Assembly: GCA_012517205.1 (NCBI GenBank)
Contig: JAAYVL010000088.1
Coordinates: 1 to 64,000, forward strand
Length of the DNA: 64,000 bases
Origin: Verrucomicrobiota bacterium
GTDB lineage: Bacteria; Verrucomicrobiota; Verrucomicrobiia; Limisphaerales; UBA8199
Direction: 5' to 3'
Below the pieces are notes generated by a model. That model was given only the letters and a program-made list of their open reading frames with translations. It was not told the DNA's origin and ran no database searches. A program made the position numbers and the translations under genes. How positions within the stretch are numbered: the stretch's first letter is position 1; each line of letters begins with the position of its first letter. Below are positions 1 through 64,000 of this stretch, one piece after another.

Positions 1-309
1 CAGACCCAGCCCCCGCAGGGTGCTGTTGATCTTGACGCAAAACTGTTGCCCACTCAGATGGGCATATTGTCCCATCCAGGGCCGGCTGGGAACGTGCAGC
101 GCCGCGGCGTTCCAGCGTTCGCGCTGCGCTTCGGTGAGCTTGAGACCCCACTCCCGCGAGGAGATCCCGAAATACGACCGCGCGGCCGCCTTGCGCTCCG
201 AGGGTCGGTCCCGGGGAACGGTGCGCCGCCGGGCGCACACGCCAAAAGGGGACTGATAATAAGTTTCCGCGCCCAGACTGCCCGTGCGCGGAGAGGTGAG
301 CATTTTCAT
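1..309 (-). CDS. hypothetical protein, 3' end truncated by the window edge
   Basis: Reverse strand is open from ATG at 309 to base 1 (MKMLTSPRTGSLGAETYYQSPFGVCARRRTVPRDRPSERKAARSYFGISSREWGLKLTEAQRERWNAAALHVPSRPWMGQYAHLSGQQFCVKINSTLRGLGL); absent from the ORF track because it runs off the window. Confidence 0.5.
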   Translation of the reverse strand, partial: MKMLTSPRTGSLGAETYYQSPFGVCARRRTVPRDRPSERKAAARSYFGISSREWGLKLTEAQRERWNAAALHVPSRPWMGQYAHLSGQQFCVKINSTLRGLGL

Positions 310-517
310 AGTTAAATACCTTTCCGTTATTGCCCCGGAGGGCGACTCGGCTTCCTGCCATTCCCTGGGCTGGAAGTTCCAGCCACCACCACCCCGAGGG
401 TTTGGGGGAAGGCTGGCGGGAGGGGAGCCTTCGCGCAAGGGCAATTTTTGGGGATTGGCGGTGGCGGGCAGGGTCTTTTGTTATCGGCGCTTAAGTTTCG
501 GTAGATGAGAGGGAAAA

Positions 518-1600
518 GAGTTTGGGTACCGGCCGCTGCTGGCTGAGAGCTTTACCGACCCGGAGGGATACGCCGGCACCTGCTACAAGGCCAGCAACTG
601 GGAGGCGGTGGGCTGGAGCAAGGGCTACCGCCGGCACCGGGCGGATTTTTATCTCCCTAATGAACGGCCCAAGCGCCTGTGGCTGCGGTCTCTGGAGCCG
701 GAAGCCCGTCCGCGGTTGCGAGCCCGGGAACTGCCCGCGCCGTATCGGGCCGCGTTAGTGGCGGCCCCCTCGGGCCAGTTGCCCATCAAAGCGCCGCAAA
801 TGATCTCGCTCCTCCAGCTCTTGAGCCATGCCCCAGCCCCCCGGGATACCAATACCCACTATCGGATTGGCCCGGTATTGACCCTGATTGCGATGGCGCG
901 GTTGGCGGGCCGGCGCGAGATTGCCGCAATCGCCCGCTTTGCCACCACCCTGACGCAACGCCAGCGTCACCGGTTGGGCTTGCCGTTGAAAAAGGGGACC
1001 CGCAACTTCCATAAGGTGCCGGGGTATGACGTGTTTTATCAGGTGCTTACGCGCATGAACCCCGAGACCTTTGCCACGTTGCTCAGCACTTGGCCTTGCC
1101 GCCAAGCGGGCCAGTTGCCGCAAGCCCTGGCGCTGGACGGCAAAATGATTCGGGATCAGATCGGGCTGCTCACCCTGGCTCAGCATGAGGACGGAGCGCC
1201 CCAGGCTGGTCACGGTTTATGACTCGAAAGAGGGCACGGACGCGTCGAAACCCGATTCCTGTATCCCTTCGCCATTGAACCCCTGCACGCCGACTTCCCC
1301 TTTGCCCGCACCTTGATCGTGCAGCGCAATCACCGCACGATCAAAAAGAGTGGCCAAACGACAATCGAATCACACGACTATCTTTCCAGCGTCCCGCCGG
1401 AGCACTATCGCCCGCTTCAATGGCTCCAACTGACTCGGGACCACTGGGCGGGGGTGGAAATCCGCAATCATTGGCGCCGGGATGCGTTGATGGGCGAGGA
1501 CACCTCACGCAGTCGCAACCCCCGCCTGCTGGCGAATCTGGCCCTGTTGCGCAGCGCCCGGCTGGCCCTGATTTGCTCTCCGGTTGGCATGACCTCACCC
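518..1600 (+). pseudogene. degraded ISAs1-like transposase (N-terminal fragment plus frameshifted C-terminal fragment)
   Basis: Frame containing ORF 608-1222 reads ...LLAESFTDPEGYAGTCYKASNWEAVGWSKG...ALDGKMIRDQIGLLTLAQHEDG; the continuation is in another frame (ORF 1313-1711: RTLIVQRNHRTIKKSGQTTIESHDYLSSVPPEHYRPLQWLQLTRDHWAGVEIRNHWRRDALMGEDTSRSRNPRLLANLALLRS), typical of ISAs1-family C-termini. Confidence 0.75.
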
Positions 1601-1825
1601 GTGAGTGATTTCGGCTCAGCCCGTGCGAAATTCACACAGCATTCCGAGCGGGATTTAACCGGTTTGCCTGGCAAATTAAGATCAACGGCAGGCTTGCGAT
1701 CTGGCAGATAAACTCAATTCAGCATCTTACTGTTCCTCGCGAACACAGAGGCCCGCTATTGACCGCATACTGGCATGGTCTATGCTATCCGTACTACTAC
1801 CTATACGGTTACGAAAACTAAAGCT

Positions 1826-2968
1826 ATGTTGACGAGACTTTCAAATTCCTTGCGGCGCCTGTTTGTTTGGTTTGTTGCATTAGTAGGGGTTGGCGCAGGG
1901 ACGGGATGGGCAGTGGAGGGAATTGTGGATATTGGTATGGTGCCCCGCCTGACTATTGTGGGCAGCATCGGTGCCACCCATCAAATACAATACTGTACCA
2001 ACCTGAACCAACCCCAGTGGATCGTGCTGACAAATCTGTTGGTGTCGGAAAGCCCCTGCAGGTTCGTGGATATGAGCGCTCCGGCCGCATCCAGAAGGTT
2101 TTACCGGGTGACGAAACTCTCACCGGATGGGATGGTGCTTATTCCCGCTGGCAGCTTTTCCATGGGGGATGGCTCGGACGGAAATACGCCATCCCTCCCT
2201 GTCCATACGGTGTATGTGAGTGAGTTTTTCATGGACCGCTACGAGGTGACCAAAGCACTGTGGGACACGGTGAAGGCCTACAATGGGGGCAATGGCTACA
2301 GCTATGAAAATGCCGGGGCGGGAAAAGCTGCGAACCACCCGGTGCATTCGGTCAACTGGCGGGATTGCGTGAAGTGGTGTAATGCGCGGAGCCAGCGGGA
2401 AGGGCGGACGCCTTGCTATTACAACGACGCTGGATTGACGAGCGTATATAAGTCCGGGACAAATGCTCCCTTCGTGAAATGGAATGCGAACGGCTACCGG
2501 TTGCCGACGGAGGCGGAGTGGGAAAAGGCGGCGCGGGGAGGGGCAAGCGGGCAGCGATTTCTGTGGGGCAATACCATTTCGTGGAGCCAGGCGAACTACC
2601 GCGCGTTTCCCTTGTCAGCGGGAGGCTACGTTTACGACATCAACGCCACAGCCGGCTATACCCCTGCGTTCAATGATGGGGTTGCCCCCTATACCAGTCC
2701 CGTCGGCAGCTTTGCGGCAAACGGGTATGGCTTGCATGACATGGCCGGAAACGTGTGGGAATGGTGTTGGGATTGGTACGGAAACTACGCGGCTGGCTCT
2801 CAGAACGATCCCACGGGTCCCGCGACCGGAACGTGCCGCACATTTCGCGGCGGCAGTTGGTTTAGTGACGCTCGGGATGCCCGATGTGCGCAGCGCTACG
2901 GCTTCGATCCATCCGGCAAATTTGATACTTTTGGCTTTCGAACGGTCATTTCCGCCTGCCAGCCCTGA
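1826..2968 (+). CDS. secreted formylglycine-generating-enzyme/SUMF1-family protein
   Basis: Signal-like N-terminus MLTRLSNSLRRLFVWFVALVG; FGE motifs PVHTVYVSEFFMDRYEVTKALWD, YRLPTEAEWEKAARGG, DMAGNVWEWCWDWY, FRGGSWF; ATG at 1826 preferred over 1775. Confidence 0.88.
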   Translation: MLTRLSNSLRRLFVWFVALVGVGAGTGWAVEGIVDIGMVPRLTIVGSIGATHQIQYCTNLNQPQWIVLTNLLVSESPCRFVDMSAPAASRRFYRVTKLSPDGMVLIPAGSFSMGDGSDGNTPSLPVHTVYVSEFFMDRYEVTKALWDTVKAYNGGNGYSYENAGAGKAANHPVHSVNWRDCVKWCNARSQREGRTPCYYNDAGLTSVYKSGTNAPFVKWNANGYRLPTEAEWEKAARGGASGQRFLWGNTISWSQANYRAFPLSAGGYVYDINATAGYTPAFNDGVAPYTSPVGSFAANGYGLHDMAGNVWEWCWDWYGNYAAGSQNDPTGPATGTCRTFRGGSWFSDARDARCAQRYGFDPSGKFDTFGFRTVISACQP

Positions 2969-3017
2969 CTTGGGCCATATCTGAATTAACCGGCGCTGGC
3001 CGGAGGCCAAAGCCTGC

Positions 3018-4394
3018 CTAAGCGGGTTCTTTGTCCTCCTCCCGTTCCGCTTTCTCGATGCCCAGCTTCTCCATTAATTCGTAGAGGGTGGGCCGGCTGA
3101 TTCCCATTTCGGCAGCGGCGGGCGCGATTCTGCCGCCATGCTTCCGCAGCGCCCGTTGAACGACTTCACGCTCGACGGCTTCCCGCGCGTCTTTGAGGTT
3201 CAGGTTAACCGTGCGGGCCGGGCTCTCCAATTCCAGGTCCGCCGCGGATATTCGCTTGCCTTCTGCCATAATGACGGCGCGCTTGATACGGTTCTCGAGT
3301 TCACGCACGTTGCCCGGCCAGGAATGGGCCAGAATGGCCCGAAGCGCATCCTGGCTGAAGCTGATTCCCTCTTTCTCATTGGCCACAGTGCTGCGTCGCA
3401 GGAATTCCTGCGCCAACAGGCGGATATCGCCTTCCCGATCGCGCAACGGGGGCAGGTGAATAACCACAACTGCCAGGCGGTAATACAGGTCTTCCCGGAA
3501 CCGCTCGGTGCTGATCGCTTTTTTCAGGTCAACGTTGGTGGCCGCGACCACGCGCGTGTCAACCTGGATTTCCTGCCGCCCCCCGACCCGCTCGATGCGT
3601 TGCTCCTGGAGGAACCGGAGCAGCTTGACTTGAATTTGCTGGGGGATTTCGCCGATTTCGTCCAGGAACAGAGTGCCGCCGCTGGCCACCTCAATGCGCC
3701 CGTTGCGCTGAACATGCGCGCCGGTGAAGGAGCCTTTTTCGTGGCCAAACAGCTCGCTCTCCAGCAGGGTCTCGGGAATGGCGCTGCAGTTAATAGCAAC
3801 GAAAGGGCCGTCCTTCCTCGAACTGAGTCGGTGGATAGCCTGCGCCAGCATTTCCTTACCGGTGCCGCTTTCGCCCAGAATCAGGACCGGGGCATTAGTA
3901 GCCGCGACTTTGCGCACGGAGGCGAAAACCCTTTGGATTTGCGGGCTGGTGCCGAGCAGCCCCTCAAAAGTCTCCGTCTGAAGCTGCGCTTGCAGCTTGC
4001 GATAGTCGCGCTCCAACCCGGCAACGTGAAAGGTGCGGCGGAGAATAATCTTTAACTCCTCGACGTCCACGGGCTTGGTCAGGAAATCGTAGGCCCCCGC
4101 TCCAATTGCTTGCAAGGCATTGGTCTTTTCCGCCTGGCCGGAAACGATGATGATTTTGGCGAAGCGGTCGCGGGCGATCAATTCGGAGAGCACCGCCAAC
4201 CCTTCTTCGGGGGTGCCACGGTGAGGAGGAAGTCCCAAGTCCAGCAGCACCACCGGAGGACGGTGCTCCATAAACGCATCAATGGCCCGCACGCGATCTT
4301 CCGCCAGGAAAATCTGGTATTCCTTGCCCAGTGCCCATTTCATCTGGGTGCGAATCTCCTCGTCGTCGTCCACAATCAGCAATCGCGGCAGCAT
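3018..4394 (-). CDS. prsR: sigma-54-dependent response regulator, PrsR-like (PEP-CTERM system)
   Basis: Receiver domain (LLIVDDDEEIRTQ), AAA+ domain with GESGTGKE and GAFTGA-type motif (ESELFGHEKGSFTGAH), Fis-type HTH C-terminus; immediately downstream of a PrsK-like kinase. Confidence 0.88.
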   Translation of the reverse strand: MLPRLLIVDDDEEIRTQMKWALGKEYQIFLAEDRVRAIDAFMEHRPPVVLLDLGLPPHRGTPEEGLAVLSELIARDRFAKIIIVSGQAEKTNALQAIGAGAYDFLTKPVDVEELKIILRRTFHVAGLERDYRKLQAQLQTETFEGLLGTSPQIQRVFASVRKVAATNAPVLILGESGTGKEMLAQAIHRLSSRKDGPFVAINCSAIPETLLESELFGHEKGSFTGAHVQRNGRIEVASGGTLFLDEIGEIPQQIQVKLLRFLQEQRIERVGGRQEIQVDTRVVAATNVDLKKAISTERFREDLYYRLAVVVIHLPPLRDREGDIRLLAQEFLRRSTVANEKEGISFSQDALRAILAHSWPGNVRELENRIKRAVIMAEGKRISAADLELESPARTVNLNLKDAREAVEREVVQRALRKHGGRIAPAAAEMGISRPTLYELMEKLGIEKAEREEDKEPA

Positions 4395-4414
4395 AATTAT
4401 AAATGGCGTATTCG

Positions 4415-6514
4415 TCAGATTGGCAACAGCACCCGGAATCGCGTTCCCTTGCCCGGCTCGCTCTGGACTTCAATGCGCCCGCGGTGGGCTTCCACAATCA
4501 TCTTGCAATGGAACATGCCGATGCCGATGCCTTTTTGTTTGGTGGTGTGAAAGGGGCGGAAGAGCGAGCGTTGGATGAATTCGGGAGTCATGCCGCAACC
4601 ATTATCCGCCACGACCAGAATCACCCAGCCGTTTTCCTGGCTGGTTGCCACGCGGATTTGGCCGCTGGAAGAAACGGCATCCCGGGCGTTAAGCACGAGG
4701 TTGGTGATCACCTTCTGGATTTGCGCGGGGTCCAACCGGACTTTGGGAAGCGGGGCAAGCTCTTTAAGCAGGGAGATGTCCGCCGCTTGCTCCTGCCCCT
4801 TAAGGGTTTCCGTAATCAAATCATTCAGATCGCATTCCACGGGCTGGAGCGCCAACTCGTGGCGCAACTCGTTTAGCCGGCTGATGGTTTCATTGATGCG
4901 GGTAACGGTCTTGGAAATTCCCCGCAGCGCGTCCTCGCGAAACTGGGGATCCTGGTAATGTACCGGCAGATTTTGCAGCATCAGCGACAGGGTGGAGGCG
5001 GTGTTCTTCAAGTCATGAATGAAGAAAGCGGACATCGCCTGAAAGGCCTCCAATTGTTTGGCTTGTGAAAGCCGCTGGGATAATTGGATGTTGAGGAGAT
5101 TGGCCGCGCTTTGTTCGCCAATGGACTTGAGCAGATCAAAATCCTGGACCGAGAACGGCACCGCGCCCACACGGTCGCCAAGGACCAGCACTCCGAGCAT
5201 CTCACCGCCGGCAATCAACGGAACGCAAACGCGGCTGCCTCCTTTGCGGAACTCATCCGGGTGCGAACGCCGCAGCGCCGCGGCCCAGTGCGCCTTTGAA
5301 GAATCCAAATCCACCGGGTCGGGATGGGCGCTCAAGGCTGAGATGACTTCGGCCGCATCGGCGGCGTCCAACGCCAGTTGCCCGGCCTTTTGCTGGGAAA
5401 GGGAGGTCGAAGCGGCAAAGCTCAACTGATCCTTGCGTTCGTCCACCAGCCAAATAGAAACCGAGAGCGCCTGAAAGATATCAGAAACCAGTTTGACGAC
5501 GGAACTGCACAGTTCATTCTGCTCAACCCGCCGGGCGGTGCTTTCGGTAAAGGTCCGCCAAACGCTGCGATAATCATAGACCGGTCGCGAGAAATGACGG
5601 CTGACGAATCGGCGGGTAAAAAGCCGCACCCGGTCCGAAAGGAGCAAAACGGCCAAAAGAACCAGAAACAGTAAAACCAGAAAGGCCTTGATCGGAAAGG
5701 CAGCGTCGCCGCCGAAATGAGTGACCACCTTGGCAAACACACCCACCACCAGCAAGTAAACCCCCGCTAGCAGAACCGTGAAGGAATGGTGCAGTAATGA
5801 ATGAGACGGATAAATGCTCACGTCGGAGTGGCCGGCGCGGAGGAGTCCCCGCAGTATCAGGAGGCTGGCGAGCAGAAGCGCCCCGGCATTGACTGCCGGC
5901 AGGGAAAGATCGCCGCCGCGATACAATAGTGCCTGGCTGCTGGTGTAGGCGCGGACCGTAAAGAGCACGCCCAGGCCCAGGATGACAAACTTGATGCGCC
6001 AGCGCATGGTCCCCACGGCAGCACGAAAGGTGCGCTCAAGATTCATCAGCACCAGAATGGTGCCGAGCAAAAATATCAAATTCAGCGCCGACCCGGCGAA
6101 GCCCAGACGAAGCAACCGCTGGCTGCGATCGGAGGGTTGTCCAATGGCGCTAATGATTTCGTCCGGGCAAAGCAATACCAGGATCAGCGGAACAATGAAG
6201 GCGCAGGCGACCACGACTGACCAGCGGGAGAGGAACTCGCCCGAGTTGCCGCGGGCATAGGTAAGGCTAAAGAGCAGCCAAAGTCCCGGCAGAAAAGCCA
6301 TCGCCACGAAAGCCAGGTTTTGCCAGCGCTCCACCGCTTCGAGCGGGACGGCTCGGGCGGCGAGGCCAGCAAAGAGGCTTTCGGCCGCAAAGGCCAGCAT
6401 TCCAGCCGAAAAGGCCCAACGCGGGAAAGAACGGAACTGCCGCGTAAAGATCGTGAGCGCCAGTAATCCGGCGGAGAACACGCTGGCAAAATTCAGTGCG
6501 GCTCCGGTGGTCAT
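4415..6514 (-). CDS. prsK: membrane sensor histidine kinase, PrsK-like (PEP-CTERM system)
   Basis: Multiple N-terminal TM segments, GAF-like region, FFIHDLKNTASTLSLMLQN H-box, VITNLVLNARDAV N-box, GCGMTPEFIQRSLFRPFHTTKQKGIGIGMFHCKMI. Confidence 0.87.
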   Translation of the reverse strand: MTTGAALNFASVFSAGLLALTIFTRQFRSFPRWAFSAGMLAFAAESLFAGLAARAVPLEAVERWQNLAFVAMAFLPGLWLLFSLTYARGNSGEFLSRWSVVVACAFIVPLILVLLCPDEIISAIGQPSDRSQRLLRLGFAGSALNLIFLLGTILVLMNLERTFRAAVGTMRWRIKFVILGLGVLFTVRAYTSSQALLYRGGDLSLPAVNAGALLLASLLILRGLLRAGHSDVSIYPSHSLLHHSFTVLLAGVYLLVVGVFAKVVTHFGGDAAFPIKAFLVLLFLVLLAVLLLSDRVRLFTRRFVSRHFSRPVYDYRSVWRTFTESTARRVEQNELCSSVVKLVSDIFQALSVSIWLVDERKDQLSFAASTSLSQQKAGQLALDAADAAEVISALSAHPDPVDLDSSKAHWAAALRRSHPDEFRKGGSRVCVPLIAGGEMLGVLVLGDRVGAVPFSVQDFDLLKSIGEQSAANLLNIQLSQRLSQAKQLEAFQAMSAFFIHDLKNTASTLSLMLQNLPVHYQDPQFREDALRGISKTVTRINETISRLNELRHELALQPVECDLNDLITETLKGQEQAADISLLKELAPLPKVRLDPAQIQKVITNLVLNARDAVSSSGQIRVATSQENGWVILVVADNGCGMTPEFIQRSLFRPFHTTKQKGIGIGMFHCKMIVEAHRGRIEVQSEPGKGTRFRVLLPI

Positions 6515-6552
6515 TCGCCGTTAAAATAGCTGGAACAACCTTTGATAGAAAT

Positions 6553-6584
6553 AAAAAACAGGCAGGAACCTGCGTTCCTGCCTG
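6553..6584 (-). terminator. rho-independent terminator of the VPDGG-CTERM gene
   Basis: Perfect 11-bp stem CAGGCAGGAAC (6559-6569) / GTTCCTGCCTG (6574-6584), 4-nt loop, followed on the minus strand by a T tract (A run 6553-6558 on +). Confidence 0.9.
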
Positions 6585-6621
6585 CGTAGAACAGAAGAAC
6601 TTTCAACAAGGCGCCGCCTGC

Positions 6622-7194
6622 TTAGGCAAGCTTCCGGCGGAGCAGCGCCAGCCCCGAGAGGGCCGCGCCGAGGAGCATGGCGGTCATCCCACCATCCGGC
6701 ACCACCGCATTCTGAGAGTTGGCAAACGTGAAGTCAAAGTTTGCGTGCTGCCCGCCGCCGGCATTGGGAATGGTGAAGGACCAAGTCCCCACCGTATCCT
6801 CAAAACCGGTTATCTTCAGCGTCCCCAAGCCAATCAGGTTCAGGAAGGAATTATCCTGTTGCGCCACACTGAGGCTCAGCAGGTCAAAGCTGTAGGTCAG
6901 CGGCCCAGAGGTGAACGTCCAAAGCGGAATAACCGGCGTGCTCGGCGGAGTCCAGGAGAATGTGCTCCAGCTCACACTGGCACCAGCGGTTCCGGCAAAA
7001 TCACCTGTCGGAGCAACGCCCACCACTACCGGCCCAAACCCAGTCACCCCATTGGCAGTCCCTAACCAGGAGCTGTCCAAAGTAACCGAACCGGCCATGT
7101 TAATCTCACCAGTGATCTTGACCGCATGCGCGCTTATCGCCAAGCCGAACGCCGCCACCGCCACTGCGAAGTATTTCACGATATTACTCTTCAT
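6622..7194 (-). CDS. VPDSG/PEP-CTERM-type exosortase substrate protein
   Basis: N-terminal signal peptide (MKSNIVKYFAVAVAAFGLAISAHA) and C-terminal VPDGGMTAMLLGAALSGLALLRRKLA: motif, hydrophobic helix, basic tail. Confidence 0.88.
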   Translation of the reverse strand: MKSNIVKYFAVAVAAFGLAISAHAVKITGEINMAGSVTLDSSWLGTANGVTGFGPVVVGVAPTGDFAGTAGASVSWSTFSWTPPSTPVIPLWTFTSGPLTYSFDLLSLSVAQQDNSFLNLIGLGTLKITGFEDTVGTWSFTIPNAGGGQHANFDFTFANSQNAVVPDGGMTAMLLGAALSGLALLRRKLA

Positions 7195-7253
7195 TCTCTT
7201 AGTTCTTTCTATTGTTGTCGTTGTTTAATCTGCTCTACTACGCCCAGCAAATA

Positions 7254-7268
7254 GCAACTAACGGGCCA
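7254..7268 (-). promoter_or_regulatory. candidate sigma-54 (-24/-12) promoter of the VPDGG-CTERM gene
   Basis: Minus strand TGGCCC-GTTAG-TTGC; matches TGGCAC-N5-TTGC with one mismatch and exact spacing, about 60 bp upstream of ATG at 7194. Confidence 0.7.
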
Positions 7269-8327
7269 ACTAAACACAGGCAAAGTATTGAATGATATAA
7301 ATTATCCATTATCAGCATGTTACATCAAAATAAAAACGCAATGTAGTTGAAACAGCCTAAGAAATCTCGGCGGAAATAGTAAAGCTTACCGACGGTTTTG
7401 ATACCCAAAAATGGCCGATACAGACCAGATTGTATGCAAAGTGCTGTAAAATAAGCAGTTGAGCAGATTTCTTCTCTAAAACCATCTACTGTAAAAGATT
7501 CCGACATTCCGTAAGATATTGTAAATCAATTACTTAAAGATAAAACGCCCCGGCATTTACTCTCAGGACTCCTCGTTCTGCTCCAGCCAGAATACCCTTT
7601 TCGAAACCCGCGTTAAGATGCTTTTCTTACCGGAAAAGTCAGGGTTCGCGACAAATAAACGGCCTCCCCCCAACCGTCGCCAGTTCAATCCTGAATCGAA
7701 GATCATGCAGCCCATCGGGGCGGCAAAAGTTGCCGCAAACAACGGTGTTAATGCCCCCAACTGGCTCCTGGCAGGGCGGGGCATGCTTGATGGCCCTGAA
7801 AATCACTTTTCCCTCACCTGCCCCGCGCATATTACAGGCGGACGCTGAAAAGCCATTTCCTCTCCGTTGTGAGGGATCGTATCACTGGGTGAAGTTGGAG
7901 ATCAGGAAGGAACCGTCATCGCGATTGAGCGCGACGTGGGCGCGGCCCTGAAACAGCAGTATCAGCGCCCGGCGTGCGGCCAAACATTAATCGCCTGCCA
8001 GGGTCGGCTTACTCACCCACATAAGCTGGTTAAGCTCAGAACTCATAACCGGGCCAACCGCGTCCATTCTGCCCAATCCGCTCCGGCCAGTGAACGCGGC
8101 TCCGGCTTGGCACGCATGAAATCCGGGATCGCGCGCAGGCATGTCTGTCCACCTCAGCGATGATGGGCGGAACGGGCGAACGGAAATGCCCCCGCCCCTT
8201 CCCGTCGACACCGGACTTCTGGAGCCAGCCGTAAATGTTGGTCCCGGCTGTAAAGAAATTGGCTTGGCCCGAGGCTAAAAATTGCTGGTTTCTGGATTGA
8301 ATTAAGCGCGCCCTTCCGTGACCTTAA

Positions 8328-10418
8328 TTGCCGGCCATGCACCTCGCGCAAAACAGGCTCCGCACGATCTTAATCGGCGTGATGCTGGGCGGTATCACGC
8401 TGGCCGCGTTCTGGCCGGTAATCCATAACGATTTCATCATCTACGACGATGCCGCCTACGTGACCGAGAATCCCCAGGTGCTGGCCGGGTTGACGTGGCG
8501 GCAGGCGGGCTTGGCCTTCCGAACGAGCTGCGCCGGGAACTGGCATCCGCTAACCGTGCTCTCCCACATGCTGGACGTGCAACTTTTCGGGCTGAACCCG
8601 GCAGGCCATCATCTGACCAGCCTGCTGCTGCACGCCGCCAACGCGGTGCTGCTGTTTTTAGTGCTCCGACGAGCCACGCAACCCTCCAACCCCCAACTTC
8701 CAACCTCCCGCCTCGAATCTCGCCCCCCACCGGCCCTCGACCCTTTCTGGCTCTGCGCAATGGTGGCCGGGCTCTTTGCCCTGCACCCATTGCGCGTGGA
8801 ATCGGTCGCGTGGGTTGCCGAGCGAAAAGACGTGCTCAGCGCTTTCTTCTTCCTGTTGACGCTTTGGGCCTACGTGCGGAATGCGGAGGGCCAGACCCCG
8901 GAGTCCACAACCCGCGCCCCACTCTACGCAACCCGCTTCTACGTTCTCGCGCTGGTCTTCTTCGCGCTTGCGCTCATGAGCAAGGCAATGGTGGTCACGC
9001 TCCCGTTTATCCTGCTTTTGCTCGATTATTGGCCCTTGCGGCGGCTCCAGTTCTCATCCCCTTGCTGGCTTTCGACTCTCCGTCGCTTGCTCCTGGAGAA
9101 GCTCCCTTTCTTTGCGCTGACAGCCCTCTTCACCGGAGTGGCGTTTCTCCTGCTGCGGCAGGCGGGCGCCACGCAGGAGCTGCCGGGCGTTGGATGGGGG
9201 CACCGCCTGGCCCGCATCTTTGTCGGCTACGAACAGTATCTCGCCAAAACGATCTGGCCCGTTGACCTTGCGCTTCCCTACCCGCGCCTGGCCGAAGTGT
9301 CCCTGGGATTGGCGCTGGCCGGGGCGGCCGCGGTCATCAGCCTGTCTTTTATAGCCATTTGGCACGGACGGCGGCGCCTCTATGCGCCGGTCGGCTGGTT
9401 TTGGTTCCTGGGCATGCTAATCCCGGTGATCGGGCTTGTTGGCGTTGGCGCGCAAACCATCGCGGACCGTTATACCTACCTTCCTTCCATAGGGCTTTCC
9501 ATCGTGGCCGCCTGGGGCCTGGGCGAAATCGCCGGACGCCCCCGGTTGAGGCTTCCGATGATTGGGGCCTCCGTTCTGGCGCTGGCGGCGTTGCTGCTGG
9601 CCACCCGCCACCAGTTGCGCTATTGGCAAAACAGCGAAGCGCTCTTCCGTCACGCCCTGGCGGTCACCGACGTCAATCCGCTTGCGCATTCCCTGCTTGC
9701 ATCCGTCCTGGCGGAAGCCGGAGAACTGGAGAAAGCCGAAACCCATTGCCGCGAAGCCCGGCGGCTCATGCCGAATTGCGCGGAGACAGAGATTCTGTAT
9801 GCCCGGGTGCTGGCTCGCAGAAACAAGTTCGAGGAAGCTATCGCGGTCCTCTCGCAGCTCTTGCGGCACAGTTCCGTGGCCCCCGAAGCCCATTTCAACC
9901 TGGGCGCTATCTTTGGCGAGCAAGGGGCTGCGTCCCAGGCCATGAACAGCTACCGCCAAGCCCTGGCGTTGAAGCCGGATTTCCCCGAGGCATACTTCGG
10001 CCTCGCCGCCCTCTTTACCCAGCAGGGTGACACCGCCGCCGCGATTGAGGAATACTACCAGGGCCTGCGCAGGCAACCGGACGCCCCCGAGGCTCTCAAC
10101 AACCTTGCCTGGATCCGTGCCGCCAGCGCCAATGCCGCCTTCCGCAACGGCGAAGAAGCCGTTCGCCTCGCCTCGCGTGCCTGTGAGCTAAGCGGGCGGC
10201 AAAATCCCGTCATGCTTGGCACCCTGGCCGCTGCCTATGCCGAAGCCGGGCGCTTTGACGACGCGGTCGCGACCGCGCAAGAGGCCTGCAACATCGCCTT
10301 GGCCAAAGGACAGGGCGACCTAGCGAAAAAGAACCAGGCCCTCCTGGAACTCTATCAATCCCGCCGCCCGTATCATGAGTCCCTCGAACCGTTTCCGGCC
10401 TCGCCGTCGCACCTTTAG
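8328..10418 (+). CDS. integral membrane glycosyltransferase-like protein with C-terminal TPR repeats (TMTC-like)
   Basis: FWPVIHNDFIIYDDAAYVTENPQV, GLFALHPLRVESVAWVAERKDVLSAFFFLLTLWAY, many TM segments, then TPR units (PEAHFNLGAIFGEQGAASQAMNSYRQALALKPDFPEAYFGLAALF). Confidence 0.8.
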   Translation: MPAMHLAQNRLRTILIGVMLGGITLAAFWPVIHNDFIIYDDAAYVTENPQVLAGLTWRQAGLAFRTSCAGNWHPLTVLSHMLDVQLFGLNPAGHHLTSLLLHAANAVLLFLVLRRATQPSNPQLPTSRLESRPPPALDPFWLCAMVAGLFALHPLRVESVAWVAERKDVLSAFFFLLTLWAYVRNAEGQTPESTTRAPLYATRFYVLALVFFALALMSKAMVVTLPFILLLLDYWPLRRLQFSSPCWLSTLRRLLLEKLPFFALTALFTGVAFLLLRQAGATQELPGVGWGHRLARIFVGYEQYLAKTIWPVDLALPYPRLAEVSLGLALAGAAAVISLSFIAIWHGRRRLYAPVGWFWFLGMLIPVIGLVGVGAQTIADRYTYLPSIGLSIVAAWGLGEIAGRPRLRLPMIGASVLALAALLLATRHQLRYWQNSEALFRHALAVTDVNPLAHSLLASVLAEAGELEKAETHCREARRLMPNCAETEILYARVLARRNKFEEAIAVLSQLLRHSSVAPEAHFNLGAIFGEQGAASQAMNSYRQALALKPDFPEAYFGLAALFTQQGDTAAAIEEYYQGLRRQPDAPEALNNLAWIRAASANAAFRNGEEAVRLASRACELSGRQNPVMLGTLAAAYAEAGRFDDAVATAQEACNIALAKGQGDLAKKNQALLELYQSRRPYHESLEPFPASPSHL

Positions 10419-10479
10419 CCCTGAAGAAGGCTATTCGCATCCGATGCCTGGCCAGGGCTTTTCTCGCGCCTGACTTATC

Positions 10480-11130
10480 CGACGACGTTTCAACCTCCAA
10501 GGGAGCGATAGATAGCGCACGGTTGGACTACCCAACTGCAACGTTTCAGACAAGGCATTCATGAAGCCAGATGGCATCTGGATACTCGTTCTCCCTTGAA
10601 AAACTGCCTCCCGCCAACTTCATATTCACAACCAACTGTTTTTCAATAGTTTACAACCCATCCCACCGCGCCATCTCGTCGTTTCGGCCCATCCCGGCAT
10701 CCGCTGCCATTACCCAGATGCCTTGGATATACCCTACCCCCAGGTCGTGTACAAGGGGTGTACAAGGGATGCTCATCGGGGGTCCATGGGTTTTTAGCTG
10801 GTACATCCGATGAGCATCCCTTGTACACCCCTTGTACACGGCTTGAAGGCAGGGGGCGTCTATGGAGTGCCGAAGTCGGCAGGATTCGGATTCCTCCTCC
10901 ATTTTACCCCTCTCCGCTTGCGTAAGCCGTTGATTTTACAAGCGAACGGCGTTTAGGATTCAGCGGCGATGCCGCTGATTTCGCTAAACAGGGGAACGGC
11001 GGGGCTATGGTCGGGGCGGTCAGGGCTGTCCTGGCTTGGATGGTATGCAGGCGGGCAGGCGAACCACCCCATTGAATCGTTTTGGGTTAGGGAGGCGAGT
11101 ATTCGTCAGCCAAGGCGCCGATGCTCCCCT
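10480..11130. repeat. dispersed composite intergenic repeat, copy 1 (palindrome core 10746-10840)
   Basis: Perfect 34-bp inverted repeat CGTGTACAAGGGGTGTACAAGGGATGCTCATCGG (10746-10779) / its reverse complement (10807-10840), 27-nt loop; flanks (CCCTTGAAAAACT...CCTCCCGCC upstream, TTGATTTTAC.AGCGAA downstream) shared with copies 2 and 3. Confidence 0.9.
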
Positions 11131-11489
11131 ACCCCACCCGGCAAAGAGGCACGCATCTGTTGTCCGGTGCCTTTTCGACGGCTCGGGGGTGATTTCAGCG
11201 CTGCTCCCCGCTGAAGATTTCCCCCTGTGCCCTGCGGAGTTTCTCCTTTTGCCTCCAGTCCGCTCCCCGGCCAACTCAGGCGTTTAAAGCCCTTTTTATC
11301 CTGGCCGGCCATGCTCCAGCCCGGTGCAAATCCACAGAAGTCGAACCGCCTGCCGCCCCTGCCCCGATAATGGCCTGGAAAGGGGAACTCCTCCCAGCCC
11401 AGGTCCCGCCAGGGAATATACCCGGCGGCATAAACGTATCTGCCGAGTTTAAGCAAGGCCCACTCGGAGGGCTTGGGATTCCGGCCCGA

Positions 11490-14400
11490 CTACTTTAGTT
11501 CCCCCAGGACACGTTTGGCTTCGGCGGCCAACTGGGGAGCAAGATTCAAGTTGAGGGCGCGATTGAGCGACTGTTTGCTTTCAGCGGAGGATTTCAACCG
11601 ATATTGAGCCATCCCGAGATAGTAAAAGAGTTCGGCGTCATTGCTGCGGGCCTGGAGGCTCTGTTTGAGAAAGCGGGCGGCGTTTGAATAATCTTCACGG
11701 CGATAGGCGAGGATGCCCAACACGCGGGCCAGATTTGGATCATCAGGAAACGCTTCGCGAGCTTTCATGGCAAGTTCGGATGCCTTGGGCTCGTCCGGAA
11801 AATGATCGAAGCAGAGGATGGCAAGATCCCGTGCGGCTGGAACAAACAACGGGTTTATGGCCAGAACGTGATCAAGGGTCTTCCTGGCTGCCTGAAAGTC
11901 CCCTTTTCCTTGCAGGAGCAACTGGTTGACCATTAAAGCCGGAATGTAATTCGGATCGGCTTTAAGAACCTCCGGAAGCTGGGCCGCGACGGTTGCCCGC
12001 TGGGCTGGGTCGCGATAAGCCTGAAGCAGCGACCGGAAGCGTTTGGCCTCGTCGGCCTGGTCAAACGTCGCGGTGCCCTTCAAGGCATTCTGCAGGGCCG
12101 TCTCGGCGGCGGACAATTGTCCCAGGCCATAGCTGGCACGGGCCAAATCATAAAAGAGAGCCGGCTGGTCGGGAAGTTTCAACGCCGCATCCTTCAGCAG
12201 GCTGGCCGCCCATTTGTAATCTCCGGCTTCACAGGCGAGGTGGCCGAGTAATTGCGAAATCCCGGCATCTTCGGGGGCGGCGGCGTGCGCGTCTTTGGCG
12301 TATCCCAGGGCCTTTTCGGAATTTTTCAAGCTGCCGGGGGCGGCGAGCAGACGCGCGAGGCTGGCCAGAACGAAGGCGTTCTTTGGATTTACCGCAAGCG
12401 CTTGCTCGTAGGTCTTGAGGGCCTTCTCCGGCGCGCCGTTTCGGATATGGATGCCCGCCAGGCGAACCAGTGCGATGGAATCATTGGGATCTTCGGCCAG
12501 GCGTTTTTCAAGCTGGGTCTGTGCCGCGGGATCAGAAGCTTTCGGATCAATCGCCAGGATGGCCAGATTCTGCCGCGCTTTCTCTTTGCCCGAAAAGTTT
12601 TTGTCGCTTTTGACGGCCATTTCCAGGGCGCTGCGCGCGGCTCCTTCCTGGCCAAGCGCATAGCGAACCATTCCCAGGTGATATTGAATCTCAGGCTCAT
12701 TCGGAGCGGCCGTGGCGGCTTCGGCGAGCAAAGTCAGCGCCTTGGGAAAGTCGCCTTTGCGGTAGAAAACCCAGCCCAGGGTATCGGCTATGGAGGGGTC
12801 CGCCGGATACAACTGCCGAGCGCGTTCGGCCAGCCCCCGGGCCTTGTCGACCTGGTCCAGGTTTTCACAGTAGAGGTAGGCGAGGTTGTTGAGGGCCGGG
12901 CCAAATTTGGGGTTGGCCGCCAGCGCTTTTTCGTAAGCCTCGCGCGCCGCCGGATAGTTTTTGAGGCTGTCCTGAATGATGCCGATCTGCAACTGCGTTG
13001 GCGCGTCGTTCGTCCGGGCGACATAGCTGTTGAGTTTATCCAGGGCTTGCTGCGTCTTGCCGGAGGAAAGGTAGATCCGGGCCAGGAGCATGTACGGGGT
13101 CTGGAGCTGGGGGGCCAGCTCGATAATCTTAAGCAGGGTCGTTTCGGCCTGCGCGAGATCCTCCTGCCGGAGATAGATCTTGGCCAGCAGCAGTTGCAAC
13201 TCGGGCACCTTGGGGCGCCGCTCGATCTGTTCCTGGACGCGCCTGAGCGCGGCTTGCGGCTGCTTGTCGTCCAGGTCAAGGTCCACCAGGAGCTCCAGCG
13301 GCGGCAGGAAGCCTGGCGCGAGCTCGAGCGCCTGATTGCAGGCTTTCCGCGCGTCGCTCATCTGTTTCTGCTGGACCAGGATGCCGGCCATCAGAAACGG
13401 CACCTGCGGATTCCGGGGAAAGCGCGCTTGCATCTGGCGATAAACCGCCAGAGCCGGATCGAATTTCTTTTGGCCGGCATAAGCAGCCGCAAGCAGCATG
13501 TGGGCCTGGGGCAGCTCCGGGTCGTGTTTCAGCAGTTGCTCCAACGACCGGGCGGCGGCGGCAAAATCCCCCTTCTTCATGGACAGCTCCGCGAGCGCCA
13601 GGACGGCTTCCGGGAAATTCGGATCCAATGCCAGCGCATCTTTGAGCGAGGCTTCGGCCTTGGCGTCTTCGCCGTTGAGCAGATAACAGCGCGCAAGTAA
13701 TTGCTGAATTCCGGGAGAGTGGGAAAACATCTTGGAAAGACGCAGGAGTTCCTCGGTTGCCTGTGAGACTTCCCCTTTCTGGAGCTTGACATTGGCTCCC
13801 AGCAGTATCGCCTGAATGTTATAGGGGTCCCGGACGATGACTTTCTGCAGGAAGGCCGAGCATTCCTCAAGCCGGTTCTGGGTGAAGGCAAACTGGGCGA
13901 GGTAGATCCAGGGCGGCAAATAATCCGGCGCCTTGTGCGTGAGCTCTTCGAGAATCTTCACCGCCTCATTGGTGGCGCCGGTTTTCAGCTTGAATTCGGC
14001 GTATTTCAGCCGCCGGGGGGAGCGGGGCGGGGAAAGTTCGGCCCCGGTTTTAAAGGCCGCGTCGGCGCGAGCCAGATCGTTGCTCAGCCAATACAAGGTC
14101 CCCAAAGCGGTGTGCGTCGCGGGAAACTTGGGATCGAGTGCCAGCGCCTGGTTTAATTCGGGCGCGACCTCGGCGATTTGCCCCTGGCGGAGATAAAGGG
14201 TGGCGAGGGCCAGGTGATAGCCGGGGCGATCTTTGTCTTGCTGCCGCAGGGCTTTGATTTGCCGGGCCGTCTCTTGCGCCTCCTTCAAGCTCGTGGTGGT
14301 CTCGGCGAGGGCGACAAGCGCATCGGCTTGGCCGGGTTGCTTTTGCAGCACGCGCTCCGCGTCCGCGCGGGCTTCCTGACGCGCCCCCAGGGCGAGTTTG

Positions 14401-14741
14401 GTCAGGCACAGTTTTAGTTGAAACTCGGAATCATCGGGGGCCAATTCCGTCGCCTTGCGCAAGTAGGCAAGCGCCTGCGGCAGCCGCCCCTGTTCCTGGC
14501 AAATAATGCCCAAATAACCTATGGCGGTTGAATTCTCTGGTGCTATCTGGAGAGCCTTGCGGTAATGGATTTCGGCCTGCTCGTACCGGCTGGCGGCAAA
14601 GTCCGCATTCGCCCGGGAGAGATACCGGTTTTTTCTGGCTTCCTTGGAGCAGCCGGTGGCGAAAAGGAGCAGGAGCAGGAGGGAGATGGAAATTCCGGGG
14701 CCCGTGAAGGCGAAACCGCGGAATATCCTGAATGGCTTCAT
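11490..14741 (-). CDS. prsT: large TPR-repeat lipoprotein, PrsT-like
   Basis: Lipobox LLLLLLFATGCSKEARKNRYL, ~1,080 aa of tandem TPRs, located beside an exosortase; start chosen at MKPFRIF (14741). Confidence 0.78.
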   Translation of the reverse strand: MKPFRIFRGFAFTGPGISISLLLLLLFATGCSKEARKNRYLSRANADFAASRYEQAEIHYRKALQIAPENSTAIGYLGIICQEQGRLPQALAYLRKATELAPDDSEFQLKLCLTKLALGARQEARADAERVLQKQPGQADALVALAETTTSLKEAQETARQIKALRQQDKDRPGYHLALATLYLRQGQIAEVAPELNQALALDPKFPATHTALGTLYWLSNDLARADAAFKTGAELSPPRSPRRLKYAEFKLKTGATNEAVKILEELTHKAPDYLPPWIYLAQFAFTQNRLEECSAFLQKVIVRDPYNIQAILLGANVKLQKGEVSQATEELLRLSKMFSHSPGIQQLLARCYLLNGEDAKAEASLKDALALDPNFPEAVLALAELSMKKGDFAAAARSLEQLLKHDPELPQAHMLLAAAYAGQKKFDPALAVYRQMQARFPRNPQVPFLMAGILVQQKQMSDARKACNQALELAPGFLPPLELLVDLDLDDKQPQAALRRVQEQIERRPKVPELQLLLAKIYLRQEDLAQAETTLLKIIELAPQLQTPYMLLARIYLSSGKTQQALDKLNSYVARTNDAPTQLQIGIIQDSLKNYPAAREAYEKALAANPKFGPALNNLAYLYCENLDQVDKARGLAERARQLYPADPSIADTLGWVFYRKGDFPKALTLLAEAATAAPNEPEIQYHLGMVRYALGQEGAARSALEMAVKSDKNFSGKEKARQNLAILAIDPKASDPAAQTQLEKRLAEDPNDSIALVRLAGIHIRNGAPEKALKTYEQALAVNPKNAFVLASLARLLAAPGSLKNSEKALGYAKDAHAAAPEDAGISQLLGHLACEAGDYKWAASLLKDAALKLPDQPALFYDLARASYGLGQLSAAETALQNALKGTATFDQADEAKRFRSLLQAYRDPAQRATVAAQLPEVLKADPNYIPALMVNQLLLQGKGDFQAARKTLDHVLAINPLFVPAARDLAILCFDHFPDEPKASELAMKAREAFPDDPNLARVLGILAYRREDYSNAARFLKQSLQARSNDAELFYYLGMAQYRLKSSAESKQSLNRALNLNLAPQLAAEAKRVLGELK

Positions 14742-14850
14742 GGGTGAAACTGAAAAGCGAGGCGTGGCGGCATCCAGCTTTTCGCGCCCCGGAGCCGGGC
14801 CGCCCAAGGCCGGAAGTGAAGGCTCTGACATTCGGGTGTGAGTATAATTT

Positions 14851-15789
14851 TTAGACATCGTTAGCTTGAGGCTTTCGCACATCCGTCTTGTGCAAATAGT
14901 AGAGTAATAGCAGGAAAGGGGCCAGTGAAATAACAAAGAAAACCGGGCCGCCGCGGCGGTGTATGGCCGAGTCAATGAAACCGGGGTCAATATGGATGCA
15001 GAGTTCTCCGATAGTCACAATGCGCAGGGCATTGCGGAAAATGCCCAGCGGGATCACCAGAAAGGCAAAGAGGGCGCGTTTCCAGGGCGTGCGCAGGAAA
15101 AGATAGCCCGCCACCAGGCTGCTGATGAACAGCACCAGGGTGGATCGGATGCCGCTGCATTCAGGAGCCACCTGTAATCGGAACCCCGGCAGTTGGAAGT
15201 CAACGTCATTTCTCAGCAGCGGGGTGCCCACCAGGCCAAACAGCAACTCCGCGGCGTCCGCCGAGCGATATTGCAGAAAAGTTTCAATGGCGTCTTTGAC
15301 CAGCACCGGGAAAGGGACGCAGAAGATGAGGAACGCCAGCGGAAAGGCCAGCACCCGAAGGGTGGATTTCCCAAGGCAAAAAAGAACGGCCGCCAGAAAT
15401 AGAAAAACAAAAGATAATGTCGTCCAGGCAAGCGAATCCACCCGGGCGAGTTTCAGCCCCCAATGAGGCGCAAAATAATAGCCCGCCAAAAGCAACAGGC
15501 CTATGCCCAGGGGGAGGACGGCAAGCCGGCGATCCGGCTCCGAAGCGAGCGGCAGTTTGTGCCGGTTAAGCCAGGCCAAATAGAGGCTGACAACCGGGAT
15601 CAGCAGGATATGGGAGTAGAGTTCGCTGTGGAGAGTAAAGCGGGCGAGCTCAAACAACGGCCTGGCGAAACAGACCGCCAGCACGGCTGTGCAAATGGCC
15701 AACTGACGGAACTGCCTCCGGAGCAACGGCGAGAGCATTGCGGCCTGGGCGGCAACCGGAGGTTTATGGGCTTCAGGATGAGGTTTCAA
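14851..15789 (-). CDS. exosortase, likely VPDSG-specific (exosortase C type)
   Basis: Multi-TM protein with VAPECSGIRSTLVLF (catalytic Cys), IPLGIFRNALRIVTI (Arg) and IDSAIHRRGGPVFF (His); only sorting substrate seen nearby carries VPDGG. Subtype is inference. Confidence 0.88.
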   Translation of the reverse strand: MKPHPEAHKPPVAAQAAMLSPLLRRQFRQLAICTAVLAVCFARPLFELARFTLHSELYSHILLIPVVSLYLAWLNRHKLPLASEPDRRLAVLPLGIGLLLLAGYYFAPHWGLKLARVDSLAWTTLSFVFLFLAAVLFCLGKSTLRVLAFPLAFLIFCVPFPVLVKDAIETFLQYRSADAAELLFGLVGTPLLRNDVDFQLPGFRLQVAPECSGIRSTLVLFISSLVAGYLFLRTPWKRALFAFLVIPLGIFRNALRIVTIGELCIHIDPGFIDSAIHRRGGPVFFVISLAPFLLLLYYLHKTDVRKPQANDV

Positions 15790-15909
15790 AAGATGGGGGA
15801 ATGGAACGGGTGGAGATGAGGCAACAAAACGGAAATAATGACAGCCATCGGCAGGCCATGGTTTCGGGCGCCCTGGCGACCTCTGTTTTCGGCCCGAAAT
15901 GCTTAACTT

Positions 15910-17298
15910 CTAATACCGGCAGCTGAGTTGCAGGCCGACCGACGTCGTGGTGTAGTCGTAATCCGCGGCGCCGGAAGCGTTGCGATTTACCGAGTAAAAG
16001 ACGGCCGCAAACCCTCGTTTCAGAAATGGAGTGGAGAGACTGGCACTGAACGAGGTGGTGTCGTAGTCACGATGCGAGGCGACCGGGGTGGCCGCGGAAG
16101 CGTGGTAGGCACTGTTGCCGTAGCCACCGCTTAAATCGAGGTAAAGCTTGCCCAGGAGCCGCTGATGCAGCCCCGCGCTAACAAAGGTGTTTTCGGTTAC
16201 CTGGTCTTGATAGTAAGAGGGTTGAACGGCTTGGTAAGCCGTGATGAAAAAGGTGGTCGTCTCATACGGGGCATATTGAACCGAAAGCGAGAAGATCGGG
16301 CTGGCTAAATCGGACGCACCCGAGCTGAGGAACTGCATGTTGTTAACACCGCCACTCGCCACAAACTCGAGCTTCTTGCTTACGGCCCAGGTAATTCGCC
16401 CCTGGATTTGCTCTGAAGTGATGTCCGAACTGGAAGTGCAGTCAATATACTCGAATCCAGCGCCCACCGCTGCCTTAATGCCGGGGGAAACCTTGTAATT
16501 CAGCCAACTCGAGGCCGACCAACTGTTAAAATTATTGAGAGCCGCGCCTTTGGAAGAGCGTTCAATCAAGCGGAGGTTTTGCCCAAGCCCCAATTCCAGG
16601 GAAGTTTTGGAATTGATTTGGTAATCGGCACTGAGGCGCGTGGAAAGTGTTTGCTGATCGGTTTGGCGGCTGGTCTCAATAAGTGGTTCGGAAGAAGACA
16701 TATAGGATTGAGAAAATCCCAACGTCCAGTCCTCATAGGTAGTACCGCCGCTCAGAGTCACAGAATGATCAACGGTATTCCGGAAGGCACTGCTGGAATA
16801 AAATCTCAGGGTGGGGGTATAATCAAGAGCCCAGTGAGAGCCCCATTGAGCCAGAAACCCCGGCGCCAATTCGTTAATCACGCTTTTGGCTTTTCGGCCA
16901 GGCATGGACCGAAGCCCATTCCCATAAGAAACACGATAAAGCGCATGCGTTTGAAGCGTCAGCGGCCCATAACGGAACAACGGTGGGAGAGTCGAGAGAG
17001 GAACAGCAGCGGGCGTGTACATCTGGCGCGTTCCCCCCAGTGGCGGAGCGGGCGCGGCTTCCGGAACATATACCGGCATTGGCACAGGAGGCAGATTGGT
17101 CTCCAAAGCCTGCGAATAAACGGATGGACTTGTATATTGAGGAAGTGGCGCGTTCGTCTCCTGAGCGTGTCCCTGGGGCAATGCGGCGACGACGCTTAGG
17201 ACAACGGCCAGATTCCAAAATTGAAAGCGACGCACCTGCCGCGGTCTCGGCAGACGGAAGGTTGGTCGCGGTAGCGTTTGATAGGGCAATCGAATCAT
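15910..17298 (-). CDS. outer-membrane beta-barrel protein of the exopolysaccharide locus
   Basis: Signal peptide region ending GHAQETN, alternating strands, C-terminal TTTSVGLQLSCRY; between exosortase and polysaccharide genes. Confidence 0.7.
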   Translation of the reverse strand: MIRLPYQTLPRPTFRLPRPRQVRRFQFWNLAVVLSVVAALPQGHAQETNAPLPQYTSPSVYSQALETNLPPVPMPVYVPEAAPAPPLGGTRQMYTPAAVPLSTLPPLFRYGPLTLQTHALYRVSYGNGLRSMPGRKAKSVINELAPGFLAQWGSHWALDYTPTLRFYSSSAFRNTVDHSVTLSGGTTYEDWTLGFSQSYMSSSEPLIETSRQTDQQTLSTRLSADYQINSKTSLELGLGQNLRLIERSSKGAALNNFNSWSASSWLNYKVSPGIKAAVGAGFEYIDCTSSSDITSEQIQGRITWAVSKKLEFVASGGVNNMQFLSSGASDLASPIFSLSVQYAPYETTTFFITAYQAVQPSYYQDQVTENTFVSAGLHQRLLGKLYLDLSGGYGNSAYHASAATPVASHRDYDTTSFSASLSTPFLKRGFAAVFYSVNRNASGAADYDYTTTSVGLQLSCRY

Positions 17299-17835
17299 TT
17301 TATTCTCTTGGGCGTGAGGCTAAGGGCCATCTGGCACTAGTTTCAAGGGTATTTCCACCAAAGTGCTGCTTGAGTGAGAGAGCGGCAGAAGCTGGGTCTG
17401 ATTATCTTCTTTCGTCCGCCTTGCAACCGTCCACTATCGTTGTAGCTCTAATCTCGCCAGAGGTGCCCTATGGGTTAGAGGGAAGCCGACGGCAAGGAGA
17501 AGCAGGTCTGAAGGTTTCCTTTCCTCCCATTTTTGACCCGCCCCCGGCCATCTCTGGGCCGTGCCCCACCGTTTGCCAGCAGGGATACCGGTGCCTACCG
17601 CGCCCCTATAAAGGCCTGAAAGGGACCGACTCCCCAACCAAAGTCCCTTTGGGGAAGGCACGCCACAGCGTGGAGCGCGTCTGCGGGGTTAAGCAAGGCG
17701 TCACTCGCGGAAGGCTTGGGGCGGGTGTCTCCAATTGCATCAAGGTGGTTGGGAGCTGGAAAAGAGGCCAAAGCCAGAAATCCCGCAATAACGTATTCTT
17801 AGGCTTTGTCTCCTGACCCCGCTTTTAAGGTGTTA

Positions 17836-19014
17836 TTAACTTCTCTCACAAAGTTGATGCTGGAAAATGGTTTCAATAGCCTCGCGGTGAGTCTCACATT
17901 GGATGAGATTACGAACCCCAAGCAGCGGGCGCTTGCCGTACAGGAGACGAAAAAGCAGGCCGTTTCGGTTCAGCTTATGCATAACGCGATTGAACCCAAG
18001 CAGGCTGCCGATATACCCATGCTTGTTTTCTTCGCAAAACTTGACCCATTCCGCTTCTACAAATCTCTTGTCGAGAATCATACGAGATCGCTCTGCCAAA
18101 CACTCATAAAAAGCCTGCTCGCGCTCTGGGACCATCCGCCTTGCTCCCGGTTCCGGATCGGACTGGGTGAAAGGGATAAGGGTTAGCTGAGAGCTGGGAG
18201 AATTCTGCGATTTTTGGAAGCCGGCAGTAGTGAGTTGAGCGTTGAGGGTGAGCTTCACGAGAAAACCTTCATGGAATGACTTCCGATTCCGGTAGATATC
18301 CTCGTCCATGAGCAGGGCTCCCTGTCCATAAACAATATGCCCGCCCAGGTAGTTTTCATATCCGCCCAGGATGTGCGGGTGCTGGACAATGACCACATCC
18401 GCTCCCATCTCAATCATGAAGCGGCAGGTATTTTGGATGCGTGGAGTGGGAGCGAAAAATTCGGCGGCCCCATGAAGAAGCACCACCAAAAAATCAAAGC
18501 TCGCACGATGCTCCCGAATATTCCGGACGAAAGTGATGAGGTCCAGCGGGTTGGCGCCCGGGCTATTTTCCCCCGCGATCGAAAATTCGTGTTCCGCCGC
18601 CGCCAGCAGGCCCACTCGCACCCCGCCGCAATCCCGCACTACAATTCTCCCGGCTGCGGCGAGATTTTTCCCCGCCCCAACCGTCTCCACTCCCTCCTGC
18701 GCACAAACTTTAAGCGTGTTTATTAGTCCCGCACCTCCATGATCCAGAATATGGTTGTTGGCCAGGCATAATACTCCGATCCCGGCGTTCTTGATCGCTT
18801 TGATACAGTCGCCCGGCGCGCCGAAAATGGGGCCGGTTTTCATGATGGGCGACGGCTCCCCGATCAGCGGACACTCCAAATTGGCGACCATCAAATCGGC
18901 CCGCTCAAATTCGGGCAACAAGTCGTTCAGCAGCCCCCGGGCATCACCGGCCATGAAAAGCGGACGATTATTGCCTATCGGACAAATATCCGCAGCGATG
19001 AGAAGAGAGGACAT
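17836..19014 (-). CDS. CapA-family protein (poly-gamma-glutamate/capsule synthesis)
   Basis: GDARGLL, MVANLECPLIGEPSP, VLCLANNHILDHGGAGLINTL, VVLLHGAAEFFAPTPRIQNTCRFMIEMGADVVIVQHPHILGGYENYLGGHIVYGQG. Confidence 0.88.
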   Translation of the reverse strand: MSSLLIAADICPIGNNRPLFMAGDARGLLNDLLPEFERADLMVANLECPLIGEPSPIMKTGPIFGAPGDCIKAIKNAGIGVLCLANNHILDHGGAGLINTLKVCAQEGVETVGAGKNLAAAGRIVVRDCGGVRVGLLAAAEHEFSIAGENSPGANPLDLITFVRNIREHRASFDFLVVLLHGAAEFFAPTPRIQNTCRFMIEMGADVVIVQHPHILGGYENYLGGHIVYGQGALLMDEDIYRNRKSFHEGFLVKLTLNAQLTTAGFQKSQNSPSSQLTLIPFTQSDPEPGARRMVPEREQAFYECLAERSRMILDKRFVEAEWVKFCEENKHGYIGSLLGFNRVMHKLNRNGLLFRLLYGKRPLLGVRNLIQCETHREAIETIFQHQLCERS

Positions 19015-19117
19015 GTTCAGTGGAGGAATGATAAGGGGAGGCGATCCGTATAGAATCTAACGCGGCTCTTGCTTCGTGATTTTTGTCACCTCGGTTAAAA
19101 TCCAGGATGGCTGCTGT

Positions 19118-20683
19118 TTAGCGCCAGGTTGTCGTCGAGGCCGGAGTGTTCTTCCCGTGAGCGTCCGCCCCCAAGTGGTTTCGGTGCGCATCCCACATTT
19201 CGCGCACAAACTTTGGCCCCCACACATACCCTTGCCGCTGGAAATTCCCAAAAGCCACGCGGGTTAAATCCTTGAACCCGGCTTCTTTGATCTGTTTTAC
19301 AAACGACGTATCATCCTCCGTCATCCAGCGGTCCACGTAAGCAAAAAAGGCATCGTGATTCCACACGGGTTCGGCGTGCATCATCCGTGCCGCCAATGCC
19401 TCCGCCACCCACGCCCCACTAGTATTCGCCCGGCGATAATCTTCGCTCGCTGGCAAATCATTGGGGTTTTTCTTCGGCCATTCAGTGGGCGGAAACAGGT
19501 CCACGGCACCCCATCCGCTCTCCCATTTTCCGCGATCACCCCCCGTGCCGGCCAACGAATGCCCAGTAAAAATCGCCCTCGCCCCGGTCCAGCCGGCAGC
19601 GTGCGTTTTCCCTCGATATTCGTAGGGACAGAAGGCCGTCTGATCATCTTCGCCAAAATGAAGTTCCGGGTGATTTTTCGTCGGGGACTGCATTGCGGAG
19701 TCCCCGAGCATCAAGCCGCTAAAGATAATGGGCCATTTGCGCCCGCTGTGCAGCCCGCCATGAGCCGGCCAGGACATGCCAGCACGGGCGGCCCCCCAAA
19801 GATCAATTCCCACCTGCACGAGATTTACCAATAGTCGTTCTTTCTCCGGCCCGGGATAATCCATCAACAGCAATAAAGTGGCTTCGCCGACTGCCTGGGC
19901 CATGTGTTGCCCATAATGCGGGAGATTCTCCACGGGGGCCGCAAACCCGAACTCCACCGTGTCGAGCCAGGGTTTCTGAAACGCTTTGATATATGAATCC
20001 AGCAGAGGAGGCGCGCTGGGGGGGCGCGGCACTTTCAACAGCAACTCACGCCGCAGGTCTCGGGCGCGGAAAGGAGGGCTGTTTGCCGAATCACAGTAAG
20101 ACGGCCGAAACGCATCTGCGGGTGGCGGTTCGGCCACGCACGAGAGCACGGCGGCCACCCGCAAAGGGTCCACATGTTGGCCGCCGAATTTCGTAATCTC
20201 ATCGTTCCGGCGGCTGATCGTTGATACCAGCGAATCGCCCGGCTTCATGCGAATCGGCAAATGCGCAAACAGGGTTGGATCATACCGGCCACTGGGAATC
20301 CGGCTGTCGTAACCGCCCTCTCGCTTTCTCGCCGGAGGATTGAGCACGGACCCATTCCGAGCCTGTTTGCCAGGGTAGTTGCTTTCGCGCACCTGGCCGC
20401 GGTCTATCAGTTCCCCCACGGCCTTGCCCCACAAGGGCGCTGGCTCAATCGCGGCCACGACCACCGGGGCAACCACATACCAGTCCCCATTCACAAACTG
20501 GCCCACACGTCCTGGCTCCGCAAACGTCCATGTGATCCCATACTGGCTCACACTGGACCGGAGGGAGGCGTCCTGCGCTATGCCAGTCAGCGCCATAAAA
20601 CCCAAAAAGCCTGTCCAGGCAAGAATGAGAATCCGGCCAACGCAAAACCGCCTGGATAACGATTCAATCAACGGTGATTTCAC
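19118..20683 (-). CDS. secreted protein of unknown function, possibly a polysaccharide-active enzyme
   Basis: N-terminal signal/TM, 521 aa complete ORF inside the polysaccharide cluster; no motif confidently recognised. Confidence 0.6.
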   Translation of the reverse strand: MKSPLIESLSRRFCVGRILILAWTGFLGFMALTGIAQDASLRSSVSQYGITWTFAEPGRVGQFVNGDWYVVAPVVVAAIEPAPLWGKAVGELIDRGQVRESNYPGKQARNGSVLNPPARKREGGYDSRIPSGRYDPTLFAHLPIRMKPGDSLVSTISRRNDEITKFGGQHVDPLRVAAVLSCVAEPPPADAFRPSYCDSANSPPFRARDLRRELLLKVPRPPSAPPLLDSYIKAFQKPWLDTVEFGFAAPVENLPHYGQHMAQAVGEATLLLLMDYPGPEKERLLVNLVQVGIDLWGAARAGMSWPAHGGLHSGRKWPIIFSGLMLGDSAMQSPTKNHPELHFGEDDQTAFCPYEYRGKTHAAGWTGARAIFTGHSLAGTGGDRGKWESGWGAVDLFPPTEWPKKNPNDLPASEDYRRANTSGAWVAEALAARMMHAEPVWNHDAFFAYVDRWMTEDDTSFVKQIKEAGFKDLTRVAFGNFQRQGYVWGPKFVREMWDAHRNHLGADAHGKNTPASTTTWR

Positions 20684-20716
20684 GGAAGACGGGTGCTTTG
20701 ATCGCAGTTTCGTGCC

Positions 20717-22096
20717 TCAATTCAACGATTCGTCCCTGGAGCTAAACAGCTCTTGAAAAGTCCGGTAAAGTGTGGCTTGGGCTTCCCGCACTTTCTCCGC
20801 CAGCGGCTCGCGCAATGCTTCCCGACGCCGGTAAATTTCCATCGCCTTCGCCACTCCCTGCTCGGCTGTCAATTCCCGTCCGTCCACGACCCAACCAGCC
20901 GCGCCTACCGAGTCAAACACCCCCGCGAATTTTTTGCTGTAGGCCACTCCCACTGCGGGAATCCCCTGGGACAAGGCCGCGATGCAGGAATGCATTCGCG
21001 ACCCAACAAAAAAACCGCACTGCCCGATCACCCATTTAATCTCGCTCTGATCATATTCACCCTCCACCAAATGCACCCGCGGCTGGAGTTCCGGGGATAA
21101 CCGGCCGCGCACCTTTCGGCATGCCTCCGGATCACTTTCGACGCTATGCGCCGGCGCGAAAGTATGCGGCACCAAAAGAACGCGGACCGCCGGGTCGCCC
21201 AGCAATGCCTGCATGAGTTGTGCGAGAAACTCGGCGTAATCCAGCTTCAGGCTAAACATGTTCTTTCGGGTATAGCCACCGTTGAACATGAGACCGTTAA
21301 CATTTAACCCTACGAGGGTCGTTGAAGGTGAAGCGTCGGAGGTGGAGAGGTTCAGTGGAGGAATGGTAAGAAACTGCTTCGGCGGCCGGGCTTCCAGGGC
21401 AAAGGCCACGTCTGGACAAAAACGGCAGCGGCTTGTTTCCCCAATCAGATCCTTGACGGTTGCCAGACTCTCGCAGTCACGGGACAGGATCACCGAAGCA
21501 CGACGAAGAATGAAGCGAGCCAAAGTACGGGCCAGCGACGTTTTGTACGGACCATAAGTTTGGGGAAAAAGCGCAATTGTTCCTCGCACTAAAATGACGG
21601 GAAGCACTTCCAGCGATCCTTGCAGAAAGTTCTTCAGCCCGTAGATGTCGCTGAAGCTATCGCCGCCGCGAATGTCTCCCACCATGACCGCTTCAGTGCT
21701 TGCGTGGATAAGCGGGTGCTTGCGGCTAAGGAAGTTCCGAACCCATCCCACCGGCACGACCCGATACAGGACGGAAAACAGGAACCACCAAACGAGCTGT
21801 TCGGACATGCGGGCCCGGGGCGACAGGCGAAAGTTGGCGATGGGAATTCGCAGCTTCCGGTCGCCCAGGAACAAGTCGAAGGGCTGGTTGGTGCGGGAGC
21901 CGATCAGCAAGGCAGGTTCTGCCACCGGCGCGGACAAACGAACCAGCTTGACCAGCGATGCGCCCAGGGCGGAGACCCCTCGATTGCCAGTCCCCAGGGA
22001 CGCCCCCATCAGATAAACGGTGCGGCGAACTGGCAATCCCGCTCCCGCATTCGGGGTTGCCCTTATAGCTTTGGCTTCAGCGGCTTGGACGACCAT
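20717..22096 (-). CDS. polysaccharide pyruvyl transferase family protein
   Basis: GASLGTGNRGVSALGASLV, GDIRGGDSFSDIYG, ALFPQTYGPYKTSLARTLARFILRRASVILSRDCESL, CGFFVGSRMHSCIAALSQGIPAVGVAYSKKFAGVFD. Confidence 0.85.
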   Translation of the reverse strand: MVVQAAEAKAIRATPNAGAGLPVRRTVYLMGASLGTGNRGVSALGASLVKLVRLSAPVAEPALLIGSRTNQPFDLFLGDRKLRIPIANFRLSPRARMSEQLVWWFLFSVLYRVVPVGWVRNFLSRKHPLIHASTEAVMVGDIRGGDSFSDIYGLKNFLQGSLEVLPVILVRGTIALFPQTYGPYKTSLARTLARFILRRASVILSRDCESLATVKDLIGETSRCRFCPDVAFALEARPPKQFLTIPPLNLSTSDASPSTTLVGLNVNGLMFNGGYTRKNMFSLKLDYAEFLAQLMQALLGDPAVRVLLVPHTFAPAHSVESDPEACRKVRGRLSPELQPRVHLVEGEYDQSEIKWVIGQCGFFVGSRMHSCIAALSQGIPAVGVAYSKKFAGVFDSVGAAGWVVDGRELTAEQGVAKAMEIYRRREALREPLAEKVREAQATLYRTFQELFSSRDESLN

Positions 22097-22213
22097 AGAA
22101 AACTGGGAAAGCGTTTTTACCCGAAGATAGCCTAAAGAACATATAAACGGCTAAGACGGCGCAGTGACACTGCGCGCCTCTTCCTACGGTTGCTTCTGTA
22201 ATACATGCACGGA

Positions 22214-25200
22214 TTAATTACCGCTGACGACCGCCCGGTAAAAGCGGATCGGAGTATTTGTGGGATCTTCAATGACCATAGGATTGTCCGTGCAAAGTAG
22301 GTTCGTAAGTGGATTCCACAACGACAAATCCGGAGAAAAATCAATTTGGTAACGAATCCCAAGCTGACCAACGAGCAGGAGTTTGGGAGATTGGCCGCCT
22401 TTCAGCGGTGCCATGGTGAGCCTTGGCGCGGAATATCCAATATTACGATTTACGAAAGCTCCCATGTCAATCCCGCTTCCTGGCAATAAGAGATTTCCGT
22501 TCGCGTCGGTAATGGGGGTGCCGTCGAGATCGTGTAGCGAGGGGATACCCTGGAGCACCGCAGGATCGCCCGCGCAAACGCAGGGTGAGTCCGCCCGAAG
22601 ATGGTAGTCCGCATGGTGACCGAGGTCGTAGCGCTTGAGGCTGCGGCCATCGGCGCTCAGAACGCCTCTACTGCGCAAATAAGCCAGGGCATCGGAGAGA
22701 GTCATCACCTTTAGATTCCCCGAGTAATCGGCAAGGGCGTCCAGAAAAATACGAAGGATTTCCCGCGGAATACCGCTCTCATTATGAGAAACGGTGCACA
22801 TCATGCCCCCAAATTGACACAGCATATCCGCCAAGCCTTGCGTCTTATAATATGTGCCATTGGAAACAACGACATCATCCATTAGACCGTTATAAAAGTT
22901 GCCGAGTTGCCCATCATCCGGGTTGGCCGCGCAACCGATGTAAACCTGCCCGGTCGCAGCCGGAAGGCGCAGGGTGTTTGTGGTGGTGGCGACCACCACA
23001 TCGTTTACCCGGATAAACCAACGATCGAACAATTGCTGCACCGAAATCTTTTGGTACTGGCCGGGGCTCACTGCTGCGGGCGGAGTCGAAAGGCGGAAAA
23101 TCTCTGCGGCGTTTGAACGAACGACGAAATTCACCGCCAATTGATCGTTGACTTCAATCCTCGCTGCGGTGGCCGCGTTCGTAAAAGAGAAAAGCGTGCC
23201 GGCGCCAGTCTGCCCCCGCAGCCAAAAGCGGCCTGAAAAATGCCAGTCCCGCCGGACAAAATTGAAATCCGCATTGGCGTCTCGAAAGACGCAGGTGTTA
23301 GTGCCGTTAAAATCCCCAGCTCGCGAATGGCCATAGGCATTCGGGGAATATGCCAGGTTGGCGCCTGTAAAACCATTGGATTGGGGAGAAGTATCCTCGG
23401 TATTGCGCTCAAACCGCAGCATGAGAACGTAGCCGTAAGTTGTTCCCTGCGGAACGGGGATGTGATACAAATCCATGTTTTCCATGTGCGAGAATACCGG
23501 GGATGTCTCATCCGCCCGCGCCCCAAGATAGCCGGCGGCAATCACCTGCGACACCACCGCATCGTCAAAAGCGCCTCCAGGATAGAAGAAGCTCCGGCAG
23601 GAATAGGGCCCGCCATTTTCAGCGGTAAACGCAGATTGGATGTCTTCCTTCGAAAGCCAGATTTCATTCGTCCAGAAGGCGGGGACATTGTACGGCAGGA
23701 GCTGTTCCGCGAGTGCGATATCCAAATCAGTCACCGTCTCCAACAAGCGGGATGGCACCGCGTGGCTATAAATGGTGGCGAGCCGGCAGGTATAGGCGGG
23801 CGGGGCATCGAGGGTTGAGACCAGCTCGGATGTCGTGTCCACGTTTCCTTGAAGGAGATTAATATCCAAGTTTTCGCCACCATTGCCCCCGGAAACGATT
23901 GTTTTGAGGCGGTTGCCTTGAATCGTAAGAAGGCAATTCGATCCCGTTCCGACGTACTTTAAATAACAACCCAATGCTGTGGTCAGAAAAGCGTGTGAGC
24001 GGGAATGGGATGCAATTTCGTGCCCTTGATCGATCATGGCTTGCATTTTTGTTTTATCGGAAGGCTTTAGGGTGTCCGTTTTTGAAAGTGCCAGCACGGC
24101 CCGCCACCCCTTGGCCTTGGCCAGGTTTGCAAAAACAATCCAGTCGTCGAGGTTCTCGTAATCATCCGTTGCCAGGGACAAGATTGACTCGCGGTTCACC
24201 GATACATAGCGGGGGTCCTGGTAAAGGTTTCGGCCAATTTCCGTGACATTCACCATGTGTTTCGAAGGATTGTACCCGTTCGGGAGAATGAGACTATTTT
24301 GGACCAGAATCGGGCTGCCGGTGCTCTTGATCGGGTCGGAACCGCTGGTGTTGGTCTGGATGGCATGGCCGGTTAGAATGCAATTCGCGAGACTAACGGC
24401 CCCCGTAGCAGCGCTAGAAACCGAGGTTCCCGAAACCGAGACGAAATTACAGTTTGCGACCAAGACGGAGGCGGCTGAAAGAATCTGAAGCGCAGCCGGT
24501 ACAAACTGGTTGGCGAAAAGGCAAAAGACAAACGACGCGGAGGTTTGAGGCCCCTCGATCAGGGCCATCTGGTTTCCATAGCTACCCTCAAACCGGCAGG
24601 CTCGAAACGCGATATTCACGGACCGATTTAGGTTTAGTTGGCTGCCACACTCAAGCCATTCAGTATCGTCAAATTGAATATCGTTTGCATCCGTTACGCT
24701 GGCAGCGTAGCTGCTGGTTTTGGTGAAGATCAGATTTGAAACGATAAGCGAACCAACCGTATTAAGGCGCAAAGCATTGGGGCGAACCGCGCCTGTCACT
24801 GAAAGCGTTAGGGTGTCAGGGTTGCCCGCGTCATAACGCAGGTAAAGTTGCCCGCTTTCCCACACCCACGCGCCATCGCTCAATGTCCCGGCAGAAGTTC
24901 CCTTGGTTAGATACTGGTTCTCCAGCCACAGGTAGAATACACGATTGGGGGCGGCCAATCTCCAGGTAGCCCCACCCCCAAATCCGGCGAGGCTCCAGCC
25001 GGTGAAAACGGCCTCGCCAGAGATTATTGGCTTTGCCCCCGCCCCGTAATCCTGCAGACGGATGGGGTGCGCCGCAGTGCCCGAAGCGGAAAACGTGAAG
25101 TTTTCACGAAACACACTCCCGCGTTTCAACTGCAAATGGACATCATCGCCGGCATTCACCCATGCCTGTATCGCAGGAAAACTTACCGCAGATAGGGTGC

Positions 25201-25324
25201 GGAACGGGTTGTCCAAAGATCCGTCGCCCGATCCCGCCGCCTGGGAATCAAAATACACATTGCGAATGGCCCCGCTCGCCGAAAACGCGAGCCACACAAA
25301 AAGAAGGATGCGTTCAAACTTCAT
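22214..25324 (-). CDS. secreted multidomain protein: right-handed beta-helix interrupted by a NodB-type polysaccharide deacetylase containing a LamG-like insertion
   Basis: Signal peptide; beta-helix start YFDSQAAGSGDGSLDNPFRTLSA; NodB-like ILSLATDDYENLDDW and DQGHEIASHSRSHAFLTT; LamG-like FNGTNTCVFRDANADFNFVRRDWHFSGRFWLRGQ; beta-helix tail DYHLRADSPCVCAGDP...GIDMGAF. Confidence 0.78.
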   Translation of the reverse strand: MKFERILLFVWLAFSASGAIRNVYFDSQAAGSGDGSLDNPFRTLSAVSFPAIQAWVNAGDDVHLQLKRGSVFRENFTFSASGTAAHPIRLQDYGAGAKPIISGEAVFTGWSLAGFGGGATWRLAAPNRVFYLWLENQYLTKGTSAGTLSDGAWVWESGQLYLRYDAGNPDTLTLSVTGAVRPNALRLNTVGSLIVSNLIFTKTSSYAASVTDANDIQFDDTEWLECGSQLNLNRSVNIAFRACRFEGSYGNQMALIEGPQTSASFVFCLFANQFVPAALQILSAASVLVANCNFVSVSGTSVSSAATGAVSLANCILTGHAIQTNTSGSDPIKSTGSPILVQNSLILPNGYNPSKHMVNVTEIGRNLYQDPRYVSVNRESILSLATDDYENLDDWIVFANLAKAKGWRAVLALSKTDTLKPSDKTKMQAMIDQGHEIASHSRSHAFLTTALGCYLKYVGTGSNCLLTIQGNRLKTIVSGGNGGENLDINLLQGNVDTTSELVSTLDAPPAYTCRLATIYSHAVPSRLLETVTDLDIALAEQLLPYNVPAFWTNEIWLSKEDIQSAFTAENGGPYSCRSFFYPGGAFDDAVVSQVIAAGYLGARADETSPVFSHMENMDLYHIPVPQGTTYGYVLMLRFERNTEDTSPQSNGFTGANLAYSPNAYGHSRAGDFNGTNTCVFRDANADFNFVRRDWHFSGRFWLRGQTGAGTLFSFTNAATAARIEVNDQLAVNFVVRSNAAEIFRLSTPPAAVSPGQYQKISVQQLFDRWFIRVNDVVVATTTNTLRLPAATGQVYIGCAANPDDGQLGNFYNGLMDDVVVSNGTYYKTQGLADMLCQFGGMMCTVSHNESGIPREILRIFLDALADYSGNLKVMTLSDALAYLRSRGVLSADGRSLKRYDLGHHADYHLRADSPCVCAGDPAVLQGIPSLHDLDGTPITDANGNLLLPGSGIDMGAFVNRNIGYSAPRLTMAPLKGGQSPKLLLVGQLGIRYQIDFSPDLSLWNPLTNLLCTDNPMVIEDPTNTPIRFYRAVVSGN

Positions 25325-25559
25325 ATCTTAGGCAGGAGGGGGCCGTGTTGATCGTTTTTGTGGACCCAAAATCATTGCGGAATCCTCTCATTTGGGGATG
25401 CCACCAAGAACCAAGGCGCGTTGTCAGTCTGCGGTCGAAATACAACAGAAACGGGATTATAGCCTTGTTGATGAGGATTCGGTTCCGCCCAAACGAGATT
25501 CCTATAAAAGCAGGCAGGCCAGGAGTGTTCTGTTTAGCCGGAACGATTCAGATTTCAAC

Positions 25560-26330
25560 TTTAGTTCGACCTCACAGAACGTGTAAGTCCCTGATTTTAT
25601 GGGCGAACGTCATTCAGAATCCAGTAGCCATGCCATTGAATCCGCCAATCAAACGGTTCGTTGAGGCTTTCCGCTGGCCTGTCATGTCTGTTTCGACTCT
25701 AATGGAGCTAGGGCGCACGGTTGGACTATGCAACGTCAACGTTTCAGATAACGCATTCGTGAAGCTAAAAGCCATTCGGGCCCCCGCCCACCCTTGAAAA
25801 ACTCCCTCCCGCCAGCCCCAGACTTATAACTAACTGTTTTTACTGAGCTTATTAGTCGCCACCCCGCCCTCTCCCATCGTTTCGGTCTTTCCAGGCATCC
25901 GGCCCTATTACCCGGCTACCGTAGAAATACCCTGCCTCTACGCCGTGTACAAGGGGTGTACAACGGATGCTCATCAGGAGTTTATGGGGTTTTGGCTGGT
26001 ACACCCGATGGGCATCCCTTGTACACCCCTTGTACACGGCCTGATGGCAGGGTAAATCCAAGGCAGGGCTATAGTCCGCCGAAGGCGGCATAATTCAGGC
26101 TCTGCGTCTATTTTACCCATCTCTACACCTAAACCATTGATTTTACCGGCGAAAGATCCGGAATTCAGCAGCCACGCCCTTGAATTTGCGAAATAAAGTG
26201 TTCGCCAAAGCTACAACTTGAGCGGTCAGGCTCGCTCAAGCTCCGATGAAGCAAGGGCAGACGGTAGAACTGCCCAACTGAATCGTTACGATTTAGGGGA
26301 AATATCTACCCGTCAGAATTATCGAAAGGT
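25560..26330. repeat. dispersed composite intergenic repeat, copy 2 (palindrome core 25942-26040)
   Basis: 34-bp arms 25942-25975 and 26007-26040 (2 mismatches); flanking unit (TGATTTTA..GCGAA...GGGCGCACGGTTGGACT) present on both sides. Confidence 0.88.
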
Positions 26331-26350
26331 GTCGCCCTTGCGCGATGCGA

Positions 26351-28093
26351 TTAAGGAACTTGCCGGAGCCGGAAAAAGGTCGCCGGATTTGTGTGGCCAA
26401 AAGTCGCAACAAACGATCTCCCTTCGATTGTTGGTGCCACTTCCACCGCAGACCAGGGGCTGGTCAGCGTCAATGCGGATTGCAGCTCAAAGGTATTAGC
26501 CGAGGTTGGCCAGGAAAGCTGGATATTGGTGGGGGGCGACAGTGCGATAGACAATCGCGGCAGTGGGGGCCGGGTATTGTAGGCCCCCAAATCAACCAGG
26601 CCGGCTCCTTTCCCAACTAACTTGGAATCAGCCCGCAATCGCAAACCGTCATCAGCCGTGAACGGCACGCCATCGGGGCCAAGCGGATCATCCAGGTTTA
26701 CGAATCCCGGATCTCCTCCATTGAGTGTTGGGTCTGGCTCCGGGAACCCGGTTTTTGCGTCATAGTTTGGAGCGCTCCCCGCGACGAAATTATTCTCCAG
26801 GGTCACGGTATTCGTCGGGCCGAGGAAACGGTACCATCCGACTTGATCGGGAGTAGTAGGGCCGGTGGCTTGCCCGCAATCCACAAAGATGTTGTTCCGA
26901 ATCACCGCGTTAGTGGCGTAGTCTCCAAGGTCAAAAATCAGCGGATGTTTTTCGACCTGGACAAGAGCGTTTGCCTGGCGGGCTACGCGCAGAAGGGTGT
27001 TATTCTCGAACGTGGTGTTTGGCATACGAATAGACAGCCAGCCCACGTCAACAAACACGTTATTTTTGATCCAAAAAGGACCGCTGACAGTTTTGTTATA
27101 TTTTTGGGCGTTAATAACGCCCATCATGTTAATGACAAAATTATTGCTGAATGTGATTCGCTCATATTTAACCGGCCAACAATCAAAGACATCGGGAGAA
27201 GGGATGAAGGTTCCCCAACCGTTATTTTGAAAGAGATTACGAACGAATTTGTGGTCCGCGCCCATGAAAAAGATCAGGTCCCAGCCATTGTTGTGCTCGA
27301 GGATATTAGCCTCAAAAAGATGGTTGCTGCCCTGCACAAACCAATACCGATAAGAGAGGTTGCTAAACCGATTGCTCCGAAACAGGCAATTGTCCGTTCC
27401 GTCGGCAAGGTACAGGCCATAGATCGCCGAACCCGTGAGGTAGGTGGGTTTGGGTCCGTCGGCTGCTATGGCGGAGGTCGCAAACACCAACGAAGTATCC
27501 GTTACCGAGCTGACCAAAAAGGACTTCTCGCCGTTGGCAAGAGCCACATTGGTTGCGCGGTAAAATTGCACGGTCATGCCCGGAACAAAACCAGCGGCCA
27601 GGAACCCGCCCGTAGAAGAGCTGATCTTATTCGGCGGCTCAAAGACCATGTCGTTGCGGACGGCCTGAATGCCATCTCGAACAGTGCAGTTGAGCAGTTC
27701 GAACCAATCCCCGGTCTTGGAAACGGCGACGTAAGCATCGGAGTTACTAGCGGAGGTAGCCCCGGTGATGTCAAAGCCGTCTACTGTTATAAATGGATGT
27801 TGAACCGTAAAACCTTTCATCGTCACCGTTCCAATGGCACGAAAGGTAATGCGGTTTTCCGGCGCGGTCCCCCCCCGAACAGTGGTGACTCGCTCGTCAA
27901 AGTGGCCAGATTGGACATAAACCGTGTCTCCCGCACTCATCGTATTGGCGGCCTTTTGGATCGTGCGCCACGGTTGAGCCTCATTGCCAGGAGAGTTATC
28001 CCCTCCGTTTGTAGATACGTAAAACGTGGCCGCGGGACCTTGCGGGGCCGAAACCACAACTAGTGCCGTTGCTAGAATTAAACGCGTCAACAT
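26351..28093 (-). CDS. secreted right-handed parallel beta-helix protein (DUF1565/NosD-like)
   Basis: ATFYVSTNGGDNSPGNEAQPWRTIQKAANTMSAGDTVYVQSGHFDERV, repeated NNxF rungs (FSNNFVINMMG, IKNNVFVDVG, IRNNIFVDCG). Confidence 0.85.
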   Translation of the reverse strand: MLTRLILATALVVVSAPQGPAATFYVSTNGGDNSPGNEAQPWRTIQKAANTMSAGDTVYVQSGHFDERVTTVRGGTAPENRITFRAIGTVTMKGFTVQHPFITVDGFDITGATSASNSDAYVAVSKTGDWFELLNCTVRDGIQAVRNDMVFEPPNKISSSTGGFLAAGFVPGMTVQFYRATNVALANGEKSFLVSSVTDTSLVFATSAIAADGPKPTYLTGSAIYGLYLADGTDNCLFRSNRFSNLSYRYWFVQGSNHLFEANILEHNNGWDLIFFMGADHKFVRNLFQNNGWGTFIPSPDVFDCWPVKYERITFSNNFVINMMGVINAQKYNKTVSGPFWIKNNVFVDVGWLSIRMPNTTFENNTLLRVARQANALVQVEKHPLIFDLGDYATNAVIRNNIFVDCGQATGPTTPDQVGWYRFLGPTNTVTLENNFVAGSAPNYDAKTGFPEPDPTLNGGDPGFVNLDDPLGPDGVPFTADDGLRLRADSKLVGKGAGLVDLGAYNTRPPLPRLSIALSPPTNIQLSWPTSANTFELQSALTLTSPWSAVEVAPTIEGRSFVATFGHTNPATFFRLRQVP

Positions 28094-28162
28094 GCCTGTT
28101 TTGTAACTGAAGCGTATGTAGTTAAAAAAGCGTCCAGAACCTTGTTCTTCTCCGTCACCGCA

Positions 28163-29410
28163 TTAAAAATCGAATTGCAACCAAAGCCTCCATTGGGGAC
28201 GCCAGAAAGCGGGAGGCAGTCGCGGAGCGATCCGCCGATACCAAAGCTTGTGATAACCGAATTCCATCGCCTTTCGGAAAAGGATAAAAATCGCCAGCTT
28301 TAATCCAACCTGGGCACCACAGCGGCGTACGCGGAAGGTAAAGGTACCATACTCTCTAGCCCCAAGCCGGATTTTGTAGTCGTAATGCGCCAGTCCGCCT
28401 TCCAAATAGCGTTTACCCTCCTCAATTCCTCTTTCGATCAGGGTGACTAACCCCGTCGGGCCTAGACTAAATCGGTCCCATTTCGGAGCGATCGCCCGTG
28501 CGGGCAGTTCCCAGTAGTAGCGGTCGCCAAAGGCATAGGTGTATTGATTGGCAATCACTTCTTCATTCGCCACGATGCGAACGAATCTTACCCGGTTCAA
28601 GGCTGCTTGTGCCCGGACGAGTGCCCGGTTGAACTCCAAAGCTTTCGGCCAGGCCCCGAAATGCCCCGTCTTCCCTTCCGCTGCCCATTGGGCTGCATGC
28701 TGTTGCGCAAAGCATTCAAACTCGGATTCCGCCTTTGAAAGCTCAGTAATGACTTCAACCCGGGTTTCGTATTCCTTTTTCAACAGGCGCAACTCATACT
28801 TTCGGCGGTTTTTACGTTCGTTCTTGCTCAGCGCCCCGTAATACGCCTCCATGTTCGCAGGCAACTCAAAGACACTATGCACTCCCCGCAAGCTCTCAAG
28901 GTTGCGAGTCAAGTCATGTCGAAGTTTACACGCTCTTTGTAGTGGTTCGGCCAGATTTAGGCGCTCCGAAATGGGTCCCAGGCTGACAAGATCGCAACCG
29001 TCTTCCGCCAGTAATCTTTTGAAGAGTTGCTCGAATATCGTCTCCGTAAAGGCCGGGTCGAGCGGCGGATCAAACACTTTCGGAGGTATGTTGGCACCCA
29101 CCAGGCGCGCGACTTTGAGTCGTAATAGTCCAAGACGAACGGTCTCAATATAGATCGGGAGCAGTCCCACAATCCGTTCATTCACGCGCCAGACAAAGAG
29201 CCGCAACGCCTTTCGCTCCCCATAGAATTGCCACCAGATCCGACACCAATCGAAAGTCATGTAAATGCTGCCTCCCAACCTGGCAGCACTGTCATCCCAT
29301 TGCGGCTGCAAATGCCGGACATCTTCAAAGCTGCAGAAAATCTCCCAGGACAAAGCACTGCCCTCGGCACATGCCTCGATGGACCGATCGTTAAGAAGTA
29401 CGGTATTCAA
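28163..29410 (-). CDS. CelD/BcsL-like GNAT-fold acetyltransferase (FemAB-related)
   Basis: FCSFEDVRHLQPQWDDSAARLGGSIYMTFDWCRIWWQFYGERKALRLFVWR, YGALSKNERKNRRKYELRLLK, RFVRIVANEEVIANQYTYAFGDRYYWELPA. Confidence 0.78.
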   Translation of the reverse strand: MNTVLLNDRSIEACAEGSALSWEIFCSFEDVRHLQPQWDDSAARLGGSIYMTFDWCRIWWQFYGERKALRLFVWRVNERIVGLLPIYIETVRLGLLRLKVARLVGANIPPKVFDPPLDPAFTETIFEQLFKRLLAEDGCDLVSLGPISERLNLAEPLQRACKLRHDLTRNLESLRGVHSVFELPANMEAYYGALSKNERKNRRKYELRLLKKEYETRVEVITELSKAESEFECFAQQHAAQWAAEGKTGHFGAWPKALEFNRALVRAQAALNRVRFVRIVANEEVIANQYTYAFGDRYYWELPARAIAPKWDRFSLGPTGLVTLIERGIEEGKRYLEGGLAHYDYKIRLGAREYGTFTFRVRRCGAQVGLKLAIFILFRKAMEFGYHKLWYRRIAPRLPPAFWRPQWRLWLQFDF

Positions 29411-29495
29411 CAGGTTGGCTCAAATACCGGGGCGATTCCGGCCGTGCTCCATCGAGGGACGGCGGGACTGGCTGGAGAGGCGTCGCGCCGGCACT

Positions 29496-30992
29496 CTAGG
29501 GATGAACGACTATACCCTTAAAACTCGGAGGCAATACTACTCGGTTTTCGGAAGCAACGAATTGCATTGCGCCAATGTCCCAATTCCCAGAAACGGGACG
29601 AGCATTCCCGGTATGATCCCTGGAAAAATAGTTGCTCAAATTGACTCCCTTGTTTCGCAAAGGAGCATCCTGACGGAGCCGAAAGTCATGTTGTCGAATA
29701 TCTTGGAAGCAATCACTTCCACCGTTAATCCCGTGGGGCTCATACCATCGCTGGTTAGTTTGAGGCAACCCGGCTCTTTTGGGACTACCGTCCAAGGCGG
29801 CCACATAATTAAAATCCACCTTCCACGTATTCGTTACGATACTGGAGCCATCACCAACCGAATACCAACCGCTTTGGTCATTCTTTCCGCACCCAAGGAA
29901 GACATTGTTCAGAATCTGAGCATTCGTCGCATTGTTGCGGCCACTTTCGGCCCAGTTAATGATGATTGCTCCGCCTGACGCATTCGTCCAGATTTGGTAA
30001 AACACATTGTTGTGCCACCGTACTGATGGAATCCCGCACTCTCCTTTTAATAATCCAAAAAAGATATTGTTGCGAATATCCCAATTGTGAATCTCATGAT
30101 TCAGATTTTGTTCCAGTTGACAAATTTGCGCTATATCGACGTCCGTCGGGTTGTAATTGTAACCGAATACGTTTTCCTCGATAATCATGTGTTTCGATGC
30201 ATGGCCGTTTAGTCCAAATGTTTGGAAACAGTCCATGTGGTTTCCGCTGTTGGGGGTATCCTCGAAGCCGATGCAAATATTCCCCCGCACTGTGTTTGAG
30301 ACTCCAAATACATGGAAGTAATCCGCATCCCGAATATCCCGCATGCGGTTGTTTACGACCAAATTATTCGTCCCCATCAAGATAATACAAACGGTGTTGT
30401 AAATGTGGGCAATGGAATTGTTCGTAATAGTTACCCTGCTCGCCACATTGGGATCAATCGGAGTCTGGGACCCGAAATCCCAATTAACAGCCCGGACTGA
30501 ATCTGCGTACGCAGTGTCAATTTGGTTTCCCTCAATATAGGCCCCGTGAGCGCCCCTTCGCAGGTCAATCGCGCCCGTAAATTTAGTAGTTAGTCCGGTA
30601 AGTATAAAGTTTCGTATCCGGACATTTGGCGATGCTATTTGGAACTGGGCGTTCGTTGCTACCCCCTGGCCGTCAAACGTTACGCAGGCCCCTGCTGATA
30701 CCTTATGGCAGATTTTGACGCACTCCCCGTAGTTGCCTGAACCTATCAAAACCGTATCTCCTGCTCCAGCGACATCGGCTGCTTTTTGAATGGTTCGCCA
30801 GGGAGCCGTCTGCGCCCCAGAGTTGGCGTCATTTCCGGAAAGAGCCACGTAGTAGGTGGCGGCCTCTACCAGGGGATTTCCCCAGAGCATCAGCCCCCCA
30901 AAAACGAGCGGGAAGAGGGCTCGCTTCAAGTCCGTATATAATATTATAATCCCGCAGGATCGAAAACTTAAGCACATCACGCGCATAGCCAC
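29496..30992 (-). CDS. secreted right-handed parallel beta-helix protein
   Basis: ATYYVALSGNDANSGAQTAPWRTIQKAADVAGAGDTVLIGSGNYGECV, FTLTGL/NNSIAHIYN/NNVFYQI rungs, terminal DHTGNARPVSGNWDIGAMQF. Confidence 0.85.
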   Translation of the reverse strand: MAMRVMCLSFRSCGIIILYTDLKRALFPLVFGGLMLWGNPLVEAATYYVALSGNDANSGAQTAPWRTIQKAADVAGAGDTVLIGSGNYGECVKICHKVSAGACVTFDGQGVATNAQFQIASPNVRIRNFILTGLTTKFTGAIDLRRGAHGAYIEGNQIDTAYADSVRAVNWDFGSQTPIDPNVASRVTITNNSIAHIYNTVCIILMGTNNLVVNNRMRDIRDADYFHVFGVSNTVRGNICIGFEDTPNSGNHMDCFQTFGLNGHASKHMIIEENVFGYNYNPTDVDIAQICQLEQNLNHEIHNWDIRNNIFFGLLKGECGIPSVRWHNNVFYQIWTNASGGAIIINWAESGRNNATNAQILNNVFLGCGKNDQSGWYSVGDGSSIVTNTWKVDFNYVAALDGSPKRAGLPQTNQRWYEPHGINGGSDCFQDIRQHDFRLRQDAPLRNKGVNLSNYFSRDHTGNARPVSGNWDIGAMQFVASENRVVLPPSFKGIVVHP

Positions 30993-31105
30993 AGGGTATT
31001 ACAGCATGTTCTGTTCCGAAAAAACCCGATCCGTTTTTGTTCGCGGATGATAAGCCCCGGGTGATTCGTGGAAAATCCTGTAGGGTTTTTTGTCAACATT
31101 GTCTG

Positions 31106-32539
31106 CTATTTCGACAGGGCAGTAAGTTTACACTGCGGGCAATCCACATCGGACAGCGACGGCTCCACATCATTGCCGCTTTCATGCTCCGGCATCGGCG
31201 CCGCAGAAGGTGATCGGGAAAACTCAGCGCGGGACGACAAGACGAACCCCGAGGCCACAAGGGTCCAGAACAGGTAATCCAGTTGTTTGGCAAAAACCAG
31301 CACATTGGTCATCATCCAGACCTGGACGAAGGCTGCGGCAAAGAGACAGGCCTGCAATTCACGATTGGGATTCCCGGGATTGCGGGCTGCAATCAACATC
31401 GGAACCAAGGCCTTCAGGTAAAGCACCAGGGTCGCTAACAGCCCCACATATCCGGATTGAAACAAAGCATAAGCGAAATGATTATCCCAGCTCTCAATCT
31501 TCTGGTAACGGCCCCGGTAGGAAAGTTCTCGCTCGATCTCCATCACGCTGCCAGCTCCCGGCCCATAGCCAAACAGCATTGTCCAGGCAGATTTGGAAAC
31601 TTCGCTGGCGGCCACACGCCATAGTTCCAACCGGTATTGAAACGTGCCTCCTTTGAACGAATCAGTGTCAGCCGTGTCTTTGGCAAAACCACCGATGGTT
31701 TCCAGCACTCCCGGGCGGACGACTAAAATCAAGCCGGCGATTACGCCGATAATCGCGAGCCGCGACCGAATTTTTGTGGAGCCCAGGAAAGCCAGGATGA
31801 CGAATGCAAGCGCCAGTCCAAGCCACGGACCGCGGCTGAAAGAAAAATAACACCCAGCAACCAAGAGACTCAGCGTTCCCCAAAAAACCGCACCTCCTTC
31901 GTCCACTCGCTTCCGGGAACGCAGCGGCAGAAAGCTTAACGGCACGCCCATGGCCAGCGCAGTTCCCAGCAGGATCCGATGCTGAAATGTTGATAAGATA
32001 TCGCGGAATTGAACATCTTCCCGGGCATAACCGGGGATATAGCGGTCCACTGGATTAAACCCGGTATAGCGTTCAATAACCGCAAACACCGCAACTACGA
32101 GCAGGCCCAGCCAGGCAGCGCGCAAAACCCGGAGCACGTCTTCGCGGGTCTTCAGGCTTGTTGCCGTTATGATGTAGGCAGCAAATACTTCGAGCACGAA
32201 GTCCAACACCCGCTTCAAGCTAATGACAAAATCAATTTGGGTCCCGGCAAGGGACACCAGGTTAGCCATGGCCCAAAAAGCAAAATAGCCGAGCAACGGC
32301 ACCGACGCTAATTTGGCCATCCCTCCCTTGCGAATCCAGGCAATCAGGACCAAAATCAGGAGCAGGCGGTGAATCGTGAGTTCTGGTAATGAGCCGGGCA
32401 GATCAATCCGCAGGAATGTGGTCATCGAAACCCAGATGAACATCGCGCAACTTAATCCCCGGATAAAGTCCCGCTGGAGTTGAAGCCAGACTACGGCAGC
32501 CAGCAGCAAAATGAATACGATTATGCCGATTGAAGACAC
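31106..32539 (-). CDS. O-antigen ligase/polymerase-like (Wzy-type) membrane protein
   Basis: ~10 TM segments, central loop RYIPGYAREDVQFRDILSTFQHRILLGTALAMGVPL ... WDNHFAYALFQSGYVGLLA. Confidence 0.8.
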   Translation of the reverse strand: MSSIGIIVFILLLAAVVWLQLQRDFIRGLSCAMFIWVSMTTFLRIDLPGSLPELTIHRLLLILVLIAWIRKGGMAKLASVPLLGYFAFWAMANLVSLAGTQIDFVISLKRVLDFVLEVFAAYIITATSLKTREDVLRVLRAAWLGLLVVAVFAVIERYTGFNPVDRYIPGYAREDVQFRDILSTFQHRILLGTALAMGVPLSFLPLRSRKRVDEGGAVFWGTLSLLVAGCYFSFSRGPWLGLALAFVILAFLGSTKIRSRLAIIGVIAGLILVVRPGVLETIGGFAKDTADTDSFKGGTFQYRLELWRVAASEVSKSAWTMLFGYGPGAGSVMEIERELSYRGRYQKIESWDNHFAYALFQSGYVGLLATLVLYLKALVPMLIAARNPGNPNRELQACLFAAAFVQVWMMTNVLVFAKQLDYLFWTLVASGFVLSSRAEFSRSPSAAPMPEHESGNDVEPSLSDVDCPQCKLTALSK

Positions 32540-32651
32540 AACTCAGAAAAGCTTGGAAACCTATTGAACCACGGTTGTTTTTCTTTGTCCGTGTTCCGTT
32601 AGTTTTTTCCGGGGAACCGCCCCGTGCCCGTGAAAATCTTTCTCAAGTATT

Positions 32652-33374
32652 TCATTTAGGCGTCAGCAAATGCATGCTGGTTTTCGGATCTACGGGGCTT
32701 GCCATTTCCTCGAAGACCCCTTGGAAGCTCTCGACGGGCCGGGTCCACCACTGGCTGCGAATCACGGCAGTTTGAATCTCCTCGCTAAAGCGAAATCGGA
32801 TCAATCTAGCGGGACTTCCGGCAACAATTGCGAAGTTTGGCACATCCTTGGTCACCACGGCTCCGGCACCAATAACCGCCCCGATGCCAATCCGAGTGCA
32901 TCCAGGCAGAATGAAGGCACGCTCTCCCACCCAGGCATCGTGCTCAATTGTAAGATCGGCAATAGGCAGATTGTCGCGAGGAATCCATTTGAGTTTGCTA
33001 TTAAAGAAAAATGGATGCGTAGAAATCCCGCTCACGGGATGATTCCGGCGAACCACTGAAATACCACTTGCTAAAGACACGTAGCGCCCGATCACAGTCT
33101 TCCCGGGGAAGGTGCCGGGAACAAAACAGCAGCCATAACTATACGCGCCAATCGTCACCCCGTAGCGGCGTCGCATAATTTCGCGCGCAGTCTCAGAGTA
33201 AAACTGGCCTCGTTCCAGCCGCAGGCCAGCCATGAGACACAGCCGACGAACCTTCGGCACCTTTGACAAGAGGACCAGTAACCCGCTCAACGAGCACCGG
33301 TTCAATTCGTGAGCGCAACGAGGCGCATTTTTGTGGGAATGGTTCATGGGACTATTAGTTTGCCGGGTGTGCAA
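32652..33374 (-). CDS. left-handed beta-helix (hexapeptide) acyltransferase
   Basis: IGAYSYGCCFVPGTFPGKTVIGRYVSLASGISVVRRNHP, IEHDAWVGERAFILPGCTRIGIGAVIGAGAVVTKDVPNFAIVAGSPARLIRFRF. Confidence 0.88.
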   Translation of the reverse strand: MHTRQTNSPMNHSHKNAPRCAHELNRCSLSGLLVLLSKVPKVRRLCLMAGLRLERGQFYSETAREIMRRRYGVTIGAYSYGCCFVPGTFPGKTVIGRYVSLASGISVVRRNHPVSGISTHPFFFNSKLKWIPRDNLPIADLTIEHDAWVGERAFILPGCTRIGIGAVIGAGAVVTKDVPNFAIVAGSPARLIRFRFSEEIQTAVIRSQWWTRPVESFQGVFEEMASPVDPKTSMHLLTPK

Positions 33375-34848
33375 ATCGCCAGAGGTATCTCCTCACAGAA
33401 GGTTGCCGATACGCGGAAAAAGCGAACGTGCCAAGGACCACGCCGGTGGCAACGCCCAGCCAAACCAATTCTACCAACGGCCGAATACCCTGGAAAAAAA
33501 ACCTCATCACCAGCCATAATCCAACAAATGGAGCTGCGACCAACAACCCACGCAGCCAGAGAGCGAGGTATGTCTTGATTTCCAGCCCGGTTACGGTTCG
33601 CAACTGCGCCAGTTGGAGCCCGTAGGCCAGCAACATCGCAGCCACGGGAGTGCTCGCTGCCCCGGTCAACCCACCGAACCGAATGGCGGGCCATAGCAGC
33701 GCGACTACCAGGAATGCTCGCAAAAGCGAAAAGCGGCGGAGCAGGGCGGGTTTGCCTACCGCCAGATATACCGTTGCAATAGGTACGCTGCTGACCAATA
33801 GCACCTCGTTGGCAAATAACAGAGCCAGAGCCAACCCTCCCGCAGCATACCTGGGGCCGTAGAGCGCCTCCATCACCTGGCTGCCAAATAAAGCCATGAA
33901 GGCGCTTGCCGGGACCCCTGCCAGCGCCAGAAAAGTGGTCACTTTCAATATGCCTTGGTTCACTCGCCCGGGATCTTTTTGAATTTCGGAAAAAGCGGGC
34001 ATCAACAGGTCCACCATTTGATTACTGAACATGGAGGCCATACGGGCAAGACCGAGGGCCATGGCAAATATTCCCAAATCAGCTTTGGAACCCAGTTTAC
34101 CCAAGGCAAACGTGCTGCCCTCGGTATAGACTAACATGAGCGCCGGCAAGCCGAACATTCCTCCCGCAAAACGCAAGAGCGCCCGGCGGTTTTCCGGATC
34201 AAACTGCAGGCCAGGCCGGAAGGGACAAACCAAGTAGGAAATCAGGCACCGGGCGGTACCTTCTACGGCAAAGCCGAGGACCAAGGCCCACACACCGCGC
34301 AGGTAAAACCCCAAGGTGATGGCAGTAAGCACTCCAATCACACCGCCCCCCTGCTGAATGAGAACCCACTTGGAATAGCGCATCTGCTTGACTGCTACGA
34401 ACGCCCCCGCACTAAGGGCAGCTTGTGCCAGGACACTGAGGAAAGCCACGCGGAGCAGGCGCTCCAACTCGGGAGCCTCGTAGAAGCGCGCAATCCAGGG
34501 CGCCGAGACGAACGCCAGCAAGTATAGCCCAAGCCCGCGCGCGACCGATAGCCACCAAGCGCCATTAAGGAATGTGCGCTCAGCCCCACGCGGATTTTGC
34601 ACCACTGACTCCTTGATCCCGATTCCGGTGAGAACTTGGAACAGGGAGCAGACGGAGAGGACGATGGCCATCAACCCGAAGGCTTCCGGCGCGAGGAGTC
34701 GGGCCAGAATGATATTGCGGAGAAACCGCAGGCCTTGGTCGGCGACGGTGCCAATTGCCAGCCAGGCGCCTCCTCGAAAGAGGCGATGGCGCAGCCCATC
34801 TCCAACTTGCAAGCCCCTAAGAAACTTCTTCATCGCGTCATGCCGCAT
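33355..34848 (-). CDS. polysaccharide flippase (Wzx/oligosaccharide translocase family)
   Basis: FRGGAWLAIGTVADQGLRFLRNIILARLLAPEAFGLMAIVLSVCSLFQVLTGIGIKESVVQNP, ~12-14 TM segments. Confidence 0.86.
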   Translation of the reverse strand: MRHDAMKKFLRGLQVGDGLRHRLFRGGAWLAIGTVADQGLRFLRNIILARLLAPEAFGLMAIVLSVCSLFQVLTGIGIKESVVQNPRGAERTFLNGAWWLSVARGLGLYLLAFVSAPWIARFYEAPELERLLRVAFLSVLAQAALSAGAFVAVKQMRYSKWVLIQQGGGVIGVLTAITLGFYLRGVWALVLGFAVEGTARCLISYLVCPFRPGLQFDPENRRALLRFAGGMFGLPALMLVYTEGSTFALGKLGSKADLGIFAMALGLARMASMFSNQMVDLLMPAFSEIQKDPGRVNQGILKVTTFLALAGVPASAFMALFGSQVMEALYGPRYAAGGLALALLFANEVLLVSSVPIATVYLAVGKPALLRRFSLLRAFLVVALLWPAIRFGGLTGAASTPVAAMLLAYGLQLAQLRTVTGLEIKTYLALWLRGLLVAAPFVGLWLVMRFFFQGIRPLVELVWLGVATGVVLGTFAFSAYRQPSVRRYLWRFAHPAN

Positions 34849-35829
34849 TTATGCCGCGATCTGCGCCCGCTTCACTCCAAGCGCCCACCCAATCAACGTG
34901 CGGTACTTGAAGAACGCCGCATCCAGTTCTCCGTGTGCCGGCCGCCGCGCTGCCAATCGCGCAACGCTCATCAGGGTTAATATGAGCAACCGCACTATCG
35001 CCGCTATCAACGTCCCGACACGATATAAAAGCGCCCCCAACCCACCTTGATACTTCCGGATTAGTTTCGCAATGGATTCGGACTTCATCAGGATCGAGAA
35101 TCCGCTGGGGGCTTTCTCGCTGGCGCCGCCACACACATGAACAATCTTCGCCTCGCTCAAATAGTAGAGCTTCCAGCCGACGTCCCGGATCGCCCGGCAA
35201 AGATCTACGTCCTCGGCATACATAAAGTACCGCTCATCGAACCAGCCAACCCGTTCGAGCGCTTGCTTGCGACACAGGAGGCACCCGCCATAAAGTTTGA
35301 TGGCGTAGCCGCTGTGGTTGGGATCATGGTAAGGCAGCCACCGTTTGAGCCACTGCCGGGTCCCCGTGGACATGAACAGGGAATGGAGAAACTCTTTCCA
35401 GGGCGTCGGAAAATACTGCAAGCCCAATTCCTGCACTTCGCCGTTCGGGTACAGCATTTTACAGCCGAGTGCGCCAACATTGGGATTGCGGCGAAGAAAC
35501 TCAACCATCCGCTCGAGCGCATTTTCGCATAGAACCGTGTCCGGGTTTAAGAACAGGACGAAGTCGGACTTGACTAGCGACCGGGCCAGGTTGTTGGCCT
35601 TGCCGAAACCAAGATTGGTCCCGGAATTGATGACCTGAAACTGTGGGAAAGCGCGTTCGGCCATTTCCCGGCTGCCATCCCGCGAGGCGTTATCAATTAC
35701 GATGACCTGCAGATTCAGTCCCCCGCCGTGAGCGACGATGGAGGCAAGGCAGTCGTTCAACAACTTTCCGCCATTCCAGTTGACGATAACGATTGATAAA
35801 TCGGCCGACGGAAGCGTGGGCGTTGTCAT
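34849..35829 (-). CDS. family 2 glycosyltransferase (rhamnosyltransferase-like)
   Basis: LSIVIVNWNGGKLLNDCLASI, DNASRDGSREMAER, FVLFLNPDTVLCENALERM; ATGA overlap with upstream gene. Confidence 0.88.
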   Translation of the reverse strand: MTTPTLPSADLSIVIVNWNGGKLLNDCLASIVAHGGGLNLQVIVIDNASRDGSREMAERAFPQFQVINSGTNLGFGKANNLARSLVKSDFVLFLNPDTVLCENALERMVEFLRRNPNVGALGCKMLYPNGEVQELGLQYFPTPWKEFLHSLFMSTGTRQWLKRWLPYHDPNHSGYAIKLYGGCLLCRKQALERVGWFDERYFMYAEDVDLCRAIRDVGWKLYYLSEAKIVHVCGGASEKAPSGFSILMKSESIAKLIRKYQGGLGALLYRVGTLIAAIVRLLILTLMSVARLAARRPAHGELDAAFFKYRTLIGWALGVKRAQIAA

Positions 35830-36944
35830 TTCGTCGCGTTGAGGAGCGCAGGTTTCCGCCGGTGACGCCATGCCTCGATGGCACCGCTGAGGCGTTCTGG
35901 CAACATCACACAGGCGCTGCTAATCCAACTCCCGCTAAGTTCCCGCCGGGAACACTGGCGGCTTTCTACGCCGCCTAACCCGGCCTTGAAATGGTAAACC
36001 CCCGGGTTCGTTTCCGGGTTGATGCCCCCCAAATCATACCAGCGGCAACCGCGTTCTTTCAATCGCTTGATCATCTGCCACTGCAGGAGGTAAGCTCCTT
36101 TGCTTTTCATCCCCGCTTCACTGGTAGCCCCGAGCAGGTAAATGCCTGTGTCGCCAACGCTCGTGCTGACTAAGCCGGCTTGATCCTTCCCGTCCTTTTC
36201 GCACAGGAGAATATGCATCTTCAGATCGGCCGGGAGGCTCCGCTGCAATCGCCCAAACTGCCTGGCATCCACAGTCGTCTCAAATCGTTTCCGACCCATC
36301 ATCTCATCATAAATGGTCAGAAACCGGGCATACAGCTCGTCGCTCTGCCCTTCCTCGATGCTTAGCCCGTTCCGTTCCGACGCATTCAATTGATTACGCC
36401 ATTTCTGGTCCAGCCGCTTGCGGATTTGCTCGAGTGTTTCTTCCAGGCTGACAAGAAGGGTTCGGTAGGAAGGGTGCGCCTCGTCCGCGGCGAAGCCGGC
36501 CTCCTGGCAGATCCTGGCAAAATCGGCTGCGCAAGTGCTGCCCTGAAAAATATTGGGCAGGATACGAACCATCAACCCACGGCGGTTTGCGTACTCTTCC
36601 CGGATTGCCTCCATCAGAGCAACCAACGCTTCGCCGTGGGAGATTGAGCCACGCAGACGATAGAGCGGCCCCCAGCGAATATACGCGATCCCGCTGCCAA
36701 TGAGCGGGACGCGGATCACCCGAACCTGCGCCATGCCAACCACGGCGGCGTTCTTCCGCAAGACTAAGTGGCTAAGCTGTTTCTCTCCCCAGCGGACCGC
36801 GCCGTAGGCCCAGGTTTGATAAATACTGGCATCGTCAAACAACGGGAGCAGCGCGTTCCACTCGTCCTCAGGCGTTTCGTCCACACTGACGCGGTAGCCG
36901 TTCAAAGCGGTGCTCGATGCCTTGCTGGCTGTTTCCGGGGTCAT
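35826..36944 (-). CDS. FemAB-like GNAT acyl/aminoacyltransferase
   Basis: YQTWAYGAVRWGEKQLSHLVLRKNAAVVGMAQVRVIRVPLIGSGIAYIRWGPLYRL, YLLQWQMIKRLKERGCRWYDLGGINPETNPGVYHFKAGLGG; start at 36944 overlaps upstream stop. Confidence 0.83.
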   Translation of the reverse strand: MTPETASKASSTALNGYRVSVDETPEDEWNALLPLFDDASIYQTWAYGAVRWGEKQLSHLVLRKNAAVVGMAQVRVIRVPLIGSGIAYIRWGPLYRLRGSISHGEALVALMEAIREEYANRRGLMVRILPNIFQGSTCAADFARICQEAGFAADEAHPSYRTLLVSLEETLEQIRKRLDQKWRNQLNASERNGLSIEEGQSDELYARFLTIYDEMMGRKRFETTVDARQFGRLQRSLPADLKMHILLCEKDGKDQAGLVSTSVGDTGIYLLGATSEAGMKSKGAYLLQWQMIKRLKERGCRWYDLGGINPETNPGVYHFKAGLGGVESRQCSRRELSGSWISSACVMLPERLSGAIEAWRHRRKPALLNATK

Positions 36945-38803
36945 TATGATTGCACGCAAACGCCGAGTTCGGGTTCCGGCGCGGGCAGTCTTGTTTTGGC
37001 ACGCTGGTCGAACCATAGCTTCAGCGTGAATAATTGCAGAAACACCCAGACCTCCCTGCCACGGTAATCACCCACGTTCCGGTGGAAGCGATTCTTCCCC
37101 AGAACAGACACAAAAACATCCATCGCCACGGGGTTCGGCTCCGACCACAACTCCTGTATTTTCCGGCTCTGCAGAATGTAGGAGTTCCAATTGAGCCACG
37201 ACCCCATTGTAGAATGTGTGGGTATCACCTTGCGCGCAAACCTGCCAAGGCGGTCCAAGTGGCAACTGAACACTTCCCGCAACAACGAAGCTGTTACGGG
37301 CACCCCGGTGTTCGCGTCGGGGACTTGCAGGATGCCCGACGGACAGATTTTCCGCATCATCCGCCCAAACAGGGTGCGGTTCAATTTCATGGCGGTATCC
37401 ATCGCCAGGTGGACCTGCATAAGTTCGTTTTCAGCCACGGGAGGATACCAGCCCATTACGCGCTGCGGAATCACCCGCTCCGCGTTGTCTTCTTCATAAG
37501 CCAGCGGAAAGATCCGGCGTTGCTCCACTTCCCGCACCGCCGACTCGGTGTTATAACGCCGCAAAGGAGCCGGAATGGAGGCCTCAAGCCGCTCCCGCAC
37601 CGCGCCGGCCAATTCCGTGTCGGCCGGCGTATGGCCCGCATAAAATGAAAAGCCGAACGGTCCCAGAGATTCACACGTCGTCCAGCGGTTAACTTGTTTG
37701 TTGAGCGCCAGCCCTTTGAAGATGTAATCGCAGTAGCAGCCCGTCAGAAGGTTATCTCCTCCCATCTCCCGCAACTGGTCGCGGAATCCCAGAAAATGGT
37801 TGCTGGCGATGCAGCCCATGCCTGCCGAAATCCTCACCCCCGCCGCGGCGTGGTCCGCATAATAATCAAAATGCCGCTTGAGCGGGACAAAGGCAACCCC
37901 GGCCCGGCGGGCGATCTCGCGCGCGATTCTGAATTCGCGGTTCTCCTCGTCGTAACAGGTGAAAGCCACCAAACCCGCCCGATCGGGCGCTGCGCAAAGC
38001 ACGGTCCGGGAGTCCAATCCTCCGCTCAAGGCAATCGCGGTACGTCCGAGTAATGGCAGCGTCCGCTTGGTTACAGAGTCACGAAAAGCGGCGGCAAATC
38101 GCTCGGCCACCTCCTCCACACTGGCGCTGACAACCCCAGCCTTGCCGGGTTGAAAATAGCATCGCGTTCGCGCCTCGGATCCGCCATTTTCTCCAAATGT
38201 CAGCGTCGTGGTGATCCCCACAGGCAGGGCTTTAATGTGCCGGTAATAGGTGTAGGGGGCCGTCAATCGGCCAGTGAGAATAAACTCCGCAAAGGAAACC
38301 TGATCCCAGTTTTGTCCTTCCCCGGCGGCGTCGGCCAGCACGTCCGGATGCGACGAGAAAATCCTGCCCGCCAACTCTCCTTCGAGCCTGAATGCGGGCA
38401 ATAAACCCCAGCGATCGGTGACCAGGTGAAGTTCCCGGCGTGGGCGGTCGAACAGCAGGATCACAAAATTGCCGTTCAGGTTTTCAATCCCGCGGATGCC
38501 TTCCGCGGCATAGCTTTGGCAAATATGCTTGCAGGCGAGCCCGCCCGATCCCTCAACCGTTGCCGCCTTGTCCCATTGCTTCTGATCCAGCGCTATGCGC
38601 CCGCACAATGCTCCCATCAAGGCGCCATCAGGCGATTGATAAGCGGACCAAAGCCCGGGCTTGTCGGCCGAGGTCAGCACCAGGCCGAACTCAGGATAGT
38701 CCAGCCGTTCCACCCGCATATCGGGATAGAACTTGAGGAAATCCGCGGCCGGGCCGAGTTCGCGTTCGGCCTGCGGCCGCAAATCGAGCAAAAAATTACC
38801 CAT
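36944..38803 (-). CDS. asparagine synthase-like amidotransferase without N-terminal Cys nucleophile
   Basis: TAIALSGGLDSRTVLCA PP-loop, NFVILLFDRPRRELHLVTDRWGLLPAF; N-terminus is MGNFLLDL, not MCGI. Confidence 0.83.
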   Translation of the reverse strand: MGNFLLDLRPQAERELGPAADFLKFYPDMRVERLDYPEFGLVLTSADKPGLWSAYQSPDGALMGALCGRIALDQKQWDKAATVEGSGGLACKHICQSYAAEGIRGIENLNGNFVILLFDRPRRELHLVTDRWGLLPAFRLEGELAGRIFSSHPDVLADAAGEGQNWDQVSFAEFILTGRLTAPYTYYRHIKALPVGITTTLTFGENGGSEARTRCYFQPGKAGVVSASVEEVAERFAAAFRDSVTKRTLPLLGRTAIALSGGLDSRTVLCAAPDRAGLVAFTCYDEENREFRIAREIARRAGVAFVPLKRHFDYYADHAAAGVRISAGMGCIASNHFLGFRDQLREMGGDNLLTGCYCDYIFKGLALNKQVNRWTTCESLGPFGFSFYAGHTPADTELAGAVRERLEASIPAPLRRYNTESAVREVEQRRIFPLAYEEDNAERVIPQRVMGWYPPVAENELMQVHLAMDTAMKLNRTLFGRMMRKICPSGILQVPDANTGVPVTASLLREVFSCHLDRLGRFARKVIPTHSTMGSWLNWNSYILQSRKIQELWSEPNPVAMDVFVSVLGKNRFHRNVGDYRGREVWVFLQLFTLKLWFDQRAKTRLPAPEPELGVCVQS

Positions 38804-39614
38804 GGACCGGAGTTGGCCCTCCTTCCTGTATCCATGTCATCCAGCGGTAGGCGCCCAACAGCTTCAATCGAAACTCCACGGGCCAGTCGCTGGGACAGAC
38901 CAGGACGCGCCCTACAACATAACTTGCCCTCTCCCCTTGAGCAGGTTCCGGCGCAATCGAGAAAACCCGCCGGTAGCCGACGGCTTTGGCCAATTCAAGG
39001 CTGGCGGCGGAGTACTTCCCATGCGGAAAGCTAAACAAATCCACAGCGCATCCCATAAGCGTTTCCAGCTCGGTTTTGCTCTCTTTCAACTCTCGCTCCG
39101 CCTGCGCCGGTTCAAGCGCTTGGAAGTTCGGATGCGAGACCGAGTGCGCTCCAACGGTAATCCCCTCGTAGTGCCGTAATGAACGCACCTGGTCGGCCGT
39201 CATCACGGTCTCATTCCAGGCCGGAGAAGCAGGATTCTTTACCCAGGCCGGGCGCTGGCCCAGGCTCCCGGTGGGGATGAAAATTGTGGCCGGGATGCGG
39301 CGCTGCAGCAGCACGGGAAATGCATTCTCCAGGGTGCTGACAAAGCCGTCGTCGAATGTGACGGCGAAATAACGCCGGCCTGGAGCCAACCCGCCGTTGA
39401 AACCCGCGGCGACCGGTTCCGCCAGCCGTGCCGCTTCGTCCATCTGCCGAATAAACGCCTGCTTCAGGCTTGAAGCGATGCCATGATAATACAGAACCAC
39501 GCATCGCGGTTCGCTTGCTCGCCCGAGTATCCGCTTCACCCCCAACTGCAAGACATCCCATCCCCGCACAAGCAGGCTGATTCCCAGTTTGACCAGGCGC
39601 TTAACCACGTCCAA
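38796..39614 (-). CDS. polysaccharide deacetylase (NodB domain)
   Basis: VLYYHGI, YFAVTFDDGFVSTLENAFPVL, ITVGAHSVSHPNFQAL, FSFPHGKYS. Confidence 0.88.
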   Translation of the reverse strand: MDVVKRLVKLGISLLVRGWDVLQLGVKRILGRASEPRCVVLYYHGIASSLKQAFIRQMDEAARLAEPVAAGFNGGLAPGRRYFAVTFDDGFVSTLENAFPVLLQRRIPATIFIPTGSLGQRPAWVKNPASPAWNETVMTADQVRSLRHYEGITVGAHSVSHPNFQALEPAQAERELKESKTELETLMGCAVDLFSFPHGKYSAASLELAKAVGYRRVFSIAPEPAQGERASYVVGRVLVCPSDWPVEFRLKLLGAYRWMTWIQEGGPTPVHG

Positions 39615-39627
39615 TGCCTCGTTTGGA

Positions 39628-40617
39628 TTAATGCCCGGCGCGGGCGCCGGCAGGGGATGGCAAGGCGGCGGCCGCGCGGCCAGGTCCGCGCGGTTTCCAC
39701 AAGCTGTCGCGGAACAACAGGCAGTTCATTTGCTGCCGGCGAATGTAGTGGACGAGCTGCGTATCCAGCCCGGCAGGTTTGCCCTTCAAATAACCGCCGA
39801 AGAAGCCAGCCAGCAGGCCGGGAGCGGCAAGGCTGAACGGGCGGCTGATAAACCGCCGCAAACATTTGGCGAGCATGAATAAGGGGTGATAGCCGGTGTT
39901 GTAGTTCGCCAGCCCGTTCTTGACCCAATTCTTCCAGGCGCCATCGGCGGCACCGGTGAACTTGAGCTGGAGCAGCTTGATCTCTCGAAACGTATAGGTT
40001 TGCCAGCCCAGCATGTTTGCCTTCAGCTCATCCAGCGTATCCCAGCCGGGAGCGGATACCAAGCCGCCCAAGGCTTCCCAACAGGCTCGCCGGTAGATTT
40101 TAGTGGCCCCGCGGACGTGAAACGGAGGGTCGCCCGGAGAATCTTCCACCCAATCGCCGTTCTGCTGCCGGCACACCATGCCGCCGCCGATACCCAGTTT
40201 GGAATCATCCGCAAACCGTTCCAGGCACCGCGCGAAGTAGTCCGGGGGAAGCTGGAGATCGCCGTCCAGTTTAACCAGAAAACTCCAGGGAGGCGTGGAA
40301 GCGGAATGCGGAGGGGTGTCAGCCCCTACGGTTTGGGGCTTAGTGAACAGGCTTGAAAGCAGGGCATAGCCATCATTAAAGGCTTCAATGACCCCGCCGC
40401 CTTGCTTGCGGCGGCCACGGTCAGGGCGATGGACAACCCGGATCCAGCCATGCTGGCCGGCTGCGGCCTCGGCGAGTCGAGGAGTGGCATCCGTCGAGCC
40501 GTCATTCACAATGACCCAGGCAAGCGGCCGTACGGTCTGGGCGCAAACGGAATTGAGGGTGTGCGGAAAGTGGTCCTCCTCATTGCGCACCGGCGTGATG
40601 ATGGCGTAAGCGGACAT
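39628..40617 (-). CDS. family 2 glycosyltransferase
   Basis: YAIITPVRNEEDHFPHTLNSVCAQTVRPLAWVIVNDGSTDATPRL, FLVKLDGDLQLPPDYFA. Confidence 0.87.
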   Translation of the reverse strand: MSAYAIITPVRNEEDHFPHTLNSVCAQTVRPLAWVIVNDGSTDATPRLAEAAAGQHGWIRVVHRPDRGRRKQGGGVIEAFNDGYALLSSLFTKPQTVGADTPPHSASTPPWSFLVKLDGDLQLPPDYFARCLERFADDSKLGIGGGMVCRQQNGDWVEDSPGDPPFHVRGATKIYRRACWEALGGLVSAPGWDTLDELKANMLGWQTYTFREIKLLQLKFTGAADGAWKNWVKNGLANYNTGYHPLFMLAKCLRRFISRPFSLAAPGLLAGFFGGYLKGKPAGLDTQLVHYIRRQQMNCLLFRDSLWKPRGPGRAAAALPSPAGARAGH

Positions 40618-40649
40618 GCGAGTGGTTGACCGAGCCTCCCGGCCAAAGA

Positions 40650-41717
40650 TCAGGAGTCCGAATTCGCAGCCTCAGCCTCAGCCAGCGTGGGAGCGGCAGC
40701 TTTTGGCGGCGCTTCCCTGTGGGGCCTTTGCCGCCGACGAAGCTTTTTGCTCAACGTTTGAATTGTGCCGAGCCAATCATAGGCCCCGTCGAGTTTGGCC
40801 GCAAAGAAGGCGGGATCATCCTGAGAGTTCGCCGGCAACCGTTTTAAGAAGTAAGCGCGGTCTCCCGCCTTCCAACGGCCGAGCTGCGTCGTCGCGCAGC
40901 AGCGGTAGCCGGTGTCGCGCAGCAACCCGGCAAGCCTTTGCACGAAGGGGCTATTATTCTGTGGGAACGCGAAGGGATAGCAGAACGCGGTCACCGTTTC
41001 GCCCAAATGCCGCTCAATCTCGGCCTTGGAATCGACGATTTCAGATCTAATCTCCGCCCAACCCAATTCCACGAGCCGGGGGTGCGTCACGGTGTGGGAG
41101 CCGAATGTGATGCCGGCCGAGTGAAGCTCGCGGACTTCGGCCCAGGTGAGACATTCTTTGCCCCTTGAGAGTTGCGCATTCCGGCTTGCCGAACGGAATT
41201 GGCGGCGTTCATCGCCAATGCAGGCGGTGGGCAGAAAAACGGTTGCGGTAAAACCAAACTCCCGAAGGACCGGAAAGGCCTCCGTATAGAAATCGCGAAA
41301 TCCGTCGTCGAACGTCAAAACGACCGCGCGGGCCGACGTGGCGGTTGAACCCGGCGGCGGAGTCTGGGGGAGTTGGGGGGCGGGCGCGCCAATCGCCGGA
41401 TGCGCCGCCGCGTCCGCGAGCTGATCCAGCGTAATCGTGCGGTAGTGATTATCGGCCAGGAATTGCATGTGCTGCCGAAAAACCCCGGGATGCGTGTTGA
41501 CCTGGTAATAGGAATGAACGCCCGGCTCGGAATCGGCGCTGATGCTGTGATACATCAGAATGGGAATCGAACTGCCCGCCGCGAGGCCTGGCCGGTCCGC
41601 AGCCGTGGCGGCGCCCGAAGGAGGAGCCGCTTTAAACAGCCGCTGCCAAGGGCGAATGACGTTCAAGGTTATCGAACGATCCCAGCGCATGGAAAAACAA
41701 CCATCAGCGGGGGGCAA
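40650..41717 (-). CDS. polysaccharide deacetylase (NodB domain)
   Basis: ILMYHSISADSEPG, VVLTFDDGFRDFYTEAFPVL, ITFGSHTVTHPRLVEL, FCYPFAFPQNN. Confidence 0.88.
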   Translation of the reverse strand: MPPADGCFSMRWDRSITLNVIRPWQRLFKAAPPSGAATAADRPGLAAGSSIPILMYHSISADSEPGVHSYYQVNTHPGVFRQHMQFLADNHYRTITLDQLADAAAHPAIGAPAPQLPQTPPPGSTATSARAVVLTFDDGFRDFYTEAFPVLREFGFTATVFLPTACIGDERRQFRSASRNAQLSRGKECLTWAEVRELHSAGITFGSHTVTHPRLVELGWAEIRSEIVDSKAEIERHLGETVTAFCYPFAFPQNNSPFVQRLAGLLRDTGYRCCATTQLGRWKAGDRAYFLKRLPANSQDDPAFFAAKLDGAYDWLGTIQTLSKKLRRRQRPHREAPPKAAAPTLAEAEAANSDS

Positions 41718-41763
41718 GGCAGCAGTGCCGCTCGGGAACGATTCAATGGGAACGAAGCGAGCT

Positions 41764-44025
41764 TTACTTTAGCGCCAATTCCCGAGCGGGACTCCGGGCC
41801 TCCTCGGTTTGCGGAAGCGGGTGCTGGTCAAAGGGGTCGGGCGGAACCACCTGGGCCGGAGGTTGGCCGGAAATCAGGGCATCTACGAGCGCCAGGTAGG
41901 CTTCCCGGCGGGACTCCCAGTTATGGCGCGCGACGTATTCCAAACCGTTGGCAATAAAGCGGCGGCGGCGCTCGGGATCCTGGATGACTTCCAGCAGCGC
42001 CTCGGTGAGTGCCTCAACATTCCCGGACTCAAAAAAGCGCACGGTTGAGTCCGGGAAATAGAGCCGGTCTATCCGGGTGCGGGAAACGACCACGGGAACC
42101 CCCAGCGACATGAATTCCATTATCTTGGTGCTGTAGGCTTCATTGCCAAAGGAATCGGCCCGCTTGGGAACAACCCCAAGATCCGCGTTCGCCATGATTT
42201 CCGCAATTTGGCGAATCGGCAGCGGATCAAAGAAGCGCACGGCGTCATGGAGCTCGAGCTCGGCGGCAAGCTGCACCAGGCGGTTCTTCATGTTGCCATC
42301 GCCGTAGATATGCAGCTCGGCGTTGGGGATTTGGCTGCGGACCTGGCGAAAGGCCCGGATGGCCAGGTCCAATCCCTGGTGCCACTGGAGGCCGCCGGGG
42401 AAGATCACGACGATTTTGCCATCATGGCGCGTCCGCGGGCGCAGATAGAAAACCCGCGAATCCACGTTATTGATGAAAACCGAGCAGGCGCCGCTCAAAT
42501 GGTTGCGCGCGACATAGGTATCGCGCCAGCAATGATTGGAGATGATGATGTGGTTCGCAAAGGCGGCGGAAACCCGTTCAATGATCTTGAGCAGGCGGAC
42601 TGCGGGGGCGCCCGGGCGGGTGCCGAATTTACTGGCGTAGAATTCCGGGACAATATCGTGGATATCCAGGATCACCTTGGCCCCCGTCAACCGGGGATAC
42701 CAGGCCGCAAACACGAGGAAGTCCGGAACATTATGGATATGCAGCAAATCGTAGGGGCGGCGCCGGTGCTCGCGCAGGAGCCAGAACGATGAGCTCGCCA
42801 GAAACCGAAGCACGGGGAAAAGGTGGGACAGCGGAGATTTCTCCGTCTTGCCGTAGCGGGGCTGGAGGTGGATCAGGCGAATATTGCCCAGGGTTTCGTG
42901 CGTGGGAACTTCCCTGGAACGCCGGAGCGCCAGCACATCCACCTGGTCGCCCCGCTGGGCGAGCGCCTCCGCGTAACGCAACACGCGCGCATCCGACAGG
43001 ATGTGGGAATGGGTAACCATGGCGATGCGGCGCGGCGCGCGGCGCATCGGGATGCGCTGGCGGGCCACGAATGCGGCCAGCTCGCGGGGCAGGGGCTGCC
43101 AGAACGTGTCTTTGTATTTCTGGCGCGCGTAATCGAGAAACTGCCGGTAGCAATCCGCCGGATAGGTATGCGGGGTGTCGCGCTCGTCCGGGAAACGCAT
43201 GTAGTCCGGATGCACATTCACCAGGGCCATGCCGCCATGCCGCGCAATCCAATCGAGCTTTTGATACCAGATATCGGGATGCCGCTCCTTTAAAAGCAGG
43301 AACAGGGTCGAGTCTTGCGGCAGCGTGTAGGGAAGCTCGGCGTAGCCGGGGCGCGGCCCGGTCGAAGATTCCGGAGCCCGGGCGGAAGCCGCCGGGGCAA
43401 CTCCCGCGCGCGGTTTCCCATTTCGCGACACCCAAAAGGGAAAGATGGTATTCTGGCCGTGGGGCTGCGGCTCGAAGGGATCGGTGTCGAACGTCGAAGC
43501 GTCGTAGGCGACCTGAAGATCGTGAATCCAGTCGAGGTTGTGCAGCATGAAGCCGGAACGAAAACCGGTCACCGCCCAATCCTTGAGATGATGGTTGATC
43601 CGAACTGCGCGCCGGCTGAACTGGCTCCGGGTAAGAAATAATTTGCCGTCGTGGTACAGGTCGTGAATGCCCACTTCAAACCCGGCGGCTTCAATTTGCA
43701 CGCGCAACTCGCGGGAAACACGATACGACCCCTCCGGAATCAAATTGAACGCGGACCGAAACCCCAATTGGATTTCGAGCTCCATCAACCGCGTGATCTT
43801 GTCCAACCCGCCTTGCCCCTCGACGTCATGGGTAAGAACCAGGGCAAATCGTTTGCCTTCCGGCCAGCCAGGCCAATCCTGGGGCTGCAGCTCCGAGCCG
43901 GGCATAATCGGCCAAATGTCTCCGACCGCGCGAAGCTTTCGCAGCGCAAACCACTGCCGGATCGCAAACCGGAGCGGCAGCGGCACGAGCGGCTTGACGG
44001 AGTAATACAGGCGGTTGCGCAGCAT
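41764..44025 (-). CDS. fusion: N-terminal polysaccharide deacetylase-like domain + C-terminal GT4 glycosyltransferase
   Basis: N-half ALVLTHDVEGQGG, FEVGIHDLYHDGKLF; C-half RIAMVTHSHILSDARVLRYAEALAQRGDQVDVLALR, GKIVVIFPGGLQWHQGLDLAIRAFRQV, GDGNMKNRLVQLAAELELHDAVRFF. Confidence 0.84.
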   Translation of the reverse strand: MLRNRLYYSVKPLVPLPLRFAIRQWFALRKLRAVGDIWPIMPGSELQPQDWPGWPEGKRFALVLTHDVEGQGGLDKITRLMELEIQLGFRSAFNLIPEGSYRVSRELRVQIEAAGFEVGIHDLYHDGKLFLTRSQFSRRAVRINHHLKDWAVTGFRSGFMLHNLDWIHDLQVAYDASTFDTDPFEPQPHGQNTIFPFWVSRNGKPRAGVAPAASARAPESSTGPRPGYAELPYTLPQDSTLFLLLKERHPDIWYQKLDWIARHGGMALVNVHPDYMRFPDERDTPHTYPADCYRQFLDYARQKYKDTFWQPLPRELAAFVARQRIPMRRAPRRIAMVTHSHILSDARVLRYAEALAQRGDQVDVLALRRSREVPTHETLGNIRLIHLQPRYGKTEKSPLSHLFPVLRFLASSSFWLLREHRRRPYDLLHIHNVPDFLVFAAWYPRLTGAKVILDIHDIVPEFYASKFGTRPGAPAVRLLKIIERVSAAFANHIIISNHCWRDTYVARNHLSGACSVFINNVDSRVFYLRPRTRHDGKIVVIFPGGLQWHQGLDLAIRAFRQVRSQIPNAELHIYGDGNMKNRLVQLAAELELHDAVRFFDPLPIRQIAEIMANADLGVVPKRADSFGNEAYSTKIMEFMSLGVPVVVSRTRIDRLYFPDSTVRFFESGNVEALTEALLEVIQDPERRRRFIANGLEYVARHNWESRREAYLALVDALISGQPPAQVVPPDPFDQHPLPQTEEARSPARELALK

Positions 44026-44155
44026 TTTAACAGTGCCGACAGCGCCCGGCAGCCCGATCCCGGATCAAATCGGCGCGCGCAAGGACCATTGCCGGCAAAC
44101 CCAAATCGTTTACGCTAAAAACCACCGGCCGGGAGCAGGGAAGACGGAGGGCCGC

Positions 44156-46378
44156 TCAAACCTCCTGCTGAAACCGTTGCGGAACATAGCTCCGGTTTTT
44201 ATTCAGCACCGCGTTAACGTTCGCTTTGGATTCAGCGAGCATGGCGGCGGCGCGCCGGGCCGCCTCACTTTGAGTCTTCTCGGACTCGAGCACCAGCAGC
44301 ACCGTATCCATGAACCCCGCCAGCCGCGGGGTCACGCTAACCTGGCTGACCGGAGGCATGTCGAAAATGATGTAGTCGTAGTCGCTGGCCTTGAGCTTGG
44401 GCACCAGGCTGCCAAAGCGCCGCGGCAAAACGCGCGGCAGCAGGCCGCTTTTTCCGCCTTCCGCGACCGCGTAGAGATTCTCCTGCACCATTGTATTATC
44501 GCGCGTCTCATTGCCCAGCGCCTCGGCGAGGCCCAGCCCGGGTTTGCCCTTGAAGAAGGGGTGGGCCGCCCCCTGTCCGGCGGTCATATCCACCAGCAGC
44601 ACGTTCCCATCCCCGGTTTCGGATAAGCTGGCCGCCAGACCCGCGGCAATCGTTGTGACCCCCACGCCTTTCGCACAACCCGTGACCGCAATCATCTTGG
44701 GCTTGTGCGTAAGATTGCGCACCTCGAAGAAGGTCACCAGCCGGTCGCGCAGGGCCTCGTAGTAGGAAACCAGGCCGTTCGCCTGGTAAGGCACCACTCC
44801 GGCTTTCTGGTCAACTGCCGCTTTTTCGTCCGCCCCGCCGCTTTCCGGCGAGCCGGCGGCCGGCGCCGGCGACGGCAGCAACGGCTGGCGGCTATTTCGC
44901 CGCATCTTAGGAATCGTCAGGAAGAGCGGAAGCCGCAGGCGCGTTTCCACTTCAATGGGACGGCGGACGGTCCGATCCAGGACCAGCTCGATCAGGAACG
45001 CCAGCGCAAACCCGGCAACCACGCCGCCGAGGGCGATCAGGCCGAGCATCTGAACCAACTGCCGCGATTCCCGAAACGCCGGGCTGGGCGCCTGCGCCAC
45101 GCCGATGTTCGACATGCGGCCGGCACTCAAAGTCTCGTCAAACCGCGCCTGCTCCAGGCTGGTGGAGAAGTGGCGATACTTGGCTTCCTCCAGCTCCTTT
45201 TTTCGCTGCAACTCGACGATGCCGGGCTCGAGTTCGTTCACCGCCTTGGCTTCGGCGGTCAACTGGTCCATTTGCGAATTGAGCACCTTGATCTTGGTCT
45301 GCAGCGCCGCAATCGAGATGCGCGCCCGTTCCTCCAGGAAATCGCCAACCGCCTCGCCGGGCTTGGCGGAGGGCGGCTGCAGCCGCGCCAGCCGCGGATA
45401 ATCCGCTTCCAGCTTCTGCCGCGTCTGTTCCAGCGCGGCGATTTGCTCGCGGATGCCCCGCACCATCGCGTTCTCTTCCGTGTACTGGGTCAGCAGCCCC
45501 TGCTCCTGTTTGCGAAACGAATCCAGGCGCGCGACGATGTTCCGATACGACTCCAGCTTTTCGGGCGGAACTTCGGCGTCGGGCGCCGCGGCGGAGGCTT
45601 CCGGCTTTTTCGGCAGCAGCTTCTGGTGCTCCTCGAGCACCGCCTGCTGCTGGGCCAATTCGGCCTGGGTGTTGAACAGTTCCTGCCGGATTTTTGCGAG
45701 CGACTCGCTATAGGCCTTCTTCATCTCCTCGAGCGGCACCACGCCAATGTTGGTCCTGGCTTTGCGCAAGTCCTGCTCGGTTTGGGCCAGTTGTGAGCGC
45801 AACGCGTCGGTCTGCTGGGTCAACACATCATCAAAACCGCCCATGCTCCGGTGGATTTGAACGTGCTTGCGAAGGTAGGCCTCGATGATCTGCGTCAGCA
45901 CCGGTTGCACAACCTCCCGGTTGGGATTCTGAAAGACAATCCGCAGGACGTTGCTGCGGCGGGGAACCTCAACCTTCAGATTCTGCTGCAGCAAAACGGC
46001 GGCCTGGTACTTGTTCGTGTTGGCCGGGCCGGCCCCGAGGATTTTCCCCGCCCCAATGATGTCCACCACTTGCGTCGCCAGGTCCAGGCTTTGGAGCACC
46101 TCAACCTCCGAATTGATGATGTTGTCCCCCCGCGGATCGGGGTTCTTGATCTGGGGATCCCCCGCTATCCCGCTGGGCATGCTGGACTCGACCACGTAGC
46201 GGATGAGCAGCTTGGCTTCCGAAACATACATGGGCGGCGAGGTGACATAAACCACCGCGGCCACCGCGAGTCCCAGCACGGAAAAGCTGAGGATCTTCCA
46301 CTTATGCCGAAAGATGATGTAGTAAATATCCGCCAGGGTTAGCCCGGTCGAATGCTGCAGCCGTTCGTGCGTTTGCAT
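44156..46378 (-). CDS. polysaccharide co-polymerase (Wzz + Wzc-like ATPase domain, degenerate Walker A)
   Basis: Wzz domain LADIYYIIFRHKWKILSFSVLGLAVAAVVYVTSPPMYVSEAKLLIRY, coiled coil, second TM, C-terminal MIAVTGCAKGVGVTTIAAGLAASL...VLLVDMT...YDYIIFDMPPV. Confidence 0.85.
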   Translation of the reverse strand: MQTHERLQHSTGLTLADIYYIIFRHKWKILSFSVLGLAVAAVVYVTSPPMYVSEAKLLIRYVVESSMPSGIAGDPQIKNPDPRGDNIINSEVEVLQSLDLATQVVDIIGAGKILGAGPANTNKYQAAVLLQQNLKVEVPRRSNVLRIVFQNPNREVVQPVLTQIIEAYLRKHVQIHRSMGGFDDVLTQQTDALRSQLAQTEQDLRKARTNIGVVPLEEMKKAYSESLAKIRQELFNTQAELAQQQAVLEEHQKLLPKKPEASAAAPDAEVPPEKLESYRNIVARLDSFRKQEQGLLTQYTEENAMVRGIREQIAALEQTRQKLEADYPRLARLQPPSAKPGEAVGDFLEERARISIAALQTKIKVLNSQMDQLTAEAKAVNELEPGIVELQRKKELEEAKYRHFSTSLEQARFDETLSAGRMSNIGVAQAPSPAFRESRQLVQMLGLIALGGVVAGFALAFLIELVLDRTVRRPIEVETRLRLPLFLTIPKMRRNSRQPLLPSPAPAAGSPESGGADEKAAVDQKAGVVPYQANGLVSYYEALRDRLVTFFEVRNLTHKPKMIAVTGCAKGVGVTTIAAGLAASLSETGDGNVLLVDMTAGQGAAHPFFKGKPGLGLAEALGNETRDNTMVQENLYAVAEGGKSGLLPRVLPRRFGSLVPKLKASDYDYIIFDMPPVSQVSVTPRLAGFMDTVLLVLESEKTQSEAARRAAAMLAESKANVNAVLNKNRSYVPQRFQQEV

Positions 46379-46459
46379 AAATTATCGTCGTTCTATTCGG
46401 GCGCTTCGTCAGGTAATTCGTCTTTCCCGGCGGGCCCATACGCCCGGAAAGTTGGACGG

Positions 46460-47602
46460 TCAGGCGACATGGCGATATAACAGCGCCCCCAGCAGCCGCG
46501 ACAGGCTCAACGGCAGCGCGCCAAAAACCCGGTTATGCCACCCCACCGTCTCGTCATGCCCCGGCACAAACGCGTTCTTCCGCAGATCGTACCGGTAGTA
46601 AGGAATCGGGTATTCCCGCGCCCCCCAGCCCCGCTTGAAGCGGAGCAACCCTTCGTTGGCCGGCGAAGTCCGGCCCATATACAGCTTCCGGCAGCCCCGG
46701 GCGGCATAATGCCGGATGCCCTCCCAGATCACCAAATCATTGCCGCGCAGCCGGAGCGTCCGCTCATCGGAAGCCCCAAACTTGTAGAGCGCCGTTGCCC
46801 CCTTCTGAAAAAAGACGGCGCCGGCAATGTAGCGCGCGCCGGCGCGCGCCAGCACCACAATGCCATCCCCGTGATCCAGGATGCGCTCCTGCACCTGCAG
46901 GAAGAACCGCAGCGGCTGAGGCGGCAAACCATGCTTGCGCCGCGTCCGGCAGTGCAGCGCGTAAAATTGCCGGATTCCCCGGACGTCACTCCGAAACTCA
47001 ACCGTGACGCCCTCGTGTTGCGCCTTGCGCACCGCGCGCCGCGTCGCTGACTTCAGGGCCGCAAACAACTCCGGCTCCTCCCCGGCCAGGGAAAGCTCGT
47101 GCCCATAATACTGCTGCGCCGGCGGAGCCGCGGCCAGAAACGGCTGCCCGCCCCGCAATTCCAAATACTTCCAGCGCCGGCTCCGGCCATGCGCCACGGC
47201 CGCGTCAAACAGTTGCCGAAAAGCCGCCGCATCGGCCGCCAGCGGATCGCAATAATCGGTAAAGGGCAGCGAAATGCCCCGGCGTCCCGTCAGCCAGCTA
47301 TCCACCTCCATCACCGGCAGCAGCGCCTCGAGCCTGCCCCCGGTTTGCTCCGCAAAATACTCCGGCGCGTAGCCGTAGGTCTGCGCCAGCACCAGCGCCC
47401 AGCCCTTGCCCGGAAAGAAAGCGTCCGGAGCCACGGCGGCCAGCTTGTCATTCCACCGCTCATCCCGAATGGGATTCAGCCGTTGCACCACTCTACCGTG
47501 GGCCAGCAAGGCCCCCCGGGCAAGTATTTCCACCGGCGCCGGCGATTCAAAAGGGAAGACAGACCGGCCCGGCGCGCTCACCTGGCTAAAACTCGCGCTC
47601 AT
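46460..47602 (-). CDS. FemAB-like GNAT acyl/aminoacyltransferase
   Basis: WNDKLAAVAPDAFFPGKGWALVLAQTYGYAPEYFAEQTGGRLEALLPVMEV, YIAGAVFFQKGATALYKFGASDERTLRLRGNDLVIWEGIRHYAARGCRKLYMGRTSPANEGLLRFKRGWG; start at MSASFSQV (47602) preferred. Confidence 0.82.
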   Translation of the reverse strand: MSASFSQVSAPGRSVFPFESPAPVEILARGALLAHGRVVQRLNPIRDERWNDKLAAVAPDAFFPGKGWALVLAQTYGYAPEYFAEQTGGRLEALLPVMEVDSWLTGRRGISLPFTDYCDPLAADAAAFRQLFDAAVAHGRSRRWKYLELRGGQPFLAAAPPAQQYYGHELSLAGEEPELFAALKSATRRAVRKAQHEGVTVEFRSDVRGIRQFYALHCRTRRKHGLPPQPLRFFLQVQERILDHGDGIVVLARAGARYIAGAVFFQKGATALYKFGASDERTLRLRGNDLVIWEGIRHYAARGCRKLYMGRTSPANEGLLRFKRGWGAREYPIPYYRYDLRKNAFVPGHDETVGWHNRVFGALPLSLSRLLGALLYRHVA

Positions 47603-47820
47603 CGGGCCGCCGTACCCCCGGTTGCACCGCCCGCCGGAATGCGGGCAAAGCTCCGCACTTGGTGTTTCGCAGACTCTCTGCGCCACCTTCCAGCCGGCTC
47701 CCGGAGTCCTCCGGAAGCTTGCTTTAATCTTTTCACGATTACCGATCGGCAGGCGACCCTTCGCCTGCGGGCCCCCGGAGCGTCCACCGCGAGCTCCAAC
47801 ATCCGCAAACACCAGGCCAA

Positions 47821-48465
47821 TTATGCCCGGGCCAGCTCCGGCAGCCACTCCGCCACCGAGTCCCGCGGCAGGCTCACCTGGCGGCGGTCCATTTCCACCG
47901 GCGTGGGCCGCCCCAGAATCTCCAGCAGGATTTGCACCCGGCGCCGGGCGGGCCAGCTTTGCAGCACCAGGGCCTGCATTCCCATAAAAGCGCCGCGCGT
48001 CACCGTCACCTCGTCGCCCGGCCGCGGGTCCTTCCGCAACGGCAGAAGCTCCTCGGCGCCAAAACACCGCCGCAAATCCTCCAGCACCTCGGCCGGCACT
48101 TGCGGAATGCGCCCGCCGAAGCTCACCAGCCCGCTAATCCCCGAAATGTGGCGAATCTGCCCGATATGCTCATCCAGGAAACACCGCACAAAAACATAGC
48201 CGGGAAAAACCGGTTCCGTAATCCGCTTGACCACCCCGCGAATCGTCGTCTGCTCCGAGCGCAACCTGGGGCTGAAAACCTCCAATCCCAGGCGGTGGCG
48301 CAGCCCGGCCGCCGCAATATGATCCTGTTTGGGCTTGGTTTTGGCACAATACCACCCCCATCCCCCTCCCCACGGCGCGCCCGCCGCGCCCGGCCCCCAC
48401 CCCGGAGCCACGGCGCCAGCCGACACCCGGTGGGCACTGAAACTCTGTTCGGCTTTAATGATCAT
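47821..48465 (-). CDS. NusG-family transcription antitermination factor (RfaH/UpxY/LoaP-like paralogue)
   Basis: WYCAKTKPKQDHIAAAGLRHRLGLEVFSPRLR, VFPGYVFVRCFLDEHIGQIRHISGISGLVSFGG, KOW-like PGDEVTVTRGAFMGMQALVLQSWPARRRVQILLEILG. Confidence 0.85.
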   Translation of the reverse strand: MIIKAEQSFSAHRVSAGAVAPGWGPGAAGAPWGGGWGWYCAKTKPKQDHIAAAGLRHRLGLEVFSPRLRSEQTTIRGVVKRITEPVFPGYVFVRCFLDEHIGQIRHISGISGLVSFGGRIPQVPAEVLEDLRRCFGAEELLPLRKDPRPGDEVTVTRGAFMGMQALVLQSWPARRRVQILLEILGRPTPVEMDRRQVSLPRDSVAEWLPELARA

Positions 48466-48736
48466 GCCTCAACCACTATTTTGACTGATAACCATTTTCC
48501 CACTGCGCTGTTGAGGGGTCAACCATCCATGCCGGGAACCTTCACGGACAGCCTGACCGTAGATATACGGAAAACGCTGCAAAACACGATATCCCCGACA
48601 ATTTCAAGGATATCCGCCGCGTCAGCCGCAAACCGTTCCCCGGCCCGCGTCGCTCAAGACCGCGCCAACGAAACCGATCCCAACCGGAAGAAAGAAGCAT
48701 GACAACGGGGTAGCAGGCGGGATGCCACCCCGCGGC

Positions 48737-49426
48737 TCAGAACCACGTAAACCGTTCCCGCACAAAGACAATATCGGACGGCTGCAGGTAAAACGACTCG
48801 CCACCCTGTCCCTGCAAATGCCGCTTCAAATTCAAATGATATTGCTCCTCGCGCTCGCCCTGGCGCCGAATTACGGTCACGTCTTTCAGATTCGCCTTCG
48901 CGTAATCCACCCCCGCATCAATCACGGCCTCCAGGACCGTCACCGGGCGGTCAAACGCGATCCGACCGGGACGCGCCACCGCGCCCGTCACAAACACGAA
49001 ATAGGCGGAGGACTCCAATGCCACATTCACCTCTTTGGTCACCAACTGCGGCGCATAGAGTTTGACCAGTTCCTTCTCCAAATCGGTCGGGCTCATCCCG
49101 GCGGCCTTGCACTCGCCCACCAGTGGCAGCGACAGCTTGCCGTCGCGCCGAATCTGTTGAATCGTATTCAGGTTGGGAGACCCCGGAAAGGTGATCCGCA
49201 CCGTGTCCCCCTCCCGCAGCATCAACGACTCCGCCGTGGGAGACGCCGAGGGCGAAGCCGGAGACGCCGCCACGGCGCCCGACGGCGAAATCTCCGCAAA
49301 ATTAGCCGATTGCTTCGCTCCCGGCCCCTGGCAACCCGCCAGCAAAACCACCAGCAACAGGCTCAAACCGCCAACCCACATCCGGCCCGCGATTCCATCC
49401 CAAACTGACTCGTTAAGCTTTTTCAT
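48737..49426 (-). CDS. polysaccharide export outer-membrane lipoprotein (Wza/SLBB family)
   Basis: Lipobox LLVVLLAGCQG; LREGDTVRITFPGSPNLNTIQQIRRDGKLSLPLVGECKAAGMSPTDLEKELVKLYAPQLV, FVFVTGAVARPGRIAFDRPVTVLEAVIDAGV. Confidence 0.87.
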   Translation of the reverse strand: MKKLNESVWDGIAGRMWVGGLSLLLVVLLAGCQGPGAKQSANFAEISPSGAVAASPASPSASPTAESLMLREGDTVRITFPGSPNLNTIQQIRRDGKLSLPLVGECKAAGMSPTDLEKELVKLYAPQLVTKEVNVALESSAYFVFVTGAVARPGRIAFDRPVTVLEAVIDAGVDYAKANLKDVTVIRRQGEREEQYHLNLKRHLQGQGGESFYLQPSDIVFVRERFTWF

Positions 49427-50004
49427 AGGAAGTTCCACCTTTTCAGGGATTGTTGCACACATGTACGACCATTATTCGTTTTCTTTAATTCACCGCTCAG
49501 CAGGAAAAATACCGCGTCCCCGCGAAAAGACAAGCTGAACCTGCCTTTTTCCTGAACACGCCCGCACGGCCTCCGGCCAACGAAAGCTACTCTCCCGCAT
49601 CGGCCGGCCCGACGCGCAATTCCACTGATTACGGCAGTTTTTGCGAGCAATTCCAACGCCAAGCCTCTCACGCAGCCGCGCCTTTGCCCGGGGCTGGATG
49701 ACTTCAAGTCCGGAAACTGCGTTTGGAGAACTATCGCGCGGCGACTGGCGGACGGAAAATCGAGGCCAAGGCACCGGAGCGGAGCCAGTGAGCCGGGCGA
49801 GGGAGGGAAAACCCGAAAGACGCGAAATAGCGCGATCGCCTCATCCATTCCGTTCAACTTCACCCACCAAACGCTTCATTGGGGCCACGTCCCGGACGGC
49901 CATGCCCGCCCCGATGCCGATGGTACGATGGCCCTTGCGCGGCCTGCCCAACGGAACCCCTCCAAATAAGCCAGCCGCGACGCCAAAAGCCCCCCAAACG
50001 CTTA

Positions 50005-50520
50005 CCTTTCCTTGAAAAACCACTCCCGTCCAGCCTTGGATTTATAACTAACTGTTTTTACGCAACTTATCCTTTTCCCCACCGTTCCGCCTCATCGTCT
50101 CGGCCTTTCCAAGCCCCTCTTCCCATTATCCAGATACCGTGGATATACCCTGTCCATAGGCCGTGTACAAGGGGTGTACAAGGGATGCCCATCGGGTGTA
50201 CCAGCTAAAATCCTATGGACTCCCGGTGAGCATCCCTTGTACACCCCTTGTACACGGCCCGAAGGCAGGGTAAATCCAAGGGATGTTTCGGATGCGCCGA
50301 AGGCGGCAGGGTTCAGGTTTTGGCCTTATTTTGCCCCTCTTTATGCCTAAATCCTTGATTTTACCAGCGAAAGGCTCGGGATTCAGCAGCCATACTCTCG
50401 GATTCGCTAAACCAAGGGTTCGTCGAGGCTGCCGCTTGGGCGATCAAGCCCGCCCAGGATACGATGAAACGAGGGCGGACGGTTGAACTCCCCAACTAAA
50501 CCGTTCTGCCCCCGGGATGT
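50005..50520. repeat. dispersed composite intergenic repeat, copy 3 (palindrome core ~50159-50260), inverted loop
   Basis: Arms GGCCGTGTACAAGGGGTGTACAAGGGATGCCCATC / ...GGTGAGCATCCCTTGTACACCCCTTGTACACGGCC; same-orientation flanks as copies 1 and 2, loop reverse-complemented. Confidence 0.9.
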
Positions 50521-50712
50521 GGCTGCGCGAACCCAGTCCCCCTGCAAAACCTCTGAAGCGGCAAACTCTTATCCCGTCCCGAAAAACACCTCCCCCCGCT
50601 CTTTCCCGGGACAATGAGTGCCTCAATTCGGGACAACCTTGAGGCGTGCCGAAGCCGGGGCCGGGCCTTTTTTGGTTTGGGCAAGGCGGACGCGGGCTGA
50701 TATGGTGACGGC

Positions 50713-52098
50713 ATGTCGCGGGATGATTTGTTTTCCACCGCGCCCGGGGCGGCCCCGGCGGACGCGGGCGCGCCGGAATCCGGCGCCGAACGGCATCAAC
50801 CGCTGGCGGCCCGGATGCGCCCCCGCGACCTGGGCGAGTTCGTCGGCCAGGCGCACATCCTGGGGCCGGGGCAACTGCTGCGCCGCGCCATTGAGGCGGA
50901 TCGCATCCAATCGCTGATCTTCTACGGCCCGCCGGGCACCGGCAAGACGTCTTTGGCGCAGATTATCGCCCGCCAGACCCGCAATAAGTTCGAGCGGTTG
51001 AGCGGGGTTGAATCCAACGTCGCCGATATGCGCCGCGTGCTGGCCGCCGCCGCCAACCGGCTCGCCAACAAACACCAGTCCACGATCCTGTTCATTGATG
51101 AAATCCATCGCTTCAACAAGGCGCAACAGGATGTGCTCCTGCCGGATGTCGAGACCGGCGTCGTGCGGTTGATCGGCGCCACGACGCATAACCCCTTCTT
51201 TTTCGTCAACTCCCCGCTGGTCTCCCGCTCCCAGATCTTTGAGCTGCGGCCGCTGGCCGAAGCGGAGTTGCTGGAGCTGCTCCAGCGGGCCCTGGCGGAC
51301 CCGGAACGCGGGCTGGGCTACCTTAAAGTCCAGGCGGAGGAAGCGGCGCTGCGCCATCTGGCGAAGCTGTCCGACGGGGACGCGCGCAAGGCGTTGAACG
51401 CGCTAGAAATCGCCGTCCTCACCACGGCGCCGGAGGCGGACGGCGTCATCCGCCTCGACCTCGCGGTGGCGGAGCAAAGCATTCAGAAAAAGGCGGTGGT
51501 CTATGATGACGAGGATGCGCACTACGACACGATTTCGGCGTTCATCAAGTCCATGCGCGGGAGCGACCCCGACGCCACGCTGTACTGGCTGGCGAAGATG
51601 ATTCACGCCGGCGAGGACCCGCGCTTTATCGCGCGGCGGATCGTGATCCATGCCGCGGAGGATGTGGGGCTGGCGGACCCAATGGCGCTGGTGCTGGCCA
51701 ATGCCGCGTTTCAGGCGGCCGAGTTCATCGGCTGGCCGGAGGCGCGGATTCCGCTGGCCGAGGCGGCCATCTACATCGCCACGGCCCATAAGAGCAACCG
51801 CGCCCTCCTGGCGATTGACGCGGCGCTGGAAGACGTCGCCACCGGCCGCACGCTGGCGGTTCCCGAGCACTTGCGCGAGGCCGGCTACCGGGGCGCCCAG
51901 CGGCTGGGCCGCGGGGAGGGCTACCAGTACGCCCATGATCATCCAGGGCATTTCGTGGCGCAGGACTATCTCGGGGCGCATAAACGCTACTACGAACCGA
52001 CCGAGCAGGGAGTGGAAAAAAAGATCAAAGACCGGCTGGCCCACTGGCGGGCGCTGCAGGTCCAGGCGCAAGCCCGGGACCCGGAGGCAAAGGGCTGA
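50713..52098 (+). CDS. rarA: replication-associated recombination protein A (AAA+ ATPase, MgsA/RarA)
   Basis: LAARMRPRDLGEFVGQAHILGPGQLLRRAIE, FYGPPGTGKTSLAQIIA, ILFIDEIHRFNKAQQDVLLP, GATTHNPFFFVNSPLVSRSQIFEL. Confidence 0.95.
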   Translation: MSRDDLFSTAPGAAPADAGAPESGAERHQPLAARMRPRDLGEFVGQAHILGPGQLLRRAIEADRIQSLIFYGPPGTGKTSLAQIIARQTRNKFERLSGVESNVADMRRVLAAAANRLANKHQSTILFIDEIHRFNKAQQDVLLPDVETGVVRLIGATTHNPFFFVNSPLVSRSQIFELRPLAEAELLELLQRALADPERGLGYLKVQAEEAALRHLAKLSDGDARKALNALEIAVLTTAPEADGVIRLDLAVAEQSIQKKAVVYDDEDAHYDTISAFIKSMRGSDPDATLYWLAKMIHAGEDPRFIARRIVIHAAEDVGLADPMALVLANAAFQAAEFIGWPEARIPLAEAAIYIATAHKSNRALLAIDAALEDVATGRTLAVPEHLREAGYRGAQRLGRGEGYQYAHDHPGHFVAQDYLGAHKRYYEPTEQGVEKKIKDRLAHWRALQVQAQARDPEAKG

Positions 52099-52105
52099 CC
52101 CGGCG

Positions 52106-52708
52106 GTGAACTCCGCGCAGGCAATCCAGGAGGCGAAACAGGCGCTGCGGCGGCAAGTGCGCGCCGCGCTTGCCCGGCTTGGCCCGGAGGAACGCGCGGC
52201 GGGAGCGGCCCAGGCGCGCGCCCGCCTGGCGGCGCAGCCGCGGTGGCAAGCGGCCCAGTGGGTGCTCTTCTTCGCGCCCCTGCCGCAGGAGCTGGACGTG
52301 TGGCCGCTGCTGCCGGAGGCGCTGGCCGCCGGCAAAAACGTCGCCCTGCCCCGCTTCGCCGCCGCAACCCAAACCTACGAAGTCTGCGGGATTCAGGATG
52401 CCGCGGCGGACCTGATCGTGGGCCGCTTTGGCATTCGCGAGCCGGGCCCCCGCTGCGCCCGGCTGGCGGCGCGCCGGCTGGACCTGATCCTGGTCCCCGG
52501 GATTGCCTTTGACGTGCGCGGCGCGCGGCTGGGCCGGGGCAAGGGATACTACGACCGCCTGCTAAAGGAATGGCCCGGAACGACCTGCGGGGTGGGGTTT
52601 GATCTTCAACTGCGGAACGAAATCCCGTGCGAGCCGCACGACGCCCGCCTGGATTGCCTGCTCACGCCCACGCGCTGGATCGAACGGCCGCCGCTTTCGC
52701 CCGCGTAG
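52106..52708 (+). CDS. 5-formyltetrahydrofolate cyclo-ligase
   Basis: GTG start inside ORF 51650-52708; KQALRRQVRAALARLG...VPGIAFDVRGARLGRGKGYYDRLL, CEPHDARLDCLLTPT. Confidence 0.88.
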   Translation: MNSAQAIQEAKQALRRQVRAALARLGPEERAAGAAQARARLAAQPRWQAAQWVLFFAPLPQELDVWPLLPEALAAGKNVALPRFAAATQTYEVCGIQDAAADLIVGRFGIREPGPRCARLAARRLDLILVPGIAFDVRGARLGRGKGYYDRLLKEWPGTTCGVGFDLQLRNEIPCEPHDARLDCLLTPTRWIERPPLSPA

Positions 52709-52740
52709 CGAACTCCCGGCGGCGGGGCGCCGGCACGGAG

Positions 52741-52920
52741 TTATCGGGGGTAAGGATTGTACATGCCGCCGGGCAGGCCGGTCTCCCAGCCTTGCGGGCG
52801 GTTCCACGGCGTCTCGGCGGCGTTTTCCGATTCCGTGGTGGCGCAGCCGCCGCCCACGACCGCCGCAAGGACAGCCAGCAGCAGCAGGCCCCAGCGCAAA
52901 CGCAAAATCGCGGCTTTCAC
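52741..52920 (-). CDS. small lipoprotein (59 aa), translationally coupled to upstream gene
   Basis: GTG at 52920 overlaps the TGA (52917-52919) of the upstream ORF; MKAAILRLRWGLLLLAVLAAVVGGGCATTESENAAETPWNRPQGWETGLPGGMYNPYPR with lipobox-like GGGC. Confidence 0.6.
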   Translation of the reverse strand: MKAAILRLRWGLLLLAVLAAVVGGGCATTESENAAETPWNRPQGWETGLPGGMYNPYPR

Positions 52921-53684
52921 GACGAGGGGTGGGCGGGGATGACGACGTCCCCTTCCATCACCTGTCCCAGTTCCCAGCCGGGCAGGACGTTGGCGATGCA
53001 GCGGTCCTTTTGCACGCTGCGCACGACCACCTTGGCCACGAGCTGGCCGTTGCGGTTGACCAGCAGTTCGCCGCGTTCCAGGACGCCCTGGTCTTCGCCG
53101 ATATTGAGCACCACGAAGTTCCATTTCGGGTCCGCGACCAGCACTTTGCCCTTCAGCGCCGCCGGCAGCGACACGAAGAAGTTGGGGTCGCGGTAAACGG
53201 AGAGCTCCGTATCGAGCTTCTTGATCTTCTGGTTCAGCAGCTTGTTCTCGGCTTCCGCCACCTGCAGGTTGTCCTGGAGGGACTTGAACTGCTTGTTCAT
53301 GGCCAGAATCTGCTGGGGCGTGACCCCGGTCACCTTGTAAGCCGCCAGCTCCGCCTGGGCGTCGTTGCGCTCCTGGCGAGTCTTGTTCAGGTCTTCGGTT
53401 AATTTATCGGCGCGCTTGGTTTGCGCCTGCAGGTCGGCCTCGGCCTTGTCCCGGGCCGCCACCGTCGTGGCCAGCTCGTCCTTGGTGTTCTTCAGCTCTT
53501 TGGAGCAGACGTCCAGCTCCTTCCGGGTGGTCTGGTATTTGCCCTCGAACTCGTGATGGAGCGCGGTCTCCCGCTCGAGGTCAGCCTGCAGGACGGTGAT
53601 CTTCTCTTTGACCTGGAGGAAGTTCAGGACGCCCACCGCCAAGCCGGCGAGGACAGCCACAATTAAGCAGATTCGGACCAACAT
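52917..53684 (-). CDS. membrane-anchored coiled-coil protein, unknown function
   Basis: N-terminal TM (LVRICLIVAVLAGLAVGVLNFL), long heptad region, C-terminal globular part VLVADPKWNFVVLNIGEDQGVLERGELLVNRNGQLVAKVVVRSVQKDRCIANVLPG. Confidence 0.75.
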   Translation of the reverse strand: MLVRICLIVAVLAGLAVGVLNFLQVKEKITVLQADLERETALHHEFEGKYQTTRKELDVCSKELKNTKDELATTVAARDKAEADLQAQTKRADKLTEDLNKTRQERNDAQAELAAYKVTGVTPQQILAMNKQFKSLQDNLQVAEAENKLLNQKIKKLDTELSVYRDPNFFVSLPAALKGKVLVADPKWNFVVLNIGEDQGVLERGELLVNRNGQLVAKVVVRSVQKDRCIANVLPGWELGQVMEGDVVIPAHPSS

Positions 53685-53779
53685 GTGTGGTGCTTGATTT
53701 AGTTGTTGGGGCGAGCTTAGGCATTTGCGCCCGGCGTGTCAACGGCCAAAGCGAACGAAAAACACGCCGGCGGATCAGC

Positions 53780-55360
53780 CTATTTGCCCAGCTCCTCGCC
53801 GATGGCCACGCGCACCCGGACCCAGTCATCCACGTTATGGTTGAAGTCCATGGGGTTGGTCACGAGCTGGGAGACGAACTTCTCGGTGGCGGCCCGGCCG
53901 ATTTTCTGCTCCAGCTTCACGAGATACTCGTAGTCCTGCAGCCCTTCGCGCAGCAGTTCGAGGCGGATGGAGCTGACCGGGCCGTCCACCCCGACCTTTT
54001 TGCCGGGGTAGAGCAGCGAACCGTCGCCATACATGTTCTTGTTAATCCCCTTGACGGTCGCCATATCCGTCCAGGGATCCTCGGTTCCATTCTTGCCCTC
54101 GTCCCACCAGGTCGTATTCCAGTAAAGCAGCCCCTGGCAGCGATACTTCCAGCCCATCCAGGGCAGGACACGGTGGCTGGGGCCGTCCAGGTTCAAAAAG
54201 TAGTTCGGATACGGCGGGGCCGGATCGCAGCACACATACCACCAGAACTCCTCGCCCTTTGCCAGCTTCGCGAACAGGCGCTCCTTGTTCTCATTGAAAT
54301 ACCAGATGTTGGGGCACCAGATGTTGATGAGGCCGTCGGCCAGTTCGTGCAGCGTCTTGCCGCCGGTATCGAAACTGGGGTCGCGATAGTAGGGAATCGT
54401 GATGCGCAGCTTGGGATCAATGGAATGGATTTTCGTGCAGACCTCGACCAGGCGCTTGTAATGCGGCTCGGTGTAGGGTTCATCCACGGGATAAAAATAG
54501 GCCTTATCCAGCAGGCCGCGGCGGCGCAGCGATTGGACCGATTTGCGCATCTCCTCCACATCATCGTTGTAAGGAATCAAAAACCCCGTCACGCGCGGAT
54601 CCCGGATATAGCGCTCCGCCTCCGGCGCGGTGACCGCGGGGGGCAGCCAGTACGCGGATATCCAGCGATCGAGCAGGAAGTTGTAATACCTGGCGTAGAG
54701 TTGCTCCGCCGCTTCGCTGCCCTTCAAAACACCGTGCTGCCGTGGCAGCAGATTCCGGCTGATGCCAAACGCCGTTTTGTGGCTCGGCGTTTCCGGCAGG
54801 GTGAAGTTCCACACTTTGAGGCGGATCGGGATGCGCTGCTTCGCCGCGTTGGCGGGTTTGACCACCAGCTTGCCGGAATAAACCCCCGGCCGCGTGTCCC
54901 GGGGGATGATGAGGGTGATCCAGATCGGCTGATTCGAGTGCGCCGCCACCTCAAAGGGCGTCGCCGGCGGCAGCGCATCCGGGACGATCTTCTTGAGGTT
55001 GGGCAGGTTGATATAAACCACCTTGCTCAGTTCTATTTGGGTGATGGCCCCGCCGGGGCCGGTGAGCGGCTCCAGGCTGACGCGCACGTCCTTGAGCGGC
55101 TCGCTGCCGGCCGAAATCACGACCTGCCCGGCCTCGCTTTCCCCTTTGGCGGCATACAGGGCGACGCGGTCCCATGCGTTCGTGGGCCGGGCTTGATCTT
55201 GCAGAACCTTGGTCAGCGGGCTGACCGCCCAAAGCTGGTAGGACGGCTTCCGGGCCAGGGCGCTGGGCGCCAGGCCGATGACCGCCGCCCCGGCGAGGAA
55301 CACCAGGGCTTTCCACAAACTGCGCTTTCGTTCGCTTCGATAGTTGATCCAGTCGTGCAT
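53780..55360 (-). CDS. secreted DUF4091/GH123-like protein
   Basis: NAWDRVALYAAKGESEAGQVVI, DTRPGVYSGKLVV, AYFYPVDEPYTEPHYKRLVEV, LPWMGWKYRCQGLLYWNTTWWDEG, SIRLELLREGLQDYEYLVKLE. Confidence 0.8.
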   Translation of the reverse strand: MHDWINYRSERKRSLWKALVFLAGAAVIGLAPSALARKPSYQLWAVSPLTKVLQDQARPTNAWDRVALYAAKGESEAGQVVISAGSEPLKDVRVSLEPLTGPGGAITQIELSKVVYINLPNLKKIVPDALPPATPFEVAAHSNQPIWITLIIPRDTRPGVYSGKLVVKPANAAKQRIPIRLKVWNFTLPETPSHKTAFGISRNLLPRQHGVLKGSEAAEQLYARYYNFLLDRWISAYWLPPAVTAPEAERYIRDPRVTGFLIPYNDDVEEMRKSVQSLRRRGLLDKAYFYPVDEPYTEPHYKRLVEVCTKIHSIDPKLRITIPYYRDPSFDTGGKTLHELADGLINIWCPNIWYFNENKERLFAKLAKGEEFWWYVCCDPAPPYPNYFLNLDGPSHRVLPWMGWKYRCQGLLYWNTTWWDEGKNGTEDPWTDMATVKGINKNMYGDGSLLYPGKKVGVDGPVSSIRLELLREGLQDYEYLVKLEQKIGRAATEKFVSQLVTNPMDFNHNVDDWVRVRVAIGEELGK

Positions 55361-55565
55361 ATTAAAATGGCTGTCCCGGCGGCTTTAGCTTCCCGCATTC
55401 CGGGCGCAACTCCGTTGCCGCCGGAACGCTCACTTCGCCGGCCGCGGGGCCCGGGCGGTTTCCGGTTGCCCAATCATTGAGCCGGACGATGCGCGCGACC
55501 CCGGGCGCGCAGGGGCCTGCGCTCCCCGGCCGGCGGCCGGGCGGAGCGGGGCAAGCGCTCCCGGG

Positions 55566-56054
55566 TCACTCGTTGCGCTTTAAGACCACCAGCCAGGCGG
55601 TGGCGTTGGGGGAATTGCCGCCCAGGACCAGCAAGTCTCCTTTCGGGAGGGCTTGCCGCCGCTTCATCACTTCTTTGCCCTGGCCGATGAGCAGAACCTC
55701 CACCTCGGCGGAGGCAAGCTGACGGAGCTTGACCTGGCATTTGTCGCTCAGCGTGACCTCCCGGGACGCGCCCGGCGCCACCTGGAAGTCCACCCGCTTG
55801 ACTTCATACCAATGCGCCCACTTGAGCGGCAGGGATTTGAGCTTTTGCCGGATGTCGGGATTGACCGGCTGGTAATTCCTGTCCGCCGGCGGGTTGCGGT
55901 CATTGGTGCCCCAGAGAAGATAGGCCTGCAGTTTCATGTCGGCGGGCGGCGCGCCAAACCCGGCGCTGGCCAGCAGCGCCAGCGCCAGCGAAACCCAAAC
56001 CCAGGGAGCCACGATCATCGGTCTTGCTCGCATTAACTGCGGAATTGTAGCCAT
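55566..56054 (-). CDS. secreted hypothetical protein
   Basis: Signal peptide (VWVSLALALLASAGFGAPPADM); directly downstream of an anti-sigma-like gene. Confidence 0.6.
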   Translation of the reverse strand: MATIPQLMRARPMIVAPWVWVSLALALLASAGFGAPPADMKLQAYLLWGTNDRNPPADRNYQPVNPDIRQKLKSLPLKWAHWYEVKRVDFQVAPGASREVTLSDKCQVKLRQLASAEVEVLLIGQGKEVMKRRQALPKGDLLVLGGNSPNATAWLVVLKRNE

Positions 56055-56072
56055 CTCCTCGCGCGGCGCAAT

Positions 56073-56552
56073 CTAGTTGTCGGCGGGATACGAAAACCAC
56101 ACCAGCGTGGTGCCGGCGGAATAATCGCAGTAGGTGAACGCCCCGGCGTCGGCCAGCGCCATCTCGACCTCCGCCCCGCCCCCCCGCGTCGGCGCCCCGC
56201 CCGGGCGGATCAGCACCGCGCCAGCCAGAACCAGCAAAGCCGCCGCGGTGGCGGGAATCAGGAACCGGCGAAGCCCGGCCAGGATCGCGGCCCCCCGCGG
56301 AGCGGACGCCGGCGCCGGCGCCGCGCGCCGGGCAATCTCCCGCTCAATCTTCGACCAGAAAAACTCGCGCGATTCCGGCAGCCGCAGGTCCGCCTCGAAG
56401 CCGGCCAGGGCGCGGCGGGTTTGGCGCAATTCCTCGGCCAGCGCCGACGCTTCCGGCTCCCGGGCCACCCAATCCGCCACCGCGCGCGCCTCGGCTTCGG
56501 GCAGCTCGCCGTCCAGCCAGGCTTGCAATTTCAGTTGTGCCGCCAGGTCCAT
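56073..56552 (-). CDS. anti-sigma factor-like membrane protein
   Basis: N-terminal DGELPEAEARAVADWVAREPEASALAEELR zinc-finger-less anti-sigma style region, single TM (IPATAAALLVLAGAVLI), overlaps the stop of the sigma gene. Confidence 0.65.
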   Translation of the reverse strand: MDLAAQLKLQAWLDGELPEAEARAVADWVAREPEASALAEELRQTRRALAGFEADLRLPESREFFWSKIEREIARRAAPAPASAPRGAAILAGLRRFLIPATAAALLVLAGAVLIRPGGAPTRGGGAEVEMALADAGAFTYCDYSAGTTLVWFSYPADN

Positions 56553-57151
56553 CAGGTTGTATCCGGTTTCTTCAAATCCGTCAGCAGCGCGGCCAGTTTT
56601 CGGCGTGCGTAAAACAGCCGCGACATGACCGTGCCGATCGAGCAGCCCATCGTCCGCGCGATCTCTTTATAGTCCATTTCTTCAAATTCATTCAATATCA
56701 GCACCGTGCGATGCTCGTGCGACAACTGGCCCAGCGCCTGGTCAATTCGCTGGCGCAGCTCGGCGCGCTCCAGCCCGGCGGTGGGATTGGGCGCCACCAC
56801 CGGCATCTGCCGCTCAACCCCGCCCGACTCTTCCGCGAGCGCCTCGAGCGACTCGACCCGCTGCCGCTTTTGCCGCCGCAGCGCATCCAGGCAAAGGTTG
56901 ATGACGATCCGGGTCAGCCAGGTGCCAAACCCCGCATCGCCCTGGAACTGGCCCAACCGCTGCCAGCCCTTGACCCACGCTTCTTGCGCCAAATCCAGCG
57001 CTTCCTGTTCATGGCGCATCATGCTGTAGGCGCGCGCGTAAATCTTGTCGCGGTGCCGCGCCACCAATTCCTCGAACGCCGCCAGGTCGCCCTGCTGCGC
57101 CATCCGCACCAGCGCCCGCTCTTCGGCGGAGGAATAGTCTTTGACAGTCAT
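56552..57151 (-). CDS. ECF-type RNA polymerase sigma factor
   Basis: LAAFEELVARHRDKIYARAYSMMRHEQEALDLAQEAWVKGWQRLGQFQGDAGFGTWLTRIVINLCLDALRRQ, YKEIARTMGCSIGTVMSRLFYARRKLAALL. Confidence 0.93.
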   Translation of the reverse strand: MTVKDYSSAEERALVRMAQQGDLAAFEELVARHRDKIYARAYSMMRHEQEALDLAQEAWVKGWQRLGQFQGDAGFGTWLTRIVINLCLDALRRQKRQRVESLEALAEESGGVERQMPVVAPNPTAGLERAELRQRIDQALGQLSHEHRTVLILNEFEEMDYKEIARTMGCSIGTVMSRLFYARRKLAALLTDLKKPDTT

Positions 57152-57190
57152 GCATTCGACGCCCGGGAGGCGCCCCGTATTCAACCCGCG

Positions 57191-57853
57191 CTACAATTTT
57201 CCCTTGGTGGTGGGCAACTGCCCCGCCATCCGCGGGTCCCGCCGGCAGGCCGCGTCCACCGCCTTGGCGAAGGCCTTGAACAGGGCCTCGACGATGTGGT
57301 GCGGCTCATCGCCGTAAAGCAGCTCCAGGTGCAGGTTGCAGCGGGCTTCGTTGGTGAAGCCCTGGAAAAACTCGCGCGCCAGGCCGAACCGGAACGCGCT
57401 GGACATGTCCTGCTCCCGCTCCGCCCGGGTGACGCGCTTGTAGGCCAGGGCCGCCATTCCCCGCCAGACCAGGCAGGGCCGCCCGCCAAAATCAATCACG
57501 CACCGCGCCAGGCACTCGTCCATCGGGATATACGCCTCGCCGGTAAACGGATTGCGCGGATCGAACCCGGTCCCGTAGCGGCGAATGCCCTTCTTGTCCC
57601 CCAGGGCCAGGACAAACGCCTGCCCCAGCGCCAGGCCGCAATCCTCCACCGTATGATGCGCGTCCACCTCCAGGTCCCCCTGCCCGCGCAGCTTCAAGTC
57701 CACCACCGCATGCCGGGCGAACAACGTCAGCATGTGGTCGAAAAACGGTATGCCGGTGTGGATGACGGACCGTCCGGTTCCGTCAATATTCAACTCGATG
57801 GCAATCCGCGTCTCGTTCGTGGCGCGGCGGATATGGGCCCGTCGGGATTTCAT
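57191..57853 (-). CDS. hisB: imidazoleglycerol-phosphate dehydratase
   Basis: RRATNETRIAIELNIDGTGRSVIHTGIPFFDHML, DLEVDAHHTVEDCGLALGQAF, PHHIVEALFKAFAKAVDAA. Confidence 0.95.
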   Translation of the reverse strand: MKSRRAHIRRATNETRIAIELNIDGTGRSVIHTGIPFFDHMLTLFARHAVVDLKLRGQGDLEVDAHHTVEDCGLALGQAFVLALGDKKGIRRYGTGFDPRNPFTGEAYIPMDECLARCVIDFGGRPCLVWRGMAALAYKRVTRAEREQDMSSAFRFGLAREFFQGFTNEARCNLHLELLYGDEPHHIVEALFKAFAKAVDAACRRDPRMAGQLPTTKGKL

Positions 57854-57960
57854 CTGGGCCTCATTTAACCAAAAGCCGCCCGCCCATACCAAGCCCAAAC
57901 CGCCGGCGCGCGCCGCCGGGCGCCGCCGCTCATCCCCGGCCCGGCCCGCCGCGCCCCCGC

Positions 57961-59457
57961 TCAAGCCGTCTGCAATTCGCGGACGAGGAATGGCGCAAAC
58001 TCATCATGCAGGTGCGGCGGGATGCGGGCTTTAAAGCGGGCGGTCTGGCCGTTGTAATCCCGCTCGACCACCTGCCCCACCTCATGCAGCCGCGCAATGA
58101 CGCCCGCCTGCTCGTGCGGCACGGAAAGCTCCATGAACTCGCGGAGCGGGCGCAACTGGCTGCTCAACTCCGCCAGCAGGGCGGGAATCCCCTCGCCCGT
58201 CACCGCCGAAATGGCCGCCGCGTGCGGATACCGCTCCTGGAAACCGGCCAGCACCTCCGGGCGCTCCGCGAGCTGGTCCAGCTTGTTCAGCGCCATCACC
58301 GTCGGCTTGCCGTCGGCGCCGATTTCCCGCAGCACCGCGTTCACCGCCTGGATCTGCGCCTCGGCGTCCGGGTGGCTGGCATCCACCACATGCAGCAGCA
58401 AGTCCGCCTGGACCACCTCCTCGAGCGTCGCCTTGAAGGCCGCCACCAGCCCGTGCGGCAGCTTGCGAATGAACCCGACCGTATCCGTCACCAGCACGTT
58501 CTGATTCGTCGGCAGCCGCAGCCGCCGCGTGGTGGGATCCAGCGTGGCGAACAACTTGTCCTCCGTCAGCACCGTCGCGCCGGTCAGGGCGTTGAGCAGG
58601 GTGGACTTGCCCGCGTTGGTATAGCCCACAATCGAGGCCAGCGCCCAATGGTTGCGCTGGCGCTGGTTGCGCTGGAGCGAACGCTGGCGGCGCACCACTT
58701 CCAGCTCGCGCGCCAGCCGGGCGATGCGGTCCTGCACCCGCCGGCGGTCGGTCTCCAACTGCGTCTCGCCCTCGCCGCCGCGCATGCCGATGCCGCCCTT
58801 CTGCCGCGACAAGTGACCCCAAAACCGCGTCAGCCGCGGCAGCAAATGCCGCAGTTGCGCCAGCTCGATCTGGAGCTTGCCCTCGCGCGTGCGCGCGCGC
58901 GCGGCAAAGATATCCAGGATGAGCGCCGTGCGATCCAGAATCTTGCAGCCAAAGACCCGCTCCAAATTGCGGCTTTGCGCCGGGGTCAGCTCATCGTCGA
59001 AAATAACGGTATCCACCTCCGCCTGCTGGCAGTAGCGGGCGAACTCCTCCGCCTTGCCCTTGCCGATATACGTCGCCGCGCACGGAGCCGCCACCTTTTG
59101 CAAACCATCCCCCACCACGCTGCCCCCGGCGGTGGCAGCCAGCTCGGCCAGCTCCTTGAGCGAATCGTCCACCTCGGCCCCTCGCCGCGATTTCAGCTCC
59201 ACCCCGATGAGGAAAACTCTTTCCGTCCGGTGGTTCCTGTTCTCGACCAGTGCTTTCAACTCAGCGCGTCTGCCGCATTCGCTCGCTTTCCATCTGTTAT
59301 CGGGGGAAACATACCACGTCCGGGCGCGGTAGCAAAGCACCAAAGAGCGGCAAATCCCGCCCATTCCCCCATTCCGGCCCAGACTCGCATCCAAACCCGT
59401 CCCACCCGCCCCGGCCAGCCTGACGCTCCTATTAGGCCGTGTACAACGGGTGTACAA
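57961..59457 (-). CDS. hflX: GTPase HflX (true start downstream of the ORF start, near 59.25 kb)
   Basis: TYIGKGKAEEFARYCQQAEVDTVIFDDELTPAQSRNLE, GEGETQLETDRR, VGYTNAGKSTLLNALTGA, LATLDPTTRRL, DTVGFIRKLPHGLVAAFKATLEE; the ORF N-terminus lies in repeat copy 4. Confidence 0.93.
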   Translation of the reverse strand: MYTRCTRPNRSVRLAGAGGTGLDASLGRNGGMGGICRSLVLCYRARTWYVSPDNRWKASECGRRAELKALVENRNHRTERVFLIGVELKSRRGAEVDDSLKELAELAATAGGSVVGDGLQKVAAPCAATYIGKGKAEEFARYCQQAEVDTVIFDDELTPAQSRNLERVFGCKILDRTALILDIFAARARTREGKLQIELAQLRHLLPRLTRFWGHLSRQKGGIGMRGGEGETQLETDRRRVQDRIARLARELEVVRRQRSLQRNQRQRNHWALASIVGYTNAGKSTLLNALTGATVLTEDKLFATLDPTTRRLRLPTNQNVLVTDTVGFIRKLPHGLVAAFKATLEEVVQADLLLHVVDASHPDAEAQIQAVNAVLREIGADGKPTVMALNKLDQLAERPEVLAGFQERYPHAAAISAVTGEGIPALLAELSSQLRPLREFMELSVPHEQAGVIARLHEVGQVVERDYNGQTARFKARIPPHLHDEFAPFLVRELQTA

Positions 59458-59545
59458 CGGAGGCTCAAAGGGAGCTCATGCTTGTTTTCCGTGTTCTCCT
59501 GCCGCGCTCCCGATGTACTCCCCTTGTACATGGCTTGAAAGGATG
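59430..59545. repeat. degenerate copy 4 of the dispersed palindromic repeat
   Basis: GGCCGTGTACAACGGGTGTACAACGGAGGCTCA ... CTCCCCTTGTACATGGCTTGAAAGG; arms diverged and loop replaced. Confidence 0.65.
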
Positions 59546-59739
59546 GGGAAGGAACGGCCTCGCGGGCGGTGGTGGAAGCTGGGGCGGTGGCGGGCTTCAA
59601 TTTTTTAACCGCTGCCGTTTCAGCGGTTTGCTGAGATTTCAAGGTTGGCGGTGGCGGAACGATGGCGTTGTGAACCCGGCTTTGGCCTTTCCAGGCGTTC
59701 CGGGGCTGACCCACGGCGATAAACACCTTCCGCCCCGGG

Positions 59740-59826
59740 ACGCTGATCGTCTTCGACCGCTTTCACGTGATGAAGCTGATGTTGGAGAAAGCCCTGGAAA
59801 TGAATATGGGTGAGGCCAGGGCATAG
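59740..59826 (+). pseudogene. ISL3-like transposase remnant
   Basis: Frame at 59740 reads TLIVFDRFHVMKLMLEKALEMNMGEARA*, resembling the FDRFHVMK motif of ISL3-family transposases; no intact ORF. Confidence 0.5.
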
Positions 59827-59901
59827 GGGATGGCATTTTTACTGCTGTCAGGACTTGTCGCGACGTATGTGTCCTGATAGGCTATCCGTAATTCGCAGTA
59901 G

Positions 59902-61467
59902 ATGAGTGACCGGGCTTTCTTTCGCCGGCAGTTCTGGCTGGTGGCTGTTCTTCTGGCTGGCACGGGCTTGCAGCCGGTCTCCGGAACCCATGCCCCGCGC
60001 GGCGAATACGCGGAGACGCATCTGCTGGTGAAACTCAAAGCGGAGAAACTCCCACTCCTGTCCACTCAATCTGAGACGGAGGCGCTGACCACACTGGCGG
60101 CCGGGCTTGGGCTGCCGTCGGAGGCGCGGCTGGAGGAACCGCCCGTGAGACGGCTCTTGCGTTCGCGTTCGCGCCGCGGCGCGGGCCCCGGGGCGGAGGC
60201 GCCCGTGGATGTGAGCCGCTTTCTCCGGCTGCATTTGCCACCGGGGATGCGGGTCACCAACGCGCTGCAGCAGTTGAGCCGGCATGGCTGGGTCGAGTAT
60301 GCGGAGCCGGATGGCATCGGAACGGGAGGGGTCATCCCGAGCGACCCGGATATTCTGCGGCAGTGGCATCATACCAACAGCGTGAAACCAACGGCCAATA
60401 TCCACACCTGGCAGGCCTGGAACATTACGCAAGGCTCGCCCGCAGTGATTGTGGCCATGCTGGACACGGGGTTAAACGGCGATCAACCCGAGTTTGCCGG
60501 CCGGGTGGTTCCCGGTTATCGCTTCACCAACCCGGCTTGCAATACCGACACGGCGGATGATCACGGCCACGGAACCATGGCGGCGGGGATTCTGTGCGCC
60601 AGCGCCAACAACGGGGCGCTGGGGGCGGGGGTGGATTGGCATTGCCGGGTGATGCCCATCAAGGTGCTCGACCGGAATAACAGTGGTTATTACTCCGATT
60701 GGGCCCAGGGAATTGATTACGCGGTGGCGCAGGGCGCGAAGGTGATCAACCTCTCCGCCGGCGGCGCCAGCAGCAGCATAACCCTGTCGAACGCCATCGC
60801 CAGGGCCATCGCGCAGGGAGTCATCTTTGTCACCATCGCCCACAATGACGGGACGAATGCCATCCGTTTTCCGGGCAACCTGCCGATCTGCATCACGGTC
60901 GGCGCCACGGATCGGAACGATGTGCGGGCCGGCTTCAGCAACTATGGGCCGGAAATAGACCTGGTCGCGCCGGGGGTGAGCATCACCTCGGTGAGCCGCA
61001 GCGGGACCCTGGCCACCTGGTCGGGCACTTCGTTTGCCGCGCCCCAGGTGGCGGGCGTCTGCTCGCTGCTGGCGGCGGTGCGGCCGGGCCTGACGCAGAG
61101 CGAGGCGCGCGCCCTGCTGCGCGCCGGGGCCGACGACCAGGTTGGCGACGCGGCGGACACGCCGGGTTTTGACCCGTATTACGGCTGGGGACGGCTTAAT
61201 GCGGGGAACACGCTGCTGCTGGCCCAGACGCGGATTGATTCGATCTGGCGCCTGCCGAATGGCCAGGTTGTCCTTTCCTGGCCCAGCCCGCCCAACGCCG
61301 GCAGCCGCCAGCCTTATCGCATTCGCGCCAAGTCCTCCCTCACCGGCGCCTGGATGCAGCAGACCTCGCCGTTTGGCTTTGGTTACTCTACGAACCGGAC
61401 TTACTGGACGAATACCAATACGAAGGCCAGCGTCGGGTTCTTTGAGGTGAAGGTCAATTTCCCCTGA
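59902..61467 (+). CDS. secreted subtilisin-like (S8) serine protease
   Basis: VIVAMLDTGLNGDQPEF (Asp), DDHGHGTMAAGILCA (His), WSGTSFAAPQVAGVCSLL (Ser). Confidence 0.93.
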   Translation: MSDRAFFRRQFWLVAVLLAGTGLQPVSGTHAPRGEYAETHLLVKLKAEKLPLLSTQSETEALTTLAAGLGLPSEARLEEPPVRRLLRSRSRRGAGPGAEAPVDVSRFLRLHLPPGMRVTNALQQLSRHGWVEYAEPDGIGTGGVIPSDPDILRQWHHTNSVKPTANIHTWQAWNITQGSPAVIVAMLDTGLNGDQPEFAGRVVPGYRFTNPACNTDTADDHGHGTMAAGILCASANNGALGAGVDWHCRVMPIKVLDRNNSGYYSDWAQGIDYAVAQGAKVINLSAGGASSSITLSNAIARAIAQGVIFVTIAHNDGTNAIRFPGNLPICITVGATDRNDVRAGFSNYGPEIDLVAPGVSITSVSRSGTLATWSGTSFAAPQVAGVCSLLAAVRPGLTQSEARALLRAGADDQVGDAADTPGFDPYYGWGRLNAGNTLLLAQTRIDSIWRLPNGQVVLSWPSPPNAGSRQPYRIRAKSSLTGAWMQQTSPFGFGYSTNRTYWTNTNTKASVGFFEVKVNFP

Positions 61468-61585
61468 GGCGGCGTTTGCCGCGGCGCGCGCGGGAATCGC
61501 CGGAAGCCTCTGCCCGGGCGCCGCGTCCGGACCCCGCGGCGGGAGCGCCCGGGCGGTTCCCCGGCGGCCGCGGCGGGGCGTGCCC

Positions 61586-61613
61586 TTGACACCCCTTTGC
61601 CACCTGTTAGAGT
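61586..61613 (+). promoter_or_regulatory. candidate sigma-70-type promoter upstream of the microcompartment genes
   Basis: TTGACA (61586-61591), 16-bp spacer, TAGAGT (61608-61613), ~85 bp upstream of ATG 61698. Confidence 0.4.
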
Positions 61614-61697
61614 GGCGCGCGTGGGTGAACCGAACAGTGCATTTTCGGCCCGCCTCGCCGCGGCGAGGAAGGGCGCCCCATCCCCACAGCCAGTGCG

Positions 61698-62990
61698 ATG
61701 AACCGGAAAATAGCTATTGGCGCGGATCACGGCGGGTTTGAACTGAAAGCCCGGCTCCTGGCCTGGCTGCGCGACCGCGGCTACGAAACCCAGGATTGCG
61801 GAACGCACAGCAAGGACGCCGCGGACTACCCGCGCATCGCCTACACCGTGGCGCGGCTGGTGGCGGCCGGCCAATGCGACCGCGGCATTATGATTGACGG
61901 CGCGGGCATCGGCTCGGCGATGACCGCCAACAAGGTGCCCGGCGTGCGGGCGGCCGCCTGTTATAACGTCGCCCTCGCCCGAAACAGCCGCGAGCATAAC
62001 GACGCCAACGTGCTGACGCTGGGGGCGGGCCAGACGGATTTCGAGCAGGCCCAGGCCATCGTCGAAGCGTTCCTGTCGGCGGAATGCGTGGAAGAGCGGC
62101 ACCGCCGGCGGGTCGAGCTCATCAATGCCGTCCCGGCCGGCGCGCTGGAAGTGGGGCCGCACCAGGCGGCGCTGCTGGCCGGAGTCGGCGCGCCCCGCCC
62201 GGCGCCCGCGGCGGCGGACGTGGAAAAGCTCGCCCAGCGCGTCCGGGAACTGCTGTCCGCCCGGGGCGAGCCCGCCGCCGCGCCCCCCGCCCCGCCGCCG
62301 CTGAATATCCCGCCGCTGATTGACCACACCATCCTGCGGCCGGATACCACCCGGGCCGACATCGAGCAGCTCTGCCGCGAGGCGCGCCAATACCAGTTCT
62401 ACTCGGTTTGCGTCAACCCCACCTGGGTCGCGCTCGCCCGCCAGCTCCTGGACGGCTCGGGTGTAAAGGTTTGCTGCGTGGTTGGCTTTCCGCTGGGCGC
62501 GCAGCCGCCGGAGACCAAGGCGATGGAAGCCCGCGCCGCCATCCGGCAGGGCGCCCGGGAGATTGACATGGTCCTCAACGTCGGCGCGCTCAAGAGCGGC
62601 GACGACGCGCTGGTGCTCCGCGACATCCGCGCCGTGGTGGAAGCCTGCCGGGACGGCAGCGCCCGGTGCAAAGTGATCCTGGAAACGGCGCTGCTGAACC
62701 ACCCGGAAAAGGTGCGCGCCTGCGAGCTGGCCATCCAGGCCCGGGCGGACTTTGTGAAGACCTCGACCGGGTTCAGCTCCGGCGGGGCGACGGTGGAGGA
62801 CGTGGCGTTGATGAGCCGGATCGTGCGCGCCAAAGGGCTGGGGGTGAAAGCCTCCGGGGGAATCCGCACGCTGGCGGATTTGCGCCGCATGGTGCAGGCC
62901 GGCGCCACCCGCATCGGCACCAGCAGCGGCCTCAAAATCCTGCAGGAGGCCGCCGGCGAAGCCGTCCCGGGCGGGGGAGAAACCTACTAG
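61698..62990 (+). CDS. RpiB-like isomerase - DeoC-like aldolase fusion (BMC-associated)
   Basis: N-half [27 protein letters not shown]...[13 protein letters not shown] (RpiB/LacAB); C-half [50 protein letters not shown] (DeoC). Confidence 0.92.
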
Positions 62991-63013
62991 GCAGGAAAGG
63001 ACAACCTCTCATT

Positions 63014-63649
63014 ATGGCCGACCTTCGTTCTTACATTTTTCTGGACCGCCTCCAACCGCAGGTGGCGTCGTTTTTGGCGACCGTCTCGCAGGGGTTCCTG
63101 CCCATTGCCGGGCAGGCCTCGCTGCTGGTCGAGATTTCCCCCGGCATGGAAATCAACTTCGTCACCGACGTGGCGCTCAAGTGCACGAAGGTCACGCCCG
63201 GCATGCAGATCATCGAGCGCCTCTACGGCCTGCTGGAAATCCATTCCGAGTCGCAGGCGGACGTCCGCTCCGCCGGCGCGGCCATCCTGGCGGCGCTCGG
63301 GCTGAAGGAGGAGGACCGCTATAAACCGGCCATCTACAGCCGCAGCACCATCCGCCAGATAGACGATCACCACACGATGCTCATCAACCGCACCCGGCAC
63401 GGCAACATGATCCTGCCGGGGCAGAGCCTCTTCACGATGGAGGTCGCCCCCGCGGCCTATGCCGCCTTTGCCGCCAACGAGGCCGAGAAAACCGCCGAGA
63501 TCAACATCCTGGAGATTCGCCCCTTCGGCAGCTTCGGCCGGCTTTACCTGGGCGGCGAGGAGAAGGACATTGACGTGGCGGCCCAGGCCGCCGAGGCCGC
63601 CATCCACAGCCTTGCCGGCCGGCCGATGACGGGCGGCGGCGGCGCCTGA
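63014..63649 (+). CDS. conserved BMC-locus protein, possibly BMC-fold shell component
   Basis: MADLRSYIFLDRLQPQVASFLATVSQGFLPIAGQASLLVEISPGMEINFVTDVALKCTKVTPGMQ; starts within ORF 62666-63649 after an RBS (AGGAAAGGA); sits between RpiB-DeoC and a BMC-H gene. Confidence 0.65.
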   Translation: MADLRSYIFLDRLQPQVASFLATVSQGFLPIAGQASLLVEISPGMEINFVTDVALKCTKVTPGMQIIERLYGLLEIHSESQADVRSAGAAILAALGLKEEDRYKPAIYSRSTIRQIDDHHTMLINRTRHGNMILPGQSLFTMEVAPAAYAAFAANEAEKTAEINILEIRPFGSFGRLYLGGEEKDIDVAAQAAEAAIHSLAGRPMTGGGGA

Positions 63650-63701
63650 TTCACTTTGCGAAACCCTCACTCATAACCAGACAACATAAGGAGACTCATA
63701 T

Positions 63702-63998
63702 ATGGCAGAAGCATTAGGCTTGCTGGAAACACGGTCCTTCGCCGCCATGGTGGAAGGCGCGGACGCAATGGTCAAAGCCGCCAAGGTTGACCTCGTCAGC
63801 TTCGAGAAAACCGGCGGGGGCTACGTCACCGCCGTCATCCGCGGCGATGTGGCCGCCGTCAAGGCCGCCACCGACGCCGGGCGCCTCGCCGCCAGCCGCG
63901 TTGGCGAAATGGTGGCCGTGCACGTCATCCCGCGCCCGCACGCGAATGTGGACGAGGTGCTGCCGCTGGGCCGCGGCGCCAAGGCGATCAAAAAGTAA
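63702..63998 (+). CDS. BMC-H microcompartment shell protein
   Basis: [96 protein letters not shown]. Confidence 0.97.
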
Positions 63999-64000
63999 CC

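Follow-up and report, generated by a model that had tools for sequence, protein, structure and literature searches.

Palindromes that are dispersed through the genome of a Verrucomicrobiota bacterium carry a loop that is inverted between their arms relative to flanks that are themselves unflipped. This inversion is well supported since, in the genome analyzed, flank-oriented loops fall into two classes of 29 and 16 copies with opposite orientation, the consensus loop of either class is exactly reverse-complementary to that of the other, a second family of flanks has the same split, and one orthologous locus is flipped. About 143 such palindromes are present in the genome, as counted from an arm pattern. 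The reading that we favor, with moderate confidence, is that the spacers of these intergenic palindromes are inverted slowly and passively by template switching at hairpins, without a dedicated recombinase; gene conversion between copies is possibly mixed in with this process.

The window, that is, the whole stretch of DNA that was analyzed, comprises 64,000 nt of a draft genome of 3.6 Mb that is 93% complete. The palindrome that the original prediction had placed at 50159-50262, as the third of three copies, is present as it was described. The features of the window are as follows, with palindromes given no strand.

10515-11090, + strand: long repeat of the first family with copy 1, right end approximate
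10741-10846: palindrome of copy 1, loop orientation +
25713-26287, + strand: long repeat of the first family with copy 2
25939-26044: palindrome of copy 2, loop orientation +
49931-50505, + strand: long repeat of the first family with copy 3, collinear with copies 1 and 2
50134-50199, + strand: extended inverted repeat of copy 3, left half, 66 nt long and with 83% complementarity to the right
50159-50262: palindrome core of copy 3, two arms of 11-nt units with the loop opposite to that of copies 1 and 2
50193-50223, - strand: inverted loop (spacer) of copy 3, about 31 nt, TTTTAGCTGGTACA on the - strand
50219-50284, - strand: extended inverted repeat of copy 3, right half, pairing with the left (repeat finder)
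59433-59538: fourth palindrome copy, eroded, with a weak hairpin, unrelated flanks, and a loop polarity that is not assignable

The arms are composed of 11-nt units in the order GTGTACAAGGG GTGTACAAGGG ATGCTCAYCGG, with one extra unit in a few copies, and they pair perfectly over about 30 nt around a spacer of about 30 nt. When folded as single-stranded DNA, the hairpin of copy 3 is predicted to have an energy of -47.8 kcal/mol (z = -13.4). Inverted arms of about 34 bp had been proposed; the arms are indeed present, but they are not limited to that length and reach about 66 nt each at 80-83% complementarity. The claim that the loop of copy 3 aligns with the others as its reverse complement is borne out at 27 of 31 positions for copy 1 and 25 of 31 for copy 2. 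Additionally, GCTGGTACA occurs three times in the window, where 0.24 occurrences are expected, on the + strand in copies 1 and 2 and on the - strand in copy 3. A search of the window with Rfam covariance models gave no match at the gathering score, and no match was found in the viral contigs searched.

Copies 1-3 are the centers of a longer direct repeat (D1-D3) of about 550 nt, the ends of which are placed to about 10 nt. Since the palindromes sit inside this direct repeat, their outer flanks are co-oriented; the DNA around copy 3 is collinear with copies 1 and 2, in agreement with the prediction that the outer flanks keep the same direction in all three copies. On either side of the core, the repeat takes in about 230 nt (left) and about 248 nt (right), and BLAST alignments show roughly 70-80% identity. 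A search with the 575 nt that surround copy 3 gives 82 matches, of which about 40 are separate loci and the rest mostly the core on the opposite strand. At its right end, the long repeat has a module of about 150 nt (TTTTACCGGCGAAAGG...AATCGTT; window positions 10380-11090, 25600-26300, and 49931-50510) that weakly recurs upstream of the left end, resembling direct terminal repeats. For the right flank, the consensus structure from RNAalifold is almost entirely unpaired.

The orientation of the loop relative to the flanks was compared across a larger set of copies. Among copies matched at both flanks, the two loop orientations are represented by 20 and 13 copies, respectively, and an initial set of 42 copies with flanks divides into 30 versus 12. 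In these 42 copies, where the loop alignment holds, the reverse-complement relation of the two class consensuses covers the whole core; the flip affects the loop positions of practically every copy and spares the columns of the flanks beyond about -21/+119. The asymmetric arm bases had been said to be swapped together with the loop, and positions 29, 32, 66, and 69 do flip in most copies but not in all, which locates the points of exchange within the arms. A second long repeat family of about 520 nt, unrelated to the first, has the same palindrome at its center (L106, L118, L120, L121, and L122). Its loops divide likewise, with L106, L118, and L120 opposed to L121 and L122, and the closest opposite pair has 84% flank identity. 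The proposed inversion between the arms thus has strong support from the enlarged set of copies, from two flank families, and from one orthologous locus.

Across the whole genome, a 21-nt arm pattern has 144 forward and 142 reverse matches, and a reversed-pattern control has 0. At least 45 of the approximately 143 palindromes lie inside the 550-nt repeat. Of the genome total, 92 distinct copies, a few of them from other assemblies, were collected and examined, and among these the core is found with several different flanks. Contigs with near-identical flanks belong to bins labeled Verrucomicrobiota and to one Pseudomonadota bin. The palindrome family was not found in 12 relatives, in which a search recovered only a small number of arrays, either arm-like or of tandem 11-nt units, in G008, G010, and G012. 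In G008, from another genus of the same family, four loci (L075, L077, L079, and L081) have tandem arrays of three to four of these 11-nt units without a palindrome; the units are ATGCACAAGGG GTGTACAAGGG ATGCTCAAGGG, followed by sequence common to those loci. No SbcD match above the curated cut-off was detected in this genome or in the 12 relatives (13 genomes of the order), with 13 of 14 control genomes giving a match. Given that the relatives also have no match, absence of SbcD was rejected as the reason for palindromes being in this genome only.

Comparison of orthologous loci, which had been suggested as a check, showed that one of five orthologous or strain pairs differs in loop orientation. 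The four pairs that agree have identities of 99.6% (L037/L105), 98.7% (L020/L023), 93.4% (L106/L118), and 93.3% (L013/L107). The starts of the contigs with L020 and L023 (G000:C43:1-768 and G000:C72:1-767) are 97% identical, and these two are probably strain versions of one locus within one bin. The pair that differs is L011 and L104, the latter from another assembly, which have opposite loops within 1.3 kb of 95% identity that includes sequence beyond the repeat. The outer arm nearby is far more diverged than the flank and has an 11-nt indel. It should be noted that only half of the L104 loop is visible because the loop is interrupted by an IS21-type element that carries IstA- and IstB-like genes (L104:1316-3861, JAKQDQ010000120.1); this element may target hairpin loops. 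Further, no correlation of orientation with flank divergence was observed, in line with the original prediction, although the flank tree has a star-like shape and is poorly resolved. A minimum of 8 changes of orientation is needed on this tree (bootstrap 7-9; mean of 10.5 when shuffled), but its well-supported branches require only one.

Genes were called on both sides of 62 copies, with the use of our own codon-usage score, and these comprise 21 divergent, 35 tandem, and 6 convergent pairs. The neighbors of copy 3 are a polysaccharide-export (SLBB) gene and a gene for an MgsA/RarA-type AAA ATPase. A role as terminator is rejected, as no T-run was found and few of the gene pairs are convergent (6 of 62). 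The placement would suit either a function upstream of genes or palindromes that are tolerated where intergenic spaces are long. It is possible that the palindromes form a putative protein-binding array upstream of genes; the orientation of the loop itself is probably without function.

In yeast, template switching between the arms of inverted repeats is reported to result in arm homogenization and in reversible inversion of the spacer (PMC8604942). By analogy, a replication fork that meets one of the hairpins described here could have its nascent strand switch onto the complementary arm, copy through the spacer, and then switch back inside the other arm. Such a double template switch would leave the spacer flipped and would occasionally rewrite one arm from the other. 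Flipping of this kind would be passive, slow, and reversible, with no need for a dedicated recombinase. We infer the template switch itself from the spacer inversion and the arm signatures, by their likeness to those in yeast.

Several observations on the arms bear on this mechanism. First, arms within a copy are more alike than arms across copies in the 5-8 nt beside the invariant part, a likeness that 0-2 of 10,000 permutations reach. Second, the orthologues L106 and L118 have a paired change on both arms. Third, L034, L044, L056, and L173 have copy-specific outer arms that are common to both sides of one copy. These are signs of arm rewriting or homogenization, although the within-copy likeness may be partly due to copy relatedness or to selection for pairing. 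A process at hairpins is favored because the exact inversion of the spacer, the within-copy likeness and paired change of the arms, and the signatures of template switching in yeast coincide; the very stable hairpin also counts in its favor. Against it stand the shorter spacers of the known cases (2-5 bp in yeast and 4-24 bp in plastids), the single orientation change that supported branches of the flank tree force, and the fact that gene conversion between copies accounts for much of the same data.

Ectopic gene conversion in an inverted register is the main rival, a possible explanation that we nonetheless consider the less probable. With palindromic arms that hardly differ among the approximately 143 copies, a donor core could pair with a recipient either way and paste in its loop either way, which would also homogenize the cores. 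Consistent with this, identity among paralogues is 96.5% in the arms and 88% in the loops, with far more divergence in the flanks, and the loops of orthologues differ at 4 of 31 and 2 of 31 positions, values equal to or above the flank differences. However, the copy-specific outer arms of the four copies named above suggest events within a copy. A Mantel test of loop against flank distances, on which gene conversion might have found support, was without power given that the left and right flanks are also uncorrelated with each other. Gene conversion may act alongside template switching.

Inversion of the spacer by a site-specific recombinase, as in the phase switches known as invertons, is a further reading, to which we give a small chance only. 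The long conserved inverted repeats and the presence of both loop orientations would be expected of such a system, and there are 8 tyrosine recombinase domains in the genome. This number, however, falls within the 2-43 of the 12 relatives that lack the repeat family, and no serine recombinase match was found in the genome, while at least 6 of the 12 relatives have one (7 of the 13 genomes overall). Thus neither type of recombinase tracks the repeat, the serine type being undetected in this genome and the tyrosine type not enriched. Loop direction is random with respect to tandem genes (17 versus 18), a search around copy 3 found no promoter-like (sigma-70-type) site, and four of the five orthologous or strain pairs share their loop orientation. 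The spacer of about 30 nt also seems short for synapsis of two sites, being below the length that site-specific synapsis normally needs. The small invertible element of the original prediction is therefore not supported as a recombinase switch, given that no serine recombinase was detected, that no promoter was found near copy 3, and that loop directions do not follow those of the genes.

That the two orientations are an artifact of assembly, with the loop threaded arbitrarily through identical palindromic arms, is unlikely. The assembly is a draft of metagenome type, many copies lie near contig ends, and arms that are common to about 143 copies could lead an assembler with short k to thread a loop wrongly. 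Nevertheless, the sequence becomes unique among the collected copies within a median of 19 nt and a maximum of 73 nt from the loop center, so ordinary short reads resolve the direction of the loop. Moreover, three orthologue pairs from separate assemblies concur in orientation, and the asymmetric arm bases travel with the loop. It is very unlikely that some 140 tiny hairpins are inverted by an unrecognized factor acting on the arms of 11-nt units, which would give each locus a heritable, switchable state. Least probable of all is that the core moved, as a small REP- or MITE-like mobile element of its own, into existing repeats in either direction, as its several different flanks and the two Y1 (RAYT-type) transposases of the genome might suggest: such transposases are found in 13 of 13 genomes searched, the two here are not beside the listed copies, no empty site was noticed among the 550-nt repeat matches, nearly all of which hold the core, and insertion would have to have occurred at the same point, in both directions, in about 45 diverged repeats.

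If passive inversion by template switching is correct, a single bacterial genome holds more than 40 natural replicates of one inverted repeat with related flanks, and both the speed and the symmetry with which spacers invert and arms are rewritten would thus be directly measurable in a bacterium. Short invertible spacers in bacterial genomes would not necessarily be recombinase switches, and differences in a loop from strain to strain could be one event and not many substitutions.

Among known systems, REP elements, with their GTAG/CGTC palindromes, are likewise dispersed, extragenic, and present in about 100 or more copies (PMC3733652). Their stems of 5-13 bp and loops of 2-20 are, however, exceeded by the arms of about 30 nt or more and the loop of about 30 nt described here, where the feet are variable, a constant GTAG is lacking, and the palindrome lies within a 550-nt repeat. 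Invertons and phase-variable promoters of gut bacteria share both orientations of a segment between inverted repeats (PMC11892184), whereas the palindromes have no matching recombinase, no promoter that was found, and a very short spacer, and their two orientations are seen in assembled sequence. The inverted repeats of yeast that undergo template switching are closer, with exact inversion of the spacer, signs of arm rewriting, and reversibility, but their spacers are of 2-5 bp and lie in coding sequence (PMC8604942), as opposed to about 30 nt in intergenic and repeated palindromes. Similarly, the small (flip-flop) inversions of plastids have a loop that stands both ways between inverted arms, are mostly intergenic and recurrent on the tree, and are explained without invoking a recombinase (PMC6824564). 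Unlike the approximately 143 dispersed bacterial copies, with loops of about 30 nt and arms of at least 30 nt, they occur at single loci with loops of 4-24 bp.
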